From the NCBI RefSeq assembly GCF_000299035.1, contig NZ_JH921521.1:5001-69000 (forward strand): 64,000 bases of DNA. The letters are read 5' to 3'. The DNA comes from Bacillus bingmayongensis. Its GTDB lineage: Bacteria > Bacillota > Bacilli > Bacillales > Bacillaceae_G. The number at the start of each line of letters is the position of its first letter. Within the stretch, counting starts at the first letter, position 1. Both the position numbers and the translations under genes were made by a program. The notes below the pieces were generated by a model. That model had not been told where the DNA came from. It made no database searches and saw only the letters and a program-made list of their open reading frames with translations. Shown here piece after piece: positions 1 to 64,000 of the stretch.

Positions 1-24
1 GTCGACCTCTTTCTTTATTATATA

Positions 25-459
25 TTACGCCTTATGACACTCTGGACATACGCCATAAATTTCTAAACGATGACTATTAATAACGAAGCCCGTTGTTTTT
101 GCAGCTTCATCTTCAAGTTTTTCCAAACCTTCATAAGGAAAATCAACAATCTTACCACAGTTTTCACAAATCACATGGTAATGCTGACTTGTAACATAAT
201 CAAATCTACTTGAAGCGTCTCCATAAGTTAGTTCCTTAACAAGACCAACCTCTTTAAATACACGTAAGTTATTATAGACAGTTGCAACGCTCATATTTGG
301 AAACTTACCTTCTAACGCTTTATAAATTTCATCCGCTGTTGGGTGCGTCATAGATTCCACAAGGTACTCTAAAATAGCATGACGCTGTGGAGTAATGCGT
401 ACACCCGTATTTTTCAGCATTTCTAGCGCTTCTTTTAATTCTTCTTTGACCACCGTCAT
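25..459 (-). CDS. perR: Peroxide-responsive repressor PerR (Fur family)
   Basis: Metal-dependent DNA-binding repressor of peroxide-stress genes. The 144-residue protein has a winged-helix domain (about 20-85, with [12 protein letters not shown] as recognition helix) and a dimerisation domain with the structural zinc site as two CxxC pairs (CENC 98-101, CPEC 138-141). His-39 and the HYH at 93-95 lie where PerR proteins bind the regulatory metal. Sequence matches recalled B. subtilis PerR over nearly its whole length, and the bcp neighbour is the same. A PerR-box-like site at 488-502 lies just upstream, suggesting autoregulation. Start: ATG at 459 is only one base from GGGGTG, so a GTG at 453 (7 bases from it) is the better-spaced start. 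Confidence 0.95.
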
Positions 460-487
460 GCACCCCGATTCTATACGGATTATTATT

Positions 488-502
488 TTATAATTCTTAT
501 AA
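488..502 (-). promoter_or_regulatory. PerR-box-like operator upstream of perR
   Basis: TTATAATTCTTATAA is a 7-1-7 inverted repeat that differs at one position from the PerR box consensus TTATAATNATTATAA. It sits about 30 bases upstream of the perR start, the place expected for an autoregulatory operator. Seen in sequence; function inferred from the B. subtilis paradigm. Confidence 0.7.
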
Positions 503-615
503 AGAGTGTACTCCTTTTCTTGTCAATCGTCAATATTTCTACTATAACTATGTAGTTTATTTTTCACCTAACCTTATTCTTATGTATGTTTGTCCTATCT
601 TTATACATTTACATA

Positions 616-641
616 GAAAAAAGTGCGAAATAATCGCACTT
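616..641 (-). terminator. Rho-independent terminator after bcp
   Basis: Read on the minus strand: an 8-bp stem AAGTGCGA / TCGCACTT with a 5-base loop, followed by TTTTTTC. It lies about 130 bases past the bcp stop, beyond the larger hairpin at 657-720. Confidence 0.7.
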
Positions 642-656
642 GGAATACTATCATCT

Positions 657-720
657 GAGGAGGTATGCCCTACCCTTTTAATGTATGAAACATCAGCAAA
701 AGGGTATAGGCATATGCCTC
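657..720. repeat. Long imperfect hairpin in perR-bcp intergenic region
   Basis: Inverted repeat with arms GAGG/CCTC, TATGCC/GGCATA and TACCCTTTT/AAAAGGGTA separated by small bulges; loop about 18 bases. There is no T-run, so it is not a plain terminator. It may be a small mobile palindromic repeat or an RNA structure at the 3' end of the bcp transcript. An open frame across it (582-785) looks accidental. Confidence 0.55.
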
Positions 721-770
721 ATAGTACTTACATCATAATGAATTTCTTTAATTCTTGCTCATGCAGAACC

Positions 771-1226
771 TTAATTCAAATGTGAAAGGACGTCTTCAAT
801 ATGTCCTTTTACCTTTACTTTTCGCCATTCTTTTTCCAGTTCACCATCTTTATTAATAAGAAACGTAGATCTTTCAATTCCCATGTACTCTTTTCCAAAA
901 TTCTTTTTCAACTTCCATACATCATATAGTTCTGCCACTTTATGATCTTCATCTACTAAAAGTACGAATGGCAAATCATGCTTTTCAATAAATTTCAAAT
1001 GCCTATTCGCTGGATCTGGACTTACACCAAGTATAACCGTATCTTTTTCTTGGAATAACCCATATGCGTCACGGAAATCACACGCTTCTGTTGTACATCC
1101 TGGTGTCATATCTTTCGGATAAAAATATAGCACTACATTTTTTCCGTGAAAATCCGATAGTTTAATCTGCTCTCCGTTACTTCCTTCTAGTGTAAAATCC
1201 GGTGCCATTTCTCCTACTACGACCAT
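771..1226 (-). CDS. bcp: Thiol peroxidase / peroxiredoxin Bcp
   Basis: AhpC/TSA-fold peroxiredoxin reducing hydrogen peroxide and organic peroxides with thioredoxin-type donors; cytosolic. Peroxidatic Cys-44 lies in PGCTTEAC and Cys-49 is the likely resolving residue of the PrxQ/Bcp type; the preceding [11 protein letters not shown] is family-typical. Length 151 residues fits. Start ATG at 1226 is chosen because AAGGAG is 8 bases upstream; an in-frame GTG three codons earlier overlaps that site. It neighbours perR, as ygaF does in B. subtilis, consistent with a peroxide-defence role; no clear PerR box was seen directly upstream of bcp itself. Confidence 0.93.
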
Positions 1227-1270
1227 CTTTACCACTCCTTATCTTTCCTTCTACTATAACAAATGTTATC

Positions 1271-1675
1271 TTATTTTTCATTGTCTATCACGGTCCGAAC
1301 TACAAATGCAAACGGCAAAGTATATCCTATTAGCGCTTCAATAATTGCAATCCAGCGCCCAATTCCAACAGGAGTTATATCACCATATCCAACTGATAAT
1401 AAAGTAACCGCGCTAAAATATAAGCACACTTCTACTAGCTGGAAAGAATGAACATTTAAACTTTCTCCATCTTCTCTTAAGGCTGCAAATCCACTTTCTT
1501 CTAATACAACATAACTTAATCCAAATGCGATAAGCACTGTTGTATAAATTAGAAATAATGAAGTTAGATTATACAAGGAAAAGAAACGCTTCGAATCTGA
1601 GTATGAGCTCCATAATATTTGAATACTTCTTAACACAGCAATCGCTGCAATTAACAAAATAAGCCCCCATAACAT
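1271..1675 (-). CDS. Small two-helix K+ channel-like membrane protein
   Basis: About 134 residues. An N-terminal membrane helix (LILLIAAIAVL), a second hydrophobic stretch (FLIYTTVLIAFGLSYVVL), a pore loop with the potassium selectivity filter TLLSVGYGDITP, and a final helix (IAIIEALIGYTLPFAFVV) fit the Ion_trans_2 (Pfam) pore module. No ligand-binding RCK domain follows, so gating is unknown. ATG at 1675 is preferred to the upstream GTG by its spacing from GAGG. It lies between bcp and the ABC exporter on the same strand, about 45 bases past bcp's start. Confidence 0.8.
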   Translation of the reverse strand: MLWGLILLIAAIAVLRSIQILWSSYSDSKRFFSLYNLTSLFLIYTTVLIAFGLSYVVLEESGFAALREDGESLNVHSFQLVEVCLYFSAVTLLSVGYGDITPVGIGRWIAIIEALIGYTLPFAFVVRTVIDNEK

Positions 1676-1751
1676 GTCCTCCACCTCATCCTATATGTAT
1701 GAAGGCAAAGAACAATTTATCCCACAGTAGATGAAACTTGTATACCCACCG

Positions 1752-2537
1752 TTAGTTTCCCGCACCACGGTATTTCTTCACTCCAAAATTCCAAAGCGTG
1801 ATTGCAATTGTAAAACAAATCACACCAACAATCGGTGTCGCAAACGCATAACTATTCCATTCCGTCTTTCTAAGAAAATATGCAGCTGGATATACGCCAA
1901 CAAACGCAAATGGTAATACAAACGTTAAAACAAAGCGAATCACACGGTTATAAATATTTACCGGATAGCGTCCATAATTTCCTATGTTATACATCAGTGG
2001 CATAATTGAACTTTTCGCATCTGACCAAAAACCAATACTCGCGAGCGTTACAAATATCCCGCCATACACAAGCGCCCCTCCTGCTACCATGAACAAGAAA
2101 AGAAAGAAATCGTACCAATAAAAGGATAATTCAAGTTGCACTGCCGCATACCCCATTACAATAATCCCAGTAACTGCACCAATTAAAGACTCCAGTTCCA
2201 TTCGCTCTAATATAATTTGGAATAAACTATGAATTGGTCTTGTTAAAACGCGATCCATTTCTCCTTTAATAATGTACCTGTCATTAAAGTCCCATATATT
2301 AAAGAAAGAAGAAAAGATAGCAAACGGAACTAAGAAAAAGCCATAAATAAAAATAACCTCTTCACGACTCCATCCTTTTAATGCCTGCGTATGTCCAAAA
2401 ACAACAAGTATAAAAATTAAATTAACAGCTTGTAATAGTAAATCAGATAATAACCCGACAATAAAATCACCACGATACTCGAGCTTCGTTTTGATATATT
2501 GGCTTGCATATTGCAAAAACAGTTTTATATACAGCAT
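1752..2537 (-). CDS. ABC-2 type transporter permease (third gene of exporter)
   Basis: Six hydrophobic segments over 261 residues and the motif DFNDRYIIKGEMDRVLTRP typical of the ABC-2-like membrane subunits (DUF990 type) that pair with a NatA/DrrA-like ATPase. With the next two genes it forms a complete exporter of unknown substrate: ATPase, permease, permease. It begins 4 bases after the stop of the upstream permease gene; ATG at 2537 has AAGGGGG 8 bases upstream, so the longer TTG-initiated frame (2558) is rejected. Tight spacing indicates one transcript. Confidence 0.88.
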   Translation of the reverse strand: MLYIKLFLQYASQYIKTKLEYRGDFIVGLLSDLLLQAVNLIFILVVFGHTQALKGWSREEVIFIYGFFLVPFAIFSSFFNIWDFNDRYIIKGEMDRVLTRPIHSLFQIILERMELESLIGAVTGIIVMGYAAVQLELSFYWYDFFLFLFMVAGGALVYGGIFVTLASIGFWSDAKSSIMPLMYNIGNYGRYPVNIYNRVIRFVLTFVLPFAFVGVYPAAYFLRKTEWNSYAFATPIVGVICFTIAITLWNFGVKKYRGAGN

Positions 2538-2541
2538 CTCA

Positions 2542-3333
2542 TCATCCCCCTTGTACAATTAGGCGCTTTCTCGCCGTTTTCCACATCAGCACAATTGGAA
2601 CAATAAGTACGACTGCCCAAATCATTTGAAATAATAAAGCTTGATACAACTTACTTCCCTGTATTCCCTCAGAAAAAATCATACTCGGAATATAGCTGAT
2701 TGCTTGAAATGGTAAAAATACCATTGCTTTTTGTGCCCATAGAGGATAAAAACTAATGGGTAGTAATAAACCTGAAAATAAATCAATAACCACACGTTTT
2801 GCATACATAATCCCACTGTTATTAAATAAGAAAAAAGTAAGCATGCCTGTCATTAAGTTAATTTGTGTATTAATAATAAAGCTGAATATTAACGATAGGA
2901 AAAACCACAACCACGTTTGAAAATTTGTTGTAATTTGTAATGAGAATAAAAGTGTAACAATAACCATACCTGGAATAGAAAAGAATGCAAAACGGAAAAT
3001 TCCCTCTCCAAGACCTTGCATAACTTTCATTCCTAAATAGTTATATGGACGAATTAATTCAACAGCTACACGTCCCTCTTGAATTTCCATCGCAATTTCT
3101 CTGTCAATATTATTAAAATAAAAAGCGCGAGCCATCCATGCGATGGCAATGTAGGTTGTCATTTGAGAAATCGATAAACTTTCAATATTCTCTTTCCCAC
3201 TGTAAATAGCTTGCCATAAAAAATAATATGCTCCGATGTTAATTGTATAAATTAAAATCCCACTATAGTAGTTTGTTCGATAAGCAAGCATCATTAAAAA
3301 ACGAACACGAATCATTTCTATATACTTACCCAT
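2542..3333 (-). CDS. ABC-2 type transporter permease (second gene of exporter)
   Basis: 264 residues with about six membrane helices; the cytoplasmic DREIAMEIQEGRVAVELIRP segment parallels the one in its partner permease, so the two probably form a heterodimeric channel. The ATG at 3333 overlaps the ATPase stop by 8 bases and has AAGG 8 bases upstream, a translational-coupling arrangement; the longer open frame to 3387 lies inside the ATPase gene and is rejected. Substrate is not evident from sequence. Confidence 0.88.
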   Translation of the reverse strand: MGKYIEMIRVRFLMMLAYRTNYYSGILIYTINIGAYYFLWQAIYSGKENIESLSISQMTTYIAIAWMARAFYFNNIDREIAMEIQEGRVAVELIRPYNYLGMKVMQGLGEGIFRFAFFSIPGMVIVTLLFSLQITTNFQTWLWFFLSLIFSFIINTQINLMTGMLTFFLFNNSGIMYAKRVVIDLFSGLLLPISFYPLWAQKAMVFLPFQAISYIPSMIFSEGIQGSKLYQALLFQMIWAVVLIVPIVLMWKTARKRLIVQGG

Positions 3334-4339
3334 GAATGATACCTTCTTCATAAATATTACGAATAATTTCTTCTGTCGAAACTTCATTAATTTTTAAATC
3401 TTTAATTTGAAAAGCTTGAACTACTTTGGAAATGAGCATAGAAATTATTACTTCTTCATTTGGTATTTTCGCAATCCATGTATATTCTTCTTTCCCTTGC
3501 GACCAAGCTACATGATTATCTGGCATTAACATTGATAATTGTTGGTATGAAACTGGTGCAGTAAATTGAAAATGTATTTCTTTTTCTGCTCCCCACTGCG
3601 AACGAAGTTTTTCTAATGATCCATCGTACATAATGTTTCCTTCATCCAGCATAATGACGCGTTCACATAACGCTTCAATATCGGTAATATCATGCGTTGT
3701 TAATAAAATTGTTGTTTTATAACGTTCATTCATTTCTTTTAAAAACTCACGGATTTTTAATTTCACAAGAACATCTAATCCAATTGTTGGCTCATCCAAA
3801 AATAAAAGCGGTGGATTATGAATTAACGCTGCCGCTAATTCACAACGCATTCGTTGACCAAGCGATAACTTTCGTACTGGCTTATCTAACAAAGGCCCAA
3901 TATCTAGCGTTTCAATAACATGCTCCATATGTTCCTTGTACTCCGCGTCCGATACACCATAAACTTTCTTTAATAAGCGAAATGATTCTTGTACCGCAAT
4001 ATCCCACCAAAGCTGTGAGCGTTGACCAAATACAACACCAATTGTTTTCACAAATTCTTCTCGTTGTTTATGCGGATTCATACCATTTACTGTAATTTGA
4101 CCAGACGTCGGTGTTAAAATTCCAGTTAACATTTTAATTGTCGTTGATTTACCCGCACCATTTTCACCAATATAGCCAACCATTTCACCTTGTTTTACAG
4201 TAAACGAAACATCATTCACTGCTGGTACTATTTTATAATTACGATTTAATAAATCGCGAAATGCACCTTTTAAACCAGAGCGGCTTGAATATGCTGTAAA
4301 TTCTTTACGTAATCCTTGTACTTCAATTACCGATTTCAT
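3326..4339 (-). CDS. ABC transporter ATP-binding protein
   Basis: 337 residues. Walker A GENGAGKSTTIKML, signature LSLGQRMRCELAAAL, Walker B LLFLDEPTIGLD and the H-loop LLTTHDITDIEAL are all intact. The C-terminal 100 residues after the ATPase core resemble the extension seen in DrrA/NatA-type exporters. First gene of a three-gene operon running leftward; AGGGGG precedes ATG 4339. It likely energises export of a drug, lipid or similar compound; the substrate is unassigned. Confidence 0.92.
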   Translation of the reverse strand: MKSVIEVQGLRKEFTAYSSRSGLKGAFRDLLNRNYKIVPAVNDVSFTVKQGEMVGYIGENGAGKSTTIKMLTGILTPTSGQITVNGMNPHKQREEFVKTIGVVFGQRSQLWWDIAVQESFRLLKKVYGVSDAEYKEHMEHVIETLDIGPLLDKPVRKLSLGQRMRCELAAALIHNPPLLFLDEPTIGLDVLVKLKIREFLKEMNERYKTTILLTTHDITDIEALCERVIMLDEGNIMYDGSLEKLRSQWGAEKEIHFQFTAPVSYQQLSMLMPDNHVAWSQGKEEYTWIAKIPNEEVIISMLISKVVQAFQIKDLKINEVSTEEIIRNIYEEGIIHG

Positions 4340-4466
4340 AATCGGACCCCCTTCCTCGATACCACAACGAATAGTTTACCCAACTGCCATTCCTATCACA
4401 AACAATACGTCTTTTCGAAAAACATGTTAGAATAATACATAGATTTTTGTAAGGAGATGAATTGTA

Positions 4467-5762
4467 GTGAATTTCACAAAATCAGAAGCATTACATAAAG
4501 AAGCGTTAGAACATATCGTTGGTGGTGTTAACAGTCCTTCTCGTTCTTTCAAAGCAGTTGGCGGCGGTTCACCTGTTGCAATGGAACGCGGAAAGGGTGC
4601 TTATTTTTGGGATGTAGATGGTAACAAATATATCGATTATTTAGCCGCATATGGTCCAATCATTACAGGACACGCTCACCCTCACGTAACAGAAGCAATT
4701 AAAACAGCAGCTGAAAATGGTGTTTTATACGGAACACCAACAGCACTAGAAGTAAAATTTGCAAAAATGTTAAAAGAAGCAATGCCTGCTTTAGATAAAG
4801 TTCGTTTCGTAAACTCTGGTACGGAATCTGTTATGACAACAATTCGTGTGGCTCGCGCTTATACAGGTCGCACAAAAATCATGAAGTTTGCTGGTTGCTA
4901 CCATGGTCATTCAGACTTAGTGCTTGTAGCAGCTGGTTCTGGTCCTTCTACTCTTGGTACTCCTGATTCTGCTGGTGTACCGCAAAGTATTGCACAAGAA
5001 GTTATTACCGTTCCATTTAACAATGTAGAAACATTAAAAGAGGCACTAGATAAATGGGGACATGAAGTAGCAGCTATTCTTGTAGAGCCAATCGTTGGGA
5101 ACTTCGGAATTGTAGAACCGAAACCTGGCTTCCTAGAAAAAGTGAATGAGCTTGTTCACGAAGCTGGCGCACTAGTTATTTATGATGAAGTAATCACAGC
5201 TTTCCGCTTTATGTACGGCGGTGCTCAAGATTTACTTGGTGTAACACCAGATTTAACAGCACTTGGTAAAGTAATTGGCGGCGGTCTTCCAATCGGTGCA
5301 TATGGTGGTAAGAAGGAAATTATGGAACAAGTTGCACCGCTCGGCCCTGCTTATCAAGCTGGTACAATGGCTGGAAATCCAGCTTCTATGGCAGCTGGTA
5401 TTGCTTGCTTAGAAGTGCTACAACAAGAAGGGGTATACGAAAAACTAGATGAGCTTGGAGCAATGCTTGAAAAAGGTATTTTAGAACAAGCTGCAAAACA
5501 TAGTATCGATATTACAGTAAACCGTCTAAAAGGTGCTTTAACTGTATATTTCACAACAGATACAATTGAAGATTATGACGCTGCTCAAAATACAGATGGG
5601 GAAATGTTCGGTAAATTCTTCAAGCTTATGCTCAATGAAGGCATTAACTTAGCTCCATCTAAATATGAAGCTTGGTTCTTAACAACAGAACATACAAAAG
5701 AAGATATCGAATATACAATCGAAGCTGTGGGCAGAGCATTCGCTGCCTTAGCAAACGCATAA
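4467..5762 (+). CDS. hemL: Glutamate-1-semialdehyde 2,1-aminomutase
   Basis: PLP enzyme converting glutamate-1-semialdehyde to 5-aminolevulinate, the haem/tetrapyrrole precursor. Fold type I aminotransferase of 431 residues; the PLP lysine is in [18 protein letters not shown] and [10 protein letters not shown] carries the cofactor-binding Asp. N-terminal [16 protein letters not shown] is typical of HemL. B. cereus-group genomes carry two hemL-type genes; position next to the ABC genes, bcp and perR corresponds to B. subtilis gsaB. GTG start at 4467 with AAGGAG ten bases upstream. A terminator follows at 5782. Confidence 0.95.
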
Positions 5763-5781
5763 GAAAATACGTACTCAAAAG

Positions 5782-5812
5782 AAAAAATAGAGGCCATCCT
5801 CTATTTTTTTCT
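5782..5812 (+). terminator. Terminator after hemL
   Basis: Stem AAAATAGAGG / CCTCTATTTT with a 4-base loop and a run of T. Placed 20 bases after the hemL stop. Confidence 0.85.
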
Positions 5813-5968
5813 TTTTTCTATTTCATAAATCGCACATTAATAGTATAATTATTCATAATTATCTGTCTTATATTGAAATTCATATTAATTGTTCTGTTAT
5901 CTATAAGGCAATATACGCCTTTAATAATTAGATTATTCTTAACTTTATAACAGAGGGGGGATTGACGG

Positions 5969-8900
5969 ATGCCTAACAATACAAATAAATGGACACCGTC
6001 TTTATTTCGAAATTACGCAAATGCAGAACACGATGCGTGTGGAATCGTTTCCGTTATGGAAAAACAGAATGTGCCAACAAAAGAAAACATCGATCTTTGT
6101 ATACAATCACTTGTAAAAATGAACCATCGTGCTGGCTTTATTAATGGCGAAGGCGATGGTATTGGCGTTCATATCGACTTACCGAAAGCCCTTTGGAAAG
6201 AAAAATTAAAAAATAGCGGATATAATCCAGCGATTGTGGATCATCCCCACTTTATCGTTGGACATTTTTTTCTAAACAAAAAAGAAAATCCTAATCTTTT
6301 AAAAAACAGTATTCGTAATAAATTAAACAATAAAAACCTCACTGTTATTTTCGAAAGTGATGATGTTATAAATTCTGACGCCCTTGGTCCTCTTGGTAAA
6401 CAAGAAGAGCCTTTATTTTGGCAAATTGCCATTCTTTCAGAAACGACAAACGAACACATCGATCAAGTACTATTTTCTTTAACAATTGAAATTGAAGAAA
6501 ATACAGCAATCCATGTTGCTTCATTAAGTCACGACCATGTTGTATACAAAGTTCTTGGTGCTGGCGATACACTTGTTGCCTACTACGACGATTTACAGCA
6601 CCCACTTATTGCGTCAACAATGACACTTGGACATAATCGCTATTCTACAAATACATTATCTAATTTTTTTCGCGTGCAACCATTTAGCGTCCTTGGACAT
6701 AATGGTGAAATTAATACCATTTCCAAATTACGCGATCAAGCCGAAATGATCGATGTACCACTTACTGCTGGAGGCAGTGATTCTCAAGATTTAAACCGCA
6801 CCCTAGAAACACTTCTTGTTCACTACAAATACAGTCTATTTGAAGCAATGGATGTACTATTTCCACCAATTATTAATGAGATTAAATTATACGAACCACA
6901 TATGCAAGATTTATATACGTATATGCGTGAAGCATGGGGACACTTCGCCCAGGGACCGGCCGGTATTATTTCACGTTATAAAGATGAAGCTGTTTTTAGT
7001 GTAGATTCACTTGGTTTGCGGCCAGTTTGGAAAGTAGAAACAGAAAGTTCCTATATCTTTTCTTCTGAACCAGGTGTAGTATCACCATCTGAATACGTAG
7101 CAGAACCAAAATCACTTGCCCCTGGAGAAAAAGTAGGTTTAAAGTGGAATACACAAGGTAACCTCGTTCTCTACGAATATGAAACATATCAAGAAGAAGT
7201 ATATAACCGAATGAAACAACGCATTCATTTTTCAGATTATCATTTCAACTTATCTACTCCAGCTGTGGAAAAGATTGAAGGATTATTTTGCCTCTCTCAA
7301 GTTGAAACAGAGCAGTATGTAGCTTTCGGCTGGGATCGTGAGCATATCCAACTTCTTGAGCAAATGGCAACAAAAGGTGTTGAACCAATTCGTTCACTCG
7401 GCCATGACGCCCCTCTCGCTGCACTTGATACAGATAGACGAAACATTGCCGATTTTATAAAAGAAAGTGTTGCCGTTGTTACAAACCCAGCAATCGACCG
7501 AGACCGAGAAGTTGAGCATTTCTCTACACGTACAGTACTAGGGGAACGTCCTAGCTTATTTAGCGATCAGCAGCAAACTTTTGTTACCGAACTTTTGTCA
7601 CCAATTATATTAGAAGGTAATTTAGCACAATCGCTTTCAGAAGATTTAGAAACCCTCTCATATGAACAACTTATAAATTTATTTGCAATTCATAGCACAG
7701 TTTACAAGTTATCTGTTACATTTCTACCATCAGAAACTTTACATGATGCATTAAATCGAATTAGCGCCGAAGCTGTAACAGCTATTAAAAAAGGGGCTTC
7801 TCTGTTATTACTTGATGATGCAAAAGCTCATCAAAATGAACACTTATGGATTGATCCCCATTTGATTACAGCTAAAGTACACCAAGAACTAACCGAACAC
7901 AAATTACGCCGAAAATGCTCCATTGTGATAAGATCCGGCGCTCTCCGTTCTTTACACGATATTGTTACACTGTATGGACTAGGTGCAGATGTTATTAATC
8001 CATATTTAATGTTTGCAACCGTAAATGATGGGACAACAATACCACTTTCAAATTTATATAAGGCACTAAACAAAGGGCTTGAAAAAGTCATTTCGACTAT
8101 TGGCATCCATGAACTGCGTGGTTACGGCCGCCTCTTCTCTTCAATTGGTTTACACGAAGAAATCGCAAACATACTACAAATTACAAACTTTTTAGGATCA
8201 CACACTGTAGCATTTTCACTTGAATCTTTAGCAAAAGATGCAAAAGCTCGAGCACTTGATTATAGCAATCCAAAAGTTAGAATGAGAAAAACGTTTCATA
8301 TATTCCCTCGCATTTGGAAAGCAATTGGTGATGTGGCAAAAGGAAATGCTTACGATAATTATCGCGAGAAATTAGCTGAAGTAGAAGATAAGAATCCCAT
8401 TGCAATTCGTCACCTTGTCCAAATGAAAGAAGCAGAGCAACCAGTTCCGACTGAACACGTTTCAATTAGAGTAAAAAATCATGACTTACCATTTATTATT
8501 AGTTCGATGTCATTTGGCTCACAAAATGAAATTGCATTCCGAGCTTATGCAGAAGCAGCTGATCGCCTCAATATGATTAGTTTAAACGGTGAAGGCGGAG
8601 AAATTAAAGATATGATTGGTAAATACCCACATACACGTGGCCAACAAATTGCATCAGGGCGTTTTGGAGTGAATGCCGAACTGTTAAACTCATCAAATTT
8701 AATTGAAATCAAGATTGGGCAAGGGGCAAAACCTGGTGAAGGCGGACATTTACCTGGATCAAAGGTAACTTCTAAAATCGCAGAAGCACGTAATGCAACA
8801 ATTGGTTCGGACTTGATTTCTCCTTCCAATAACCATGATATTTACTCGATTGAAGATTTAGCACAAATTATTACCGAAATTAAAACAGCCAATCAACATG

Positions 8901-10405
8901 CAAAAGTCGCTGTCAAAGTCCCAGTTGTCCCTAACATCGGAACAATTGCTGTAGGAATTGCAAAAGCTGGTGCTGATTTTATTAATATTAGCGGCTTTGA
9001 TGGTGGAACAGGTGCTGCACGTATTCATGCCCTGCAACATGTAGGCCTCCCGGTTGAAATCGGAGTAAAAGCTGCTCATAACGCTCTATTAGAAGCAAAT
9101 ATGAGACACAATGTAGAGATTTGGGCTGATGGTGGTATTCGTAGTGTAAATGATGCGCTAAAAATTATGCTTCTTGGTGCAAACCGCATTGGATTTGGTA
9201 CTTTATCCATGATTGCAATCGGCTGTACAACGTGCCGGGGCTGTCACTTAGATACGTGTCATGTTGGTATTGCAACACAAATTGAATCAGAAGCACAGGC
9301 AAAAGAACATGGACTACGCCGTTTTGTTCCACGCCAATTTGAGAATGCTGTAGAAGGTTTATTGCACCTATTTACCACTTTCGGAACAGAGCTTAAACGT
9401 TTAACAGGCGGGCTCGGTTATGCGAACTTACAAGAAATTGTTGGTCGTTCTGATCTGCTAGAACAAACGCGCGGCACAGAACTATTAGATTTACAAAATT
9501 TATTATACACATTAGAGAGTGCTTCCTACACGATAACAGAAGCAGCGCAGCAACAACAGGAGACACCAACCGCTTCTTTCCAATCAAAAGAGCTAGTTGG
9601 TGTTGGTGTAGATCAACGCGTAATGGGTGGTCTTGAATCATGCTACCGAGTCCGCAGTAAATTATATGACAACAATACGCTTGAACCAATTACCTTAAAG
9701 TATACAAATGGTTCCGTTCCCGGAAATGGATTAGGTGCCTACAATAGCGAAAACTTATTTATTCACGTAAATGGCGGTGCACAAGATGGCATCGGAAAAA
9801 CCTCATTCGGCGGTGGCATTTATATCACAAAAGCAAAAGGAAAAGATGGAACATATTATAACGGTTCTGTTGGAAAAGGGTTTGGATACGGTGCACAAAA
9901 AGGAATTTTATATGTGCAAGGTAACGCTGATGCACGTGCTGGCATTCGCTTGTCTGGAGCAGATATGATCATCGGGGGAAGAATCACAAAACCACTTCGA
10001 GAAAAAGAACATGGGAATCTCGGTGTTCATGCAAATATTAAAGGCTTCGCTTTTGAATATATGACAAACGGTCGGGCTCTCGTTCTTGGTGATCCTGGCC
10101 CATGGATTTGTGCAGGTATGACTGGTGGTGTCGTTTATTTACGCCATCAACCTGAACTTGGTTTAACAGAATCTGCCCTGCGAAGAAGAATTGCAAAAGG
10201 AGCGAATGTAACATTACGTCCGCTTAGCAAAAACGGGAAATCAGACGTTACCGAATTATTATTAGACTATATTCGCGTATTAAACGAGCATGAACAATAT
10301 GAAGAAGTCGCTCTCTTAACACCGTTATTAGAGGACATTCATCTTCACTTTTATGAAGTCATTCCGAAAAAAGAACAGGCAGACCCATCTATTTCAACAG
10401 AATGA
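5969..10405 (+). CDS. gltB: Glutamate synthase, large subunit
   Basis: Transfers the glutamine amide to 2-oxoglutarate, giving two glutamates. 1478 residues. Class II glutaminase domain starts at Cys-24 (HDACGIV) after a 23-residue propeptide; central domain; FMN-binding synthase domain with GGEGGEIKDMIGKYP, GQGAKPGEGGHLPGSK and the Fe-S cluster cysteines in CTTCRGCHLDTC (near 1087-1098); C-terminal glycine-rich beta-helix domain. The B. subtilis name for this subunit is gltA; gltB is the commoner name elsewhere. No small (NADPH/FAD) subunit gene is adjacent, and no gltC-like regulator is divergent from it. Strong GAGGGGGG RBS. Confidence 0.96.
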   Translation: MPNNTNKWTPSLFRNYANAEHDACGIVSVMEKQNVPTKENIDLCIQSLVKMNHRAGFINGEGDGIGVHIDLPKALWKEKLKNSGYNPAIVDHPHFIVGHFFLNKKENPNLLKNSIRNKLNNKNLTVIFESDDVINSDALGPLGKQEEPLFWQIAILSETTNEHIDQVLFSLTIEIEENTAIHVASLSHDHVVYKVLGAGDTLVAYYDDLQHPLIASTMTLGHNRYSTNTLSNFFRVQPFSVLGHNGEINTISKLRDQAEMIDVPLTAGGSDSQDLNRTLETLLVHYKYSLFEAMDVLFPPIINEIKLYEPHMQDLYTYMREAWGHFAQGPAGIISRYKDEAVFSVDSLGLRPVWKVETESSYIFSSEPGVVSPSEYVAEPKSLAPGEKVGLKWNTQGNLVLYEYETYQEEVYNRMKQRIHFSDYHFNLSTPAVEKIEGLFCLSQVETEQYVAFGWDREHIQLLEQMATKGVEPIRSLGHDAPLAALDTDRRNIADFIKESVAVVTNPAIDRDREVEHFSTRTVLGERPSLFSDQQQTFVTELLSPIILEGNLAQSLSEDLETLSYEQLINLFAIHSTVYKLSVTFLPSETLHDALNRISAEAVTAIKKGASLLLLDDAKAHQNEHLWIDPHLITAKVHQELTEHKLRRKCSIVIRSGALRSLHDIVTLYGLGADVINPYLMFATVNDGTTIPLSNLYKALNKGLEKVISTIGIHELRGYGRLFSSIGLHEEIANILQITNFLGSHTVAFSLESLAKDAKARALDYSNPKVRMRKTFHIFPRIWKAIGDVAKGNAYDNYREKLAEVEDKNPIAIRHLVQMKEAEQPVPTEHVSIRVKNHDLPFIISSMSFGSQNEIAFRAYAEAADRLNMISLNGEGGEIKDMIGKYPHTRGQQIASGRFGVNAELLNSSNLIEIKIGQGAKPGEGGHLPGSKVTSKIAEARNATIGSDLISPSNNHDIYSIEDLAQIITEIKTANQHAKVAVKVPVVPNIGTIAVGIAKAGADFINISGFDGGTGAARIHALQHVGLPVEIGVKAAHNALLEANMRHNVEIWADGGIRSVNDALKIMLLGANRIGFGTLSMIAIGCTTCRGCHLDTCHVGIATQIESEAQAKEHGLRRFVPRQFENAVEGLLHLFTTFGTELKRLTGGLGYANLQEIVGRSDLLEQTRGTELLDLQNLLYTLESASYTITEAAQQQQETPTASFQSKELVGVGVDQRVMGGLESCYRVRSKLYDNNTLEPITLKYTNGSVPGNGLGAYNSENLFIHVNGGAQDGIGKTSFGGGIYITKAKGKDGTYYNGSVGKGFGYGAQKGILYVQGNADARAGIRLSGADMIIGGRITKPLREKEHGNLGVHANIKGFAFEYMTNGRALVLGDPGPWICAGMTGGVVYLRHQPELGLTESALRRRIAKGANVTLRPLSKNGKSDVTELLLDYIRVLNEHEQYEEVALLTPLLEDIHLHFYEVIPKKEQADPSISTE

Positions 10406-10475
10406 TACAATCCAATTTTATTCACTTAAAATTGACGAAGTGAGCATCACATAGTAATCTATAATAACAAATTTG

Positions 10476-10505
10476 AAAACCTGCTGAATTTCAGCAGGTT
10501 TTTTC
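10476..10505 (+). terminator. Terminator after glutamate synthase
   Basis: Stem AAAACCTGCTG / CAGCAGGTTTT around AATTT, ending in a T-run; 70 bases past the stop codon. Confidence 0.88.
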
Positions 10506-10518
10506 AGTAAACATAAGC

Positions 10519-10661
10519 GTTCAAAAAGGAGGATAAAGAGAGCCGAGCAGTTCGAGGCGCAGCTGCCAGGAGGATACGGAGTGTAGCTTATACTACATGA
10601 GTACCGGACTAGCGAGGCTGGCGAAGAAATCGGGTAGCTATCTTTACCGGACTTTTTGAAT
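10519..10661. repeat. bcr1-like dispersed repeat
   Basis: A 143-bp GC-richer element bounded by inverted ends (GTTCAAAAAG ... CTTTTTGAA) and containing GAGCCGAGCAGTTCGAGGCG and CTAGCGAGGCTGGCG. It resembles, from memory, the bcr1 repeat of the B. cereus group, a non-coding, structured element with mobile-element traits. It lies in the 350-bp gap after the glutamate synthase terminator. An open frame on the minus strand (10418-10720) spans it and is taken as spurious. Confidence 0.7.
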
Positions 10662-10756
10662 ATTACTAAAATATCACTTGCTAACATATTGTAATGAATG
10701 TATAGTATCATGTTGTACATTCATTATGACAAGAGAGAAAGGATATTAAAAAGGGT

Positions 10757-11845
10757 ATGAAACTAGGTGCTCGCATTTTAAAAACCGGTATTGCCATTAC
10801 ATTAGCTTTATTTGCTTGTACTTTGCTACAACTACCGAGTCCCGTATTCGCGGGAATTTCAGCAATTTTTGCTGTACAGCCATCTGTATACCGCTCGTAT
10901 TTGACTGCACTCGAACAAATTCAAGCAAACGTAATTGGTGCAGTATTCGCTATCGCATTTGCTTTTGCTTTTGGAAATAATCCTTTTATTATTGGATTAA
11001 CTTGTATATTAGTTATTGCTCTTACATTACAATTACGTTTAGAAAATACAATATCAATCGCTTTAGTAACGGTTATTGCAATTATGGAGTATCAAGGAGC
11101 AAACTTCTTTGACTTCGCTCTACTTCGCTTTGCAACGATTATGACCGGAATTATCGCAGCCTCACTTGTAAATTTAATGTTTATGCCGCCAAAATACGAA
11201 ACAAAACTATATCATCGTATCGTTGATAACACTGAAGAAATTGTGAAATGGATTCGTATGAACAGCAGGCAAGCTTCTGATTTTACAACACTGAAAACAG
11301 ATATTGATCGTATGAAAGAAAAAATGATTAAATTAAATCATTACTACTTACTTTACAAAGAAGAAAGAAGCTATACGAAAAAAGTACAATTCGCAAAAAT
11401 TCGTAAGCTCGTCTTATTTAGACAAATGTTAGCAACAACTAGTCGTGCATTAAGTACATTAAAGGCGTTACATCGCACTGAAAATGAATTACGATATATG
11501 CCTGAACCATTTCAAGAATCCATTCAAAATGAATTAGATTCATTAACACACTATCATGAACAAGTTTTATTAAAATTTATTGGCAAAGCGAAAAAACAAC
11601 AGTCTGTTGAGATGCTTGATGAAGTAGAAACAGGTAAGCAAGAATTAATCGATATATTTATGGACTATCAAAATAAAGATGATGAAGAATCCTATGAAAT
11701 ATGGTTACACCTCTTCCCTCTTATTTCTTCAATTATTAATTACAGTGAAGAAGTTGAACATTTAGATTTACTTGTAGATAGTTTTTATACGTATCACAAA
11801 CCAGAAGACGAACTACAAATTGATGAAAAAAAGGAAGACGAATAA
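10757..11845 (+). CDS. ygaE: Aromatic acid exporter (ArAE/FUSC)-like membrane protein
   Basis: 362 residues: an N-terminal membrane region of about five helices (residues 10-150, containing PSVYRSYLTALEQIQANVIG) and a charged cytoplasmic C-terminal half with coiled-coil character. This matches DUF939/ArAE_1 proteins such as B. subtilis YgaE, and the neighbourhood (between the hemL/gsaB and ygaD genes) agrees. Transport of aromatic acids is only a family-level suggestion. Convergent with ygaD; the two share a bidirectional terminator. Confidence 0.85.
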   Translation: MKLGARILKTGIAITLALFACTLLQLPSPVFAGISAIFAVQPSVYRSYLTALEQIQANVIGAVFAIAFAFAFGNNPFIIGLTCILVIALTLQLRLENTISIALVTVIAIMEYQGANFFDFALLRFATIMTGIIAASLVNLMFMPPKYETKLYHRIVDNTEEIVKWIRMNSRQASDFTTLKTDIDRMKEKMIKLNHYYLLYKEERSYTKKVQFAKIRKLVLFRQMLATTSRALSTLKALHRTENELRYMPEPFQESIQNELDSLTHYHEQVLLKFIGKAKKQQSVEMLDEVETGKQELIDIFMDYQNKDDEESYEIWLHLFPLISSIINYSEEVEHLDLLVDSFYTYHKPEDELQIDEKKEDE

Positions 11846-11883
11846 AGAAACAGCCCCTTTATGCCAAATGGGCTGTTTCTTCT
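11846..11883. terminator. Bidirectional terminator between ygaE and ygaD
   Basis: Stem GAAACAGCCC / GGGCTGTTTC with a 13-base loop. T residues follow on the plus strand; on the minus strand the hairpin overlaps the ygaD stop region, so it can serve both convergent genes. Confidence 0.8.
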
Positions 11884-13619
11884 ATATGTTGAATTTGATA
11901 TAAATTATAATAAAATCCTCGTTTTTGCATTAATTGTTCATGAGAACCCTTTTCTTTTATTTCACCATCTTCGATATATATAATTGTATCCACATGTGTA
12001 ATGGTTGCCAATCTATGAGCAATGATTATTGTTGTACGATCCGCAGCTAATGTTTGAAGAGCCTCTTGAATATGTCTTTCGTTCTCTAAGTCCAAAGCCG
12101 ATGTTGCTTCGTCTAATATAAGTAAAGAAGGATTTTTCAAAAACACACGTGCAATCGCTACACGCTGTCTTTGTCCACCAGACAACTTTACGCCTCTTTC
12201 TCCAACAACTGTATCGTAGCCATCTGGTAGATTCATAATGAAATTGTGAATCTGCGCTGCTTTTGCAGCCGCAATGACTTCCTCTTTCGTCGCTTCCGGC
12301 TTTCCATATAAAATATTAGATTGAATCGTATCACTAAATAATAGATTATCTTGCAAGACAATACCGATATGACTACGTAAATTTCTTACATTATAATCTC
12401 TCACATTCACACCATCTACATAAATCGCACCACTAGAAACATCGTAAAATCTTGGAATTAAATTAGCTAGGGATGATTTCCCTCCTCCACTCGCTCCAAC
12501 GAGGGCAACTTTTTCTCCAGGGCGAATTGAGAAAGAAAGGTGATGTAGTACATCTTTTTCATCAGCATTATACCGAAAAGAAACTTGATCAAATACAATT
12601 TCACCAGAAAGCTTTTTTGCTTCAATTGCGTTTGGAATATTTACAATATCATACTTTTCATCTAACAGCTCAAACACTCGATCCATTGATGCAAATGATT
12701 GCGTAAGTGTTGTAGAAGAATTAACAAGGCGGCGCAACGGACTATATAAACTATCCATATAGCCAACAAAAGCAACCATCGTTCCAAGTGTTAAAGAACC
12801 TTGAATCACTTCATATGCCGCAAACGCAATAACAAGTAACGGTCCTAAATCCGTTAACGTATTCACTGTAGAAAATGTTCGCGCTGTCCAACTTGTATGT
12901 GTTAATGCTTTTGTTAAAAACTCATTATTTTTCTTTTCAAACTGCCCCTTTTCATACTCTTCTAATGCAAAACTACGTGTCACTTGCATCCCCTGGATAC
13001 GCTCATGTAAGTAACCTTGCATCGTTGCTAATGCTTGTGAACGCGCTCTCGTTAATTTACGAAGACGCCCGAAAAAATATTTCACTGCAATTGCATAAAT
13101 TGGCAAAATTAACAATGCAACGAGCGTTAATTTTATATTCATAGAAAACATAACTACAATTGCAATAAAAATCGTAGCTGTATCGAGCCAAACATTCATA
13201 AGCCCTGTAATAACAAAATCCTTCGTCTGCTCTACATCATGAATTACGCGCGAAATAATTTCACCCGTTTTTGTATTTGAATAGTAGCGTAAGCTCAACT
13301 TTTGTAGATGCCCAAAAATATGTTTTCGCAAGTCATAAAGTACCGTATTACCAATACGCTGTGCAAAATATTGACGATAATATTCAACAGGCGGTCTCAG
13401 TACACCAAAAATAAAAAAGGCAATACCGATTGCCGTTATCAATTGTGAGGTTTTTTCCTGAAGTGATCCACTGCCTTGAATAACATCATCAATAATATAC
13501 TTTAATAACCATGGCATAATAAGCGGAATACCAAACTTAATGAGTCCAATAATAATTGTAATTGTAATAAGCCACCGATATGGTTTTACAAATTGTAAAT
13601 ATCTTTTTATTCCTTGCAT
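11859..13619 (-). CDS. ygaD: ABC exporter, fused membrane and ATPase domains (YgaD-like)
   Basis: 586 residues. Six-helix ABC transmembrane domain (about 15-310) fused to a nucleotide-binding domain with Walker [11 protein letters not shown]-loop [11 protein letters not shown], signature [15 protein letters not shown], Walker [13 protein letters not shown] and H-loop IAHRLATI. A homodimeric multidrug- or lipid-type (MsbA/LmrA-like) half-transporter. Matches B. subtilis YgaD by position. It starts 54 bases after the ygaC stop with RBS AAGGGGG; a GC-rich hairpin lies in that gap. Confidence 0.92.
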
Positions 13620-13639
13620 GTAATTCCCCCTTAATAGGA

Positions 13640-13670
13640 CAAACCTGCCGGGAAAATCCCTGCAGGTTTG
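13640..13670 (-). terminator. Hairpin between ygaC and ygaD
   Basis: Inverted repeat CAAACCTGC / GCAGGTTTG with 13 bases between. The T-run is poor in the direction of ygaC transcription, so it may only partly terminate or may stabilise the 3' end. Confidence 0.5.
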
Positions 13671-13672
13671 CT

Positions 13673-14203
13673 CTAATCTCTATACATTAAATACCGTTCA
13701 TACCACATATCAACAAAGTCTGGCGCAAACGGCCCTTTTCTTTGATGAATCCACTGTGTTAAATACTCTACATTTCTTTTTAGTATCGTATCAATCACAG
13801 GAGGATAATTCATCATCTGACTATGCTTCTCATACTCGTCTTCATCTAAAAGTGTATATGTCATATCTGGATATACTTTAATATCTAAATCATAATCAAT
13901 ATACTTTAATGCTTCCGAATCATACGCAAATGGAGAACTTAAATTACAATAATAGTATACTCCCTCTTCTCTTAACATACCGATTACATTAAACCAATAA
14001 TTTGAATGAAAATAACAAATTGCAGGCTCACGCGTAATCCATGTCCGACCATCTGATTCAGTTACTACAGTCCGATCATTTGCACCAATTACGAGACTTT
14101 GTGTCCCTTTTAAAATTGTAGTCTCTTCCCACATTCTATGAATGAAGCCATTATGTTTATAACTATGTATTTGTACTTTTTCTCCTTCTTTGGGAAATCC
14201 CAT
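13673..14203 (-). CDS. ygaC: Nucleoside tri-/diphosphate phosphatase, DUF402 family (YgaC)
   Basis: 176 residues with the DUF402 (FomD-like) barrel. Conserved acidic clusters [13 protein letters not shown] and [10 protein letters not shown] fit metal coordination. Staphylococcal and Bacillus homologues hydrolyse nucleoside tri- and diphosphates; that activity is transferred by family. Position upstream of ygaD matches B. subtilis ygaC. ATG 14203 has AAGGGAG upstream. Confidence 0.9.
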
Positions 14204-14397
14204 ACGTGCTCCCTTCTTTCACTGTGAACGCTCTTCTAAAGTTGCCCTAACTAGTATCGTTCCTTTAAAAAACGTATTGAGCCGAATTCACTTTTTTTCT
14301 ATTATAACTTTTTTGTCAAAATTTTAAAACTAAACCGATACAATCCAGCTTTCATAAACATGAATGAATTACTCCCCATTGACAAATCATGATGCAA

Positions 14398-14436
14398 CAA
14401 AAAGCCCTTCTGCATAAATTTAGAAAGGGCTTTTCC
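14398..14436 (-). terminator. Terminator after ygaB
   Basis: Minus-strand hairpin AGAAAGGGCTTTT arm with AAAAAGCCCTTCT, ending in TTTTTG; 30-60 bases past the ygaB stop. Confidence 0.8.
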
Positions 14437-14464
14437 AACTAAAGTATCAAAATATGTCACTTCT

Positions 14465-14722
14465 TTAGTTAGAAATTATTTTTTCAGTTTCAAAAGAATG
14501 AATCACTTCATTTGTTTGTTGCTCAAATTTTTCATGCAAAAGCTTCAAAGCTTGTTCTGTTTTGTATATTTCTTGACGAATAAAATGCAAATCTTTTTTA
14601 TCGCACTTTCCTTGTTCACTTGTTTCGATCTGTTGGTACTTCTCTAGATGTGCTTGTAACTTCAGTAACTCATCCATTGTTTGCAACTGCTCTCCTACCA
14701 ACTTATCAAATGAATTCATCAT
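14465..14722 (-). CDS. ygaB: YgaB-like small coiled-coil protein
   Basis: 85 residues, highly charged and Gln/Glu/Lys-rich, predicted as two helices with heptad character (LQTMDELLKLQAHLEKYQ; IYKTEQALKLLHEKFEQQ). Resembles the YgaB family and occupies its place between ygaC and sspE. Function unknown. Two ATGs open the frame (14722, 14719); GGGGG is upstream of both. Confidence 0.75.
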   Translation of the reverse strand: MMNSFDKLVGEQLQTMDELLKLQAHLEKYQQIETSEQGKCDKKDLHFIRQEIYKTEQALKLLHEKFEQQTNEVIHSFETEKIISN

Positions 14723-14926
14723 TTACCCCCTGTTTCCAATAAATTCTCATCATCTATTCATACAGGATACATCGCTACTAACTATTTTCTAATCTCCTAC
14801 CTCCTTCTCCTTTGACTACATTTGTTGACTTATTAGAAGTTATGTCGGCTCTCTCCACAAAATTCTCAAAACAATCGAGTTGAATACCATTAGACTTTCA
14901 CTAGTAAAAGATCATTCATTGCAAAC

Positions 14927-14965
14927 AAAGAAAACACTTCTCTTGAATCGAGAAGTGTTTTTCTT
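14927..14965 (-). terminator. Terminator after sspE
   Basis: Stem AAACACTTCTC / GAGAAGTGTTT with a 7-base loop, immediately after the sspE stop; T residues follow on the minus strand. Confidence 0.88.
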
Positions 14966-14967
14966 TG

Positions 14968-15255
14968 TTATTGATTCGTGCTAGAAGATTGTGATTTTTT
15001 CGCTGCTGATTTTGCGTTTTGTTGTTTTACTGCTTGCACATCAGTGTCAGTTGCAAACTCTGTACCGTAGCTAGCATTTGCACTTTGAACACCAGCGCTA
15101 GAAGCCTGTGCTTTTTTTGCTTCTGATTGTGCATTTTGTTGTTTTACTGCTTGTACGTTTGTCTCAGTTGCAAACTCTGTACCATAGTTAGCATTTGTAC
15201 TTTGAATGCTAGCGCCAGAAGTTGCTTTATTATATCCTTGTTGTTTTTTACTCAT
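14968..15255 (-). CDS. sspE: Gamma-type small acid-soluble spore protein
   Basis: 95-residue spore-core storage protein degraded to amino acids at germination; not a DNA binder like alpha/beta SASPs. It shows the gamma-SASP tandem repeat: two copies of a block containing [19 protein letters not shown] and [19 protein letters not shown], each with the GPR protease-type site TEFA. Gln/Asn/Ala/Ser-rich, no Cys or Trp. Start ATG 15255 has GGAGGTG 7 bases upstream; the longer frame to 15288 has none. Expected sigma-G control was not confirmed by a clear promoter match. Confidence 0.95.
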
Positions 15256-15379
15256 CTTTCTCACCTCCACAATTAATAATGTAACCAACCATCCTAAAAG
15301 ATATCCGGAAAATTATTTTTTAATTGACGCATATATCTCTCTAGGCTCATTCAAACTACAGATGATGGAGGTGTACAGC

Positions 15380-15604
15380 ATGTACGTTGGACGCGATATG
15401 ACAGAACTATCTATGATTTCGAAAGAAGAATGGAAACAAGATGAATTAGCTTATTTTCACCATTCCTTACAGCAAATCATGCCTTATTTAAACGTAGAAG
15501 GCCAAACGATTTACAAAGAAATTATAAAAGAGATTGAATCTCGAGGTGGTCTTCAAAGAAGCGAAGCGGATTGGACGCACGGTACAAAAGTTTCTTATGA
15601 TTAA
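15380..15604 (+). CDS. Conserved small protein of unknown function
   Basis: 74 residues, MYVGRDMTEL onward, acidic and helical, with no Cys or membrane segment and the C-terminal GLQRSEADWTHGTK. Start chosen because GGAGGTG lies 6 bases upstream of ATG 15380; the longer open frame runs back into sspE's leader on the other strand. Divergent from sspE and convergent with the large phosphoesterase gene, with which it shares a terminator. Family not recognised. Confidence 0.75.
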   Translation: MYVGRDMTELSMISKEEWKQDELAYFHHSLQQIMPYLNVEGQTIYKEIIKEIESRGGLQRSEADWTHGTKVSYD

Positions 15605-15638
15605 AAAAACGTGTTCCCTAATTCGGGAACACGTTCCA
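15605..15638. terminator. Bidirectional terminator
   Basis: Perfect stem AACGTGTTCCC / GGGAACACGTT with a 6-base loop, flanked by A-run on the left; lies between two convergent genes. Confidence 0.85.
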
Positions 15639-15641
15639 TCT

Positions 15642-18600
15642 TCAACCTTTTTTACCTGTTGTAAAGGACCAAACTGGTGAAGTTACTCGACCGCCATATC
15701 GATCTTCAACTTTTATATACCAATGATACATCGTATTTTCCTTTAAGTTCTCCCATTTCACTTTTGCGTTGCGCCAATTTGCCACAAAGTTATCTTTACC
15801 AATTACTTCATTCATGTACACGTTTACTTCTACATAGTCTGTTGCAACTTGTTTTATCGCAGGTTTCAAATCAACGTCTAATTCAAATTCATCTTTTCCT
15901 GGATACTCTTCTGGTTTATAAAAATTGTATTCATTTAAATATGGGGAGTACGTTTTAACATACATTTTGTTCGCAGTTGCATCAAATTGTAAGAGACGCA
16001 TATAACCTTGTCCACCTTCTGGACCACCTTGATAATCCGCTAGCATTTGATATACTTTACGATCTGCGATTCCGTCTCCATTATCATCAATTTCATCAAC
16101 TAATTTCTCACTATCATGATAATGTCCACTTAACACAGCTAACACATTTTTATTCGGTTTAACTACTTCATTAAAAAGTTTGTCACCAATTGGGCTGCGG
16201 TTACCTGATACAAGTAAATATTCATGTAATGATAAAATTGCCTTTCGATTTGGATATTTCTGCAATACTTCCTTCATCCATTGAATATCTTCATCTGTAA
16301 CGCCCCATCCCATATACAGCATAATAAAGTCGTTTCCTTTTGCTGAAATCAAATCATAGTGTCCACGGTTATCCTTATAACTTTCACCGTAAAATGGCTT
16401 ATCTTTAAAACGCCAATCCCCAAAATATTTCGAGTATGCTGTATAGTCTTCATCTTTATGATTTACATCGTGATTCCCAGCCAATACACCATACGGTACT
16501 TTCGCATTTTCAAGTACTTTCATATATTCGTCTGCGCGTTGCCATTGAAATTCTTGATATGATTTATCAACAAGATCTCCTGTATGGAATACATATTTAA
16601 TATTTAATGGATCTTTTTGCGCAGCAATCCAGTCAACTTGACTTTTGTAAATATGTGGATAACTTTCAGAGTAATACTGTGTATCCGACATCCATACAAA
16701 TGTGTAATCAAACTTATTTGGTGAACTTGGAATTTGGTCTTGCACGATTACACTTACTTTGTGATCTTTTACATATTCTTTCGCTAATACAGCACCTTTT
16801 AATTCAAAGTCCTTATCCCCAGCAATTTTCGATGTAAGTTCTGTCCATTTATTTGTCGCATGATTCCAAGCATACATCGTAACTTTTCTTCCTTCTAGAG
16901 AATGTCCATACCATTTTACTTCTACTGTATCTTCGTCTTTCACATCAGCAGCAACTGTTACATCAAAACGATGATATGGAAATTTCTCTGTTGATTCCGT
17001 TGTATAATATTTCCCATCTTTTTTACTAACCTTACTTAGCTGGTCTTGGTCAAAACTTTTCTCACCATTCACAGCAAAAGCTTGTGGTGGTTCTTGTTCT
17101 ATCGCATTTTCGGTAATTTTTATACGATCCGTTTGATTCGGCTTATAAGTATATCCTTTATAAAATGTTGCTTTCATTGCATCATTTGTCGGATCGATTA
17201 CTTTTGCTTCAAGCGTCGGATTCGTGCCCACATTTTCCTCTCCATCTTTAGGGGTAATTGGAGTAGGATCTGTTGGGTCCTCTGCCCAAGTTTCAAATAG
17301 AATTGTCTTTTCCTGCCGATTTCCTACTTGGTCCTCAGCTTCTACATGTAACTCATGCTTTCCTGCTTCTAATTGTGCAGATGATGTTTCATATGGAGTT
17401 ATAATCTCTTTACCATCCAATATAACTTTTTTACTTTTCACTCCTGCTATATCATCTGTAACTGTTACATCAATTGGAATTTTCCCTTTATATTTTTTCT
17501 TGTTCTGCACTGTAGTAGAAATCTGTGGTGAAGTATTGTCAACTTGTACATTCGCAACAACTTCTTGATTCACACCATCTTGCACTGCAATTCGATGTTT
17601 TCCATCCTTCACTTGTTTTGTATCCCATAAATACGCATTCAAAATAAACTTGTCTTCTGGAACTTGGAATCCGAATGTAAATACCGGTGTTGATGTATCT
17701 CCATCACCAATTGATAATTCCTGATTTGGATTTGCAAAATTCGGATCATATAATGTCGTTCCATCTGCTAATACGAGGCGGACGTTTTTCAAATAAAAAT
17801 CATCTTTGTTCTCTTCAACTCGATCGTCAAATGGTGATGTTTTTGTGCCAGATCGAATATCAATTTTGAACGGCTCATTATATTTAATTTTTGATTGATC
17901 AATTTTTACAGTTAATGTGACATAATCACTATACGTATCATCAAATACACGCAATACTTCATTCCCAATGGTAACTGCATTTTTAAAATACAAATCAGTT
18001 TGCTTCACATCGAAAGCGAAATAAGCAGGCTTCTCTAAAGCACGATATGTGTTCGTCTCTACTTTCTTTCCGTCCACTAAAAGCGAAAGTTGTTCAGCCC
18101 CCACCGACGAAGAGGTTCCTTTTAATAAAACTTGATTTGCGACCACTTCTTCATCCTGTACATTAAGGCGAAGAGGCCCCTTATCTTTCTCTCCAGCTAT
18201 TTGTACTGAATACATATCACTTTTTACTACATTTAAACCATCAGAAGCTTCCAAGTAATATGTTATTTTCTCTTTCCCAATTAATTCAGGTGAGTAAATC
18301 GTATAATGATATTGTTTATCTGCACGGTCCTCTACTAAATTTTCAACTTTATATTCTGCATTTGGATTCGTTTTGTAATATAATTTCACACTTTTCAATT
18401 GTTCGTTATCAAGAACTGAAAAACTCAGTTTATGATCTTGAAATTCAGAAATTAGTCCTTCTGCCGCTTTATGTGAAATCGTCGGCGCAATCGTATCTTC
18501 TTTCAAGGCAACTCGTTCAGCTGGTACTTGCCCTTCTAATATAGTTCCAGGGGATGCATTATGTTCTGCGATACTAATCTTTTGCATAATTTGCGAGCCA

Positions 18601-20948
18601 TCTTCAGGATAGCGATATAAAATTCCCTTATCGGCTTTCACATCTGCTTGGTTTGCTTGATCATTATAATAAGCAGCAGTAATTTCTTTCCCCGTCTTTG
18701 TTGCAACGACAATACCTCGTGCACTTCCATTCGCCATTCCATTTGAGTATATTCTAACAATATTTTTATTTTCTACTAAGTTCGCGCCAAATTGTTTATT
18801 AAAGTCAGCGACAGTTTTCTCATTGTTTTCACCATTTATAATCCAAAATACGAGAGATTTCCCTGATGGAATTACAACATCATCTGGAGTGGATCCCCAA
18901 ATAAGATCCCCTTCTGGTCCTTCGGATGGATAACGATACCGAATTGTATAATCCTTAAAATTAATATCTTGCTTGCTATTGTTATATACTTCAATAAATT
19001 CATATCCATCTGCATTCCCGACATTTGTCGTGTCTGGGGTCACTTCAGTAATCAAAAATGGCGGTATACTTTGCGGGTCTACTTTTTTATGCTCTACTTT
19101 TGTTTCATAAGATTTTTCAATTGTTTTTTGATTACCTTGTACGACAATTTTATAGAATAACGAGTTTCCCCATAGCTCTTCCTGAGGAATTGTCACCTTA
19201 TAAATATCGCCATTTCCTTCTTTATTCATCTGCAATTTTTTATGTGTTAACTTGCCATCTTGGGTATACAAAACAGCTACATTCTCTCCGCCTTTAATCG
19301 TTGCAGCAATAGTTAAATCTTCTGTTGCTGTATGAGTAGGGGATGCTGTATGCTCAATCTTAACGCCAACTTGTTCTGATTGTTTTACTGGTTCTAACGG
19401 CACTTGAAATGGTATTTGCACACCAGGTGTTCCTTTTTCAAACAAACCTACTTTTTGCATTTCAACACTTTCAGTTTTGTATGCATACGCGACACTCTGG
19501 CCAACCTTTACATCCTCTTTTCCATATGTTGCAGATGATAAAACAGTTCCGTACTGATCAGCAAATTGAATGGTTCTTCCAGCGCTATTAGACATTCCAT
19601 CTGCTTCAATTTGAAGCACTTGTTCTTCATTTATATTCCCACCGTATGCTTGAATAAAATTTTGTTTTGATAACGCTGCATTCCCTTCATTTTTAATCCA
19701 AAACACTTTCGTTCCCTTTGATGAGATTGTCGCATTTTCTGTAAAATTCCAATCTTCACTTTCAGTTTCTGAATACTTATAAATAAGCTTATAATCTTTC
19801 AATTGTATTGCTTCACTTGAATTATTGTATATCTCTATAAATTCATATCTATCTTTCCCGTTCACATTTATCGTATCTGGCATTAGTTCCGTAATCATAA
19901 CTGCCCTATTCTTTGTATAATCTTCGGTTTGATGCTCGATAGCACTTTTAAATTGTTCTTTTTCTGGAAATGTAATAACCTTTCCACTCTGTTCAATTTC
20001 AAACCAATATGTAAACGTATCAAACCAAATATCTAACTTTGGAACAACAGCAGAATACAAATTATTCTCACCTTTGTTCATTTCCAGTTTTTTCATTAAC
20101 AGGCCGGAAGCACTACGGTACACAACGTTTACTTTTGCCTCATCGTATACACTCGCTAACTGAATTTCAATCGGTAAATCTTCATGTGCATTAATTTTCA
20201 TTTTAGGTACATGAGCTGTTTCTTGTAATGGTTTTTCTTTTTGATTATTATCTTTTTGTGCCGGCTGCTTTTCTATCGTTTCTTTGGAGTCAGGTTGTAT
20301 AGGTTCTGGTTGTGAAGCTTTTGGTGGTTCATGCTCTAGTTGTTTGGAGTCTGAGTGGACTGCCTCTTTTTGTGTGGCTTCTGTAGGTGCTTTTTCTTTT
20401 TCCTGCAATTGGAATGTAGTGTAAGTCCCAGGCGATGGTATTTCATTTTTTATCTCTTTCTTTGTTTCATTCCAAAAAGAATGAATTGATACATCTTTAT
20501 TCTCTTTTTGTGTTTCAATAACATCTACCGTTTTATTTTTCTCATTCATTACTTCAATCTTAATTTGTTCACCACTTAAATCCTCAGTAGCAAATAATAC
20601 ATGACTTTCTTTTATTCCCGTCTTATAGCGCTCATTAATCTCATTAACTGTTTTATCTCCAAATAAGATTAACTTCGTTTCTTTTGGTTGTACAGATTGC
20701 TTTTCATCTTCATTCTTAAGTTGTAGCACTTTTCCATTGACCTTCAGTTGAACATTTCTCATATTCATAACTTTTGATGATGAGTTATACAATTCGATAT
20801 AGCGTAGATCATCCGTATAATGAACTTCTGAAATGAGAACTTGCTGATCTTGTTCCTTCTCTTCTGCAAAAGTGACGTGGGCTGGCCCCGCTAATGTTTG
20901 AAGCAAGAAGGTCGCTACAACTGCTGAACGGATTGCTTTTTTAAACAT
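15642..20948 (-). CDS. Secreted multidomain metallophosphoesterase with lamin-tail domains
   Basis: 1768 residues. Signal peptide (Lys-rich start, hydrophobic core VVATFLLQTLAGP, likely cleavage after residue 28). Three lamin-tail-like domains, each with the ISE/ITE...YIELYN/FIEVYN pattern, near 36-175, 350-500 and 628-790. A Gln/Glu/Lys/Pro-rich linker at about 185-245. Ig-like beta modules follow. Calcineurin-like metallophosphoesterase near 1405-1660 has MSDTQYY, FHTGDLVD, GNHDVNH, LSLHEYL and SGHYHD, all metal ligands present. A fibronectin-like segment (WYIKVEDRYGGR) ends the protein. No LPXTG anchor. Substrate unknown; probably an extracellular phosphodiesterase or nuclease-like enzyme. 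Confidence 0.88.
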   Translation of the reverse strand: MFKKAIRSAVVATFLLQTLAGPAHVTFAEEKEQDQQVLISEVHYTDDLRYIELYNSSSKVMNMRNVQLKVNGKVLQLKNEDEKQSVQPKETKLILFGDKTVNEINERYKTGIKESHVLFATEDLSGEQIKIEVMNEKNKTVDVIETQKENKDVSIHSFWNETKKEIKNEIPSPGTYTTFQLQEKEKAPTEATQKEAVHSDSKQLEHEPPKASQPEPIQPDSKETIEKQPAQKDNNQKEKPLQETAHVPKMKINAHEDLPIEIQLASVYDEAKVNVVYRSASGLLMKKLEMNKGENNLYSAVVPKLDIWFDTFTYWFEIEQSGKVITFPEKEQFKSAIEHQTEDYTKNRAVMITELMPDTINVNGKDRYEFIEIYNNSSEAIQLKDYKLIYKYSETESEDWNFTENATISSKGTKVFWIKNEGNAALSKQNFIQAYGGNINEEQVLQIEADGMSNSAGRTIQFADQYGTVLSSATYGKEDVKVGQSVAYAYKTESVEMQKVGLFEKGTPGVQIPFQVPLEPVKQSEQVGVKIEHTASPTHTATEDLTIAATIKGGENVAVLYTQDGKLTHKKLQMNKEGNGDIYKVTIPQEELWGNSLFYKIVVQGNQKTIEKSYETKVEHKKVDPQSIPPFLITEVTPDTTNVGNADGYEFIEVYNNSKQDINFKDYTIRYRYPSEGPEGDLIWGSTPDDVVIPSGKSLVFWIINGENNEKTVADFNKQFGANLVENKNIVRIYSNGMANGSARGIVVATKTGKEITAAYYNDQANQADVKADKGILYRYPEDGSQIMQKISIAEHNASPGTILEGQVPAERVALKEDTIAPTISHKAAEGLISEFQDHKLSFSVLDNEQLKSVKLYYKTNPNAEYKVENLVEDRADKQYHYTIYSPELIGKEKITYYLEASDGLNVVKSDMYSVQIAGEKDKGPLRLNVQDEEVVANQVLLKGTSSSVGAEQLSLLVDGKKVETNTYRALEKPAYFAFDVKQTDLYFKNAVTIGNEVLRVFDDTYSDYVTLTVKIDQSKIKYNEPFKIDIRSGTKTSPFDDRVEENKDDFYLKNVRLVLADGTTLYDPNFANPNQELSIGDGDTSTPVFTFGFQVPEDKFILNAYLWDTKQVKDGKHRIAVQDGVNQEVVANVQVDNTSPQISTTVQNKKKYKGKIPIDVTVTDDIAGVKSKKVILDGKEIITPYETSSAQLEAGKHELHVEAEDQVGNRQEKTILFETWAEDPTDPTPITPKDGEENVGTNPTLEAKVIDPTNDAMKATFYKGYTYKPNQTDRIKITENAIEQEPPQAFAVNGEKSFDQDQLSKVSKKDGKYYTTESTEKFPYHRFDVTVAADVKDEDTVEVKWYGHSLEGRKVTMYAWNHATNKWTELTSKIAGDKDFELKGAVLAKEYVKDHKVSVIVQDQIPSSPNKFDYTFVWMSDTQYYSESYPHIYKSQVDWIAAQKDPLNIKYVFHTGDLVDKSYQEFQWQRADEYMKVLENAKVPYGVLAGNHDVNHKDEDYTAYSKYFGDWRFKDKPFYGESYKDNRGHYDLISAKGNDFIMLYMGWGVTDEDIQWMKEVLQKYPNRKAILSLHEYLLVSGNRSPIGDKLFNEVVKPNKNVLAVLSGHYHDSEKLVDEIDDNGDGIADRKVYQMLADYQGGPEGGQGYMRLLQFDATANKMYVKTYSPYLNEYNFYKPEEYPGKDEFELDVDLKPAIKQVATDYVEVNVYMNEVIGKDNFVANWRNAKVKWENLKENTMYHWYIKVEDRYGGRVTSPVWSFTTGKKG

Positions 20949-21062
20949 TTCCTATCCCCCTGTAAATTTTTTATTACAACTTTCATTGTATTTTTCGTTT
21001 GTTAAGGAAATATGAAATATTTGTAAGGAATTATTATATTTATGTCGAAAAAACTCCAACCA

Positions 21063-22157
21063 TTAAGGCTGCAGTTTTTTGACACATTCTTCATAAATTG
21101 TACGATGTGATTTAGAAAAAGGTAATCTCTCAAATTCTTCTCTAGATACAACTTTTAATGTATCCGTTTCTTTAATAGCCCTTGTTACTTTTCCATAAAA
21201 TACAAATATATCCCATGTGCGGTGTGTGAACGTATGCTCAACATTCATTACATATTCATCAATTGAAACAGAAAGAGAAAAATTCTCTTTCATATAGTCA
21301 GAAAGCTGTTGTTTATGATTACGAATTCCTTCGCTAATCTCAACATTTGGAAACTCCCACATATTCGCAAGTAAACCTGTACTTGGTCTTTTATTAATTA
21401 CATAATTTCCATCCTCTGTTTGTAGCACACCCGCGACAAGCGGCACCATTTTAGGAGCTTTCGCCTTACTTTTGACCGGCAACTCTTTCTGTACACCTTC
21501 TGCATAACCACGGCAGTGTTCTCGAACTGGACAAAGTAAACAAGCTGGATTTTTCGGAATACAAATGAGCGCACCTAGCTCCATTAAGCCTTGATTAAAA
21601 TAGGACGGATTTTCCTTTGAAATGATTTCACGTACAATCTCTTCAAATACTTTTCGCGTCTTAGGTTTCGCAATATCATCCCAAACCGATAATATACGGG
21701 ATAAAACACGCATGACATTTCCATCTACAGCTGGCTCTGGTATTCCATATGCAATACTTAAAATCGCACCTTTTGTATACGGACCAACACCTTTTAATTT
21801 TTCAATTTTTTTCACATCATTTGGTACTTTCCCGCCATATACTTCTTTTACTTCTTTCACTGCTGCATGTAAATTTCGTGCTCTAGAATAGTAACCGAGG
21901 CCTTCCCATGCTTTTAATACCTCTTCATCCTCTGCCGATGCCAATGCTTCTAACGTTGGGAACTTTCCCATAAAATTTGCGTAATATGGTTTTACAGCTT
22001 CTACTCGTGTTTGCTGCAACATAATCTCAGAAACCCAAACACGATACGGATCTTTATTTTTGCGCCACGGTAAGTCACGCTGTTCTTTTTCAAACCAACT
22101 AATTAAATCATGTTGAAACTTCTCTATGTTAAAATCGTCTAATATTTCAAGTGCCAA
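21063..22157 (-). CDS. mutY: A/G-specific adenine DNA glycosylase
   Basis: Removes adenine mispaired with 8-oxoguanine, preventing G:C to T:A changes. 364 residues: HhH-GPD domain with [12 protein letters not shown] and the catalytic Asp in VDGNVMR; 4Fe-4S loop C-x6-C-x2-C-x5-C ([17 protein letters not shown]); C-terminal NUDIX-like domain (about 230-355) that reads 8-oxoG. Starts with TTG at 22157, RBS GAGGAGG 7 bases upstream. Same place as yfhQ/mutY in B. subtilis, divergent from yfhP. Confidence 0.96.
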
Positions 22158-22305
22158 ACTTGATCCTCCTCATTTTTTGCATATACGTACTATTATAAAG
22201 ATTTTAGGAAAAAATTTAAGTAAGATGATATAGGAAATAGAAGGCAAATGCCTTGAGATATCGAATAAAAAGAGTTACATTAATAAAAAACGGAGGTGTG
22301 TTTTC

Positions 22306-23286
22306 ATGGACACAGCCACTCACCTTGTTATGGGCGTCACATTAGGTGGTTTAGCAACATTAGATCCAGCCATTAGTCAGAGTGATTTCGGACCACAGGC
22401 AGTTATGCTTGCAACAATTGCCGGATCCAATATCCCTGATATTGATACCGTCTTAAAATTACGTAATAATGCGAAATATATACGAAACCATCGCGGAATT
22501 ACTCATTCCATTCCTGCTGTTATTCTTTGGTCTTTCCTTATAAGTGGTATTTCTTTTGCCTTCTTTACAGAATCGTCCTATCTTCATCTACTACTTTGGT
22601 CATTTATTGCCGTCTTTCTTCACGTGTTTGTTGATATTTTTAACGCTTATGGTACGCAAGCATTACGGCCATTTACAAAAAAGTGGGTTGCGCTAGGTGT
22701 AATTAATACATTCGATGCCATAATCTTCTTTATTCACATACTTGCTATCGCTTGCATGCTCGTCGGCTCCCATAAAGGATACACTGCTTTAGCTGCATAT
22801 ATTTTAATGTTTGTCTACTATATTGGCCGGATTGTAATGAGACAAAATGTCAAAAGTGTAGTTTACAAACGATTTGAAAATGTCGAGGAAGTCATCATTT
22901 CTCCTTCCTACCGCTTTTATCATTATCATTTGGCAATTACTACAAAAGACAAATACTATGTTGCTCGTTGGCACCGCGGCCAGATTATGGTGCATGATAC
23001 ATTTGATCGTATTCCACTTCCAGATAATAAAATTATGTGGGCTGCACAAAAAGATGAAAACATTTCTGCTTTTTTATCTTTTTCACCTGTATATCGATGG
23101 GATATTTTTGATTACGACAACTATTATGAAGTGCGCTTTATCGATTTACGCTACCGTAGTAAAGACTATTACCCATTCGTTGCAATCGTCCAACTGGATC
23201 AAAATTTAAATATTATTAGTTCCTATACTGGATGGATTTTTAGTGAAGAAAAACTCCGTAAAAAATTAGAATTGATTCCACATTAA
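22306..23286 (+). CDS. yfhP: Membrane-bound metal-dependent hydrolase YfhP (DUF457)
   Basis: 326 residues. N-terminal HLVMG, SNIPDID and RNHRGITHS carry the His/Asp metal ligands of the YdjM/DUF457 membrane-bound hydrolases; about four membrane helices up to residue 180; a soluble C-terminal half (residues 185-326). Matches YfhP by gene order, divergent from mutY. The family was linked to LexA-regulated membrane hydrolases in enteric bacteria; substrate unknown. Confidence 0.9.
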   Translation: MDTATHLVMGVTLGGLATLDPAISQSDFGPQAVMLATIAGSNIPDIDTVLKLRNNAKYIRNHRGITHSIPAVILWSFLISGISFAFFTESSYLHLLLWSFIAVFLHVFVDIFNAYGTQALRPFTKKWVALGVINTFDAIIFFIHILAIACMLVGSHKGYTALAAYILMFVYYIGRIVMRQNVKSVVYKRFENVEEVIISPSYRFYHYHLAITTKDKYYVARWHRGQIMVHDTFDRIPLPDNKIMWAAQKDENISAFLSFSPVYRWDIFDYDNYYEVRFIDLRYRSKDYYPFVAIVQLDQNLNIISSYTGWIFSEEKLRKKLELIPH

Positions 23287-23315
23287 AAAGAGCGACCAAC
23301 TTCGGTCGCTTTTCT
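23286..23315. terminator. Bidirectional terminator between yfhP and yfhJ
   Basis: Stem AGCGACC / GGTCGCT around AACTTC, with A and T runs on the two sides, between convergent genes. Confidence 0.85.
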
Positions 23316-23581
23316 TAATGCTTTAAATGATCGTCTTGATTAATTAAATGACTATATTTCGGATTATTCGTACGGATTTCATGAAGACGTTCACCATGGT
23401 TATTAATCCATGCTCTTACAATTTGTTCTGTCATTTCTTCACCTTGATAACGACCAGACTTTGCATACGTTACTTGGAAGTCCTCCCATAATAACTCAAT
23501 CCATGCGCGTGCCTGAGCATAAGAAAGAAAGCTGTTTTTTTCAAGTAATACTTTTGTTAATGTTTCATAAATATCTTTCAT
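23315..23581 (-). CDS. yfhJ: WVELL-type protein YfhJ
   Basis: 88 residues beginning MKDIYETLTKV; contains ARAWIELLWEDFQVTYAKSG, the WxELLWEDFE-like signature of the YfhJ (WVELL) family, and WINNHGERLHE. Function unknown; forespore co-expression with sspK is known from B. subtilis (sspK-yfhJ). ATG 23581 has AAGGAGAG upstream, so the 8-residue longer frame is rejected. Divergent from sspK. Confidence 0.85.
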   Translation of the reverse strand: MKDIYETLTKVLLEKNSFLSYAQARAWIELLWEDFQVTYAKSGRYQGEEMTEQIVRAWINNHGERLHEIRTNNPKYSHLINQDDHLKH

Positions 23582-23704
23582 GTTGTATTCTCTCCTTTTA
23601 TTCATTTCTTCCCTTGATTTCTAAAGGATATTTTCTTTTATTTTGCACACTCTATAATTGATACTTCCTAACAAGTATCATTTTATAACGAGGGGGCGTT
23701 CTTC

Positions 23705-23863
23705 TTGGGTAAACAATCTGAAATTTGGTCTGAAGCTAGAAATAATAACAATATCGACGGTCAACCGAAAGCAAAAGATCGTTTTGCTTCAAAAAGACCT
23801 AACGGCACGATTAATACACACCCACAGGAACGTATGCGTGCCGCAAATCATCAGGAAGAGTAA
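23705..23863 (+). CDS. sspK: Small acid-soluble spore protein K
   Basis: 52 residues from a TTG start at 23705 with GAGGGGG upstream. The C-terminal half ([20 protein letters not shown] followed by ERMRAA) matches recalled B. subtilis SspK closely. Minor SASP of the spore core, normally made in the forespore. Located beside yfhJ as in B. subtilis. Confidence 0.9.
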
Positions 23864-23922
23864 AACAAATAGTCAGTTATAAAGGGTTATTTACAATTAA
23901 CTTCCTACATGAGGTGATAAAG

Positions 23923-24075
23923 ATGAGCTACCGTAATCATTTAGATCGTCGTTCTGAATTATTCAACCCTACCTGGGCACGTCCGAAACATGCAAAAGCG
24001 CAAGTAAATGGACAAACGCAACAAAATCAATCTCTCATTATCTTGGCGAACGAGATGAGAAAACGTCAAATTTAA
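23923..24075 (+). CDS. YpzG-like small protein
   Basis: 50 residues, MSYRNHLDRRSELFNPTWAR onward, containing PKHAKAQVNGQTQ and a C-terminal ILANEMRKRQI. The PKHAxxQVNGxTQ block is what I recall from the YpzG family of Bacillus; assignment is by pattern only. GAGGTG lies 8 bases before ATG. It follows sspK by 59 bases on the same strand, hinting at a forespore or spore-coat link, which is inference. Confidence 0.7.
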   Translation: MSYRNHLDRRSELFNPTWARPKHAKAQVNGQTQQNQSLIILANEMRKRQI

Positions 24076-24106
24076 CTGTCTACCCCCTTTAATAACTACG
24101 AAAAAT

Positions 24107-24141
24107 GAAAACCAGAGCAGCCAAGGCTCTCTGGTTTTTTA
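24107..24141. terminator. Bidirectional terminator
   Basis: Stem AAACCAGAG / CTCTGGTTT plus T-run on the plus strand; between the YpzG-like gene and convergent yfhH. Confidence 0.85.
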
Positions 24142-24459
24142 TTTCTCTTGTAATAGCGAAATAGGAATACCAATTTCCTCTGTCTCATTTTGTTTACGTC
24201 CCCAAGCAAACACTCCATTGAAGTACGTAATCGTAAATAATATGCCCGGTTCTTCTATCAGTTCATACGTTTCACCAATCTGAAATGCGTTTATATCTGT
24301 CATATAAGCACGAGCCATTGCCATTTTTCTCATTAACACATCAAACTCATTTACTATACCAAGCTGTTCTGCCTTCACAGCCTGTTCTTTTAAAATGCCA
24401 ATTTCCTCTCTTAGCTCATGTGGTGTCATCTCACTATAACGTTTTGGCATATTCATCAT
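24139..24459 (-). CDS. yfhH: YfhH (DUF1811) protein
   Basis: 106 residues. N-terminal helical part (RYSEMTPHELREEIGILKEQ, LMRKMAMARAYM) and a small beta-rich C-terminal part ending GIPISLLQEK, as in DUF1811/YfhH. Function unknown. Starts 6 bases after the recX stop on the same strand (three possible ATGs at 24459, 24456 and 24450), with its RBS inside recX, so the pair is translationally linked; same order as in B. subtilis. Confidence 0.88.
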   Translation of the reverse strand: MMNMPKRYSEMTPHELREEIGILKEQAVKAEQLGIVNEFDVLMRKMAMARAYMTDINAFQIGETYELIEEPGILFTITYFNGVFAWGRKQNETEEIGIPISLLQEK

Positions 24460-24465
24460 ATTCTC

Positions 24466-25278
24466 TCATCCCTCTTCACGTTTCATTTGTAAAAATGTCT
24501 CTATCTCATCAATGGAAAATCCTTTTCGATATAATGCTTGTTTCATCTTATTTTCATATGTCCATCCATCATGCTTTTTATGCTTCTCATGATACTTATT
24601 CCCATGATATAACAACGCCTCTTGTTGCTGCGTTTCATCCTTTTCCTCTTTTAATTCTTCTAGGCAAATTTGAATCACATCACGATTATATCCTTTACGG
24701 ACTAACATTTCTTCTAACTTTTGTTTCATTTGTAAAAAAGAATGCTTTTGATAAGACTTTTTCTTTTTTTCTACAAGCTCAAAGGCATTTTCAATTTGCT
24801 TCTCTTTCGGGTATTCTTGTAAACTATGAGTAATAATTATATCTTGGACACCTTTACCAAGAAGTTCCCGTCTAATAATAGTTGGTCCTTTTTGATTCAC
24901 GTTACTATGCGTTCGCACATACGAAATGGCATACTCTTTATCATTAATATAGCGATCCTGTAATAATTTCGAAATAACTTCAGAGATGATGGCTTGTCCA
25001 ACTTCCTTTTTTCGTAAGTACTCTTCTACTTCCTGTTTCGTCCGCATTTGATAGGATAAATAAGAAATTGCTTGCAAATATGCTTTCTGCACTTCTTCAT
25101 TGTACAAAATATTTGCTAACTCTACTTCATTAATCTCTAATCCCTTTTGCAAACCGTGTTTGATTAAGGTTACTTGATTCACACTAAATCCGTATTCTTC
25201 ACCTTGTCCTTTATCAATATAAATATTAAACCGTTCTTTCGTTCGTTTTTGTACTTCTATTTTTGTAATGACAGCCAT
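24466..25278 (-). CDS. recX: RecA regulator RecX
   Basis: 270 residues; three-helix RecX repeats with YLSYQMRTKQEVEEYLRKK, YINDKEYAISYVRTHS and GPTIIRRELLGKGVQD. RecX binds RecA filaments and modulates strand exchange. ATG 25278 is used: GAGGTG lies 6 bases upstream and the alternative GTG (25287) overlaps that RBS. Longer than proteobacterial RecX, as usual for Bacillus. Divergent from yfhF. Confidence 0.93.
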   Translation of the reverse strand: MAVITKIEVQKRTKERFNIYIDKGQGEEYGFSVNQVTLIKHGLQKGLEINEVELANILYNEEVQKAYLQAISYLSYQMRTKQEVEEYLRKKEVGQAIISEVISKLLQDRYINDKEYAISYVRTHSNVNQKGPTIIRRELLGKGVQDIIITHSLQEYPKEKQIENAFELVEKKKKSYQKHSFLQMKQKLEEMLVRKGYNRDVIQICLEELKEEKDETQQQEALLYHGNKYHEKHKKHDGWTYENKMKQALYRKGFSIDEIETFLQMKREEG

Positions 25279-25360
25279 ATTCTTCACCTCGCTACTATTT
25301 TAACATAGTTACGGAACAATTTTGCTTTTCATGAATATATATAATGAGGAGGAAATTCAG

Positions 25361-26269
25361 TTGAAAATTGCAATTTCTGGGGGAACTGGTTTTATCGGTA
25401 ATGCATTAGCAAATTTTTTAAGCCTAAAAGGGGGCACAATTTACATTCTTACCCGGAAAGAAAGAGAGAATCCTCTCAATTCTAACATTCAATACGTCCA
25501 ATGGGATACGCACTCTCCTAACTTCCCTCTCACTTCTATTGATGTTGTTATTAATCTAGCCGGAGAATCTATTAACAATGGTCGATGGACAAAAAAGCAA
25601 AAAGAAAGAATTATAGTGAGTCGTCTTCATACAACAAATAGTCTCATTAAACAATTACAAACATTACAAAAGAAACCCCATACTTTTATAAACGCTAGCG
25701 CAATTGGCTATTACGGTACATCTGAAACAAAAATCTTTACCGAACAGAACAAAGAAAATGGCAGTGACTTTTTGGCAACCACAGTAAAACTATGGGAAGA
25801 AGCGGCCGCTCATGCAACTTCTCTCGGAATTCGAACTGTCTATACACGCTTTGGAATTGTTTTAGGAAAAGAGGGTGGTGCCCTTCCTAAAATGTTGCAC
25901 CCCTATCAATTATTTATTGGTGGTACAATCGGCTCAGGCAATCAATGGCTATCTTGGATTCATCTAGATGATGTCATCCGCATGATTGATTTTGCAATAG
26001 ACACAAAAGAAATAGAAGGACCTCTTAACATTACAGCGCCAAATCCTACAACAATGAAAGAGTTTGGAAAGACACTTTCAATTATCATGCGCCGCCCACA
26101 TTGGCTTCCCGTTCCAGCCCTTGCACTACATGCTTTACTGGGAGAAATGAGTATGCTTGTACTACAAGGACAACATGTATTGCCTAACAAAGCAATGCAG
26201 CATGGATACCAATATTCTTTTCCCACATTAAAGCATGCATTACAAAATATTATATTGCATACACTGTAG
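25361..26269 (+). CDS. yfhF: NAD(P)-dependent sugar-epimerase-like protein YfhF
   Basis: 302 residues of the TIGR01777 group of short-chain dehydrogenases. Rossmann start ISGGTGFIGNALA, active-site-like ASAIGYYGTS, RFGIVLGKEGGALPKM, and C-terminal DUF1731. TTG start at 25361 preceded by GAGGAGG; an upstream ATG (25322) lacks an RBS. B. subtilis yfhF is likewise next to recX. Substrate unknown; plant and bacterial relatives have been linked to cell-division placement, not assumed here. Confidence 0.9.
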   Translation: MKIAISGGTGFIGNALANFLSLKGGTIYILTRKERENPLNSNIQYVQWDTHSPNFPLTSIDVVINLAGESINNGRWTKKQKERIIVSRLHTTNSLIKQLQTLQKKPHTFINASAIGYYGTSETKIFTEQNKENGSDFLATTVKLWEEAAAHATSLGIRTVYTRFGIVLGKEGGALPKMLHPYQLFIGGTIGSGNQWLSWIHLDDVIRMIDFAIDTKEIEGPLNITAPNPTTMKEFGKTLSIIMRRPHWLPVPALALHALLGEMSMLVLQGQHVLPNKAMQHGYQYSFPTLKHALQNIILHTL

Positions 26270-26345
26270 TACTTCTAAAATACACCCATTAATATTGCTC
26301 TATTTACTAATTCAAAGGTTATTAGCCAATGGAAATGAGGTATTT

Positions 26346-27476
26346 ATGAAAACGCTATTTAAGCAAGCCATTGTATATCCCATTACTTCTTCCAAATTTC
26401 AAGGAGATGTATTGGTTAAGCACAATCAAATCGCTGCGATAAAACCACATATTGAGTCAACTCAAGATATGACTGTTATTGATGCAAAAGCCCTTCACCT
26501 TTTACCAGGATTTATCGATGTGCATACTCATCTTGGCCTATATGATGAAGGTACTGGTTGGGCTGGAAATGACGCTAATGAAACATCTGAAGTATTGACA
26601 CCACATATCCGTTCTTTAGATGGTATCCATCCTTTTGATATTGCTTTTCAAGATGCGGTTCAAAGTGGGATTACAACTGCACATGTTATGCCCGGAAGTC
26701 AAAATATTATCGGCGGGACAACATGTGTGATTAAAACCGCTGGAACCTGTATCGATCACATGATTATTCAGGAACCTGCAGGATTAAAAATTGCATTTGG
26801 AGAAAATCCAAAACGAGTTCATAGTAATGGTACAAAGGAATCAATTACTCGTATGGGAATTATGGGATTGCTTCGTGAATCTTTTTACGAAGCACAACAT
26901 TATGGAAATGAAGCAGATTTTCGAATGCTCCCTATTCTAAAAGCACTGCGCCGGGAAATCCCAGTACGTATCCACGCTCATCGGGCAGATGATATTCTTT
27001 CCGCTCTTCGCTTTGCAAAAGAATTCAATCTTGATTTACGTATTGAACACTGCACAGAAGGACACTTTATTGTAAACGAGCTTGCCAATCAACACTTAAA
27101 AATATCTGTTGGCCCGACATTAACACGCCGATCAAAAATTGAACTAAAAAATAAATCATGGGATACGTACCATACTTTATCAAAGCATGGGATAGAAGTC
27201 TCTATCACAACAGACCACCCCTATACTCCAATTCAATATTTAAATGTTTGTGCAGCCATCGCTGTCAGGGAAGGATTAGATGAAAAAATTGCATTAGAAG
27301 GAATTACAATCCTCCCTGCTCGAAACTTACGTTTAGAGAAAAGAATTGGAAGTATTGAAGTCGGAAAAGATGCCGATCTTGTATTATGGACACATCATCC
27401 ATTTCATTATTTAGCCAAGCCCGTACTAACTATGATTGACGGAAAAATAATTTACAAAAAAAATAAAAAAAACTAG
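26346..27476 (+). CDS. Amidohydrolase, imidazolonepropionase-like
   Basis: 376 residues of the metal-dependent amidohydrolase superfamily. HxH at LLPGFIDVHTHLG, further ligands in RIHAHRADD, RIEHCTEGH and TTDHPYTP, and a C-terminal composite beta-sandwich with IEVGKDADLVLW. The pattern matches the group annotated as imidazolonepropionase-related amidohydrolases; it is not in a histidine-degradation cluster here, so the substrate is open. ATG 26346 has GAGGT upstream; the longer frame from 26235 overlaps yfhF and is rejected. Confidence 0.88.
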   Translation: MKTLFKQAIVYPITSSKFQGDVLVKHNQIAAIKPHIESTQDMTVIDAKALHLLPGFIDVHTHLGLYDEGTGWAGNDANETSEVLTPHIRSLDGIHPFDIAFQDAVQSGITTAHVMPGSQNIIGGTTCVIKTAGTCIDHMIIQEPAGLKIAFGENPKRVHSNGTKESITRMGIMGLLRESFYEAQHYGNEADFRMLPILKALRREIPVRIHAHRADDILSALRFAKEFNLDLRIEHCTEGHFIVNELANQHLKISVGPTLTRRSKIELKNKSWDTYHTLSKHGIEVSITTDHPYTPIQYLNVCAAIAVREGLDEKIALEGITILPARNLRLEKRIGSIEVGKDADLVLWTHHPFHYLAKPVLTMIDGKIIYKKNKKN

Positions 27477-27485
27477 TTTATTTTT

Positions 27486-27516
27486 TTGACTAGATAAAGT
27501 ATTATACGATTATAAA
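27486..27516 (+). promoter_or_regulatory. Candidate sigma-A promoter for the tRNA-like leader
   Basis: TTGACT (27486-27491) followed 18 bases later by TTATAA (27510-27515). It precedes the structured leader at 27551. Spacing is slightly long, so this is tentative. Confidence 0.4.
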
Positions 27517-27550
27517 CTGAATGAAACCATAATCAATTTGTGTCGTGATT

Positions 27551-27640
27551 ATTCATTTCAAATTGATGAATGGGGAAGGCAAATGGTGCGCCACCAGCGT
27601 TATAGACTGGTTCTAGTGGGTTCGATTCCCACCCCGAAAT
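27551..27640 (+). ncRNA. tRNA-like structured RNA / leader
   Basis: A 5' hairpin (ATTCAT 27551-27556 with ATGAAT 27666 minus 100, i.e. 27566-27571) is followed by a tRNA-like series: short D-like arm GGC...GCC (27578-27592), five-pair anticodon-like stem ACCAG/CTGGT (27593-27611) with a 9-base loop, 4-base variable region, and a canonical T arm GTGGG-TTCGATT-CCCAC (27616-27632). The acceptor pairing is poor (about 3-4 bp) and no CCA is encoded. It looks like a degenerate tRNA or a tRNA-mimicking regulatory RNA. B. cereus is known to make a tRNA-like small RNA (tRNAOther); whether this is it could not be settled, and no CCA anticodon is evident here. Confidence 0.6.
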
Positions 27641-27685
27641 TTTTTAAAGATTGATATAAAAATTTCGAGGGTGGGGTGTTTTTTC
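27629..27685 (+). terminator. Terminator overlapping the tRNA-like T arm
   Basis: CCACCCCGAAATTTTT (from 27629) pairs with AAAAATTTCGAGGGTGGGG, about 16 pairs with one bulge, followed by TGTTTTTT. Its 5' arm includes the 3' side of the T arm, so T arm and terminator cannot both form. It stands 33 bases before the acetyltransferase gene. Confidence 0.8.
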
Positions 27686-27717
27686 GTCATGCTACCCTCA
27701 TGTGAGGAGGAGTTAGT

Positions 27718-28275
27718 ATGTTAAAAAAACGCGACTTACACGACAGCCACGTTCTATACGATTTAATGGTGGATCCTGCTGTCTTCCCTTTTGTGCGTCA
27801 AAAGGCTTATTCATATGAAGAGTTTTTGTTTTTAACAAAACAAACAATAGAAGCTGAAGAGCGTGGTGAATTAATTTCACGCACAATTCTAGATGAATGG
27901 GGAAACCCTATCGGCACGATTACTTTATTTGATGTGCAAGAAAAAGCTGGGTTTCTTGGCACATGGCTTGGAAAACCTTATCATGGCCAGGGGTATAATA
28001 AATTAGCAAAAGATGCTTTTTTCAGCGAGCTTTTCTATGAGTTAGATATTGAAACAATCTTTATGCGCATTCGCAAAGTAAATATTCGTTCGATGAAAGC
28101 AGCGGAAAAATTGTCATATGTAAACCTAGCAAATGAAACTAGAAAAGCTGTTTATGATCAAATTAACGCAAATGAGGAAGTATATAATTTATATGAGATT
28201 GTTAAAGATCAATATACACTTGCTACAATGCGTGACACTACATTCCAAGATACACATCATTTAAAAGAAGCGTAA
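27718..28275 (+). CDS. GNAT-family N-acetyltransferase (RimJ/RimL type)
   Basis: 185 residues. GNAT fold with acetyl-CoA-binding region around GTWLGKPYHGQGYNKLAKDA (motif A, near 82-100) and IFMRIRKVNIRSMKAAEKL (motif B), typical of RimJ/RimL-like enzymes acting on protein N termini or small amines. Start ATG 27718 with GAGGAGG upstream. Directly downstream of a tRNA-like leader and a terminator, so its expression may be attenuated. Acceptor substrate unknown. Confidence 0.88.
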   Translation: MLKKRDLHDSHVLYDLMVDPAVFPFVRQKAYSYEEFLFLTKQTIEAEERGELISRTILDEWGNPIGTITLFDVQEKAGFLGTWLGKPYHGQGYNKLAKDAFFSELFYELDIETIFMRIRKVNIRSMKAAEKLSYVNLANETRKAVYDQINANEEVYNLYEIVKDQYTLATMRDTTFQDTHHLKEA

Positions 28276-28374
28276 TATAACTAATTATAAAATGAACATA
28301 CCTGTTTATCGTGTATATCTCTTTGTGTCATTGGAAACGATAGATAATAACTTTATGACACGAGGTGATCTGTA

Positions 28375-28494
28375 ATGGATAGAAAGAAACGTGAAAAAGC
28401 AAGAAATACATTAAATAGTACACAAGAGGTTCTTTATCAGCGAGAATTTCGAAGAGCAGATCGTGCAGCAGGATATCGTCCTAAAGGTGTGTAA
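28375..28494 (+). CDS. yfhE: YfhE family small protein
   Basis: 39 residues, very basic: MDRKKREKARNTLNSTQEV, then REFRRADRAAGYRPKGV. Matches the recalled YfhE family pattern (TQEVxYxxEFxxADRAAGY). GAGGTG precedes ATG 28375. In B. subtilis yfhE lies next to yfhF; here an amidohydrolase, the tRNA-like leader and the GNAT gene lie between. Function unknown. Confidence 0.85.
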   Translation: MDRKKREKARNTLNSTQEVLYQREFRRADRAAGYRPKGV

Positions 28495-28522
28495 TTATAA
28501 AGTGCAATTGTAATCGGCGGAT

Positions 28523-28569
28523 CTTATCCCACATTAACGGGCTTTTACCGCCCGTTAATGTGGGATAAG
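28523..28569. repeat. Perfect 20-bp palindromic hairpin
   Basis: CTTATCCCACATTAACGGGC and its exact reverse complement separated by 7 bases. The arm repeats the terminal motif of the dispersed repeat at 28890-29035 (GTTAATGCGGGATAA). No T-run follows, so it is more likely a small mobile hairpin than a terminator, though it may block transcription after yfhE. Confidence 0.8.
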
Positions 28570-28683
28570 GTGATACTTGAGAGGATTTTTTATCCTCTCC
28601 TACTAATTCATCCAATTTACTTTTTGGGTGATAAAGTAAAGATTTACTCCTTATATTATAAGGGGGATTTTTTGTGGAAAACT

Positions 28684-28864
28684 TTATCCACAGAATTAAA
28701 AGAATTGTGTATAAATTCAGCGATTCTTTTGGATTATTATAAAATTAATCACATGTACTGTGTTTAATTTGTGGGTATTTTTTCTGAAAATTGTGGATAA
28801 TGTGGATATCATTGTTAATATTCCGACTTTACCGTCTATTGAAATCGCATTCTCTTGTGGATAA
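28684..28864. other. Cluster of DnaA boxes
   Basis: Three perfect 9-mers TTATCCACA: 28684-28692 (+), 28792-28800 (-) and 28856-28864 (-). One-mismatch copies at 28706-28714 (TGTGTATAA) and 28801-28809 (TGTGGATAT). Five sites in 181 bases of gene-free AT-rich DNA. B. subtilis has several DnaA-box clusters outside oriC that titrate DnaA; this may be such a site. The open frame at 28558-28767 across it looks non-coding. Confidence 0.7.
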
Positions 28865-28889
28865 CATACAACGGAAATATAAAGTGAAA

Positions 28890-29035
28890 CTTTAATCAGT
28901 GGGGGTTTTCTTCATCCCACCGATTATTAGCCTTCACCAATCGGGCTTTTACGGGCAGTTGATCCCCCACCTAACTTCTTTACTTTTGCTGAATTTTGAG
29001 GTTGAGGTCTTACTGCCTGTTAATGCGGGATAAAA
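28890..29035. repeat. Dispersed repeat, copy 1
   Basis: 146-bp element from CTTTAATCAGTGGGGG to GTTAATGCGGGATAAAA, homologous through most of its length to 42573-42725. Shared blocks include CCGATTATTAGCC/CTGATTATTAGCC, CACCAATCGG, ACTTCTTT and CTGAATTTTGAGGT. Contains several short inverted repeats. Probably one of the B. cereus-group bcr-type repeats; the number cannot be assigned from memory. Confidence 0.75.
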
Positions 29036-29112
29036 GCCTCCAACTTTATTAACTGTCAATGCATATATACCTTCTTACTAACTCTATTTCCTATACTGAA
29101 TTTATACAAAAC

Positions 29113-29146
29113 AAAAAACCCTCTTCCAAAATAAAAAGAGGGTTTC
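29113..29146 (-). terminator. Terminator after ugtP
   Basis: AAACCCTCTT / AAGAGGGTTT hairpin just past the ugtP stop; on the minus strand it ends in TTTTTTG. Confidence 0.85.
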
Positions 29147-29149
29147 ATA

Positions 29150-30316
29150 TTACGTAAAAGATTGAGCAAGAGCTGGTGACTTAATTGGCATATGATTAGG
29201 CTGCACATGGTTTTCTTCTAAAATTGTATCTACAATGTGACAAGCTGGTTCTGGACGATAAATACTTTTCATCGCTTCTTTCATTTGCAGAAGCTTCATA
29301 TCATCTTCTAATAGTGCCTTAGTTTTCGCAAAAACATCCTCATCTTCGCGAATTACAAGTGCAGCTCCTTTTTTTTCAAAATACATTGCATTTTCATTTT
29401 CTTGCCCTGGTACTGGTTTATATAAAATGACAGGTACTTGTAAAGCTGCCGCTTCACTTAATGTAATGCCTCCTGGTTTTGTAATCATACAAGAGGTAAT
29501 ACGGAATAACTCATCGATATTCTCTACATAACCAAATACTTTTAATGCTTCAGAATTTTGTTCCTCGAGTCCTAATAACTCTTGTTTTAAGGTTTCATTT
29601 TTCCCACAGACAACAGCTATTTGAAGATTAGGAACTGTCATAAATGATTGACATAATCCCTTTACATTTCCTAATACACCATGAGCACCTGCTACAATAA
29701 GTAAAATCTTTTTCTCACGAGATAAGTGATATTTACTATACAGGATTTCTGGATTAATAGTTAACTCGAAGTTTTTACGTATTGGAATCCCGGTTTCTAC
29801 AATTCGCTCGGGAGGTACACCAATTTCAACCATTACTTTTTTCACATAATCTGTCGCTACAAAATAACGATCTACTTCACGATGAATCCATATTTTGTGT
29901 AAACAAAAATCCGTTAACACATTATAAACAGGAATTGTAAAACCTGTTTGTTTTTTTAATTCTGGTACTGCAATAATTGGAAATGTATTAATAACAATGT
30001 CTGGTTTTTCTGCATGTAATAGTGCTTTTAAACGTTTTCTCCCAAAATTTGCATACCACGACGCAATTTTCTTATCATAAATTTTTTCTACACCGTAATA
30101 AAATAAGCGATATAGCTCTTTACCTATTGTATAGCTTTTTAAGTATAAATATTTTGTGATATCTGTTATGACCGGATGTGATTCTCCAAATAAATCACAA
30201 ACAATCACATCTTCAATCCCTTTTTGACGAAATGTTTGTTCTAATGTTTTTGCTACTTGCACATGACCATTACCGTAATGTGCAGTTAATATTAAAACCT
30301 TGGGGTTTTTTATCAA
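29150..30316 (-). CDS. ugtP: Processive diacylglycerol beta-glucosyltransferase
   Basis: Membrane-associated GT28 enzyme that adds glucose from UDP-glucose to diacylglycerol, giving mono-, di- and higher glucosyl lipids used as membrane lipid and lipoteichoic acid anchor. 388 residues: N-terminal MGDG-synthase domain ([13 protein letters not shown]) and C-terminal UDP-sugar domain with [11 protein letters not shown]. In B. subtilis it also ties cell size to nutrient state through FtsZ. TTG start at 30316 with AGGAG 9 bases upstream. Confidence 0.95.
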
Positions 30317-30703
30317 ACAAATCCACTCCTAGCTTTTTCGCTTTCCCATATTGCATATACGACAATAGGAAAAACATTTTCCTAAAAAAAATTACATGTT
30401 TGGATTCCAACACTTTCATGTTAGCTATGTACCTGTCGTGGATATGCAAAGCATATAAGATTGACCCCTTAATCCTATCTGTGCTCATATCTTTATATTA
30501 TACTTTCCTATAAGAGCTTTCGCAATAACTTACAAATGATCATACTTCATGATACTCGCCCTGCTACTTCTTAATTCTTGTTACTATTTGGTTTTCCCTT
30601 TACAATTATGTGAATTTATCCTTTTATTTCTTTACAAAAATATGGATATTCTACTCTCAGTATACTCTTTTCTTCAGATATACTCTAGATTTTATTAAAA
30701 GAA
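30317..30703. other. Gene-free upstream region of ugtP
   Basis: About 390 bases between ugtP and the pflA terminator. AT-rich, no convincing gene on either strand; small open frames (for example 30270-30488 minus) lack an RBS and coding character. It presumably carries the ugtP promoter; I could not identify it with confidence. Confidence 0.5.
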
Positions 30704-30738
30704 AACAAAAAGTCTAATCCCTGATTTGGATTAGACTG
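30704..30738 (-). terminator. Terminator after pflA
   Basis: AGTCTAATCC / GGATTAGACT hairpin overlapping the last codons of pflA, followed on the minus strand by TTTTTG. Confidence 0.85.
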
Positions 30739-31462
30739 CTTGTAAAATATTTTTTGCATTTTGAACATTTTTTTCTGTTGGAGGTTCTACACCTTCAAGA
30801 GGATACTTATGTCCAAGTGCTTCCCATTTATATACACCCAGCTTGTGATACGGTAAGACTTCTACTTTCTTTACGTTAGAAAGACTTTGTATAAAGCTAG
30901 ATAGTCTCTGTAAATCTTCTTCACTATCTGTAACACCTGGAACTAATACGTGTCTTACCCAAATTGGTTTCTCTTTATCAGATAAATAACGGGCAAATTG
31001 TAAAATGTGTTCATTCGGTTTACCGGTTAATTTACGATGCTTTTTAGAATCGATATGTTTTAAATCCAATAATACCAAATCTGTATAGTCCATTAAAATA
31101 TCTAATTTTCTTTGGAACTCTGGCTCTTCAGAATAGCACCCTCCGGAAGAATCGATTGTCGTATGAATTCCGATTTCTTTACATTTCTTAAATAACTCAA
31201 TCAAAAAGTCTAACTGCAGTAATGGCTCTCCACCGCTCACTGTAATGCCACCACCGGAAGCTTCAATAAAGGGAAGGTAACATGTAACATCCTGCATCAC
31301 TTCTTCAACTGTTATTTCTTTTCCTTTACCAATTTCCCACGTATCAGCATTATGACAATATTGGCAGCGTAATAAGCACCCTTGTGTAAATATGACATAA
31401 CGAATTCCTGGGCCATCAACAGTACCACAAGACTCTACAGAATGAATTCTTCCTTTTACCAT
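30731..31462 (-). CDS. pflA: Pyruvate formate-lyase-activating enzyme
   Basis: Radical SAM enzyme that installs the glycyl radical on PflB under anaerobic conditions. 243 residues; 4Fe-4S motif CxxxCxxC in [11 protein letters not shown]-binding [13 protein letters not shown], and DSSGGCY. Lies 66 bases downstream of pflB on the same strand with its own GAGGAGG RBS; a CCCTCTG/CAGAGGG hairpin sits in the gap and may tune the PflB:PflA ratio. Confidence 0.96.
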
Positions 31463-31528
31463 GTTAACTTCCTCCTCTATTGAAACAGTCCCCCTCTGTT
31501 TTTATGAAAGCAGAGGGAAACTTTTTAC

Positions 31529-33778
31529 TTACATACTTTCATGCATTGTACGGTTAATTACATCAATTTGTTGCTCACGAGTTAATTTAATAAAGTTAAC
31601 AGCGTAACCAGATACACGAATTGTTAATTGTGGATATTTTTCAGGATGTTCCATTGCATCCATTAATGTTTCACGGTTAAATACGTTAATGTTTAAGTGA
31701 TGTCCTTCTTTGACTGCATATCCATCAAGCATAGATACTAAGTTTCTAACTTGTACATCATCTTCTTTACCAAGTGCTTTTGGAATGATTGAGAATGTAT
31801 TGGAAATACCATCTTGTGCATCCTCATATGGTAATTTCGCAACAGATAATAGTGATGCTAGTGCACCTTTTGTATCGCGTCCATGCATTGGGTTTGCACC
31901 TGGTGCAAATGGCTCACCAGTCCGGCGACCATCTGGAGTGTTACCTGTTTTCTTACCGTATACAACGTTAGATGTAATTGTTAAGATTGACATTGTATGA
32001 ATAGAGTCACGGTATGTTTTATGTTTACGAAGCTTGTTCATAAATGTTTTCACAAGGTTTACTGCAATTTCATCTACACGGTCATCGTTGTTACCGTATT
32101 TAGGGAAATCACCTTCAATTTCAAAATCAACTGCAATGCCATTTTCATCACGAATTGGTTTTACTTTCGCATATTTAATCGCACTTAAAGAATCAGCTAC
32201 TACAGATAGACCGGCAATACCTGTTGCCATTGTACGAAGAACCTCTGTATCATGAAGTGCCATTTCAATGCGTTCATAGCTATATTTGTCGTGCATATAG
32301 TGAATTACATTTAATGTATTTAAGTATAAATCTGCTAACCATTCCATTGTCATATCAAATTTATGCATTACTTCTTCATAATCTAATACTTCAGCAGTAA
32401 TTGGTGCATATTCAGGTCCAACTTGCGCTTTTGTTTTCTCGTCTTTACCACCGTTAATTGCATATAATAGTGCTTTCGCTAAGTTTGCACGAGCTCCAAA
32501 GAATTGCATTTGTTTACCAATTCTCATTGCGGATACACAACATGCAATACCGTAGTCATCGCCATACTCTGGGCGCATAATATCATCGTTTTCATATTGA
32601 ATTGCAGATGTATTGATAGACATTTTCGCACAGTAATTTTTAAATTTCTGTGGTAATTGTTTAGACCAAAGAACTGTTAAGTTTGGCTCTGGTGCTGCTC
32701 CTAAGTTATCTAATGTATGCAAGAAGCGGAATGAGTTTTTCGTTACTAATGGACGACCATCAAGTGCAATACCACCGATAGATTCAGTTACCCAAGTTGG
32801 ATCACCAGAGAATAATTCATTATAATCAGGTGTTCTTGCGAATTTCACAAGACGTAATTTCATAATAAAGTGGTCGACAATCTCTTGTGCTGCTTCTTCT
32901 GTTAATGTACCGTTCTCTAAATCTCTTTCAATGAAGATGTCTAAGAATGTAGACGTACGGCCAAGACTCATTGCTGCGCCGTTTTGCTCTTTGATTGCTG
33001 CAAGATAAGCAAAGTATAACCATTGGAATGCTTCTTGTGCATTTGTTGCTGGTTTAGAAATATCAAAGCCATGAGAAGCTGCCATTTGTTTTAATTCTTG
33101 AAGTGCGCGAATTTGTTCAGAGATTTCTTCACGTAAACGCATTACTTCTTCACTCATGATGCTTCCAGTTAAATTTAAATCTGTTTTTTTCGCTTCAATT
33201 AAGTGATCTACACCGTATAATGCTACACGACGATAGTCACCGATAATACGACCACGGCCATATGCATCTGGAAGACCAGTAATAACACCTGATTTACGTG
33301 CTGCTTTCATTTCTGGTGTATAAGCATCGAATACACCTTGGTTATGAGTTTTACGCCAGTCTCTAAAAATATGACTTAACTCTTCATCCATTTTAAATCC
33401 ATATGCTTCACAAGCTTGTTCCGCCATACGAATACCACCAAATGGTTGTAAAGAACGTTTAAATGGTTTGTCAGTTTGGAAACCAACTACTTTTTCAATA
33501 TCTTTATTTAAGTATCCTGGACCATGCGATGTAATAGAAGAAACAATTTTTGTATCCATATCAAGGACGCCGCCATTGTCACGTTCTTGTTTTGTTAAAT
33601 CCATTACTTGATCCCAAAGTTGTTTCGTTGCTTCTGTTGCTCCCGCTAAGAAAGATTCGTCCCCTTCGTAAACGTTTACATTATTTAAAATGAAATCGCG
33701 AACATCAATTTCTGCTTTCCATTTTTCACCTTTAAAGTTTGCCCATGCGTTTTTTACATTTTCTAATACTTGAGTCAT
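31529..33778 (-). CDS. pflB: Formate C-acetyltransferase (pyruvate formate-lyase)
   Basis: Converts pyruvate and CoA to acetyl-CoA and formate in fermentation. 749 residues; the catalytic adjacent cysteines are in [12 protein letters not shown] and the glycyl-radical site in RVSGYAVNF near the C terminus. ATG 33778 is the start (GGAGGAG 7 bases upstream); five extra codons upstream lack an RBS. Oxygen-labile enzyme, so induction under oxygen limitation is expected; a weak Rex-like site lies at 33889-33906. Confidence 0.97.
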
Positions 33779-34084
33779 CCTAATCTCCTCCATTTTTGAT
33801 TAGTACAGGACTAAGATTTTTTATATAACAGCTTACACATTTAGAATACTACTTTTTTGAAAAAGCGAACGAGATAGTTGTGACATGTTTGTGAAATATT
33901 GAGCAAACTACTATACACATAGTGTTAACTTCAATTAAAACTCTTTTAAATTAACTCTTTCCTTAATTGTATTTTTTTGGTACCCTTATAAACGAATCCT
34001 ATTCTGTAGTATAAAGAGTCATACCCATTTTAAACTGTAATACCCTTATCCCCTATTCTGTTATAGTTTTTTTAAAACAGAATA
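33779..34084. promoter_or_regulatory. Upstream region of pflBA
   Basis: 300 gene-free bases. TTGTGAAATATTGAGCAA at 33889-33906 has one perfect Rex half-site (TTGTGAA) and a degenerate second half; two TGTGA/TTGTGA-like half-sites lie just before it (TTGTGACA, 33879-33886). A 10-bp inverted repeat CTATTCTGTT/AACAGAATAG is at 34054-34087. Rex or Fnr control of pfl is known in Firmicutes; site assignments here are weak. Confidence 0.35.
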
Positions 34085-34087
34085 GAA

Positions 34088-34122
34088 AGAAGTGTACCTG
34101 TTTGGTACACTTCTTTTCATAA
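34088..34122 (-). terminator. Terminator after serine hydrolase gene
   Basis: GAAGTGTACC / GGTACACTTC with a 5-base loop; followed on the minus strand by TTTC. Confidence 0.75.
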
Positions 34123-34182
34123 TAAACTAAATATATCCCCTGATTAGATCAATACATAATTTGAAACAATAAAGATAGTCTC

Positions 34183-35418
34183 TTACACTTCAATATGCTG
34201 CAACATCGTATAAATATCATTATTAACCGTACCAAATGATTTAATGTTATTTTGAATATTAGATAATAAAATAACATACACATTACCACTTCTACTAAAT
34301 CCATTTAAACAATTCCATCCCGGCATTACACCGTGATTAGAGTAACTTCCCGGATTTACATACCAACCAAATCCATAATCTTTTTTAAAGGCTGTAAACA
34401 TTTGATCGTAGCTTTCTTTGGATATTAGCTTCCCAGAAAATAGCGCTTCATTAAATAAATATAAATCATTTGCACTCGTGTATATATCACCATTTCCATA
34501 TAATTGTGACATGCTCGGAATAGCAGGTACTGTCATATTATTATTTACAATCTTATAACCAGTAGAAGGATACTTTGTTTTCTCTAATTCTGTACCAAAA
34601 CCTGAATTTTTCATGCCTACAACATCAAAAATATGTTGTTTAATATATTCTTCTAACGGTTGTCCACTAACTTTCTCAACGATGTAACCAAGTATTGAGT
34701 AATTCGAATCCGAATACTTCCATTTTTCACCTGGATTAAATAAATGTTTTTGTTGTCCAATTCGCTTCAACAATTCCTCATGAGAAATATCATTTGCACC
34801 TGCCTCATATTCAGGAATTCCAGATGTGTGTGTCAATAGATGAACTAACTTAACTTCACTACCTCTTGGAAAATCAGGAATATATTTCGCTATTGTATCC
34901 TCTGTTTGAATTTTATTTTGATCTTTTAGCTGCATAATTGCTGTTGCTACAAAGGCCTTTGAAATCGAGCCAATATAAAATGTTGTTTCAGAATTATTTG
35001 GTATATTTTTTTCTCGATTTGCCAGCCCATATCCTTTATTTAAAAGTACTTTTCCGTTTTTCACGACAACTGCTGTCCCACTAAAACTTTTGCTCTTTAA
35101 ATACTCGTCTAACTCAGCATTTTCATTAACTTCTTGTGGTTGTCCTTCGGCAACTTGTTCTGTTACCTTAGCTTGCTGTGGCTCTGCTGGAGACTTCGCT
35201 GGAGGCTGTTCTGATTGTTTCTGTTCTACTTGTTTTTGTACCGTTTCTTTCTTTGCTTCTGTCGTTGCTTTTAACGTGTTTTCTTTCTTATTATGTGAAG
35301 TAATTTTTGTATACACAAAATATACAAGCGAAAATAATACAATGAGAATGACCGCTCTTTTTATATATGTAATCGGTCGACGAGCTTTCATACTGACACT
35401 ATCCTTTTCTTCATTCAT
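34183..35418 (-). CDS. Membrane-anchored serine hydrolase (class C beta-lactamase/DD-peptidase family)
   Basis: About 411 residues. Short cytoplasmic N terminus, one membrane helix (AVILIVLFSLVYFVYT), a Lys/Gln/Glu/Pro-rich linker (roughly 45-100), then a beta-lactamase-like (PF00144) domain with the catalytic SxxK as GSISKAF, the Tyr motif YSDSNY and LLTHTSGIPEYE. Such enzymes act as D-Ala-D-Ala-type peptidases or esterases outside the membrane. Start is uncertain: ATG 35418 has a distant AAGGGG; a later ATG (nine codons on, MKARRP) is possible. Confidence 0.85.
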   Translation of the reverse strand: MNEEKDSVSMKARRPITYIKRAVILIVLFSLVYFVYTKITSHNKKENTLKATTEAKKETVQKQVEQKQSEQPPAKSPAEPQQAKVTEQVAEGQPQEVNENAELDEYLKSKSFSGTAVVVKNGKVLLNKGYGLANREKNIPNNSETTFYIGSISKAFVATAIMQLKDQNKIQTEDTIAKYIPDFPRGSEVKLVHLLTHTSGIPEYEAGANDISHEELLKRIGQQKHLFNPGEKWKYSDSNYSILGYIVEKVSGQPLEEYIKQHIFDVVGMKNSGFGTELEKTKYPSTGYKIVNNNMTVPAIPSMSQLYGNGDIYTSANDLYLFNEALFSGKLISKESYDQMFTAFKKDYGFGWYVNPGSYSNHGVMPGWNCLNGFSRSGNVYVILLSNIQNNIKSFGTVNNDIYTMLQHIEV

Positions 35419-35616
35419 GATTCTTTTTTTCCCCTTATTCACCAATAATTTAATCACTTCATAAAAAATATGCCCTCTATTTTTTCCTAACTAATGGAAA
35501 TTTCATTTTATATCATCCTTACTTTATCATGTGGCAAACATATTACCAACCAATATGTACAAAAAAAGAAAAAGAAAATTTTCAAAAGTAAGATTCCCAA
35601 TAAGATTTTTATAAAA

Positions 35617-35672
35617 AAAAGGATGTCCTCTAAAAGATCAATTTTATCGATCTTTTTGAACATCCTCTTTCA
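35617..35672 (-). terminator. Terminator after PTS gene
   Basis: Long hairpin GGATGT...AAAAGATC / GATCTTTT...ACATCC, ending on the minus strand in CCTTTTTTTT. A small open frame on the plus strand here (35494-35757) is spurious. Confidence 0.8.
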
Positions 35673-35679
35673 CAACTAT

Positions 35680-37182
35680 TTATACGTGTTTTTTCATATC
35701 ATCAGCTACAGACTCAACGTTTGTACCTACGATAACTTGTACACTTGTGTTACTTAATTTCATAACACCTTTTGCACCAGCACGTTTTAAAGCTGGCTCA
35801 TTTACTAAGCCAGCATCTTTTACTTGTAGGCGTAGACGAGTCGCACAGTTATCAATAACTGTTAAATTGTCTTTTCCACCTAATGCTGTCACATAAGTTT
35901 CACCAATAGAACCTGCAACTGGTGCATCCCCTTCTTCCACTAACTCGTCATCATCTTCACGACCTGGAGTTTTTAAATTAAATTTCTTAATTAAGAAATA
36001 GAATACAAAGAAGTACACTGCTGCGTAAACTAAACCAATACCCGCTAGTAATATCGGTTTTGTTGCAATACCAAAGTTTAAAAAGTAATCAATTGCACCG
36101 GCACTAAATGTGAAACCATCATGAATGCCAAGTGTTGTTGTAACAAATAAAGAAATACCTGTTAATACTGCATGAATACCATATAATACTGGTGATAAGA
36201 ACATGAATGAGAATTCAATTGGTTCTGTAATACCAGTTAAGAATGAAGTTAATGCAAGCCCACCTAACATACCTGTAACCATTTTACGTTTTTCTGGTTT
36301 AGCAGCTGCAATCATTGCAAAACATGCTGCTGGTAAACCAAACATCATAACTGGGAAGAAACCAGTCATAAACATACCCGCTGATTTATCACCTGCAAGG
36401 AAACGAGCGATATCTCCATTTACCACATTTCCTGCTGCATTTGTAAAGTCTCCAAATACGAACCAGAAATATGTGTTCATTACGTGATGTAATCCAATTG
36501 GAATTAATAAACGGTTTAAGAATCCAAATAGACCTGCACCAGTTGCTCCTAAGTTAACAATTCCATGAGCCAATGCATCGATACCATTTTGAATTGTTGG
36601 CCAAATTTGCGCAAATACAATTCCTAATATTAACATCACAACAGATGTAATAATTGGAACGAAACGTTTTCCAGCAAAGAACCCTAACCATTCTGGAAGT
36701 TTAATTTTATGGAATTTATTATATAGTAATCCCGCAATAATACCTACAATAATACCGCCTAATACTTTCATATCAACTTTTGTCGATAACTCGGCAGCCT
36801 TCGATACTTGTGTCATTGTATCTGCAAGTTTAGATGGATCCAAATTAGCACTTGTGCCAATTAAATCTTGAACTTTCCCTAATTTATCTTGTAATTCTAC
36901 AGTAGAATAGCCCTTACTAAGTGCATCAATACTATTTTTCATAACAAGGTAACCAATCGCACCAGCAAGACCTGCTGCACCGCTACTATCAACCGATAAA
37001 CCGATTGCAATACCGATTGCAAAAATAAGTGCTAAGTTATCAAAAATCGCTGCACCGGCCTGTGCCATAACAGGAATATCAAACACGTCTGGTTGTCCTA
37101 AACGAAGCAATAGTCCTGCTGCTGGTAGCACTGCGATTGGAAGCATTAACGCTTTACCAATACGTTGTAAAAACTGCAACAT
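35680..37182 (-). CDS. nagP: PTS transporter EIICB, N-acetylglucosamine type
   Basis: 500 residues. EIIC membrane domain (about ten helices, 1-400) with the glucose-family signature GITEPIEFSFMF, then EIIB (about 425-500) with the phosphorylated Cys in VIDNCATRLRL. No EIIA domain is fused, as in NagP of Bacillus, which borrows EIIA from other systems. Sequence layout fits GlcNAc permeases; glucose cannot be excluded. A cre-like site (37235-37250) upstream points to CcpA control. AGGGGGG RBS. Confidence 0.88.
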   Translation of the reverse strand: MLQFLQRIGKALMLPIAVLPAAGLLLRLGQPDVFDIPVMAQAGAAIFDNLALIFAIGIAIGLSVDSSGAAGLAGAIGYLVMKNSIDALSKGYSTVELQDKLGKVQDLIGTSANLDPSKLADTMTQVSKAAELSTKVDMKVLGGIIVGIIAGLLYNKFHKIKLPEWLGFFAGKRFVPIITSVVMLILGIVFAQIWPTIQNGIDALAHGIVNLGATGAGLFGFLNRLLIPIGLHHVMNTYFWFVFGDFTNAAGNVVNGDIARFLAGDKSAGMFMTGFFPVMMFGLPAACFAMIAAAKPEKRKMVTGMLGGLALTSFLTGITEPIEFSFMFLSPVLYGIHAVLTGISLFVTTTLGIHDGFTFSAGAIDYFLNFGIATKPILLAGIGLVYAAVYFFVFYFLIKKFNLKTPGREDDDELVEEGDAPVAGSIGETYVTALGGKDNLTVIDNCATRLRLQVKDAGLVNEPALKRAGAKGVMKLSNTSVQVIVGTNVESVADDMKKHV

Positions 37183-37234
37183 TGTAATTCCCCCCTATTT
37201 AATTTATGAAATCGTTACCATTATAAGTATGCTT

Positions 37235-37250
37235 TAGAAAACGCTTTCCA
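37235..37250 (-). promoter_or_regulatory. Candidate cre (CcpA) site
   Basis: On the minus strand TGGAAAGCGTTTTCTA, close to the cre consensus WTGNAARCGNWWWCA. It lies 53 bases upstream of the PTS start, a position suited to carbon catabolite repression of a sugar permease. Confidence 0.65.
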
Positions 37251-37271
37251 TTACATAACAATAATAACATA

Positions 37272-37290
37272 TAGTTGTATAGATGTGTAG
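37272..37290. promoter_or_regulatory. Possible NagR (dre-like) operator
   Basis: TAGTTGTATAGATGTGTAG contains the GTATAGA core of GntR/HutC-type NagR (YvoA) operators and lies upstream of the GlcNAc-type PTS gene. The flanks match poorly, so this is a weak call. Confidence 0.3.
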
Positions 37291-37422
37291 TTTTTATTTT
37301 TGAACTTTTTATGGATATCTTTTCTATTTTCAAACTGTTATATAAAAGGAAGATTCTCCTTTTATTAGCAACTAAAATTAAAAATAAGGTAACGAGACAT
37401 ATATACATCCAGTTTCATCTTC

Positions 37423-37549
37423 CAACACATAAGTCGCGGCTATGAAGAACAAAAGGTGACCTTCACTCGTTTGCTCTCTTTGTTTTCACTTGGCATGAGG
37501 CAGGAAGATGCTCTGATCGCTTTTATGTATGGTCGGATCCTCTCTCCTA
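37423..37549 (+). repeat. Dispersed repeat family B, copy 1
   Basis: 127 bases from CAACACATAAG to GGTCGGATCCTCTC, homologous to the reverse complement of 59625-59750. Shared blocks: TTTCACTTGGCATG, AACAAAAG, TTCACTCGTT, ATGGTCGGAT. One base of length difference in the first third breaks any shared reading frame. Base composition is richer in G and C than the flanks. Not recognised as a named element. Confidence 0.75.
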
Positions 37550-37677
37550 CCTCAAAAAAGGCTTTATTATTTAAATAAAAGTTTCATTTTATCATTCCAC
37601 TTTTTCATGTTATTATTTATTTCCAAGTTTATAGGGAATCGTAAACTTAGTGAAAAAAGAACAGGAGCGTTGGTATC

Positions 37678-38607
37678 ATGCAGTGCATCGAAACAAACAA
37701 CTTACAACAGTTGCTAGAAGAAGTAAAACCATATACAAAAAAAGGTAAGCTTGCTACTTATATCCCCGAACTAGGAAATGCAAATCCAGACGATTTAGGG
37801 ATTGCTATCTACCATAAAGAGACAGAATATGTCCATGCTGGTAACTCACAAACACTCTTCACCCTTCAAAGCATTTCAAAAGTAATTACACTTGCTCTTG
37901 CACTTTTAGATCGTGGTGAAGAATATGTATTCTCTAAAGTTGGAATGGAGCCCACTGGCGACCCATTTAATTCTATTATTAAACTAGAAACAACTAGCCC
38001 TTCTAAACCTCTTAATCCAATGATTAACGCAGGTGCGTTAGCTATTACAAGCATGCTTACAGGAGATAGTAACGAAGAAAAGATGGAACGAATTCTCCAC
38101 TTTGTACGTGATATTACAGACAATCCTACAATTAATTACTCTTCAAAAGTAGCCATCTCTGAACTAGAAACTGCTTACTTAAATCGTTCACTTTGTTACT
38201 ATATGAAGCAAAACGGCATCATTGATAGTGATATTGAAAAACTAATGGATTTATACACACGTCAATGTGCAATTGAAGTAAATTGCATTGATTTAGCACG
38301 CATTGGTTTAATTTTTGCAATGGATGGCTATGATCCATATAAGAAAAAACAAATCATCCCAAAACATATCACAAAAATTTGTAAAACGTTTATGGTAACT
38401 TGCGGCATGTACAATGAATCTGGAGAATTTGCGATTCGTGTTGGCATCCCCGCAAAAAGCGGTGTCGCTGGTGGGATTTTCGGCTGCGTAAAAGGAGAAA
38501 TGGGAATTGGAATTTTCGGACCAGCTCTAGATGCAAACGGGAATAGTATTGCCGGTTTTAAAATTCTTGAACTTCTCTCTGCTCAAGAAGGCTGGAGTAT
38601 TTTTTAA
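37678..38607 (+). CDS. glsA: Glutaminase
   Basis: Hydrolyses glutamine to glutamate and ammonia; serine-dependent, beta-lactamase-like fold. 309 residues; catalytic SxxK in LQSISKVI, further motifs [23 protein letters not shown] near the C terminus. Complete. AGGAG lies 11 bases before ATG 37678. No glutamine permease gene is adjacent, unlike the glsA-glnT arrangement of B. subtilis ybgJ-ybgH. Confidence 0.95.
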
Positions 38608-38635
38608 GCATATATAATGAGAGGAATTATATAAT

Positions 38636-38793
38636 TTGTATACATTCTTTTATCTAACCGTTATTGGAATGCTACTCATCTTATTTGGTTATCTCACATA
38701 TAACAAGCTACATTTGCATTACTTATCTCTCTACTCTCTATATGGATTGCAGTTGCAATGCACAAAATACGAATTTCCAATTCAAACAAATAA
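38636..38793 (+). pseudogene. Frameshifted small membrane protein
   Basis: From TTG 38636: LYTFFYLTVIGMLLILFGYL then TYNK in one frame, then FALLISLLSIWIAVAMHKI and RISNSNK-stop in the next frame. Both parts are strongly hydrophobic and join sensibly if one base is added near 38705 (AACAAGCTAC). So a roughly 52-residue two-helix protein gene carries a one-base deletion, unless this is a sequencing error. GAGAGGA lies 10 bases upstream. A terminator follows. Confidence 0.65.
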
Positions 38794-38797
38794 AAAA

Positions 38798-38832
38798 GTT
38801 CTCCTGTTCAAATAAAACAGGGGAATTTTTTT
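38798..38832 (+). terminator. Terminator after frameshifted small gene
   Basis: TTCTCCTGTT / AACAGGGGAA hairpin followed by seven T. Confidence 0.88.
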
Positions 38833-38905
38833 ATTATGCATATTTGCTCCACCTCCTCGAATAATATAGTACAACCTAACGCTATATGGTGGAGGTGTAA
38901 AAGAA

Positions 38906-39247
38906 ATGAAACTTATTTTTCAAATGGAGGAACAGCCCGTCCTAGAAAAAACCATCCTTCTTTTTATACTCAGTATTGTAGAAAGCTTAAAACTAAAAGT
39001 TGTTTCACTTGATGAGGCTTATCGATACATATTTAATTTAGAAGTATTGGAATTATTAATGGACCGAAATATTGATGATCAAGTACTAGAACTCATTCAT
39101 TTTGGCATGGGGCTTGAAGATATTCATCACGTCCTCCCCGAGGAACTTGAACCCAGTATTGAGGAATTAAAATGGCGCTGTATTCAAGTTCTTGGTGAAT
39201 ATGGGATGTATGAAGAGACACAACAATTAATTGAGGATATCCGGTGA
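38906..39247 (+). CDS. DUF3969-like protein
   Basis: 113 residues, acidic and largely helical; LDEAYRYIFNLEVLELLMD, then GLEDIHHVLPEELEPSIEEL. The layout resembles DUF3969 proteins as I remember them (helical, ILxIVExLxxxxISLDEAxxYLF start, EDVxxLxP centre). Function unknown. GGAGGTG lies 9 bases upstream of ATG. Stand-alone gene with a terminator at 39318. Confidence 0.7.
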   Translation: MKLIFQMEEQPVLEKTILLFILSIVESLKLKVVSLDEAYRYIFNLEVLELLMDRNIDDQVLELIHFGMGLEDIHHVLPEELEPSIEELKWRCIQVLGEYGMYEETQQLIEDIR

Positions 39248-39317
39248 ATGATCCCTCCCTACCACCTGGGCTATGCCCTGCACGTGCTTGAGGAAGTGAA
39301 CTTCTGTTGGAGTACTG

Positions 39318-39346
39318 TTAAAAAGCACCTGTAATAGGTGCTTTAA
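39318..39346. terminator. Bidirectional terminator
   Basis: AAAGCACCT / AGGTGCTTT around GTAAT between convergent genes; the minus-strand arm ends near the stop of the next gene. The 70 bases before it (39250-39315) are unusually GC-rich, with no gene seen. Confidence 0.75.
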
Positions 39347-39501
39347 TGTTTCTTCAAACTATTTTTATACGTTTCAATATTAACAGGTAATTCTTCCTCT
39401 TCTAACGTATGCTCATTCACATCTTTATGAATGAAGGCTCCTTTAGGCGGCTGATGATCATGCCCTTTTTTCTTATGGTCAAAAGCTTTACCACGTCCCA
39501 T
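39343..39501 (-). CDS. Small hydrophilic protein of unknown function
   Basis: 52 residues, MGRGKAFDHKKKGHDHQPP onward: His/Lys-rich N terminus, acidic C terminus (EHTLEEEELPVN). AAAGGGG is 8 bases upstream of ATG 39501. A longer open frame to 39585 lacks an RBS. The style recalls small spore-associated Bacillus proteins; this is inference only. Confidence 0.65.
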   Translation of the reverse strand: MGRGKAFDHKKKGHDHQPPKGAFIHKDVNEHTLEEEELPVNIETYKNSLKKH

Positions 39502-39613
39502 ATCCATTCCCCTTTCTTTAAAAGAAATCAATATTAGTATGAAGAAAAACACGTCGATATATGCAGCACTTTGTTGTATTTCCAAGGAAATATTCGAATA
39601 TTGTTTTCTAAAC

Positions 39614-40225
39614 TTACATCAATTGATCGATTCCTATAAGAATCAGTAAAATGCCAGCAATAATTGTTGCCCATTTCCCTAAGTATTCCGCTAAAAATTT
39701 CTTCCCGACATATGAAAAACCACTAATACAAATGAAACTAAAAACTCCAGAAACAATTGCAGTCCACCAAAGATTTAAATTTGTTACACCCGCATCAAAT
39801 CCTCCGGCTATATTATTAATTGATAATGAAATTCCTAGTACTAGTGCTTCCGAAGAGCTAATTGTTTTAGACTTATCAAAATCAGCACTTTCTGGATTAC
39901 GTAATATCCCCATAAACATATTTCCACTCTTCTTATGTGTATCATCTTGCTTACTTAGTAATGGCTGGCATAAAATGAATACCCCAATTACACTAAGTAC
40001 AATTGCTCCAATGAGATTTGCCATAAAATCTGAAATAAATAGTGAAATCCAGCTTCCAAAGAATCCAGCTAATAAAGTAAAAAGGCAACCAAAAAAGGCA
40101 ATGATAAAATTGTTAAACCAAGAGATACGAATCTTACGAATTCCATACGCAATCCCTACACCCGCATTATCTAAATTAGAAGCAATTCCTATTAAAAAAA
40201 TCGAAAATAATCCTGCCGCACTCAT
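39614..40225 (-). CDS. ytaF: Sporulation membrane protein YtaF-like (MntP fold)
   Basis: 203 residues, six hydrophobic helices in two inverted halves, each with a conserved Asp motif (SNLDNAGVGIAYG and SINNIAGGFDAG), as in the MntP/YtaF family. MntP members export Mn2+; YtaF is annotated as sporulation-related in Bacillus, with no firm substrate. Starts at ATG 40225 or TTG 40228; AAGGAG upstream fits both. Confidence 0.85.
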   Translation of the reverse strand: MSAAGLFSIFLIGIASNLDNAGVGIAYGIRKIRISWFNNFIIAFFGCLFTLLAGFFGSWISLFISDFMANLIGAIVLSVIGVFILCQPLLSKQDDTHKKSGNMFMGILRNPESADFDKSKTISSSEALVLGISLSINNIAGGFDAGVTNLNLWWTAIVSGVFSFICISGFSYVGKKFLAEYLGKWATIIAGILLILIGIDQLM

Positions 40226-40266
40226 CAACAGTCACTCCTTCTGTTCACTTTTCATTGCATATTATG

Positions 40267-40334
40267 CAAATGTTGAGCAACTGTGCCTGTCAGCTTCATA
40301 TACTTTAAATAAAACGCTCAACATTTTTTCAACA
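40267..40334. repeat. Inverted repeat between ytaF-like and XRE genes
   Basis: AATGTTGAGC (from 40270) and GCTCAACATT (to 40326) flank about 37 bases, then TTTTTT. On the plus strand it could form a terminator-like hairpin just before the XRE gene start, or act as a binding site for that regulator. Confidence 0.45.
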
Positions 40335-40363
40335 CTTTAGAAACAAAAAGGAGTGCCCAAACT

Positions 40364-41017
40364 ATGTCCACTCAAAATCCAAACGATAAACTCGGTGCAT
40401 TATTAAAAAAATTGTTAAAAGAACGTGCCTTATCTATGCGCCAATTAGGAGTACTTACAAACATCGATCCTTCAACAATTTCAAGAATTATAACTGGCAA
40501 ACAACAAGCAAAACAAAAACACCTGCAAAAGTTTGCAGAGTGTCTGCAAGTTCCACCGCAAGTGTTATATGATGCAATGTATCCAGATGCCTCTCAAACC
40601 AAAAAAGAAAAAACAGATATGTACACATCACTTGACGCAATTCAACATACATTACAATCCTCTAACTTATTTGATTATGAGTACACAACAACTCGTGTGA
40701 AACAAGAACTTGAAAATTATGAACGATACGCACAAACAGCTGAAGGCCAAAGACGCATTCATGAGAGTTTCTCAACAAAACTCGAGCAAATTGATAGTAC
40801 AGGTCCTTTCATTGAGCAATTAACAGATATGTATCATCAATTTTGCAAAGAGTCCACTCCGCTCAAAGAGCGTGCTATTATAGGAAGTGCTCTACTGTAT
40901 TTTGTTTTATCGACAGACATTATTCCAGATTATATATTTCCAATTGGCTATTTGGATGATGCAATTGCATTGGGATTAGCAAAGGAGAAGTTAGCTGAAA
41001 TAAAGAAAGAAACTTAG
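40364..41017 (+). CDS. XRE-family regulator with C-terminal DUF1232
   Basis: 217 residues. N-terminal helix-turn-helix (about 10-65) with SMRQLGVLTNIDPSTISRII. C-terminal DUF1232/YkvA-like helical hairpin (about 165-210) with IIGSALLYFVLSTDIIPDYI and GYLDDAIAL. The fusion suggests a DNA-binding protein that touches or senses the membrane. AAGGAG precedes ATG. Targets unknown; the inverted repeat at 40267-40334 is a candidate. Confidence 0.85.
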   Translation: MSTQNPNDKLGALLKKLLKERALSMRQLGVLTNIDPSTISRIITGKQQAKQKHLQKFAECLQVPPQVLYDAMYPDASQTKKEKTDMYTSLDAIQHTLQSSNLFDYEYTTTRVKQELENYERYAQTAEGQRRIHESFSTKLEQIDSTGPFIEQLTDMYHQFCKESTPLKERAIIGSALLYFVLSTDIIPDYIFPIGYLDDAIALGLAKEKLAEIKKET

Positions 41018-41037
41018 AGGGCTTCATTGAAGACAAA

Positions 41038-41128
41038 AAGAACTATTTCAAAATTCTAGTTTGACTAGCGTTTGAAATAGTTCTCGCAAAAAAATCGTAC
41101 AAACATAAAAGTTTGTACGATTCCACGA
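41038..41128. terminator. Two hairpins between XRE gene and deacetylase
   Basis: AGAACTATTTCAAA / TTTGAAATAGTTCT with a 22-base loop (41040-41086), and AATCGTACAAAC / GTTTGTACGATT (41094-41123), a perfect 12-bp stem. They separate convergent genes and can end transcripts from either side. Confidence 0.65.
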
Positions 41129-41190
41129 CAGGTACTTTTTATCTTACACGATGTACCTTACCTTTTTATTAGAAAAACCTTAAATTTTTC

Positions 41191-42465
41191 TTATTTTTGT
41201 GTATGACACCATTCGTATATAAAAGTAGCAATAACTTTCGTAAATTCAACTAGCTGGCTAATCTCAACTTTCTCGTTTACAGAGTGTGCCTCTTCTAATG
41301 TTCCAGGCCCATAAATAACAGCTGGAATGTTGAAATCACTAAACCACCCACCATCTGTTACTGTTGCTGACATATCTAGAGTTGCACTGCGGTGTAATGT
41401 AGATTCATGTACAGCTGCAAGTTGTTGTACCGCAGGATGGTTGCTGTCTACTTCTAGCGAAGGGAATATTTCACCACGATCAACAATCATCGATTCCCCG
41501 CCCCATTCAAACTGTGGTGGATTTTTACAAAGCCATGGATCAGCCGCAGCCACCCTGCCAATATACTCTTCAATTTCCTTTGCGACCTGATCATGTGTTT
41601 CATTCGGATAGAAGTGTACTGTAATCCAGAGCCTACATTCATCTGCAACAAATGCTGCATGACGCCCACCTTCAATAACAGCTGGATTAATCGTTGTTGT
41701 TCCTGATGGATACCCTTCATATGTTTTCATTACTGCCCAGTGTCGCTCTAACTCTTGCAAACCTTGCACAATTTTCATCATTTTTTCAATTGCACTTGCC
41801 CCAAATAAACGGCCACCAGCATGAATCATCTGTCTGCGCGTTGCATCATGAAATGTTTGCGGACTTTTTACTGTAATCCATCCTGTAATGACGCCGCCTT
41901 GACCTTGCATATGTAAATCACTTGTATCCACAACAACTGCAAAGTCAGCATCATATCCACGTTTACAACATTGAAGTGTTCCTGCTTCTCCCACTTCTTC
42001 TCCAATTACGGACTGAAAAATTAAATCTCCAGGCAATTCAATTCCAGCTTCTTGTAAAAGCTGAATCGCAAACAAGGCCCCAGCTAATCCACCTTTCATA
42101 TCAGCTGCACCACGTCCAACTAACCATCCACCTTTTATAAATGGCTCAAATGCTCCAGTTTCCCAATCCTCATCTACTGATACTTCAGCCACATCCATAT
42201 GTCCATTAATAATTAGGCTTTTATGAGAATTTCCTGCCGTCCCCTTCTTCACTCCAACAACATTCGGATCATTCGGATATACATCCCATTTATCAATTGT
42301 AAAATCACGTTTTTTCAAAAAATCTGCTACAAATTGCTGCGCTTCATTTGTATTTCTCGCTGGTGGTGCTGGTGTTTCAAAGCGTATTAATGTCTTTGTA
42401 AGTTCTAATAGTTCTTCTTTTCGTGAATCGATTTGTTCTAGTAGCTGTGAAATTGCCTGATTCAT
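41191..42465 (-). CDS. M20 family peptidase / acetylornithine deacetylase-like
   Basis: 424 residues. Two-zinc amidohydrolase of the ArgE/DapE type: ligand motifs INGHMDVAEV, RGAADMKGGLAG, GEEVGEAG, VVDTSDLH and the C-terminal GTLEEAHSVNEKV; dimerisation domain about 195-310. Members deacylate N-acetylornithine, succinyl-diaminopimelate or similar amides. The nearby RocE-like permease and RocR-like regulator favour an arginine/ornithine-related substrate (inference). Start ATG 42465 has AAGGAGGG 7 bases upstream; the longer frame to 42489 overlaps that RBS. Confidence 0.88.
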   Translation of the reverse strand: MNQAISQLLEQIDSRKEELLELTKTLIRFETPAPPARNTNEAQQFVADFLKKRDFTIDKWDVYPNDPNVVGVKKGTAGNSHKSLIINGHMDVAEVSVDEDWETGAFEPFIKGGWLVGRGAADMKGGLAGALFAIQLLQEAGIELPGDLIFQSVIGEEVGEAGTLQCCKRGYDADFAVVVDTSDLHMQGQGGVITGWITVKSPQTFHDATRRQMIHAGGRLFGASAIEKMMKIVQGLQELERHWAVMKTYEGYPSGTTTINPAVIEGGRHAAFVADECRLWITVHFYPNETHDQVAKEIEEYIGRVAAADPWLCKNPPQFEWGGESMIVDRGEIFPSLEVDSNHPAVQQLAAVHESTLHRSATLDMSATVTDGGWFSDFNIPAVIYGPGTLEEAHSVNEKVEISQLVEFTKVIATFIYEWCHTQK

Positions 42466-42572
42466 TACAAATCCCTCCTTTGCATACATAGTATGTTTCC
42501 AGCTCTATTTTCACAAAAAAGAGACTGTTTACAATTTTGCAGTCTCTAATAATCCATCACCTAAGTTAAAGC

Positions 42573-42725
42573 TTTAATCAGTGGGAGAGGAGAGGTTCTT
42601 CCTCCCCCACTGATTATTAGCCCACACCAATCGGACTTTTACTGACAGTTCATCTTCCTCTTAACTTCTTTGCTTTCACTGAATTTTGAGGTGGGAGTGT
42701 TACTGTCAGTTAATACGAGATAAAA
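42573..42725. repeat. Dispersed repeat, copy 2
   Basis: 153-bp relative of 28890-29035 in the same orientation: CTTTAATCAGTGGGAG ... CTGATTATTAGCC ... CACCAATCGGACTTTTACTG ... CTGAATTTTGAGGTGGGAG ... CAGTTAATACGAGATAAAA. It fills most of the gap between the deacetylase and permease genes. Internal inverted repeats imply folded RNA or DNA. Confidence 0.75.
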
Positions 42726-42743
42726 ATCACGCCTAAATTTTCA

Positions 42744-44165
42744 TCATAAACTTTGCACTTCTGTTGTATTCGTCTTTTCAATACGTTCTATTTTACTTTT
42801 CTTATTTTTTGTAACACGGTAAAACAATAAACAAACAATCATAAATGGAATACCACAATATAGTGCCATTCGTTGTTCTGGAATAAACGCCATACCAACA
42901 ATTACCGTTAAATTTAATACCAAAGCAAGAATCGGGACAAACGGATACAATGGGGTTTTAAATTTCAAATCCTTAATATCTCCTCCTTGCTTTAAGTATG
43001 TTCTTCTAGCCAAAAGGTTAGATAAAGCAATAGATGCCCAGACCAATATTGCACCGAATCCCGCAATAGAAAGAAGCCATAGATAAACTGTATCCTCTGC
43101 ATAAATACCTGATAATAAAGAGAGACACCCTACAATGGTACTTACAATCAATGCATAAATTGGAACACCCTTTTTCGATAACTTACCAAAAATTGGACTA
43201 ATCATTCCCTGATTAGACATAGACCATAACATACGGGAAGTTGCATATAATCCAGAATTCGCCACTGATAGTACTGCCGTAATAATAACGAAATTTATAA
43301 TATCTGCTGCATAAGGAATACCAATTTTGTCAAATACAACTACGAATGGACTTTCTATCACTCCTGCTTGTTGCCAAGGGAATAAACCAGCAAGTATAAA
43401 AATGGATAGTACAAAGAAAACTAGTATGCGCCAAACTGTATTATTAATAGCTTTTGGAATTGTTTTCTCTGGATTTTCGCTTTCTCCAGCCGCGATACCA
43501 ACTAATTCTGTGCCTTGAAAGGAAAAGTTAACTGCAATCATTGTAATTAAAATAGCTGTTAGCCCATTGGGAAACAATCCCCCGTAATCAGTAAAGCTAG
43601 AAAGCATTGGTGCTGATTCATTTCCTTTCATATCTAGGAAACCAAACATAGCTGCTCCACCTAAAATAATAAATGCGATAATCGTAATTACTTTAATACT
43701 TGCAAACCAAAACTCAACCTCTGCAAAACTTCTTGAGGATAATGCATTAATTGCAAAAAGTAAAACAGCAAAAACTACGCACCAAATCCATGATGATACA
43801 TCCGGAAACCAACGTTTCATTAAAATACTAACTGCAATCAGTTCAATTCCTATCGTAGCAGACCAGTTTAACCATGACATCCATCCCACTACGTAACCTA
43901 CTGCAGGTGAAATATGCTTTGTAGCATATGTTTGATAAGACCCTGCATCAGGCATAGCGACTGCCAATTCTCCAAGACAGAGCATCGTTAAATACATAAC
44001 AAACCCTCCAACAAGATAAGCTACAATTGCTCCTCCAGGTCCAGCTTCATGGATTGTATAACCGGATCCCAAGAAAAGTCCGGTACCAATAACTCCTCCA
44101 AGTGCAATCATAAATAAATGTCGACTTTTCAACTCCCGTTTTAATTCCTGTTTTTGATTTGTCAT
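42744..44165 (-). CDS. Amino acid permease, RocE/RocC-like (AAT family)
   Basis: 473 residues, twelve membrane helices. N-terminal [20 protein letters not shown] and [15 protein letters not shown] are the APC/AAT substrate-site segments. Resemblance to recalled B. subtilis RocE is high throughout (for example [22 protein letters not shown]), so arginine/ornithine uptake is likely but not proven. ATG 44165 with AAGGGGG upstream. Lies 280 bases behind the lipoyl-like gene on the same strand. A cre-like sequence is at 44210-44224. Confidence 0.9.
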
Positions 44166-44209
44166 ATAAATCCCCCTTTTTGTTTGCAAATTCTCATGAT
44201 TGTAAACGC

Positions 44210-44224
44210 TTTAAAAAAATCTTA
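44210..44224 (-). promoter_or_regulatory. Possible cre site before permease
   Basis: Plus-strand TTGTAAACGCTTTAA fits WTGNAARCGNWWWCA with one mismatch, 45 bases upstream of the permease start. CcpA control of amino acid uptake is plausible. Confidence 0.35.
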
Positions 44225-44281
44225 AAAAAAGTTAAACTATAAAAAAGATAATAGCTTGCATTTTTTACTAAAGACTCACAA

Positions 44282-44318
44282 CAGGAGGGAGATTTTTTGA
44301 AAGGAAATCTCCCTCTCC
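44282..44318. repeat. Hairpin in permease leader
   Basis: GAGGGAGATTT / AAATCTCCCTC inverted repeat with about 9 bases between, located between the lipoyl-like gene and the permease. Neither strand has a strong T-run, so it may modulate readthrough or mRNA stability rather than end transcription. Confidence 0.5.
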
Positions 44319-44444
44319 AAGAAAATAACCCCTAACACGATAATCAATTCTTAACCCTTCTTATGACTTAATTGACATTAGCATAAATGAAAACAATTAT
44401 TTAAAAGCGCACTAGAAAACGGCTCATAATCCATACAGTTTATA

Positions 44445-44699
44445 TTAATCACTACCTGTTATTAACAGGTCATCCCTTACTGTTATTAATCGTGTTTTAT
44501 TGGTGATAGCTTGTCCCTCCTCCACTTCTAGCAATTCAATATAGCCACTAATTCCCACTTTAATTTCTACTTTCTGTTTATCTATCGTTTCAATTAATGC
44601 TAATGTCTCCCATTCATATACATAGGAGCTTTCAGTAATAAATAATTTTTCTACTTTCCCATAACAAGGACTGTACACGTTTTCTATAACTGCCTTCAT
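44445..44699 (-). CDS. Orphan biotinyl/lipoyl-like domain protein
   Basis: 84 residues that are all one biotinyl/lipoyl hammerhead: YSPCYGKVEKLF, then ESSYVYEWETLALIE, the putative modified-lysine turn TIDKQKVEI, and SGYIELLEVEEGQAI. The DKxxVEI turn resembles the lipoyl DKA motif more than the biotin MKM motif, so lipoylation is the likelier modification if any. No dehydrogenase, carboxylase or glycine-cleavage gene is nearby. Preceded by GAGGAGG and a sigma-54-type promoter (44806-44822). Confidence 0.75.
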   Translation of the reverse strand: MKAVIENVYSPCYGKVEKLFITESSYVYEWETLALIETIDKQKVEIKVGISGYIELLEVEEGQAITNKTRLITVRDDLLITGSD

Positions 44700-44805
44700 T
44701 TTGAAACCTCCTCTTTCTTATTAAGTGCTGCTGAAAGGTTATACCCCCTATAAAACTTTCAACTCACCCCTAGTCTTTAAATTTAGAAACTTCGCTTACT
44801 ATTAA

Positions 44806-44822
44806 TGCAAAATGCATACCAA
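44806..44822 (-). promoter_or_regulatory. Candidate sigma-54 (-24/-12) promoter
   Basis: Minus-strand TTGGTATGCATTTTGCA against consensus TTGGCACRNNNNTTGCW: two mismatches, with the GG and GC elements at exact spacing. It points at the lipoyl-like gene about 107 bases away, next to a divergent sigma-54 activator gene. Confidence 0.6.
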
Positions 44823-44914
44823 CCTGAATTCCCCTATAAAATTAAGGATTCATGCAAAATAACCTTAATAAACGCAAATTTTTTTCTATCACTTCAAAAG
44901 TTTTAATAGGAAAA

Positions 44915-44933
44915 GCGCAAAAAAACTTTGCTC
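44915..44933. promoter_or_regulatory. Possible activator (UAS) site
   Basis: GCGCAAAAAAACTTTGCTC is an imperfect inverted repeat about 95 bases upstream of the -24 element, the usual range for a sigma-54 enhancer. Assignment to the adjacent RocR-like activator is a guess. Confidence 0.3.
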
Positions 44934-45002
44934 TTTTGTAGAAATTTTAATAAAATTATAAAAAATCAGTCTTCATAGGGCATAACAAGGAGAAGATGAT
45001 AC

Positions 45003-46400
45003 ATGCTTACAGAAGAAATCAATTACAAAAAATTAATTGAAATGAATATGCTATATGAAACTTTGCTGAACGAGCTTGATATTGGAATTCACATTATTAA
45101 TGAGGAAAGCAAAACAATAATCTACAATCGGAAAATGATGGAAATTGAAGCGATGGATCCTAAAGATGTATTACATAAAAATCCTTTAGAAGTATTTGCA
45201 TTTGAAGAAAACCAAAGTAGTACACTCATAGAGGCACTAAGACTCGGAAAAACAAGAAGAAACATAAAACAAACTTATTTTAATAATAAAGGAAAAGAGA
45301 TTACAACAATTAATGATACCTTCCCCATAATAGAAAATGGAAAAATCAAAGGTGCTATTGAGATTTCAAAAGACATTACCCAATTAAAGCAAACGATTAA
45401 GACAAGTCTTCCTCGAAAACAAAATACGAAGTTTACCTTTAATCATATAATAGGTAATTCTAGAGCAACTCAATCTATCATTACAGAAGCAAAAAAAGTA
45501 ACACGTACATCATCCTCCATACTTATCGTAGGAGAAACGGGAACTGGGAAGGAATTATTTGCACAAAGCATTCATAATGAAAGTCACCGTTCAGCAAAGC
45601 CTTTTATCTCACAAAACTGTGCTGCTATACCAGAAACCCTAATGGAAAGCCTATTATTTGGAACGAACAAAGGCGCTTTTACAGGTGCAATAGATAAACC
45701 AGGTTTATTTGAAGAAGCTAATGGAGGAACTTTATTATTAGATGAAATTAACTCATTAAGTCCAGCTCTTCAAGCTAAACTATTGCGTGCGATACAAGAT
45801 AAAACAATACGAAGAGTCGGAGGCGCACAAGAAAAAGAAGTAGATGTCCGAATCATAGCAACTATTAATGAAGATCCCATTGAAGCCATAACACACAATC
45901 GGTTAAGGAAAGACCTATATTATCGATTAAGTGTTGTTACTTTATTTCTTCCACCTTTAAGAGAGAGAAAAGAAGATATATCAATTCTTCTTCATCATTT
46001 TATTGAAAAGTATAATATCCAATTTGGCTTAAAAGTAAAAGGGGTAGATTCTAACGTAAGAGACTTTTTTTATGACTACGATTGGCCTGGTAATGTAAGA
46101 GAATTAGAGCACATGATTGAAGGCTCTATGAACTTAATAGAAAATGAAGACATCATTACAACGTTCCATATACCAACACGCTTTTATGAACTAACAAAAA
46201 ACAAATTGAATGTTCAACCCCCTCAAAATACCAATGATACCCCTAAAACTTTAAAACATACAATAAAAGAAATGGAAAAGGAATACATTAATCAAATTCT
46301 TAAAGAAAATAAGGGGAATATCTCACAAACTGCAAAATTTTTAGGGGTAAGTAGGCAAAATCTACAATATCGACTAAAAAAATACAATTTAAATAGCTAA
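45003..46400 (+). CDS. Sigma-54-dependent activator, RocR-like
   Basis: 465 residues. PAS sensor (about 15-125; IGIHIINEESKTIIYNRKMM), AAA+ activator domain (about 145-375) with Walker A GETGTGKELFAQ, the sigma-54 contact GAFTGA intact, Walker B GGTLLLDEIN, and a Fis-type helix-turn-helix (ISQTAKFLGVSRQNLQYRL) at the end. Resembles B. subtilis RocR (arginine/ornithine response) over its length; whether it is RocR itself or a paralogue is open. Divergent from the lipoyl-like gene and RocE-like permease, its likely targets. AAGGAG ten bases upstream. Confidence 0.92.
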   Translation: MLTEEINYKKLIEMNMLYETLLNELDIGIHIINEESKTIIYNRKMMEIEAMDPKDVLHKNPLEVFAFEENQSSTLIEALRLGKTRRNIKQTYFNNKGKEITTINDTFPIIENGKIKGAIEISKDITQLKQTIKTSLPRKQNTKFTFNHIIGNSRATQSIITEAKKVTRTSSSILIVGETGTGKELFAQSIHNESHRSAKPFISQNCAAIPETLMESLLFGTNKGAFTGAIDKPGLFEEANGGTLLLDEINSLSPALQAKLLRAIQDKTIRRVGGAQEKEVDVRIIATINEDPIEAITHNRLRKDLYYRLSVVTLFLPPLRERKEDISILLHHFIEKYNIQFGLKVKGVDSNVRDFFYDYDWPGNVRELEHMIEGSMNLIENEDIITTFHIPTRFYELTKNKLNVQPPQNTNDTPKTLKHTIKEMEKEYINQILKENKGNISQTAKFLGVSRQNLQYRLKKYNLNS

Positions 46401-46446
46401 GAAAACCTATAACCTTGGTTTCTTTGCAATTTCAATAAGGACAATC

Positions 46447-46480
46447 AAAAAAGGAAGGGTTAATACCCCTTCCTTTTTTT
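46447..46480 (+). terminator. Terminator after RocR-like gene
   Basis: AAAAGGAAGGGT..CCCCTTCCTTTT hairpin followed by T; also faces the end of convergent truA. Confidence 0.88.
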
Positions 46481-46502
46481 GATCTATATCTATACCAATT
46501 AT

Positions 46503-47240
46503 CTAAAAATCAACTTTCTCCAAATACAACCCACTCGCATCCGCAAGACAATTAATTTGATTTCGTTGTTTCGCCTCTAAAATTTGCGGGATCGCATCAG
46601 CATCTAACTGACCTAAGCCAACTTCTACTAACGCTCCAACGATTTTTCTCACCATATTGTGAAGAAATCCATTTCCGCTCACTCTAATTTGGATGAAACC
46701 TTCACTTTCTACGATATCGAGCATATATACTTCTCGAACCATAGATTTCTTCTTAGATTTTGCATTTGAGAAAGCAGTGAAATCATGTGAACCGATTAAA
46801 TATTGAGCTGCCTTTTTCATGCTTTCAATATTTAACTTTTTCGGAACGTGCATACTGTATTTACGCATAAATGGATTGGTATGTTCCTCATTCCAAATTT
46901 TATATAAATACGTTTTCGCTTTTGAGTTATAGCGGGCATGGAAGCGTTCTGGAACTAACTCTACATCAGTAATACTAATATCATTTGGTAAGTATTGATT
47001 TAAATACTTTTTCACTTTCTGTTCTGATAATTTTTCTTCAACCTTGAAATTAGCTACCTGATTAAGAGCATGTACACCAGCATCTGTTCTGCTGCATCCG
47101 ATAATTTCTATTTCTTGTCCAACCATTTCTGATAACACACTTTCGATTTTTCCTTGAATGGTATTATCGTTATTCCCAAGACGTTGCCATCCCTTATAGC
47201 GTGCACCATCATATTGAATTGTCAATTTATAGTTGTTCAT
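46503..47240 (-). CDS. truA: tRNA pseudouridine(38-40) synthase
   Basis: Isomerises uridines 38-40 in tRNA anticodon arms. 245 residues; YDGARYKGWQ start motif, catalytic Asp in CSRTDAGVHALNQV, and RVSGNGFLHNMVRKIVG near the C terminus. The second truA paralogue is known in B. cereus-group genomes; this stand-alone copy, outside the ribosomal-protein cluster, is probably that one (truA2). ATG 47240 with AAGGAG; 12 extra upstream codons rejected. Confidence 0.93.
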   Translation of the reverse strand: MNNYKLTIQYDGARYKGWQRLGNNDNTIQGKIESVLSEMVGQEIEIIGCSRTDAGVHALNQVANFKVEEKLSEQKVKKYLNQYLPNDISITDVELVPERFHARYNSKAKTYLYKIWNEEHTNPFMRKYSMHVPKKLNIESMKKAAQYLIGSHDFTAFSNAKSKKKSMVREVYMLDIVESEGFIQIRVSGNGFLHNMVRKIVGALVEVGLGQLDADAIPQILEAKQRNQINCLADASGLYLEKVDF

Positions 47241-47276
47241 TGTATGCTCCTTACTTTCATTGACTGAATAAAACAC

Positions 47277-47312
47277 AATCCCTCACACAGATTACTGCTG
47301 TATGAGGGAACA
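47277..47312 (-). terminator. Hairpin upstream of truA
   Basis: CCCTCA..ACAG / CTGTATGAGGG stem between the rlmCD-like and truA genes. Likely ends the rlmCD-like transcript; T-run on the minus strand is weak. Confidence 0.5.
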
Positions 47313-47367
47313 TATCCTTATGCTAAAAAATATCATATTTTTTATTACTTACATTTCACATTGTAGT

Positions 47368-48747
47368 TTATTTTCTAACAAGCTTCACTACATTCTCAAC
47401 ATGCGCCGTATGCGGGAACATATCCACTGGTTGCACATATTCCACTTCGTAATTCTTCATTAATGCTTTTACATCACGTGCTAATGATGAAGGATTACAA
47501 GAGACATATGCAATTGTTTTTGGTTTTACTTTTAAAATTGTTTCCAGCAACTTATCGTCACAACCTGTACGAGGAGGGTCAACTACGATTACATCTGGAC
47601 GCCAGCCTTCTTTCACCCATTTTGGTAGCCATTGTTCTGCTTTTCCAGCTTCGTACTTTGTATTTGTAAACCCTTGACGCTTCGCATTTTTTCTCGCATC
47701 TTCAATCGCTTCTGGAATGACATCCATACCGCGCACTTCTGCTGCATCATTTGCAAGCCACAATCCAATCGTACCAACACCACAGTAGGCATCCACAATT
47801 TTTTCTGTACCTGTTAAAGCAGCAGCTTTTTTCGCTTCGTTGTAAAGGACAACAGTTTGTTCTGGATTCAACTGGAAGAATGCACGTGCTGATAATTCAA
47901 ATGATAAATCACCAAGCGTTTCTTGAATAACTTCTTTTCCAGCTAATCGGAACGTTTTGTCCCCAAAGATAACAGACGTTTTACGTCCATTTACGTTTTG
48001 CATAATCGATTTTACTGATGGCATTTGCTTTTGTATCTCTGTAATAAATTGCTCTTTATTTGGGAATTCGTCTTTTGCTGTAATTAATGTAACTTGCACT
48101 TCTCCCGTTTGCACTGCTACGCGCGTTACAATTGTACGTACAAGACCTTTTCCTTTACGCTCATTATAAATAGAAATATTTAATTTCTCTAAAATACGTT
48201 TTACAACTTTTGTCGCTTCATTTGTTGCCTTATGCTGAATCATACAATGAGCAATATCAATTAAGCGATGTGAGTTTTGTTCGTATAATCCTGTAATAAC
48301 CTTTTCATCTTTTCGCCCTACTTGTAATTGGCTTTTATTGCGATAATGCCATGGATCTTCCATACCAAGCGTTGGACGAATTTTCTCTTCCTGACTGTTG
48401 TTCATATATTTTTGGAATGCTTGTACAACGATATCACGTTTTTGATTTAATTGTTCTTGATAATCCAAATGTTGAAGCTGACAGCCACCGCATTTATCGT
48501 ATACTGGGCACGGTGCTTTCACACGGTGCGGTGAAGCTTTACGAACTTTTTTCACTTTTGCTTCAGCAAAGCCACGCTGAATTTTCGTTGTTTCCGCAAC
48601 GACTTCTTCTCCTGGTAATGCCCCTGGAATAAAAACAACTTGTCTTTTAAAATAACCAACGCCCTCTCCGTTAATCCCAAGACGCTTAATTGTCACAGGA
48701 AACGTTTGACCAACTTCCAACTTACTCTCGTGTTGCTTTTGTGTCAT
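47368..48747 (-). CDS. rlmD: 23S rRNA (uracil-C5)-methyltransferase, RlmCD/RumA family
   Basis: 459 residues. N-terminal TRAM RNA-binding domain (about 8-68), 4Fe-4S cysteines in [10 protein letters not shown] plus a later Cys (HCMIQHK), SAM-binding [13 protein letters not shown], and catalytic Cys in [11 protein letters not shown]. Methylates uracil at C5 in 23S rRNA. In B. subtilis the adjacent-to-alkA paralogue is yfjO and the proven RlmCD is yefA, so which site this copy modifies is unknown; the gene symbol follows general annotation practice. Confidence 0.9.
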
Positions 48748-48757
48748 TGTTACACCT

Positions 48758-49621
48758 CTACTCTATACTTTTCCATAAATATAACGCTGCATAGCTGCAG
48801 TATGGATCACACTCTTGTTTTACCTCTTCTAAAAGTGCATCATCTGGTTTATTCTCTAATTGAAATACACCTTGAAGCGCACGCTGAATCCCGATATCTG
48901 CTTTCGGAAACATATTTTTCCGCCCGAGTCCAAATAATAAAAAGTTTTGCACCGTCCATGCACCAATACCTCGCACTGGTAACAATTGTGCTGACACTTC
49001 TTCTTCTGTTTGTTTCTCTAGTGCTGCTAAATCTAGCTTACCTTCCACAATATGTTTCGCTAGTCCTATCATATATTCAGCTTTTCGTTGACTAAATTTC
49101 TGATTTCTGAGCTCTTCTATTGAAATATTTGCTACTCTTTCTGGGGTTGGGAAAAAGAAAACACCATTCTTTTCTGTTCCATACTGTTTTACAAATTGTT
49201 CTGTAAGTGTAGTCGCAAATTTCAAATGTATTTGTTGATGAATAATACAACGAAGAAGACAAGCAAAATAATCAAACTCTAAAATAAGCGGTGTATAGGC
49301 ATATGTTTCAAAAAGTGGCCGTAATGATGTGTTTAAAAAATGGCTTTGTATATCTTGAAAAGATTCATTCCACTGAAAAATGGAATAGATGCGTTTCATG
49401 ACTCTCTTTTGTTCACCTGTTTGACTTGAAATCCAAAATTGCGGATTTTGAAACGTACCAATTCCTTGTACGCGGACAACAATTTGTTCTTCATCTATGA
49501 GAAGTGGGACATAAATGATTTTCTCTTCTAATTGAACAACATTTAGTGGGTCAAAAGACAAACGCCTGAGTACCTCTTCAAAATGGTACGGATCCTTTAA
49601 CGTAACATGTTCGCTCCACAT
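48758..49621 (-). CDS. alkA: DNA-3-methyladenine glycosylase II (AlkA-like)
   Basis: 287 residues. HhH-GPD base-excision glycosylase: helix-hairpin-helix [18 protein letters not shown] with the catalytic Asp in [12 protein letters not shown], and an N-terminal AlkA-like domain. Removes alkylated bases. Ends 11 bases before the rlmCD-like start, so co-transcribed with it. ATG 49621 has GGATGGGG 6 bases upstream. Same gene order as yfjP-yfjO in B. subtilis. Confidence 0.9.
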
Positions 49622-49661
49622 ACGTTTCCCCATCCTTTTTACACATCATTATAGCATGAGA

Positions 49662-49690
49662 AAACCGCAAGCATACATGCTTACGGTTGA
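49662..49690 (-). terminator. Terminator after pdaA
   Basis: AACCGCAAGCAT / ATGCTTACGGTT hairpin overlapping the pdaA stop codon; followed on the minus strand by TTCTC. Modest T-run. Confidence 0.6.
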
Positions 49691-50463
49691 TTGCTTTTTA
49701 CTAAATCATCTAGGCTTTTAAAATGATACCCTTTCTCGCGTAAATCATCAATGATTTTCGCTAATGCTTCTGTGTTATCCTTTGACACTGCATGTAGTAA
49801 AATAATCGCTCCCGGATGAATCATATTCATAACATTATTATGAGCATATTGCCAACCTCGTTGTTGATCTACTTTCCAATCAAGAAAAGCAAGTGACCAA
49901 AATACATTATAATAACCCATATCCTTCGCAAGCGCTAATGTGCGTTCACTAAAAATCCCGCGCGGTGGCCGTAAATATTTTACTTCCTTTTGCCCAGTAA
50001 CATTCTTAATTTCATCTGTTACACTTTGCAATTCTTCACGAAGTTTTTCATCATTCACTGTTGTAAAATCAGGATGAGTCTGTGAGTGATTACCAACAAT
50101 ATGCCCTTCATTTACCATTCGTTTCAATAAATCCTTTTGCCCTTTTATATAATGACCTGTTACAAAAAATGTTGCCGGTACTTTCTTTTCTTTTAATACA
50201 TCTAAGATTTTTGCAGTATATCCATTTTCATATCCGTTATCGAATGTTAAATATATATCCTTTTTCTTTGTATCTCCCAGATAAAAACCACCATTATTGT
50301 GGACTAAATCAGTAAATTTTTTTCCAGCATCTGGTGGCGTCTCATTTTTCGCTCGTGGAATCCCCCAGTGATTTGGTGTATTTGTATAAGCAAGTGTTGA
50401 AACTGGAACAAGTGCCATCATAATTGAAAAAATGAGACCTATATATAACCATTTATGCTTCAT
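49681..50463 (-). CDS. pdaA: Peptidoglycan N-acetylmuramic acid deacetylase PdaA
   Basis: 260 residues. Signal peptide (LYIGLIFSIMMALVPVSTLA), NodB polysaccharide deacetylase domain with TFDNGYENGYT (the PdaA variant of TFDDG), GNHSQTHPDF, RPPRGIFSERT and LLHAVS. PdaA deacetylates muramic acid so that muramic delta-lactam forms in the spore cortex, needed for germination. Position beside alkA matches yfjS in B. subtilis. ATG 50463, RBS AAAGGAG. Confidence 0.95.
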   Translation of the reverse strand: MKHKWLYIGLIFSIMMALVPVSTLAYTNTPNHWGIPRAKNETPPDAGKKFTDLVHNNGGFYLGDTKKKDIYLTFDNGYENGYTAKILDVLKEKKVPATFFVTGHYIKGQKDLLKRMVNEGHIVGNHSQTHPDFTTVNDEKLREELQSVTDEIKNVTGQKEVKYLRPPRGIFSERTLALAKDMGYYNVFWSLAFLDWKVDQQRGWQYAHNNVMNMIHPGAIILLHAVSKDNTEALAKIIDDLREKGYHFKSLDDLVKSNQP

Positions 50464-50555
50464 AAATAGTCTCCTTTCCATATATCATCGTACCTGTAGT
50501 TTCTGTTTTCAATATTCCTTTCATGCTGAGCATGTTTTTCCATATATACCAACAA

Positions 50556-50593
50556 AAAATGCACCTCGAATCATTCGAGATGCATTTTTTTAC
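50556..50593 (-). terminator. Terminator after fumarase
   Basis: AAATGCACCTCGAA / TTCGAGATGCATTT hairpin, A-run and T-run on both sides; just past the fumarase stop. Confidence 0.88.
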
Positions 50594-52117
50594 TTATTTA
50601 AATACCGGTTCTTTAAAAGTTGCTAATTTTTCAAGTGATGTTTTATCTACATCTGCATGTAGGCTATTACCATGAGAGTCCATTGTTACAACAGCTTTAA
50701 ATCCATCAATACGTAAGTGCCACATTGCTTCTGGAATACCAAATTGTAAGAAGTCGACATCTTTCACTTCTTTAATACATTCTGCATAATACTGCGCAGC
50801 ACCACCGATTGCATTTAAATATACACCACCATGTTCTGCTAGTGCCGCCAATGTTTTTGCTCCCATGCCGCCTTTACCGATGACAGCACGAATGCCAAAC
50901 TTCTTCATAATATCGCCTTGGTATGGCTCTTCACGAATACTTGTTGTTGGACCTGCCGCTTTAATTTTCCAATTGTCATTTTCATCTTTCACAACAACTG
51001 GACCGCAGTGATAAATGATTTGTCCGTTTAAGTCTACCGGGCAATCGTTATCCATTAAATGCTTATGAATTGCGTCACGACCTGTGTACATCATCCCGTT
51101 AATAGTAACGACATCACCAACGCGAAGTTCACGAATTTGCTCCTCTGTAATTGGTGCCTGTAGTACAATTTCACGCTGTTCACTTTTTTCTTGGCTAGCT
51201 TCTTGCTGAAGTGTATTTTCACCTTCTTGATATAACCAATCGATAATCTCACCTGTTTCAGGATGAATTGTTACACCAAGGCGACGATATGCCCAGCAAT
51301 TATATGCAACAGACACATAGAAACTAGCTGGCAGACGATTGTACACACCAATTTTACAACCTAGTAAAGTTGTTTCGCCGCCAAATCCCATCGTACCAAT
51401 ACCAAGCTTGTTCGCATTCTCTAATACGTATTCTTCAAGCTTTTGTAATTCAGGAATTGGGTTCATATCATCTAATGTACGGAATAGTTGATTTTTTGCT
51501 AACTCATAACCTGACGTGCGGTCTCCCCCGATACCAACACCGATTACACCTGCGCTACACCCTTGCCCTTGCGCTTGATATACTGCATGAAGAAGGCATT
51601 TACGAATCCCTTCTAAATCACGGCCTGCTCGTCCAAGACCTTCTAATTCACAAGGTAAGCTGTACTGGATATTTTTATTTTCACAGCCGCCTCCTTTTAA
51701 AATTAAACGAGCATCAATATAATCTTTCTCCCACTGCTCAAACTTAATTACAGGCGTACCTGGTCCTAAGTTGTTACCACTATTGTCTCCGAAAAGAGAA
51801 TCAACAGAGTTTGGACGAAGTTTTCCATCCTTTGTCGCCCGCTCAAGCGCACTATAGATGGCCTCTTTCATTTTCAATTGATTCACACCAACCGGTGTAT
51901 AGATTTTAAACGTTGGCATCCCTGTATCTTGGCAAATCGGCGAGATGTTGTCATCTGCCATTTTAATATTATTTGTAATCGTGCCAAGTGCCATTGCTGA
52001 ACGAGTCCCTGCATTTTCTCGTTCTTTTGCTCGTTGAATTGCACGACGAACATCTTTCGGTAAATTCGTCGATGTTTCAACAATCAGTTGATACATACTT
52101 TCTTGAAGCTTTTCCAT
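50594..52117 (-). CDS. fumA: Fumarate hydratase, class I (Fe-S)
   Basis: Interconverts fumarate and malate. 507 residues: alpha domain (1-290) with cluster cysteines in SPICQDTGMP, GGGCENKN and GQGCSAGV, and beta domain (about 330-507) with GDVVTINGMMYTGRD and TSIREEPY. Oxygen-sensitive 4Fe-4S type, unlike the class II FumC of B. subtilis. ATG 52117 with GAGGGGG; the longer frame (52174) is unsupported. Confidence 0.95.
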   Translation of the reverse strand: MEKLQESMYQLIVETSTNLPKDVRRAIQRAKERENAGTRSAMALGTITNNIKMADDNISPICQDTGMPTFKIYTPVGVNQLKMKEAIYSALERATKDGKLRPNSVDSLFGDNSGNNLGPGTPVIKFEQWEKDYIDARLILKGGGCENKNIQYSLPCELEGLGRAGRDLEGIRKCLLHAVYQAQGQGCSAGVIGVGIGGDRTSGYELAKNQLFRTLDDMNPIPELQKLEEYVLENANKLGIGTMGFGGETTLLGCKIGVYNRLPASFYVSVAYNCWAYRRLGVTIHPETGEIIDWLYQEGENTLQQEASQEKSEQREIVLQAPITEEQIRELRVGDVVTINGMMYTGRDAIHKHLMDNDCPVDLNGQIIYHCGPVVVKDENDNWKIKAAGPTTSIREEPYQGDIMKKFGIRAVIGKGGMGAKTLAALAEHGGVYLNAIGGAAQYYAECIKEVKDVDFLQFGIPEAMWHLRIDGFKAVVTMDSHGNSLHADVDKTSLEKLATFKEPVFK

Positions 52118-52302
52118 TGTTACTTCCCCCTCAATTGTGAACGCTACCAAAACGTTACGAAATGAAATTTCCACTCTTAATTCTCTAGAGTCTTTTCTTT
52201 TCTTTTTTTATTTCATGACTCTTAAGATCAAATGAAATTTTTCACAATTTGATTATACTCTTTTTTTTCTATTCCTTCTATTTCAACAGCGTCTGAAAGG
52301 GA

Positions 52303-53577
52303 TTATATTTTTTTATATCTTTTTAAATACGCTTGTACATCATCGTATGCACCGCTCTCATTTGCATATTTAATATAATTTTTAATCGTGCGGAACCACT
52401 CCAACGTAGACGGCTTCGTTTCTACTATAGCATCGGTTAAGTCCCTCATTGTAATCGCTCGCTCCACACCTGTTGTCATAATTTCTCCTAAAACATTTTC
52501 TACGGCCAGCTCTACTACATTTTCAATGTCAGCACCGGAATACAGTTCTGTTTCTTTAGCTAACATATCGTAATCTATTGTTGAAATCGGTTTTCCTGCC
52601 AGCTTAATTTGAAAAATACTGCTCCGCGCTTCTAAATCAGGTGGGGAAACGAAAATCATTTTATCAAAGCGCCCTGGTCTTTTAAACGCAGGATCAATGT
52701 CCCACGGCATATTGGTCGCACCAATTAGTAATAGTTTGTCTGTATTCGTATCAATACCTTCAATCTCCGTTAACAATTGATCTATAACTGTTCTTAGTGT
52801 CGGATTTCCCGACGCTTTGCTTCGGTTAAATCCAAGCGCATCCATTTCATCTAAAAATAAAATACATGGCTTTTTGGAACGAGCATATCGAAAAATTTCC
52901 CGTACATTTTGTTCACTCACGCCAATATACGGATCAAGAATATCGGTAATGCTCATCGTCGCAAAATGTGCTCTGCACTCCCCTGCAGTTGCTTTTGCAA
53001 TATATGTTTTGCCGCAACCAGGAGGGCCGTATAATAAAATGCCGCCGCCAACTTTTTTCTTAAAACGTTCAAATAATCCTGGTGAAGTAAACGGTTTAAT
53101 AATTTTCATTTGAATCGCTTTTTTCACATCATGCAAACCGCCGACATCCTCAAATGTAATCTGGTCTTGCTCACGTTTTTGCTTGCTTCTTCCACCTTGA
53201 AGCCCGTTCATCGGAATCACATTTTCTTCCACATTTTCGTTTACATAAGCTGTATGTAACTGTTTTTCCTTTTCCGGAGCTTGCTCTATTGCGTGATACT
53301 CGTTTTTTTCAAAATGGCTCCCCTCTTCTGTTACAGCTATTGTTTCTTTCGGACTTGTAAGCACCTGTGATAAAGCTCCCAATTCGGCGGCAACTTTATC
53401 CTTCCATTCTTGATCACCATACTGAAGGGCTTTCGATAAAGCTTGCAGCGCATTTGCTATATCACCCTGTTCTTTATACTCGACTCCAATTAAATACCAA
53501 ATCGATCCATTTTCTTCATCTTGTGCTAACACTTGCTTTAACACATCTATTTTATTCACCGTTTTCTCCCCCATCAT
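52303..53577 (-). CDS. AAA+ ATPase with N-terminal TPR-like region
   Basis: 424 residues. N-terminal TPR-like helices (about 8-70), a charged linker (70-135), then a classical AAA domain like Vps4, katanin or FtsH: Walker A GPPGCGKT (near 181), Walker B ILFLDEMDAL (near 240), second region of homology ATNMPWDIDPAFKRPGRFD with the Arg finger, and sensor 2-side helices YSGADIENVVELAVEN. No protease or membrane segment. ATG 53577 overlaps the TPR gene stop (ATGA); GTG 53559 with GGGGGAG 6 bases upstream is the alternative start. Third gene of a three-gene cluster; role unknown. Confidence 0.88.
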   Translation of the reverse strand: MMGEKTVNKIDVLKQVLAQDEENGSIWYLIGVEYKEQGDIANALQALSKALQYGDQEWKDKVAAELGALSQVLTSPKETIAVTEEGSHFEKNEYHAIEQAPEKEKQLHTAYVNENVEENVIPMNGLQGGRSKQKREQDQITFEDVGGLHDVKKAIQMKIIKPFTSPGLFERFKKKVGGGILLYGPPGCGKTYIAKATAGECRAHFATMSITDILDPYIGVSEQNVREIFRYARSKKPCILFLDEMDALGFNRSKASGNPTLRTVIDQLLTEIEGIDTNTDKLLLIGATNMPWDIDPAFKRPGRFDKMIFVSPPDLEARSSIFQIKLAGKPISTIDYDMLAKETELYSGADIENVVELAVENVLGEIMTTGVERAITMRDLTDAIVETKPSTLEWFRTIKNYIKYANESGAYDDVQAYLKRYKKI

Positions 53578-54455
53578 GATTTTTTTATTTTTTTATACAA
53601 TTTGTACATCGGTGTAGATAACCAGCTCCATATACAAATGATGATATAAAATAGAATTCCGATTCTTATCATAATTTCCCAATTTAATATAATGAATAAA
53701 CCTAATGTTCCAAAACATATTGCCCAAAAGATAAGCGGACCACCCACTTTATTCACGAGAACATTCGGAAAGAAAATCGGATGAATCAGCTCTTCCGCTT
53801 CTTCTAAGATTTCAAGTAATTCTTTATCATTAGGCGTCAACAAAAACGCTTGTCGGTAATATTTGTACGCTTCCCTATACCTCTTCCTTGTTGCTGCATG
53901 GGTTCCTAACTTCAATAAAAAATGAACTTCGTTATTTGATGCATAATAATTATCTTTTAAGGATTCCTCTATTTCTTGTTTCGTTCCACTTGCAAGTAAT
54001 AAAATAAATTGATAATGAAGAACGGTAGGATGATTCGGGTCAATTTCTACTGCTTTTTGTATAAATTGTTTAGCTTTTTCAATATGGCCTGTTTTTAAGA
54101 AAACAAATGCATATTTTGCCATTGCTTGCGCATGGGAAGGGTTTGAATACAGAACATTTAAAAAGCTTTGCTCCGCTTTTTCAAGTTCATTCGTGTATGT
54201 ATATATATGTCCAAGTGTATAATACACTTCTTCTGGCTTATAACCATGCTGCAACGCTGATATGCAAAGCTCTTTTGCTTCATCATATTGTTCTGAATCT
54301 GCATAGCAGCATCCTAAATTGTACAATGCTTCCGCATGCTGTGGATTATAAGAAAGCAGTGTTTCTAATTTCTGCTGTGCTGTTTCAATATGACCAATCC
54401 CGTAATAATGTAGTGCCTCTTGTAACAACATCGTTTCACTCTGTGAAGTTGACAT
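53574..54455 (-). CDS. TPR protein with C-terminal membrane anchor
   Basis: 293 residues. About six TPR motifs over 10-225 (for example YNLGCCYADSEQYDEAKELC, YTLGHIYTYTNELEKAEQSF, AKYAFVFLKTGHIEKAKQFI), then two hydrophobic helices (GPLIFWAICFGTLGLFIIL; IRIGILFYIIICIWSWL). It probably presents a TPR scaffold at the membrane. Starts 20 bases inside the end of the upstream gene and is coupled to the AAA+ gene downstream; RBS GGAGGGG. Confidence 0.85.
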   Translation of the reverse strand: MSTSQSETMLLQEALHYYGIGHIETAQQKLETLLSYNPQHAEALYNLGCCYADSEQYDEAKELCISALQHGYKPEEVYYTLGHIYTYTNELEKAEQSFLNVLYSNPSHAQAMAKYAFVFLKTGHIEKAKQFIQKAVEIDPNHPTVLHYQFILLLASGTKQEIEESLKDNYYASNNEVHFLLKLGTHAATRKRYREAYKYYRQAFLLTPNDKELLEILEEAEELIHPIFFPNVLVNKVGGPLIFWAICFGTLGLFIILNWEIMIRIGILFYIIICIWSWLSTPMYKLYKKIKKS

Positions 54456-54888
54456 ACAGCATCTCCCCTCCTACTAACAACGCCGTTTGGACCATGATAC
54501 CAACTATTCCAATAATAAGTCCGATCCATCGTAATGACTTTACTCTCTCATTTACTAAACTATGAATTCGAAATCGCTCTCGCATTGCATATATATATGC
54601 ACCTGCTACGACTGCAGCAGCTATCCGAGAAACAATTTTCAGCACATCTGTATTACCAATTAAGGCAGCACAGATGAACATTGCTAATAAAGTCATTATT
54701 CCTAATATAAAGAGCCCGTATATTTTCTTCTTAGATTCTTTTAACCAAATCGCATTGCAAGTTCCCAAAATCATAACTGGAATAATTCCAAAAATAAGTC
54801 CGATAATAAAAAAATTATAAATGTTGTACGTTTTTGTTTCTCTTGCTTGTTTTCCTTGTAATACAGGTTTCACCAAATGATATTCCAT
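54436..54888 (-). CDS. Four-helix membrane protein, first gene of TPR/AAA+ cluster
   Basis: 150 residues; four hydrophobic segments (FFIIGLIFGIIPVMILG, YGLFILGIMTLLAMFICAAL, IAAAVVAGAYIYAM, WIGLIIGIVGIMVQTALLVG) after a polar 28-residue N terminus. Family not recognised. ATG 54888 has GAGGAGG upstream; overlaps the next gene by 20 bases, so the three genes form one operon with membrane, TPR and ATPase parts. Confidence 0.8.
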   Translation of the reverse strand: MEYHLVKPVLQGKQARETKTYNIYNFFIIGLIFGIIPVMILGTCNAIWLKESKKKIYGLFILGIMTLLAMFICAALIGNTDVLKIVSRIAAAVVAGAYIYAMRERFRIHSLVNERVKSLRWIGLIIGIVGIMVQTALLVGGEMLYVNFTE

Positions 54889-54979
54889 ATAATTCCTCCT
54901 CTCTACCTTCATATTATAAACTATATTTTCTGCCTATTTATACTGTAAAATAGAAAACTAAAACAGATTTTCTTGGAGG

Positions 54980-55018
54980 TTGTCCCAAAAGGTCGTTTTT
55001 AACGCCTTTTTGGGACAG
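54980..55018. repeat. GTCCCAAAA inverted repeat
   Basis: TGTCCCAAAAGG / CCTTTTTGGGACA with 12 bases between. Resembles the short terminal palindromes left by IS-type elements or small hairpin repeats; no transposase or target duplication seen. Confidence 0.45.
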
Positions 55019-55029
55019 CTTCGCCATAT

Positions 55030-55068
55030 AAAAAGCGGCTACCAAGACATGATTGGCAGCCGCTTTAA
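55030..55068 (-). terminator. Terminator after SE1561-like gene
   Basis: AAAGCGGCT / AGCCGCTTT hairpin with 17-base loop, A- and T-rich flanks; 8 bases past the stop. Confidence 0.8.
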
Positions 55069-55075
55069 AAATATA

Positions 55076-55258
55076 TTATTCATCTTTTTTAAATTGCTCA
55101 CATTTCAGTTCTAATTCATCTAACATTGCAAGAAGACGATCTACATCTTCTAATTCCACTTCTTCTGGTTCAATTGTATCGATTACTTCGATGAACATAT
55201 TTAAACGTTCTTTCAAATATACTAATTGTGAATCTTTATCTTGAATTGCTTTTCCCAC
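55076..55258 (-). CDS. SE1561-like small protein
   Basis: 60 residues, acidic and helical: GKAIQDKDSQLVYLKERLNM, then EPEEVELEDVDRLLAMLDEL. Fits the SE1561 family as recalled from Firmicutes. GTG start at 55258 with AAGGAGAG 7 bases upstream; the longer frame (55303) has no RBS. Function unknown. Confidence 0.8.
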   Translation of the reverse strand: MGKAIQDKDSQLVYLKERLNMFIEVIDTIEPEEVELEDVDRLLAMLDELELKCEQFKKDE

Positions 55259-55509
55259 GAAGGCACTCTCCTTTTTATTCGAGTTGCTTTTATTATACCG
55301 CAAAAATGATCATCACGAACATGAATTTTCAGCAATTTTTTAACATCCTTTATGCTGAATCAATCAATGCTTCCTACTACATTCTCTATGACATTCTATA
55401 GATAGGGAAATCCTTGTTACAAAAAGTTTCACTTTATAAAAAGCCTATATTCTTCTATTATAGAGGATGGACAAATTGTTATTTCAATAGTCAAAGGAGT
55501 ATATTTCAG

Positions 55510-56637
55510 ATGAGTATATCACAAACAATGAAGCCGATTACTCCTTCTTACGATCCATGGGAAGCGTATATGGACCTTGAAGAGTACGGCAAATTACTAT
55601 TAACAAACGTTGAGTTTACAACGACAACGTTATGCAATATGCGCTGTGAGCATTGTGCTGTTGGTTATACATTACAGCCAAAAGATCCAAATCCGCTTCC
55701 AATGGAACTTTTATTAAAACGATTAGATGAGATTCCTCATTTACGTTCTTTAAGTATTACAGGCGGAGAGCCAATGCTCTCAAAAAAATCCGTCGACAAC
55801 TATGTAACACCACTCTTAAAATATGCCCATGAACGAGGCGTTCGCACTCAAATCAATTCAAACTTAACTATAGATTTAGCCCGTTACGAACAAATTATTC
55901 CTTATTTAGATGTGTTGCATATTTCACATAACTGGGGAACAATTGATGATTTCGTTGAAGGTGGATTTGCAATGATGGAGCGCAAACCTACTTATGAACA
56001 ACGTGCTAAACTATTTGAACGAATGATTACAAATAGTAAAGCTTTATCCGATGCAGGTGTTCTGGTGTCGGCAGAAACAATGTTAAATAAACGTACCCTG
56101 CCACATATTGAACACATTCACCGTCAAATCGTCGAAGAAATGGGCTGTAAGCGCCATGAAGTACACCCTATGTACCCAAGTGATTTTGCTAGTAACCTTG
56201 AGATTTTAACAAAAGATGAAATTCGAAGTGCAATCGAGCATTTATTAGATATTCGTAATGAAAATGTATGGATGTTATTTGGCACACTACCTTTCTACGC
56301 ATGTAGTAATGATGAACGTGATTTAGCGACATTAAGAAAATTACATGAGAGCAAAAACGTAACAGTTCGTAACGATCCAGACGGACGTTCTCGCTTAAAT
56401 GTAAATATTTTTGATGGCAACATTATCGTAACAGACTTTGGTGATATTCCACTGCTTGGTAACGTTCAAACAAACACATTACAAGAAGCATATGACAAAT
56501 GGTGCAACTCAAAAACAGCAAAATCATTAAGCTGCCACTGCCCCGCTGTAAAATGTCTTGGACCAAATATTCTTGTGAAAAACAGCTATTATCCAACTGA
56601 AGACTTTTTAACAAAAGAAACAAATATTACACTTTAA
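55510..56637 (+). CDS. yfkAB: Radical SAM protein YfkAB
   Basis: 375 residues. Radical SAM motif TTLCNMRCEHC (CxxxCxxC, near 51-58), SAM-site LSITGGEPM, and a C-terminal Cys set (SCHCPAVKCLGP, the CxCxxxxC signature) for a second Fe-S cluster. Matches YfkAB, a radical SAM/CxCxxxxC protein of Bacillus; substrate unknown. ATG 55510 with AAGGAG upstream, chosen over the longer open frame from 55414. Complete here as one gene. Confidence 0.92.
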   Translation: MSISQTMKPITPSYDPWEAYMDLEEYGKLLLTNVEFTTTTLCNMRCEHCAVGYTLQPKDPNPLPMELLLKRLDEIPHLRSLSITGGEPMLSKKSVDNYVTPLLKYAHERGVRTQINSNLTIDLARYEQIIPYLDVLHISHNWGTIDDFVEGGFAMMERKPTYEQRAKLFERMITNSKALSDAGVLVSAETMLNKRTLPHIEHIHRQIVEEMGCKRHEVHPMYPSDFASNLEILTKDEIRSAIEHLLDIRNENVWMLFGTLPFYACSNDERDLATLRKLHESKNVTVRNDPDGRSRLNVNIFDGNIIVTDFGDIPLLGNVQTNTLQEAYDKWCNSKTAKSLSCHCPAVKCLGPNILVKNSYYPTEDFLTKETNITL

Positions 56638-56639
56638 TA

Positions 56640-56672
56640 CAAAAACGTCAGCAAATTACGCTGACGTTTTTG
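56640..56672. terminator. Bidirectional terminator yfkAB/yfkD
   Basis: AAAACGTCAGC / GCTGACGTTTTT hairpin between convergent genes. Confidence 0.88.
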
Positions 56673-56683
56673 TTCTTATCCCA

Positions 56684-57481
56684 TTATTGTGGATGAGTTG
56701 AAGAAATAAATTTAAAAGACAAATGATCTTGAATTGGAATAGCAGCCCCAATTCCTTGTGACGTAATATTTTTAATTACAATCCTCTTTTGATTTCCTTT
56801 TAACACAAGATACACTTCTCCAAATGTAACTTTTCCTTTTTCGTTTACCGCTGGTGCATACGCATATAAATACCCAAGTTGCTTTGGACTAACATTGTAT
56901 ACACGTTCATTCCCCGTACCATAGCCAATGGTTGTTTTAAAAGAAAGAGGTAGTTGTACTTTTTCCATTGCCTTTAAAAGTATCATCTTTTTCACATCTT
57001 CCGCATCTTTAATGTATCCTGTTAAACCACCTTCTATAGTTTTTTGTGATTCTTGCTTGTATCGAAGTGGGTACAACTTCTCTACACCACGATTGTCATA
57101 TACGTTACGATTCACTTGCTTATATTCCCAATTCATTGTCGTATCTGTTGACTCGTAACTTAAAGGCCATTGTCCCAAATAAATTTTCGCCCTATACCCC
57201 ACTGCAAGAGGGGCGTTTGAAATCGAGGTTTCATTAAACATTCGAATTAAATGTGGATTTTCAATACGAATATCGGATGTTTTCAGTAATTCTTTTGCAA
57301 GTTTACTTGGCTGCAAATGCGGCAAATCTTGTGCCGTATTTGGATACGTATTTCCTTTTGAAATATTCAAAACAGATGAAGGCACCTTTATATTTACTGT
57401 TGTCTTTGCAAAACCGCTGCAAGGAAATAATAAAATAAACGAGACCATAGTTGAAAGACATATGCTATATACTCGTTTCAC
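56684..57481 (-). CDS. yfkD: YfkD-like exported protein
   Basis: 265 residues. Signal peptide (MKRVYSICLSTMVSFILL, cleavage near FAK, about 25), then a soluble domain with NVSPKQLGYLYAYAPAVN and FGEVYLVLKGN. Recognised as YfkD family by sequence pattern and by position between yfkAB and the yfkE-type antiporter. Function unknown. GTG start at 57481, AAGGAG 8 bases upstream. Confidence 0.85.
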   Translation of the reverse strand: MKRVYSICLSTMVSFILLFPCSGFAKTTVNIKVPSSVLNISKGNTYPNTAQDLPHLQPSKLAKELLKTSDIRIENPHLIRMFNETSISNAPLAVGYRAKIYLGQWPLSYESTDTTMNWEYKQVNRNVYDNRGVEKLYPLRYKQESQKTIEGGLTGYIKDAEDVKKMILLKAMEKVQLPLSFKTTIGYGTGNERVYNVSPKQLGYLYAYAPAVNEKGKVTFGEVYLVLKGNQKRIVIKNITSQGIGAAIPIQDHLSFKFISSTHPQ

Positions 57482-57578
57482 CTGTCTGACTCCTTCCTAT
57501 ATGAGGATGTATAAATGATTAAACAGCTATTGTACTCTCTCTATTATTTTCTCCCTGTGATATTGTTATCCCATTTTT

Positions 57579-58634
57579 TTATAATAAGTAAAAGCCAATC
57601 CCCATAATGAAATAGGCAGCTAATAATGTTCCTCCTTCAAACCAGTTTGTATCTCCATCGTTTGAAATCGCGATTGTTAAAAAGACGGAAGTAATCATAG
57701 CTACAAGTTCTGGCAGTGTAAATACAAGAGGCATTTTCAGTGTAAAGAACATCGAAAGTAATACGAGTACAGGGGCAACAAACATGGCAATTTGTAATGT
57801 AGAACCGACTGCAATTTCAACTGCAATGTTCACCTTATTCTTATAGGCCATAATAATTGCAGAAGCATGCTCAGCAGCATTACCAACAATGGCAACAATG
57901 ATAACCCCGATAAATAATTCCGACCATCCAAATGATTTTGCCACTGTTTCAAATGTATGAACAAGCGCCTCCGATACATAAGCAACGGCCGCTGTTGCAA
58001 TCGCTAAAATAAGTAGTGCTTTCACCTTTGACCATTCCGGCTTTTCCTCATGCTCTACTTCATCACTTTTATGCTGATATACACCGCGATGCGTGACCAG
58101 TTTAAAAAATAGTGCGGCTAAATACATGACAATCATGATGATTGACACCCCAATACTTAATTGGTATGTCTTCTCTATACCCATCTTCATCGAAAAAACT
58201 TCTGGAATAACAAATGCTACAACAACTGCAAATATTAGTAAGGCAGAGTTATGCCTTGCATCATAAACATTGAAACTTTGTCTTTTATACTTGAGTCCCC
58301 CTACAAAAAAGGAAAGACCACCAACTAATAGTAAGTTCCCAAGAACGGAACCAGTTAGTGAAGCAAGTACAACCTCTATTAATCCTGCTCGCAATGCAAA
58401 AATTGAAATAATAAGTTCAACTGCATTCCCAAAGGTTGCATTTAATAATCCACCAATTCGTGGACCAGAAACAATAGCTAAACTTTCCGTCGCTCTTCCC
58501 ATGAAAGCAGCAAGAGCAATAATTGTAACGCAATATACAGCAAACATAATTGTTTGTGGCCAATGTAATGTATTTCCAAGAACAGAAAGCGGTACACCAG
58601 CCAGTGCAAGTATTAAGAAAATTTTATTGAACAT
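57579..58634 (-). CDS. chaA: Ca2+/H+ antiporter (CAX family)
   Basis: 351 residues, eleven membrane helices. CAX alpha repeats GNAVELIISIFALR and GNAAEHASAIIMAYK each carry the calcium-binding Glu; an acidic loop (HKSDEVEHEEKPEW) splits the halves. Matches YfkE/ChaA of B. subtilis in length and start (MFNKIFLILALAGVPLSVLG). ATG 58634 chosen over 23 upstream codons; GGAAGG is 9 bases before it. Confidence 0.93.
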   Translation of the reverse strand: MFNKIFLILALAGVPLSVLGNTLHWPQTIMFAVYCVTIIALAAFMGRATESLAIVSGPRIGGLLNATFGNAVELIISIFALRAGLIEVVLASLTGSVLGNLLLVGGLSFFVGGLKYKRQSFNVYDARHNSALLIFAVVVAFVIPEVFSMKMGIEKTYQLSIGVSIIMIVMYLAALFFKLVTHRGVYQHKSDEVEHEEKPEWSKVKALLILAIATAAVAYVSEALVHTFETVAKSFGWSELFIGVIIVAIVGNAAEHASAIIMAYKNKVNIAVEIAVGSTLQIAMFVAPVLVLLSMFFTLKMPLVFTLPELVAMITSVFLTIAISNDGDTNWFEGGTLLAAYFIMGIGFYLL

Positions 58635-58804
58635 ATTCTCCATCCTTCCATCGTATGTATTTCTCCTCACTACTATCTTTATTCTTCTCCTAACTTGTCC
58701 CATTTCATCACAAATACGTTTAAAAAATGGGATTGAAGAAAAAAGTATAAAAGGTCATAAATTTTTCTGCACAAAAATTTCAGGTAATAGAAAGGGGTAA
58801 AAAA

Positions 58805-59221
58805 ATGCACTTAAAAGAAAAAATCGCAGCCATTATTCAAGGACAAAGAACAGGTGTATTAGCTACCGTTCGTGAGAATAAACCACATAGCTGTTTTATG
58901 ATGTTTTTTCATGAAGATTTTGTACTATACGTCGCAACAGATCGTAATTCAAAAAAATTAACAGATATTGAGCAAAATCAAAATGTTCATGTGCTGCTTG
59001 GACGAGAAGGAAAGAAATGGGATGAAGATTATATCGAAGTAGAAGGCACCGCTTCAATTGAAGAAGATCAAACATTAAAAAATAAATTTTGGAATAATAG
59101 CTTAAAACGTTGGCTACTAAGTGCTGAAGATCCAAACTACGTACTGATAAAAATTAATCCAAATACAATTTACTACATCGATGGCGATGGTACGACTCAG
59201 CCAGAGTTTTTACGACTGTAG
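58805..59221 (+). CDS. Pyridoxamine 5'-phosphate oxidase-like flavin protein
   Basis: 138 residues with the split-barrel PNPOx fold: GVLATVRENKPHSCFMMF, YVATDRNSKKLTDIEQN, VHVLLGREG. The general stress protein 26 (YdaG) group of FMN/F420/haem-binding proteins fits best. Substrate unknown. GGGG RBS. Divergent from the antiporter gene; terminator at 59228. Confidence 0.85.
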   Translation: MHLKEKIAAIIQGQRTGVLATVRENKPHSCFMMFFHEDFVLYVATDRNSKKLTDIEQNQNVHVLLGREGKKWDEDYIEVEGTASIEEDQTLKNKFWNNSLKRWLLSAEDPNYVLIKINPNTIYYIDGDGTTQPEFLRL

Positions 59222-59227
59222 TACGAG

Positions 59228-59262
59228 AACAAGCCCTGTTAAAAGGGCTTGTTTTGTCGAAA
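59228..59262 (+). terminator. Terminator after PNPOx-like gene
   Basis: ACAAGCCCT / AGGGCTTGT hairpin followed by TTTTG. Confidence 0.88.
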
Positions 59263-59371
59263 AGTTCTTATTAAAAAAAAATAAAAAAGCTGGAACTTTC
59301 TAAAGATTCTGTTATATAATAGTAGTAACTTAAATAAACTGTATTAAAACAGATTGGGAGGAGAAATAAAA

Positions 59372-59521
59372 ATGATGAAAAGAGAAGAACGGAAAAACAT
59401 GATTGAGTTTATCGAAAAGAAAAAAGGAATTGAGCGCGATGAACTTTTATTTATGACAGATGATGAAGTAGAACATATTTATAATGTAACGTACTTTTTA
59501 TATGAAGAAATTGCAGAATAA
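59372..59521 (+). CDS. BH0509-like small protein
   Basis: 49 residues from ATG 59372 (or 59375): KREERKNMIEFIEKKKGIE, then LLFMTDDEVEHIYNVTYFL. The REERxxMIxFIE and LxxxTDDEVxxIY pattern fits the BH0509 family (Firmicutes, unknown function). GGGAGGAG is 8-11 bases upstream. A perfect terminator follows. Confidence 0.75.
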   Translation: MMKREERKNMIEFIEKKKGIERDELLFMTDDEVEHIYNVTYFLYEEIAE

Positions 59522-59525
59522 TAGA

Positions 59526-59557
59526 TTAAAGGCCCACCTGTCAGGTGGGCCTTTTAC
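59526..59557 (+). terminator. Terminator after BH0509-like gene
   Basis: AAAGGCCCACCTG / CAGGTGGGCCTTT, a perfect 13-bp stem with one-base loop core, followed by T. Confidence 0.9.
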
Positions 59558-59624
59558 TATTTTCATAGTCATATTTCTATATAAATACAAATTGAAGAGT
59601 TGACATACAACCTTTCTTTTTAAA

Positions 59625-59750
59625 TGGGCGAGAATATCCGACCATGCATAGAAGCGATTATGTCCCTTTTCAGCCCCATGCCAAGTGAAAGCAAAAGGAG
59701 TCAACGAGTGAATATCTTCTTTTGTTTTCATAGCAGTAACTTATATGTTG
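59625..59750 (-). repeat. Dispersed repeat family B, copy 2
   Basis: Minus-strand copy of the element at 37423-37549. In this copy an open frame (59731 to 59498: MKTKEDIHSLTPFAFTWHGA...) crosses the repeat, but the other copy has a stop five codons in, so the frame is probably not a gene. Confidence 0.75.
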
Positions 59751-59845
59751 AAAAATCAAAATGGATATATATAAATGCTATTGCTACCCGTTATACTTGA
59801 GAATAGTTTTCATGTATAATGGTACAAGACTGGAGGAATTTTACT

Positions 59846-60274
59846 ATGAGTTCATGGCTATTATTCGCATTATTATCAGCAATTGCTGCAGCACTTGTAT
59901 CCATTTTCGGGAAATTTGGATTAGAAGGAATCGATGCCAATGTGGCAACAACTATCCGTTCAATCATCATGGCACTATTCATGATAGGCGTAATTATGAT
60001 ACAAGGAAAATTTCAAAATATTGGTGACGTTCTAATGAATAAAAAAGCACTGCTATTTATCACTTTAAGTGGTATAGCCGGTGCCTCATCATGGCTATTT
60101 TATTTTCTCGCTTTAAAAACAGGAAAGGTTTCACAAGTTGCTCCTGTAGATAAATTAAGTGTTGTATTTTCCATTATTCTTGCCATGATTATATTAGGTG
60201 AAAAATTAAACTTCATGACTGGAATGGGAGTTGTATGTATTACAGCAGGTGTTCTCTTCATTGCTTTCAGTTAA
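59846..60274 (+). CDS. EamA-type small transporter (half-size DMT)
   Basis: 142 residues, five membrane helices, one EamA repeat: LLSAIAAALVSIFGKFGLEG ... APVDKLSVVFSIILAMIILG ... ITAGVLFIAFS. The single-repeat size implies a dimer. Belongs to drug/metabolite transporters; substrate unknown. ATG 59846 with TGGAGGAA upstream. Confidence 0.85.
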   Translation: MSSWLLFALLSAIAAALVSIFGKFGLEGIDANVATTIRSIIMALFMIGVIMIQGKFQNIGDVLMNKKALLFITLSGIAGASSWLFYFLALKTGKVSQVAPVDKLSVVFSIILAMIILGEKLNFMTGMGVVCITAGVLFIAFS

Positions 60275-60302
60275 AAGACCGCTTAATTAGCGGTTTTTTT
60301 CC
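60275..60302. terminator. Bidirectional terminator
   Basis: AAGACCGCT / AGCGGTTTTTT hairpin between the convergent EamA and DedA genes; overlaps the DedA stop region. Confidence 0.85.
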
Positions 60303-60879
60303 TTCTTATGTAGAGCCATACAATAAGCACGACTACTACTGAGATAATTAAAATCCACATTCCATAATGATGCAAACTATATTCAACAAAACGCCACTTC
60401 CCTCCAAGCTTCCATCCAAGTCCAATAAAAATGCTAATCCAAATGAAAGCACCACCGTATGCGTATAGACAAAATCTCCAAAACGTTAAATTCGACATAC
60501 CAGCAAAATATGCAGTTAAATGACGAACTCCTGGTATAAAGTATCCAATTATTAGTAAAAAGGGACCGTATTTTTCAAACAAAACATGTGTTTTTTCAAT
60601 TTGCTGTTCTTTAATTCGTATCTTCGGACCATACTTTTTTAATACAGGTAGTCCAAGTTTTAAACCAAGCAGATAACTTAAAGTAATACCAAGTATCGCA
60701 CCAGCCATTCCACTTAGAAAAGCGGCTGTCCCTGACATAATTCCTTTCGAAATATTATAACCAACAAACGTGAGTAAAAACTCATCTGGTATTGGTAGAC
60801 CTACAATTCCACCCGCAAGAGCTATAATAATTCCGAAATATCCATAATGTGCGATTAACTCACCTATATGTTGTTCCAT
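60283..60879 (-). CDS. DedA family membrane protein
   Basis: 198 residues. N-terminal GLPIPDEFLLTFVGY, family motif GYFIPGVRHLTAYFAG (F/G-x-R-x-x-PGxR type), and four to five membrane helices. DedA proteins are undecaprenyl-phosphate or lipid scramblase/flippase-type transporters needed for envelope homeostasis. Homologue of B. subtilis YngC/YkoX type; which one cannot be told. RBS weak. Confidence 0.9.
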   Translation of the reverse strand: MEQHIGELIAHYGYFGIIIALAGGIVGLPIPDEFLLTFVGYNISKGIMSGTAAFLSGMAGAILGITLSYLLGLKLGLPVLKKYGPKIRIKEQQIEKTHVLFEKYGPFLLIIGYFIPGVRHLTAYFAGMSNLTFWRFCLYAYGGAFIWISIFIGLGWKLGGKWRFVEYSLHHYGMWILIISVVVVLIVWLYIRRKKTAN

Positions 60880-61313
60880 TCGGATGACACATCCTATGCA
60901 CGATCGTTATTCCATATTGTACCCTCTCTATCTTTTAAGCAAACATGGTATACATATTCACTATACATCGTTTTTATAATGAACTCTACTCCTATTCATC
61001 TTATCCATAATGAAAGTTTTCACTGCTTTTAATCTTCATTTTTCAGAATCTTGAGGTGTTGATGCATATTGTCCACGAATAGCGTGATAAATCTATACTT
61101 CCCTTCATAATTATAAGAAAACCTGCCTTCACAAGCGTGATTTTTGTTACAATAAAGAAAAGTTACATTTAGCATCGGTTTGACTCTCAAGAAAAATGAT
61201 ATTAGGTAGTAAACATATATATAAACCAATAAAATGCATCTTCTATCCATGTAGAGTACTATGCACCCTATTACATAAAAATCATTTTTCCAAATTATAC
61301 AGGGGGAAAAAAC
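60880..61313. other. Gene-free upstream region
   Basis: 430 bases between the DedA gene and the GTPase gene. No convincing gene or RNA; the minus-strand open frame 61029-61331 lacks an RBS and is built of AT-rich hydrophobic codons. Presumed promoters of both divergent genes lie here, not resolved. Confidence 0.5.
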
Positions 61314-64000
61314 ATGACCATAGAAAAACAATTAATTCAAAAGGTATACTATGAAACATTCTTAACTGAACAGGATTCTGTCCCAGCTCCTCAAGCGCTT
61401 GGGGAAGCATATGTAAATGAAGCTAAAAATGATTTTTCCAATATCTCTAACATTCGTTTCGCACAAGGAGAAGTTTATTATCAACATAAAGATTTCGAAA
61501 CAGCCATTTTCAAGTGGGAGAAAGTAAACAATGACCTCTCTCTCTGGGCCAAAAAAAATATAGCAGATGCTTATTTTGAATTAGGATTGCTTTCAATGGC
61601 AGAAGAAATCTATACATCAATTCAAACAGAAGACATAACACTGACAATGGAAGTGTCATTGCAGCTTCTTTCTCTGTACATCGAACAAAATCGTTTAGGA
61701 CTTGCTTTTAAGGTCATTAGTGAAGCTGTTGCTTTCCAACCGGACTATCCAAATATCACTGCCATTGCTCGCTCTTTTTATGAGAAACAGCAGGATTGGA
61801 ACAATGCGATTGATCTTGCTGTGCAAGAAGGAATTCGAACGAAATCATTACATTGGTTTGAGATTTTAACAAATTATGTGAATCAAGGATTCACAAAACA
61901 GATGAAACCAAAATATTTTTATGAAGCATTAAAAGTTTTATATACAATCGATTCGATTCAATTTAAACAACTCGTCTCATCGCTTTGGAAGAGCTATCAA
62001 GATGAGTCAACCTACTTAGTATGGATTCAAACAATCAATCACCTTTTTTTACACGTCGAGGTAGATGCTTACGACGCATGGGATGAAATTGTGACTCTTT
62101 ATCAAGACACATACTGCGAATTAATTACAGGACAATATTTGATGCATGAACTACAAGAACTTATTCCAGACTTGTTAACGAATTGGTTTAGCTTAACAAA
62201 AGCAGAACATTCTCTATTTGTTTCCGCTGCAACATTAGCATGGAATAAGGTTTCACCTAAAAGCCTTGATACATTACTTGTAAAAAGTGCTGAAACGCTC
62301 CTTTCTAGTTCAACAATATATAACGCAGTTGACCTAGACAAGGTTTCAAATCTTTTTGAAACGATTGTCGTATGGGCAGAAAAGAATGATGTAGACTTAA
62401 GTCATTCTTTCACATGGCTTGTTAGGGAACTTTCCGATATACACGTACAACAAGTTCTCGTTACAGGTACGAATGATACTAGTAAATCATCCTTTATCAA
62501 TTCTATATTAGGGGAAAGTATATTAAATGACTCTCCTGAGGCCGCTATCGTATTTAAGGATAATGTACAGACAGAAATTACAGAACTCACAGATTTAACA
62601 ATACGAAAAACTTCTAATTTAGATGAATTTTACGAAATGATGACGGTTCCTCCAAAATCAGAATCTGAACAGAAATGTATTGAATTTAAACTACCATGTA
62701 GATTTTTACGGAAAAATAAATTCTCATTTATCGTTACACCAGGTTTTGATGGAAATGGTAATAGCAAAAATACAAATCTTGATTACTTACATGCAGCTGA
62801 TAATCTATTATATGTTCTTAATGCCTCTTCATCTTTACTTGATGAAGAAATCGACACACTACTGTACATGCAAGAACAACTACCAACTTTACAAGTTCAT
62901 TTTGTTTTAAATAAAGTCGATACAATTCTTAATGAGGAAACAGCAAATAAAGAGCTAACTGAAACTGAGTCTAAAATACGTGTACATTTTCCAAATGCAC
63001 GCGTATTCCCTTACTCATCTTTACATGAAAGTAGTGAGCAACTAAGTGATTTAACAGAATCCATTACTTCAAACTTTAATAATAGAAATATAAAAACAGA
63101 ACGCACAGAAAAACTATTATGGTTTATTCAAAAGACCATCACGTATCTCTTAAATGAACGTGTACAATTAGAAAATACGTTAGTAAAGTCAATCCGTTGG
63201 AACAAACACATTTTAGTGAAACTAAATGGCTTTAATAATAACCTGACTGCTATTGAAAAAGATAAGACTCGCTCTATCACAGAATCATATCGTTTAACAA
63301 AAGATGAAATTATACATGATCTTCATGATCAAATTCCTGAATTATTACAGAGTTGCTCCGATTTAGTTCAGGAAGATAGTGATTTTAAACAAGTTCCTGA
63401 AGAACTAAATGCAGCAATGAATGAAAGAATTCAAAGACATTTACAACAAGTGATATTACCTAAGTTTACTCATTCTATTCAGGAATGGATTGAAAAAGCA
63501 CATAATGAATTTATTCAAAGTCAATCTTATCTAGATGAAATGAGTGAAACATTTAATAAATTATATGACGAAGAACGCATGAAACTACCATGCGATTTTC
63601 AATTACTTGATGATTGGCGCCGAGATGTTGCAAGAATGACAAACCGAATCAAAGTTGATGACGTAAATATTTTATTACGCTTTACACCAACACAATTTCT
63701 ATTAAAAAGTGCTGGAAAACTATTCGGTAATATGCAGAAAAACCAATCTATGCTGTACAACAAATACAAAAATTATATTGAGACCGAAGACTATACAGAT
63801 GTAACAACAATGATTTCTGAACAGTTCTTTCTTCAATTTGAGTTATTCGAAAGCGCACTAGAACGTGATATTATGATGTTCTTTAAAGAACCTCTTAGCA
63901 TATTGAAGCAGACTGTGGAAGCAGCACATCTCGAAATAAATCAGGACGAAAATGCATTAACAAAACTAAGAACAAACCCTGAAACATATCATGATCCTTT
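61314..64000 (+). CDS. TPR plus dynamin-like GTPase, partial (runs past window end)
   Basis: Open for 895 codons with no stop before the window end. N-terminal tetratricopeptide-like helices (about 35-210; YYQHKDFETAIFKWEKV, ADAYFELGLLSMAEEIYTSI). Then a large-GTPase core from about residue 378: P-loop VTGTNDTSKSSFINSILG, G3-like VTPGFDGNG, G4 LNKVDTI, followed by long helical stalk-like segments to the end. The P-loop has Ser where GxxxxGKS has Gly (GTNDTSKSS). Resembles bacterial dynamin-like proteins fused to TPR. ATG 61314 with AGGGGG upstream. Confidence 0.8.
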   Translation, partial: MTIEKQLIQKVYYETFLTEQDSVPAPQALGEAYVNEAKNDFSNISNIRFAQGEVYYQHKDFETAIFKWEKVNNDLSLWAKKNIADAYFELGLLSMAEEIYTSIQTEDITLTMEVSLQLLSLYIEQNRLGLAFKVISEAVAFQPDYPNITAIARSFYEKQQDWNNAIDLAVQEGIRTKSLHWFEILTNYVNQGFTKQMKPKYFYEALKVLYTIDSIQFKQLVSSLWKSYQDESTYLVWIQTINHLFLHVEVDAYDAWDEIVTLYQDTYCELITGQYLMHELQELIPDLLTNWFSLTKAEHSLFVSAATLAWNKVSPKSLDTLLVKSAETLLSSSTIYNAVDLDKVSNLFETIVVWAEKNDVDLSHSFTWLVRELSDIHVQQVLVTGTNDTSKSSFINSILGESILNDSPEAAIVFKDNVQTEITELTDLTIRKTSNLDEFYEMMTVPPKSESEQKCIEFKLPCRFLRKNKFSFIVTPGFDGNGNSKNTNLDYLHAADNLLYVLNASSSLLDEEIDTLLYMQEQLPTLQVHFVLNKVDTILNEETANKELTETESKIRVHFPNARVFPYSSLHESSEQLSDLTESITSNFNNRNIKTERTEKLLWFIQKTITYLLNERVQLENTLVKSIRWNKHILVKLNGFNNNLTAIEKDKTRSITESYRLTKDEIIHDLHDQIPELLQSCSDLVQEDSDFKQVPEELNAAMNERIQRHLQQVILPKFTHSIQEWIEKAHNEFIQSQSYLDEMSETFNKLYDEERMKLPCDFQLLDDWRRDVARMTNRIKVDDVNILLRFTPTQFLLKSAGKLFGNMQKNQSMLYNKYKNYIETEDYTDVTTMISEQFFLQFELFESALERDIMMFFKEPLSILKQTVEAAHLEINQDENALTKLRTNPETYHDP

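Follow-up and report, generated by a model that had tools for sequence, protein, structure and literature searches.

What is a sequence with the outline of a tRNA doing in front of an acetyltransferase gene? The locus lies in the window, by which we mean the whole stretch of 64,000 nucleotides of Bacillus bingmayongensis DNA that was analysed. A sequence-only reading had described a canonical T arm, an anticodon-like stem with a 9-base loop and a D-like arm, arranged in tRNA order and lacking CCA, and all of these are found where it had placed them. Its acceptor stem, described as poor, is in fact a conserved acceptor-like stem of 3 bp, GGG/CCC. The resulting cloverleaf, composed of closing stem, D-like arm, anticodon-like arm and T arm, spans 27573-27635 (GGG-AA-GGC-AAATGGTGC-GCC-ACCAG-CGTTATAGA-CTGGT-TCTA-GTGGG-TTCGATT-CCCAC-CCC). 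The leader that contains it is a real, widespread, structured RNA with a tRNA-like domain, and probably a regulatory RNA that is not matched in Rfam at threshold; its switching is proposed from the logic of its pairings. Judging from these, we put at roughly 55% the probability that it acts in cis as a riboswitch-like ON switch with a tRNA-like sensor. Coordinates are collected in Table 1.

Table 1. Parts of the leader and its gene (window positions)
Feature	Position	Strand	Remarks
Candidate -10 element TATTATA	27500..27506	+	putative promoter, from sequence
Closing (acceptor-like) stem P1, 3 bp, GGG/CCC	27573-27575 / 27633-27635	+	
D-like arm GGC-AAATGGTGC-GCC, loop with GG	27578..27592 (stem 27578-27580/27590-27592)	+	
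Anticodon-like arm ACCAG/CTGGT, 9-base loop	27593..27611 (stem 27593-27597/27607-27611)	+	loop variable in sequence and length
T arm GTGGG-TTCGATT-CCCAC	27616..27632	+	T loop invariant
Switching strand CCCACCC	27628..27634	+	3' strand of T arm and P1, or 5' arm of long hairpin
Hairpin P5, CGAAATTTTT / AAAAATTTCG	27635..27667	+	10 bp in window (27635-27644 / 27658-27667)
Strand GAGGGTGG	27667..27674	+	possible partners: switching strand (from 27669) or 27692-27699 (P6)
T-run TGTTTTTT after long hairpin	27677..27684	+	terminator-like in window, rare in relatives
Anti-Shine-Dalgarno CTACCCTC	27692..27699	+	3' strand of P6; alternative Shine-Dalgarno partner
Shine-Dalgarno region GAGGAGGAG	27704..27712	+	assigned from sequence
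GNAT acetyltransferase gene (Pfam Acetyltransf_3)	27718..28275	+	most likely the controlled gene

The leader shares with true tRNAs (RF00005) the order of the cloverleaf, the T loop and the GG of the D loop, by which its predicted fold qualifies as tRNA-like. Unlike them, it has a closing stem of 3 rather than 7 bp and a variable anticodon-like loop, which in the window measures 9 rather than 7 bases; it carries no CCA, lies inside an mRNA leader and continues into the mRNA. The element is no tRNA gene. The Rfam tRNA model scores 27573-27635 at 23.6 bits against a gathering score of 29 (E 0.012, 401 bases searched against all families). At threshold, Rfam matched neither the window nor any leader in the 20 loci scanned, and no leader among those loci reached the tRNA gathering score. 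ARAGORN calls no tRNA in the window; among 131 distinct leaders it calls five (L010, L034, L091, L140 and L160, as Glu, Cys, Lys or unknown). We consider these calls spurious; leaders of this sort could be mistaken for tRNA genes in annotation.

The likeness can also be followed from the leader towards tRNAs. Covariance model R2, which comprises the element only, retrieves bona fide tRNA genes with E down to 2.4e-8 per genome. Its 24 non-leader matches across the phylum are 13 tRNA-Gly, 8 tRNA-Gln, 2 tRNA-Asn and 1 tRNA-His, and the top one is a tRNA-His at 42.4 bits. Among nine tRNA clusters, which had been preselected as matches of model R1 and are therefore not a neutral sample, the best match is tRNA-Gly in six (ARAGORN) and also in L089 (by reading), tRNA-Cys in L145 and tRNA-His in L090. 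The T arms of the 10 tRNA-Gly examined differ from that of the leader at 1 of 17 bases. This difference, and the occurrence of Gly, Gln, Asn and His types side by side among the matches, speak against singling out tRNA-Gly as the nearest tRNA with an identical T arm, and the leader may or may not descend from one particular tRNA.

Conservation and covariation settle the reality of the cloverleaf, which sequence comparison confirms as being beyond chance. The alignments, which were selections, comprised 48 of 61 distinct cores, 45 rows, and 91 rows (90 distinct), the last of which holds L134 and L135 shifted by one base. In the 90 distinct sequences, 99.7% of the cloverleaf cells are paired, and 30 cells in 6 pairs are altered on both sides in a compensatory manner. 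None of 500 shuffles, which ignore relatedness, attains any of five covariation measures, and all five drop when the partners are slid; covariation is also present in the earlier 45-sequence alignment. Four of the five pairs of the anticodon-like arm are changed on both sides, as are two of five in the T arm, where 100% of the cells are paired. P1 and the D stem show no covariation, being too invariant for it to be assessed there: the D stem is paired in 99.6% of cells, and the P1 positions are G-C in 90, 90 and 88 of the 90 distinct rows, with L134 and L135, which have one additional linker A and are entered one base off, as the exceptions. The T loop, the D-loop GG, the linker AA and the TA preceding the T arm are invariant, and RNAalifold on its own yields the cloverleaf. 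Compensatory changes across relatives had been proposed as the check on this fold; they do occur, though in relatives that do not belong to the B. cereus group, none of the 80 loci kept from the GNAT protein scan being titled as a species of it. A protein-coding explanation was rejected because the anticodon-like loop changes in length without keeping to whole codons; assuming a 5-bp stem, it measures 3 to 11 bases across the 131 leaders. A GGTG/CACC hairpin, a potential rival to the D-like and anticodon-like arms, was noticed by eye.

The distribution of the leader follows that of one gene family. The best 80 of 280 relatives' loci from a GNAT protein scan were kept (GNAT identity 71-84%), and all 80 carry the leader, in nearly identical form, ahead of the GNAT gene; a strict pattern of leader plus hairpin fits 80 of 81 sequences including the window, L042 being short of one downstream-strand base. 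A wider sample consisted of 299 genomes of the order of G001, an Ectobacillus panaciterrae genome. The first covariance model matches 226 of these (E 0.001), the match in G192 being a tRNA, and the GNAT is present in 229. In a scripted comparison of the 299, the leader accompanies the GNAT in 225 of the 229 GNAT-positive genomes and occurs in none of the 70 GNAT-negative ones, G192 being the only genome with a match but no GNAT. The four GNAT-positive genomes without a leader match (G035, G078, G157 and G238; loci L190 and L195-L197) encode GNATs of 51-60% identity, and inspection by eye found no leader within 260 bases upstream of the gene. In the class, 28 of 348 genomes gave a match; among 398 genomes of the phylum, six matches score 78-86 bits and the next 42.4 bits, and the 24 weaker matches inspected are all true tRNAs. 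Plasmids gave a single match, from Cytobacillus spongiae.

At the level of loci, the GNAT gene adjoins the leader in 60 of 61 strong cases (L081-L086, L091-L144, L146) and in all six loci of a further set. The exception, L146/L152 in G079, has no GNAT; a gene for a DUF5698/DUF2179 protein is the next one found there. G079 carries three copies of the leader, one of which (L151) precedes a GNAT gene and then a DUF5698/DUF2179 gene; in each of six genomes examined there is one strong copy. The comparisons of leaders rest on 170 loci with a GNAT match, a set outside which L146/L152 falls; 165 of these also fit the leader pattern, and 131 leaders are distinct. Of the five misses, L131 has a leader for which the pattern is overly strict, and none was seen in L190, L195, L196 and L197. 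The motif TATNATA occurs 20-130 bases upstream of 91 of the 131 leaders, as against 31.0 (s.d. 4.7) in mononucleotide shuffles, at a median distance of 72 bases from the cloverleaf. T-rich sequence ahead of this motif was noticed by eye.

Downstream of the cloverleaf, the sequence-only reading had seen a 16-bp terminator sharing its 5' arm with the T arm. The sharing is confirmed: since the 3' strand of the T arm is common to both folds, cloverleaf and long hairpin are mutually exclusive. To that extent the earlier proposal is supported, namely a leader that accompanies a GNAT gene and in which tRNA-like fold and downstream hairpin rule each other out. The hairpin itself is present, with 17 bp and one bulged A, formed by CCCACCC (27628-27634) and 27635-27644 with GGGTGGG (27669-27675) and 27658-27667. 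Its role as a conserved terminator did not hold up, since a pattern scan found a T-run after the long hairpin in only 5 of 131 leaders, the window among them; the conserved T-run after a competing hairpin that would mark an intrinsic terminator attenuator is thus missing. The extension of the hairpin, which excludes the T arm and P1, reaches at least 4 bp into the T-arm strand in 120 of 131 leaders (bulge 0-2, G-U permitted). The first pair of P5 competes with P1, and its remaining pairs are compatible with both folds; six P5 pairs are changed on both sides among 48 sequences, each in only 1 or 2 sequences, L034 being the clear case.

The conserved pairing leads instead to the Shine-Dalgarno sequence. 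The strand GAGGGTGG can pair with CTGCCCTC to form P6, and a leader's own partners pair on average at -16.2 kcal/mol as against -14.3 kcal/mol for swapped ones. This difference was reached in 0 of 5000 permutations, which ignore relatedness, and the own partner has a median rank of 26 of 111; the test covered 111 distinct pairs, which came from 122 leaders after exclusion of the nine that lack the pattern. L191, L193, L094 and L133 are clear covarying cases. The CCCTC of the P6 3' strand can alternatively pair with the Shine-Dalgarno sequence: 114 of the 131 leaders allow such a hairpin with 5 bp or more, against 77.5 (s.d. 4.1) in 20 shuffles, a control that is itself high; in the window the pairing reads CCTC/GAGG. 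A T-run stands just upstream of the start codon in 10 of 131 leaders, in several directly after the Shine-Dalgarno hairpin, which suggests additional control of transcription.

Predicted energies back this arrangement in part. Over the 131 leaders, forcing or forbidding the T arm yields a mean energy difference of -0.67 kcal/mol (s.d. 2.64), i.e., the two folds are near equal. The mean openness of the Shine-Dalgarno sequence is predicted at 0.295 with the T arm forced versus 0.228 otherwise; forcing the T arm makes it clearly more open (by >0.2) in only 19 leaders, and the reverse holds in 1. The predicted folds of L034 and L107 match the proposal exactly and that of L191 nearly so. For the window, the fold lacking the T arm is the more stable one by 6.2 kcal/mol, and both folds leave the Shine-Dalgarno sequence equally open (0.34 and 0.33). 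Taken as predicted, the leader combines what a riboswitch is expected to have, namely a conserved, covarying aptamer and a platform exclusive with it. In L138 and L144 the cloverleaf is kept and the long hairpin is absent; by analogy with riboswitches, whose aptamers outlast their platforms, these two may have kept the sensor. That both of them, like L154, L155 and L159, have different platforms speaks against the proposal.

The chain of mutually exclusive helices makes the cloverleaf most likely the ON state. Were it stabilised, GGGTGG would be left free to pair with CTGCCCTC in P6; CCCTC, engaged there, could not mask the Shine-Dalgarno sequence, and the GNAT would be translated. Were it not stabilised, the long hairpin would capture GGGTGG, CCCTC would bind the Shine-Dalgarno sequence, and the gene would be off. 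Transcription may be halted as well, at the T-runs that follow the Shine-Dalgarno hairpin in some relatives or the long hairpin in the window. As the stabiliser we favour a small molecule, perhaps akin to the substrate of the GNAT, which would be bound at the elbow and the conserved four-way junction. A bolder version, which we offer only tentatively, is that a tRNA, or an RNA closely mimicking one, was recruited as the sensing part of a new class of riboswitch, whose elbow and junction sense a molecule acetylated by the GNAT in three quarters of the order's sampled genomes; it would then have been missed by RNA catalogues because it resembles a degenerate tRNA.

The tie of the leader to a single gene family fits equally well with autoregulation, in which the GNAT protein would bind the tRNA-like leader of its own mRNA much as E. 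coli ThrRS binds the tRNA-like thrS leader. The co-occurrence of leader and gene (225/229 versus 0/70) and the single strong copy in each of six genomes agree with this, and some GNATs do act on aminoacyl-tRNA. Nevertheless, we consider autoregulation rather unlikely: the predicted fold of this GNAT is nearest to those of FdhC, SpeG and RimL-type enzymes, none of which, or of similar GNATs, we know as RNA binders; one of the three leader copies of G079 has no adjoining GNAT gene; and, with the cloverleaf as the ON state, binding by the GNAT would mean positive feedback. The tRNA-like domain might alternatively be read by something else, be it a tRNA-modifying or tRNA-processing enzyme or the ribosome directly. 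Elbow-binding factors recognise the T loop and the D-loop GG, which are invariant here. In addition, tRNA-like leaders alone boost translation in vitro according to the accessible part of one report (PMC9142559). Such a reader by itself would leave the conserved junction bases and the covarying P6 unexplained, and we hold it to be less probable still.

The two remaining explanations treat the element as something other than a leader of the gene. If the element were, as the sequence-only reading had suggested, a stable sRNA of tRNA-like shape that ends at a terminator of its own, the long hairpin and T-run of the window would be accounted for; the rarity of that T-run among the 131 leaders, the tie to the GNAT gene and the pairings of P6 and the Shine-Dalgarno sequence make this very improbable. 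A tRNA pseudogene or phage attachment site, for which the resemblance to tRNAs speaks, is hardly credible given the compensatory changes, the order-wide conservation and the outcome of a search of 50,697 phage records, none of which matched 27560-27680 at E 1e-5. The riboswitch-like ON switch remains the reading that we prefer.

Among known systems, the T-box likewise occurs as a leader in Bacilli and combines mutually exclusive helices with a link to tRNA; here, in contrast, the leader itself is tRNA-like, and nothing in the window or the 20 loci reaches the Rfam threshold of the T-box model. The closest precedent is the yjdF (azaaromatic) riboswitch, which this leader resembles and yet differs from. 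In the accessible text of PMC9142559, yjdF is a tRNA-like ON switch, said to be related to tRNA-Lys, whose T-loop pairs with the Shine-Dalgarno sequence in the OFF state, and acetyltransferases are mentioned under yjdF riboswitches; in that of PMC10987639, the stems of its crystal structure surround a T-loop-like ligand pocket. By this account, the two would have in common an mRNA leader with a tRNA-like fold, a D-loop/T-loop elbow and ON switching at the Shine-Dalgarno sequence (PMC9142559). They differ, as far as those texts describe yjdF, in that the T-arm strand here pairs with a third strand rather than with the Shine-Dalgarno sequence, and in that the junction has AA in place of a longer purine-rich stretch; the gene here is a GNAT. 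Even at E up to 10, the yjdF model RF01764 found nothing in the leader of the window; nor did it match any leader in the 10 genomes searched (9 with the leader), and G066 holds a yjdF element separate from its leader. Conversely, the leader model gives one weak match of 15 bits in the yjdF locus L205 (2560-2606), at a place other than the yjdF site, to judge by the length of the locus (3105).

The B. cereus tRNAOther, to which the sequence-only reading had likened the leader, is likewise a tRNA-like RNA outside translation. Kinship is not supported: in the accessible text of PMC3399842 it has a Trp anticodon and lies beside a thioesterase gene, within long transcripts, so that anticodon and location set it apart by description rather than by sequence. 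The guanidine-IV riboswitch and a variant candidate are described as controlling GNAT genes, upstream of which they lie (PMC9788692, accessible part); the leader differs in that, as judged by Rfam, neither the window nor the 20 loci gave a leader match at threshold. The accessible text of surveys of candidate RNAs does not mention such a motif, and no report of it was met in the accessible literature, including PMC6429828, PMC11109978, PMC8632094 and PMC2864571; it may nonetheless have been described elsewhere.

If the proposal is true, the leader would be a second tRNA-shaped gene switch, unmatched by the yjdF model, with a more regular cloverleaf and present in 225 of 299 sampled genomes. 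It should also serve as a handle on an uncharacterised, well conserved acetyltransferase, since identifying what folds the leader would likely reveal the substrate or partner of the GNAT. A note of caution extends to annotation in general, in that a leader with a degenerate tRNA match may be a regulator.

The GNAT belongs to Pfam Acetyltransf_3 by sequence match; no NCBIfam family was matched, nor any PDB sequence at E 0.001. A fold search with its predicted model (mean pLDDT 84.5) returned 465 chains at E 0.001 or better, the best 50 at TM 0.53-0.75, and FdhC, SpeG, RimL, RimJ and MccE are among those best 50 of 465; these matches to a model are not specific enough for naming a substrate. Directly upstream of the leader lies an amidohydrolase gene (26343-27476), a homolog of which precedes the GNAT gene in 15 of 19 loci examined (of 80); this neighbour points to no substrate either. 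An FMN riboswitch lies near one leader (L125, 884-1021). Farther along the window, a perfect inverted repeat with 20-bp arms and a 7-base loop was seen by eye at 28523-28569, 3' of a yfhE-like gene.
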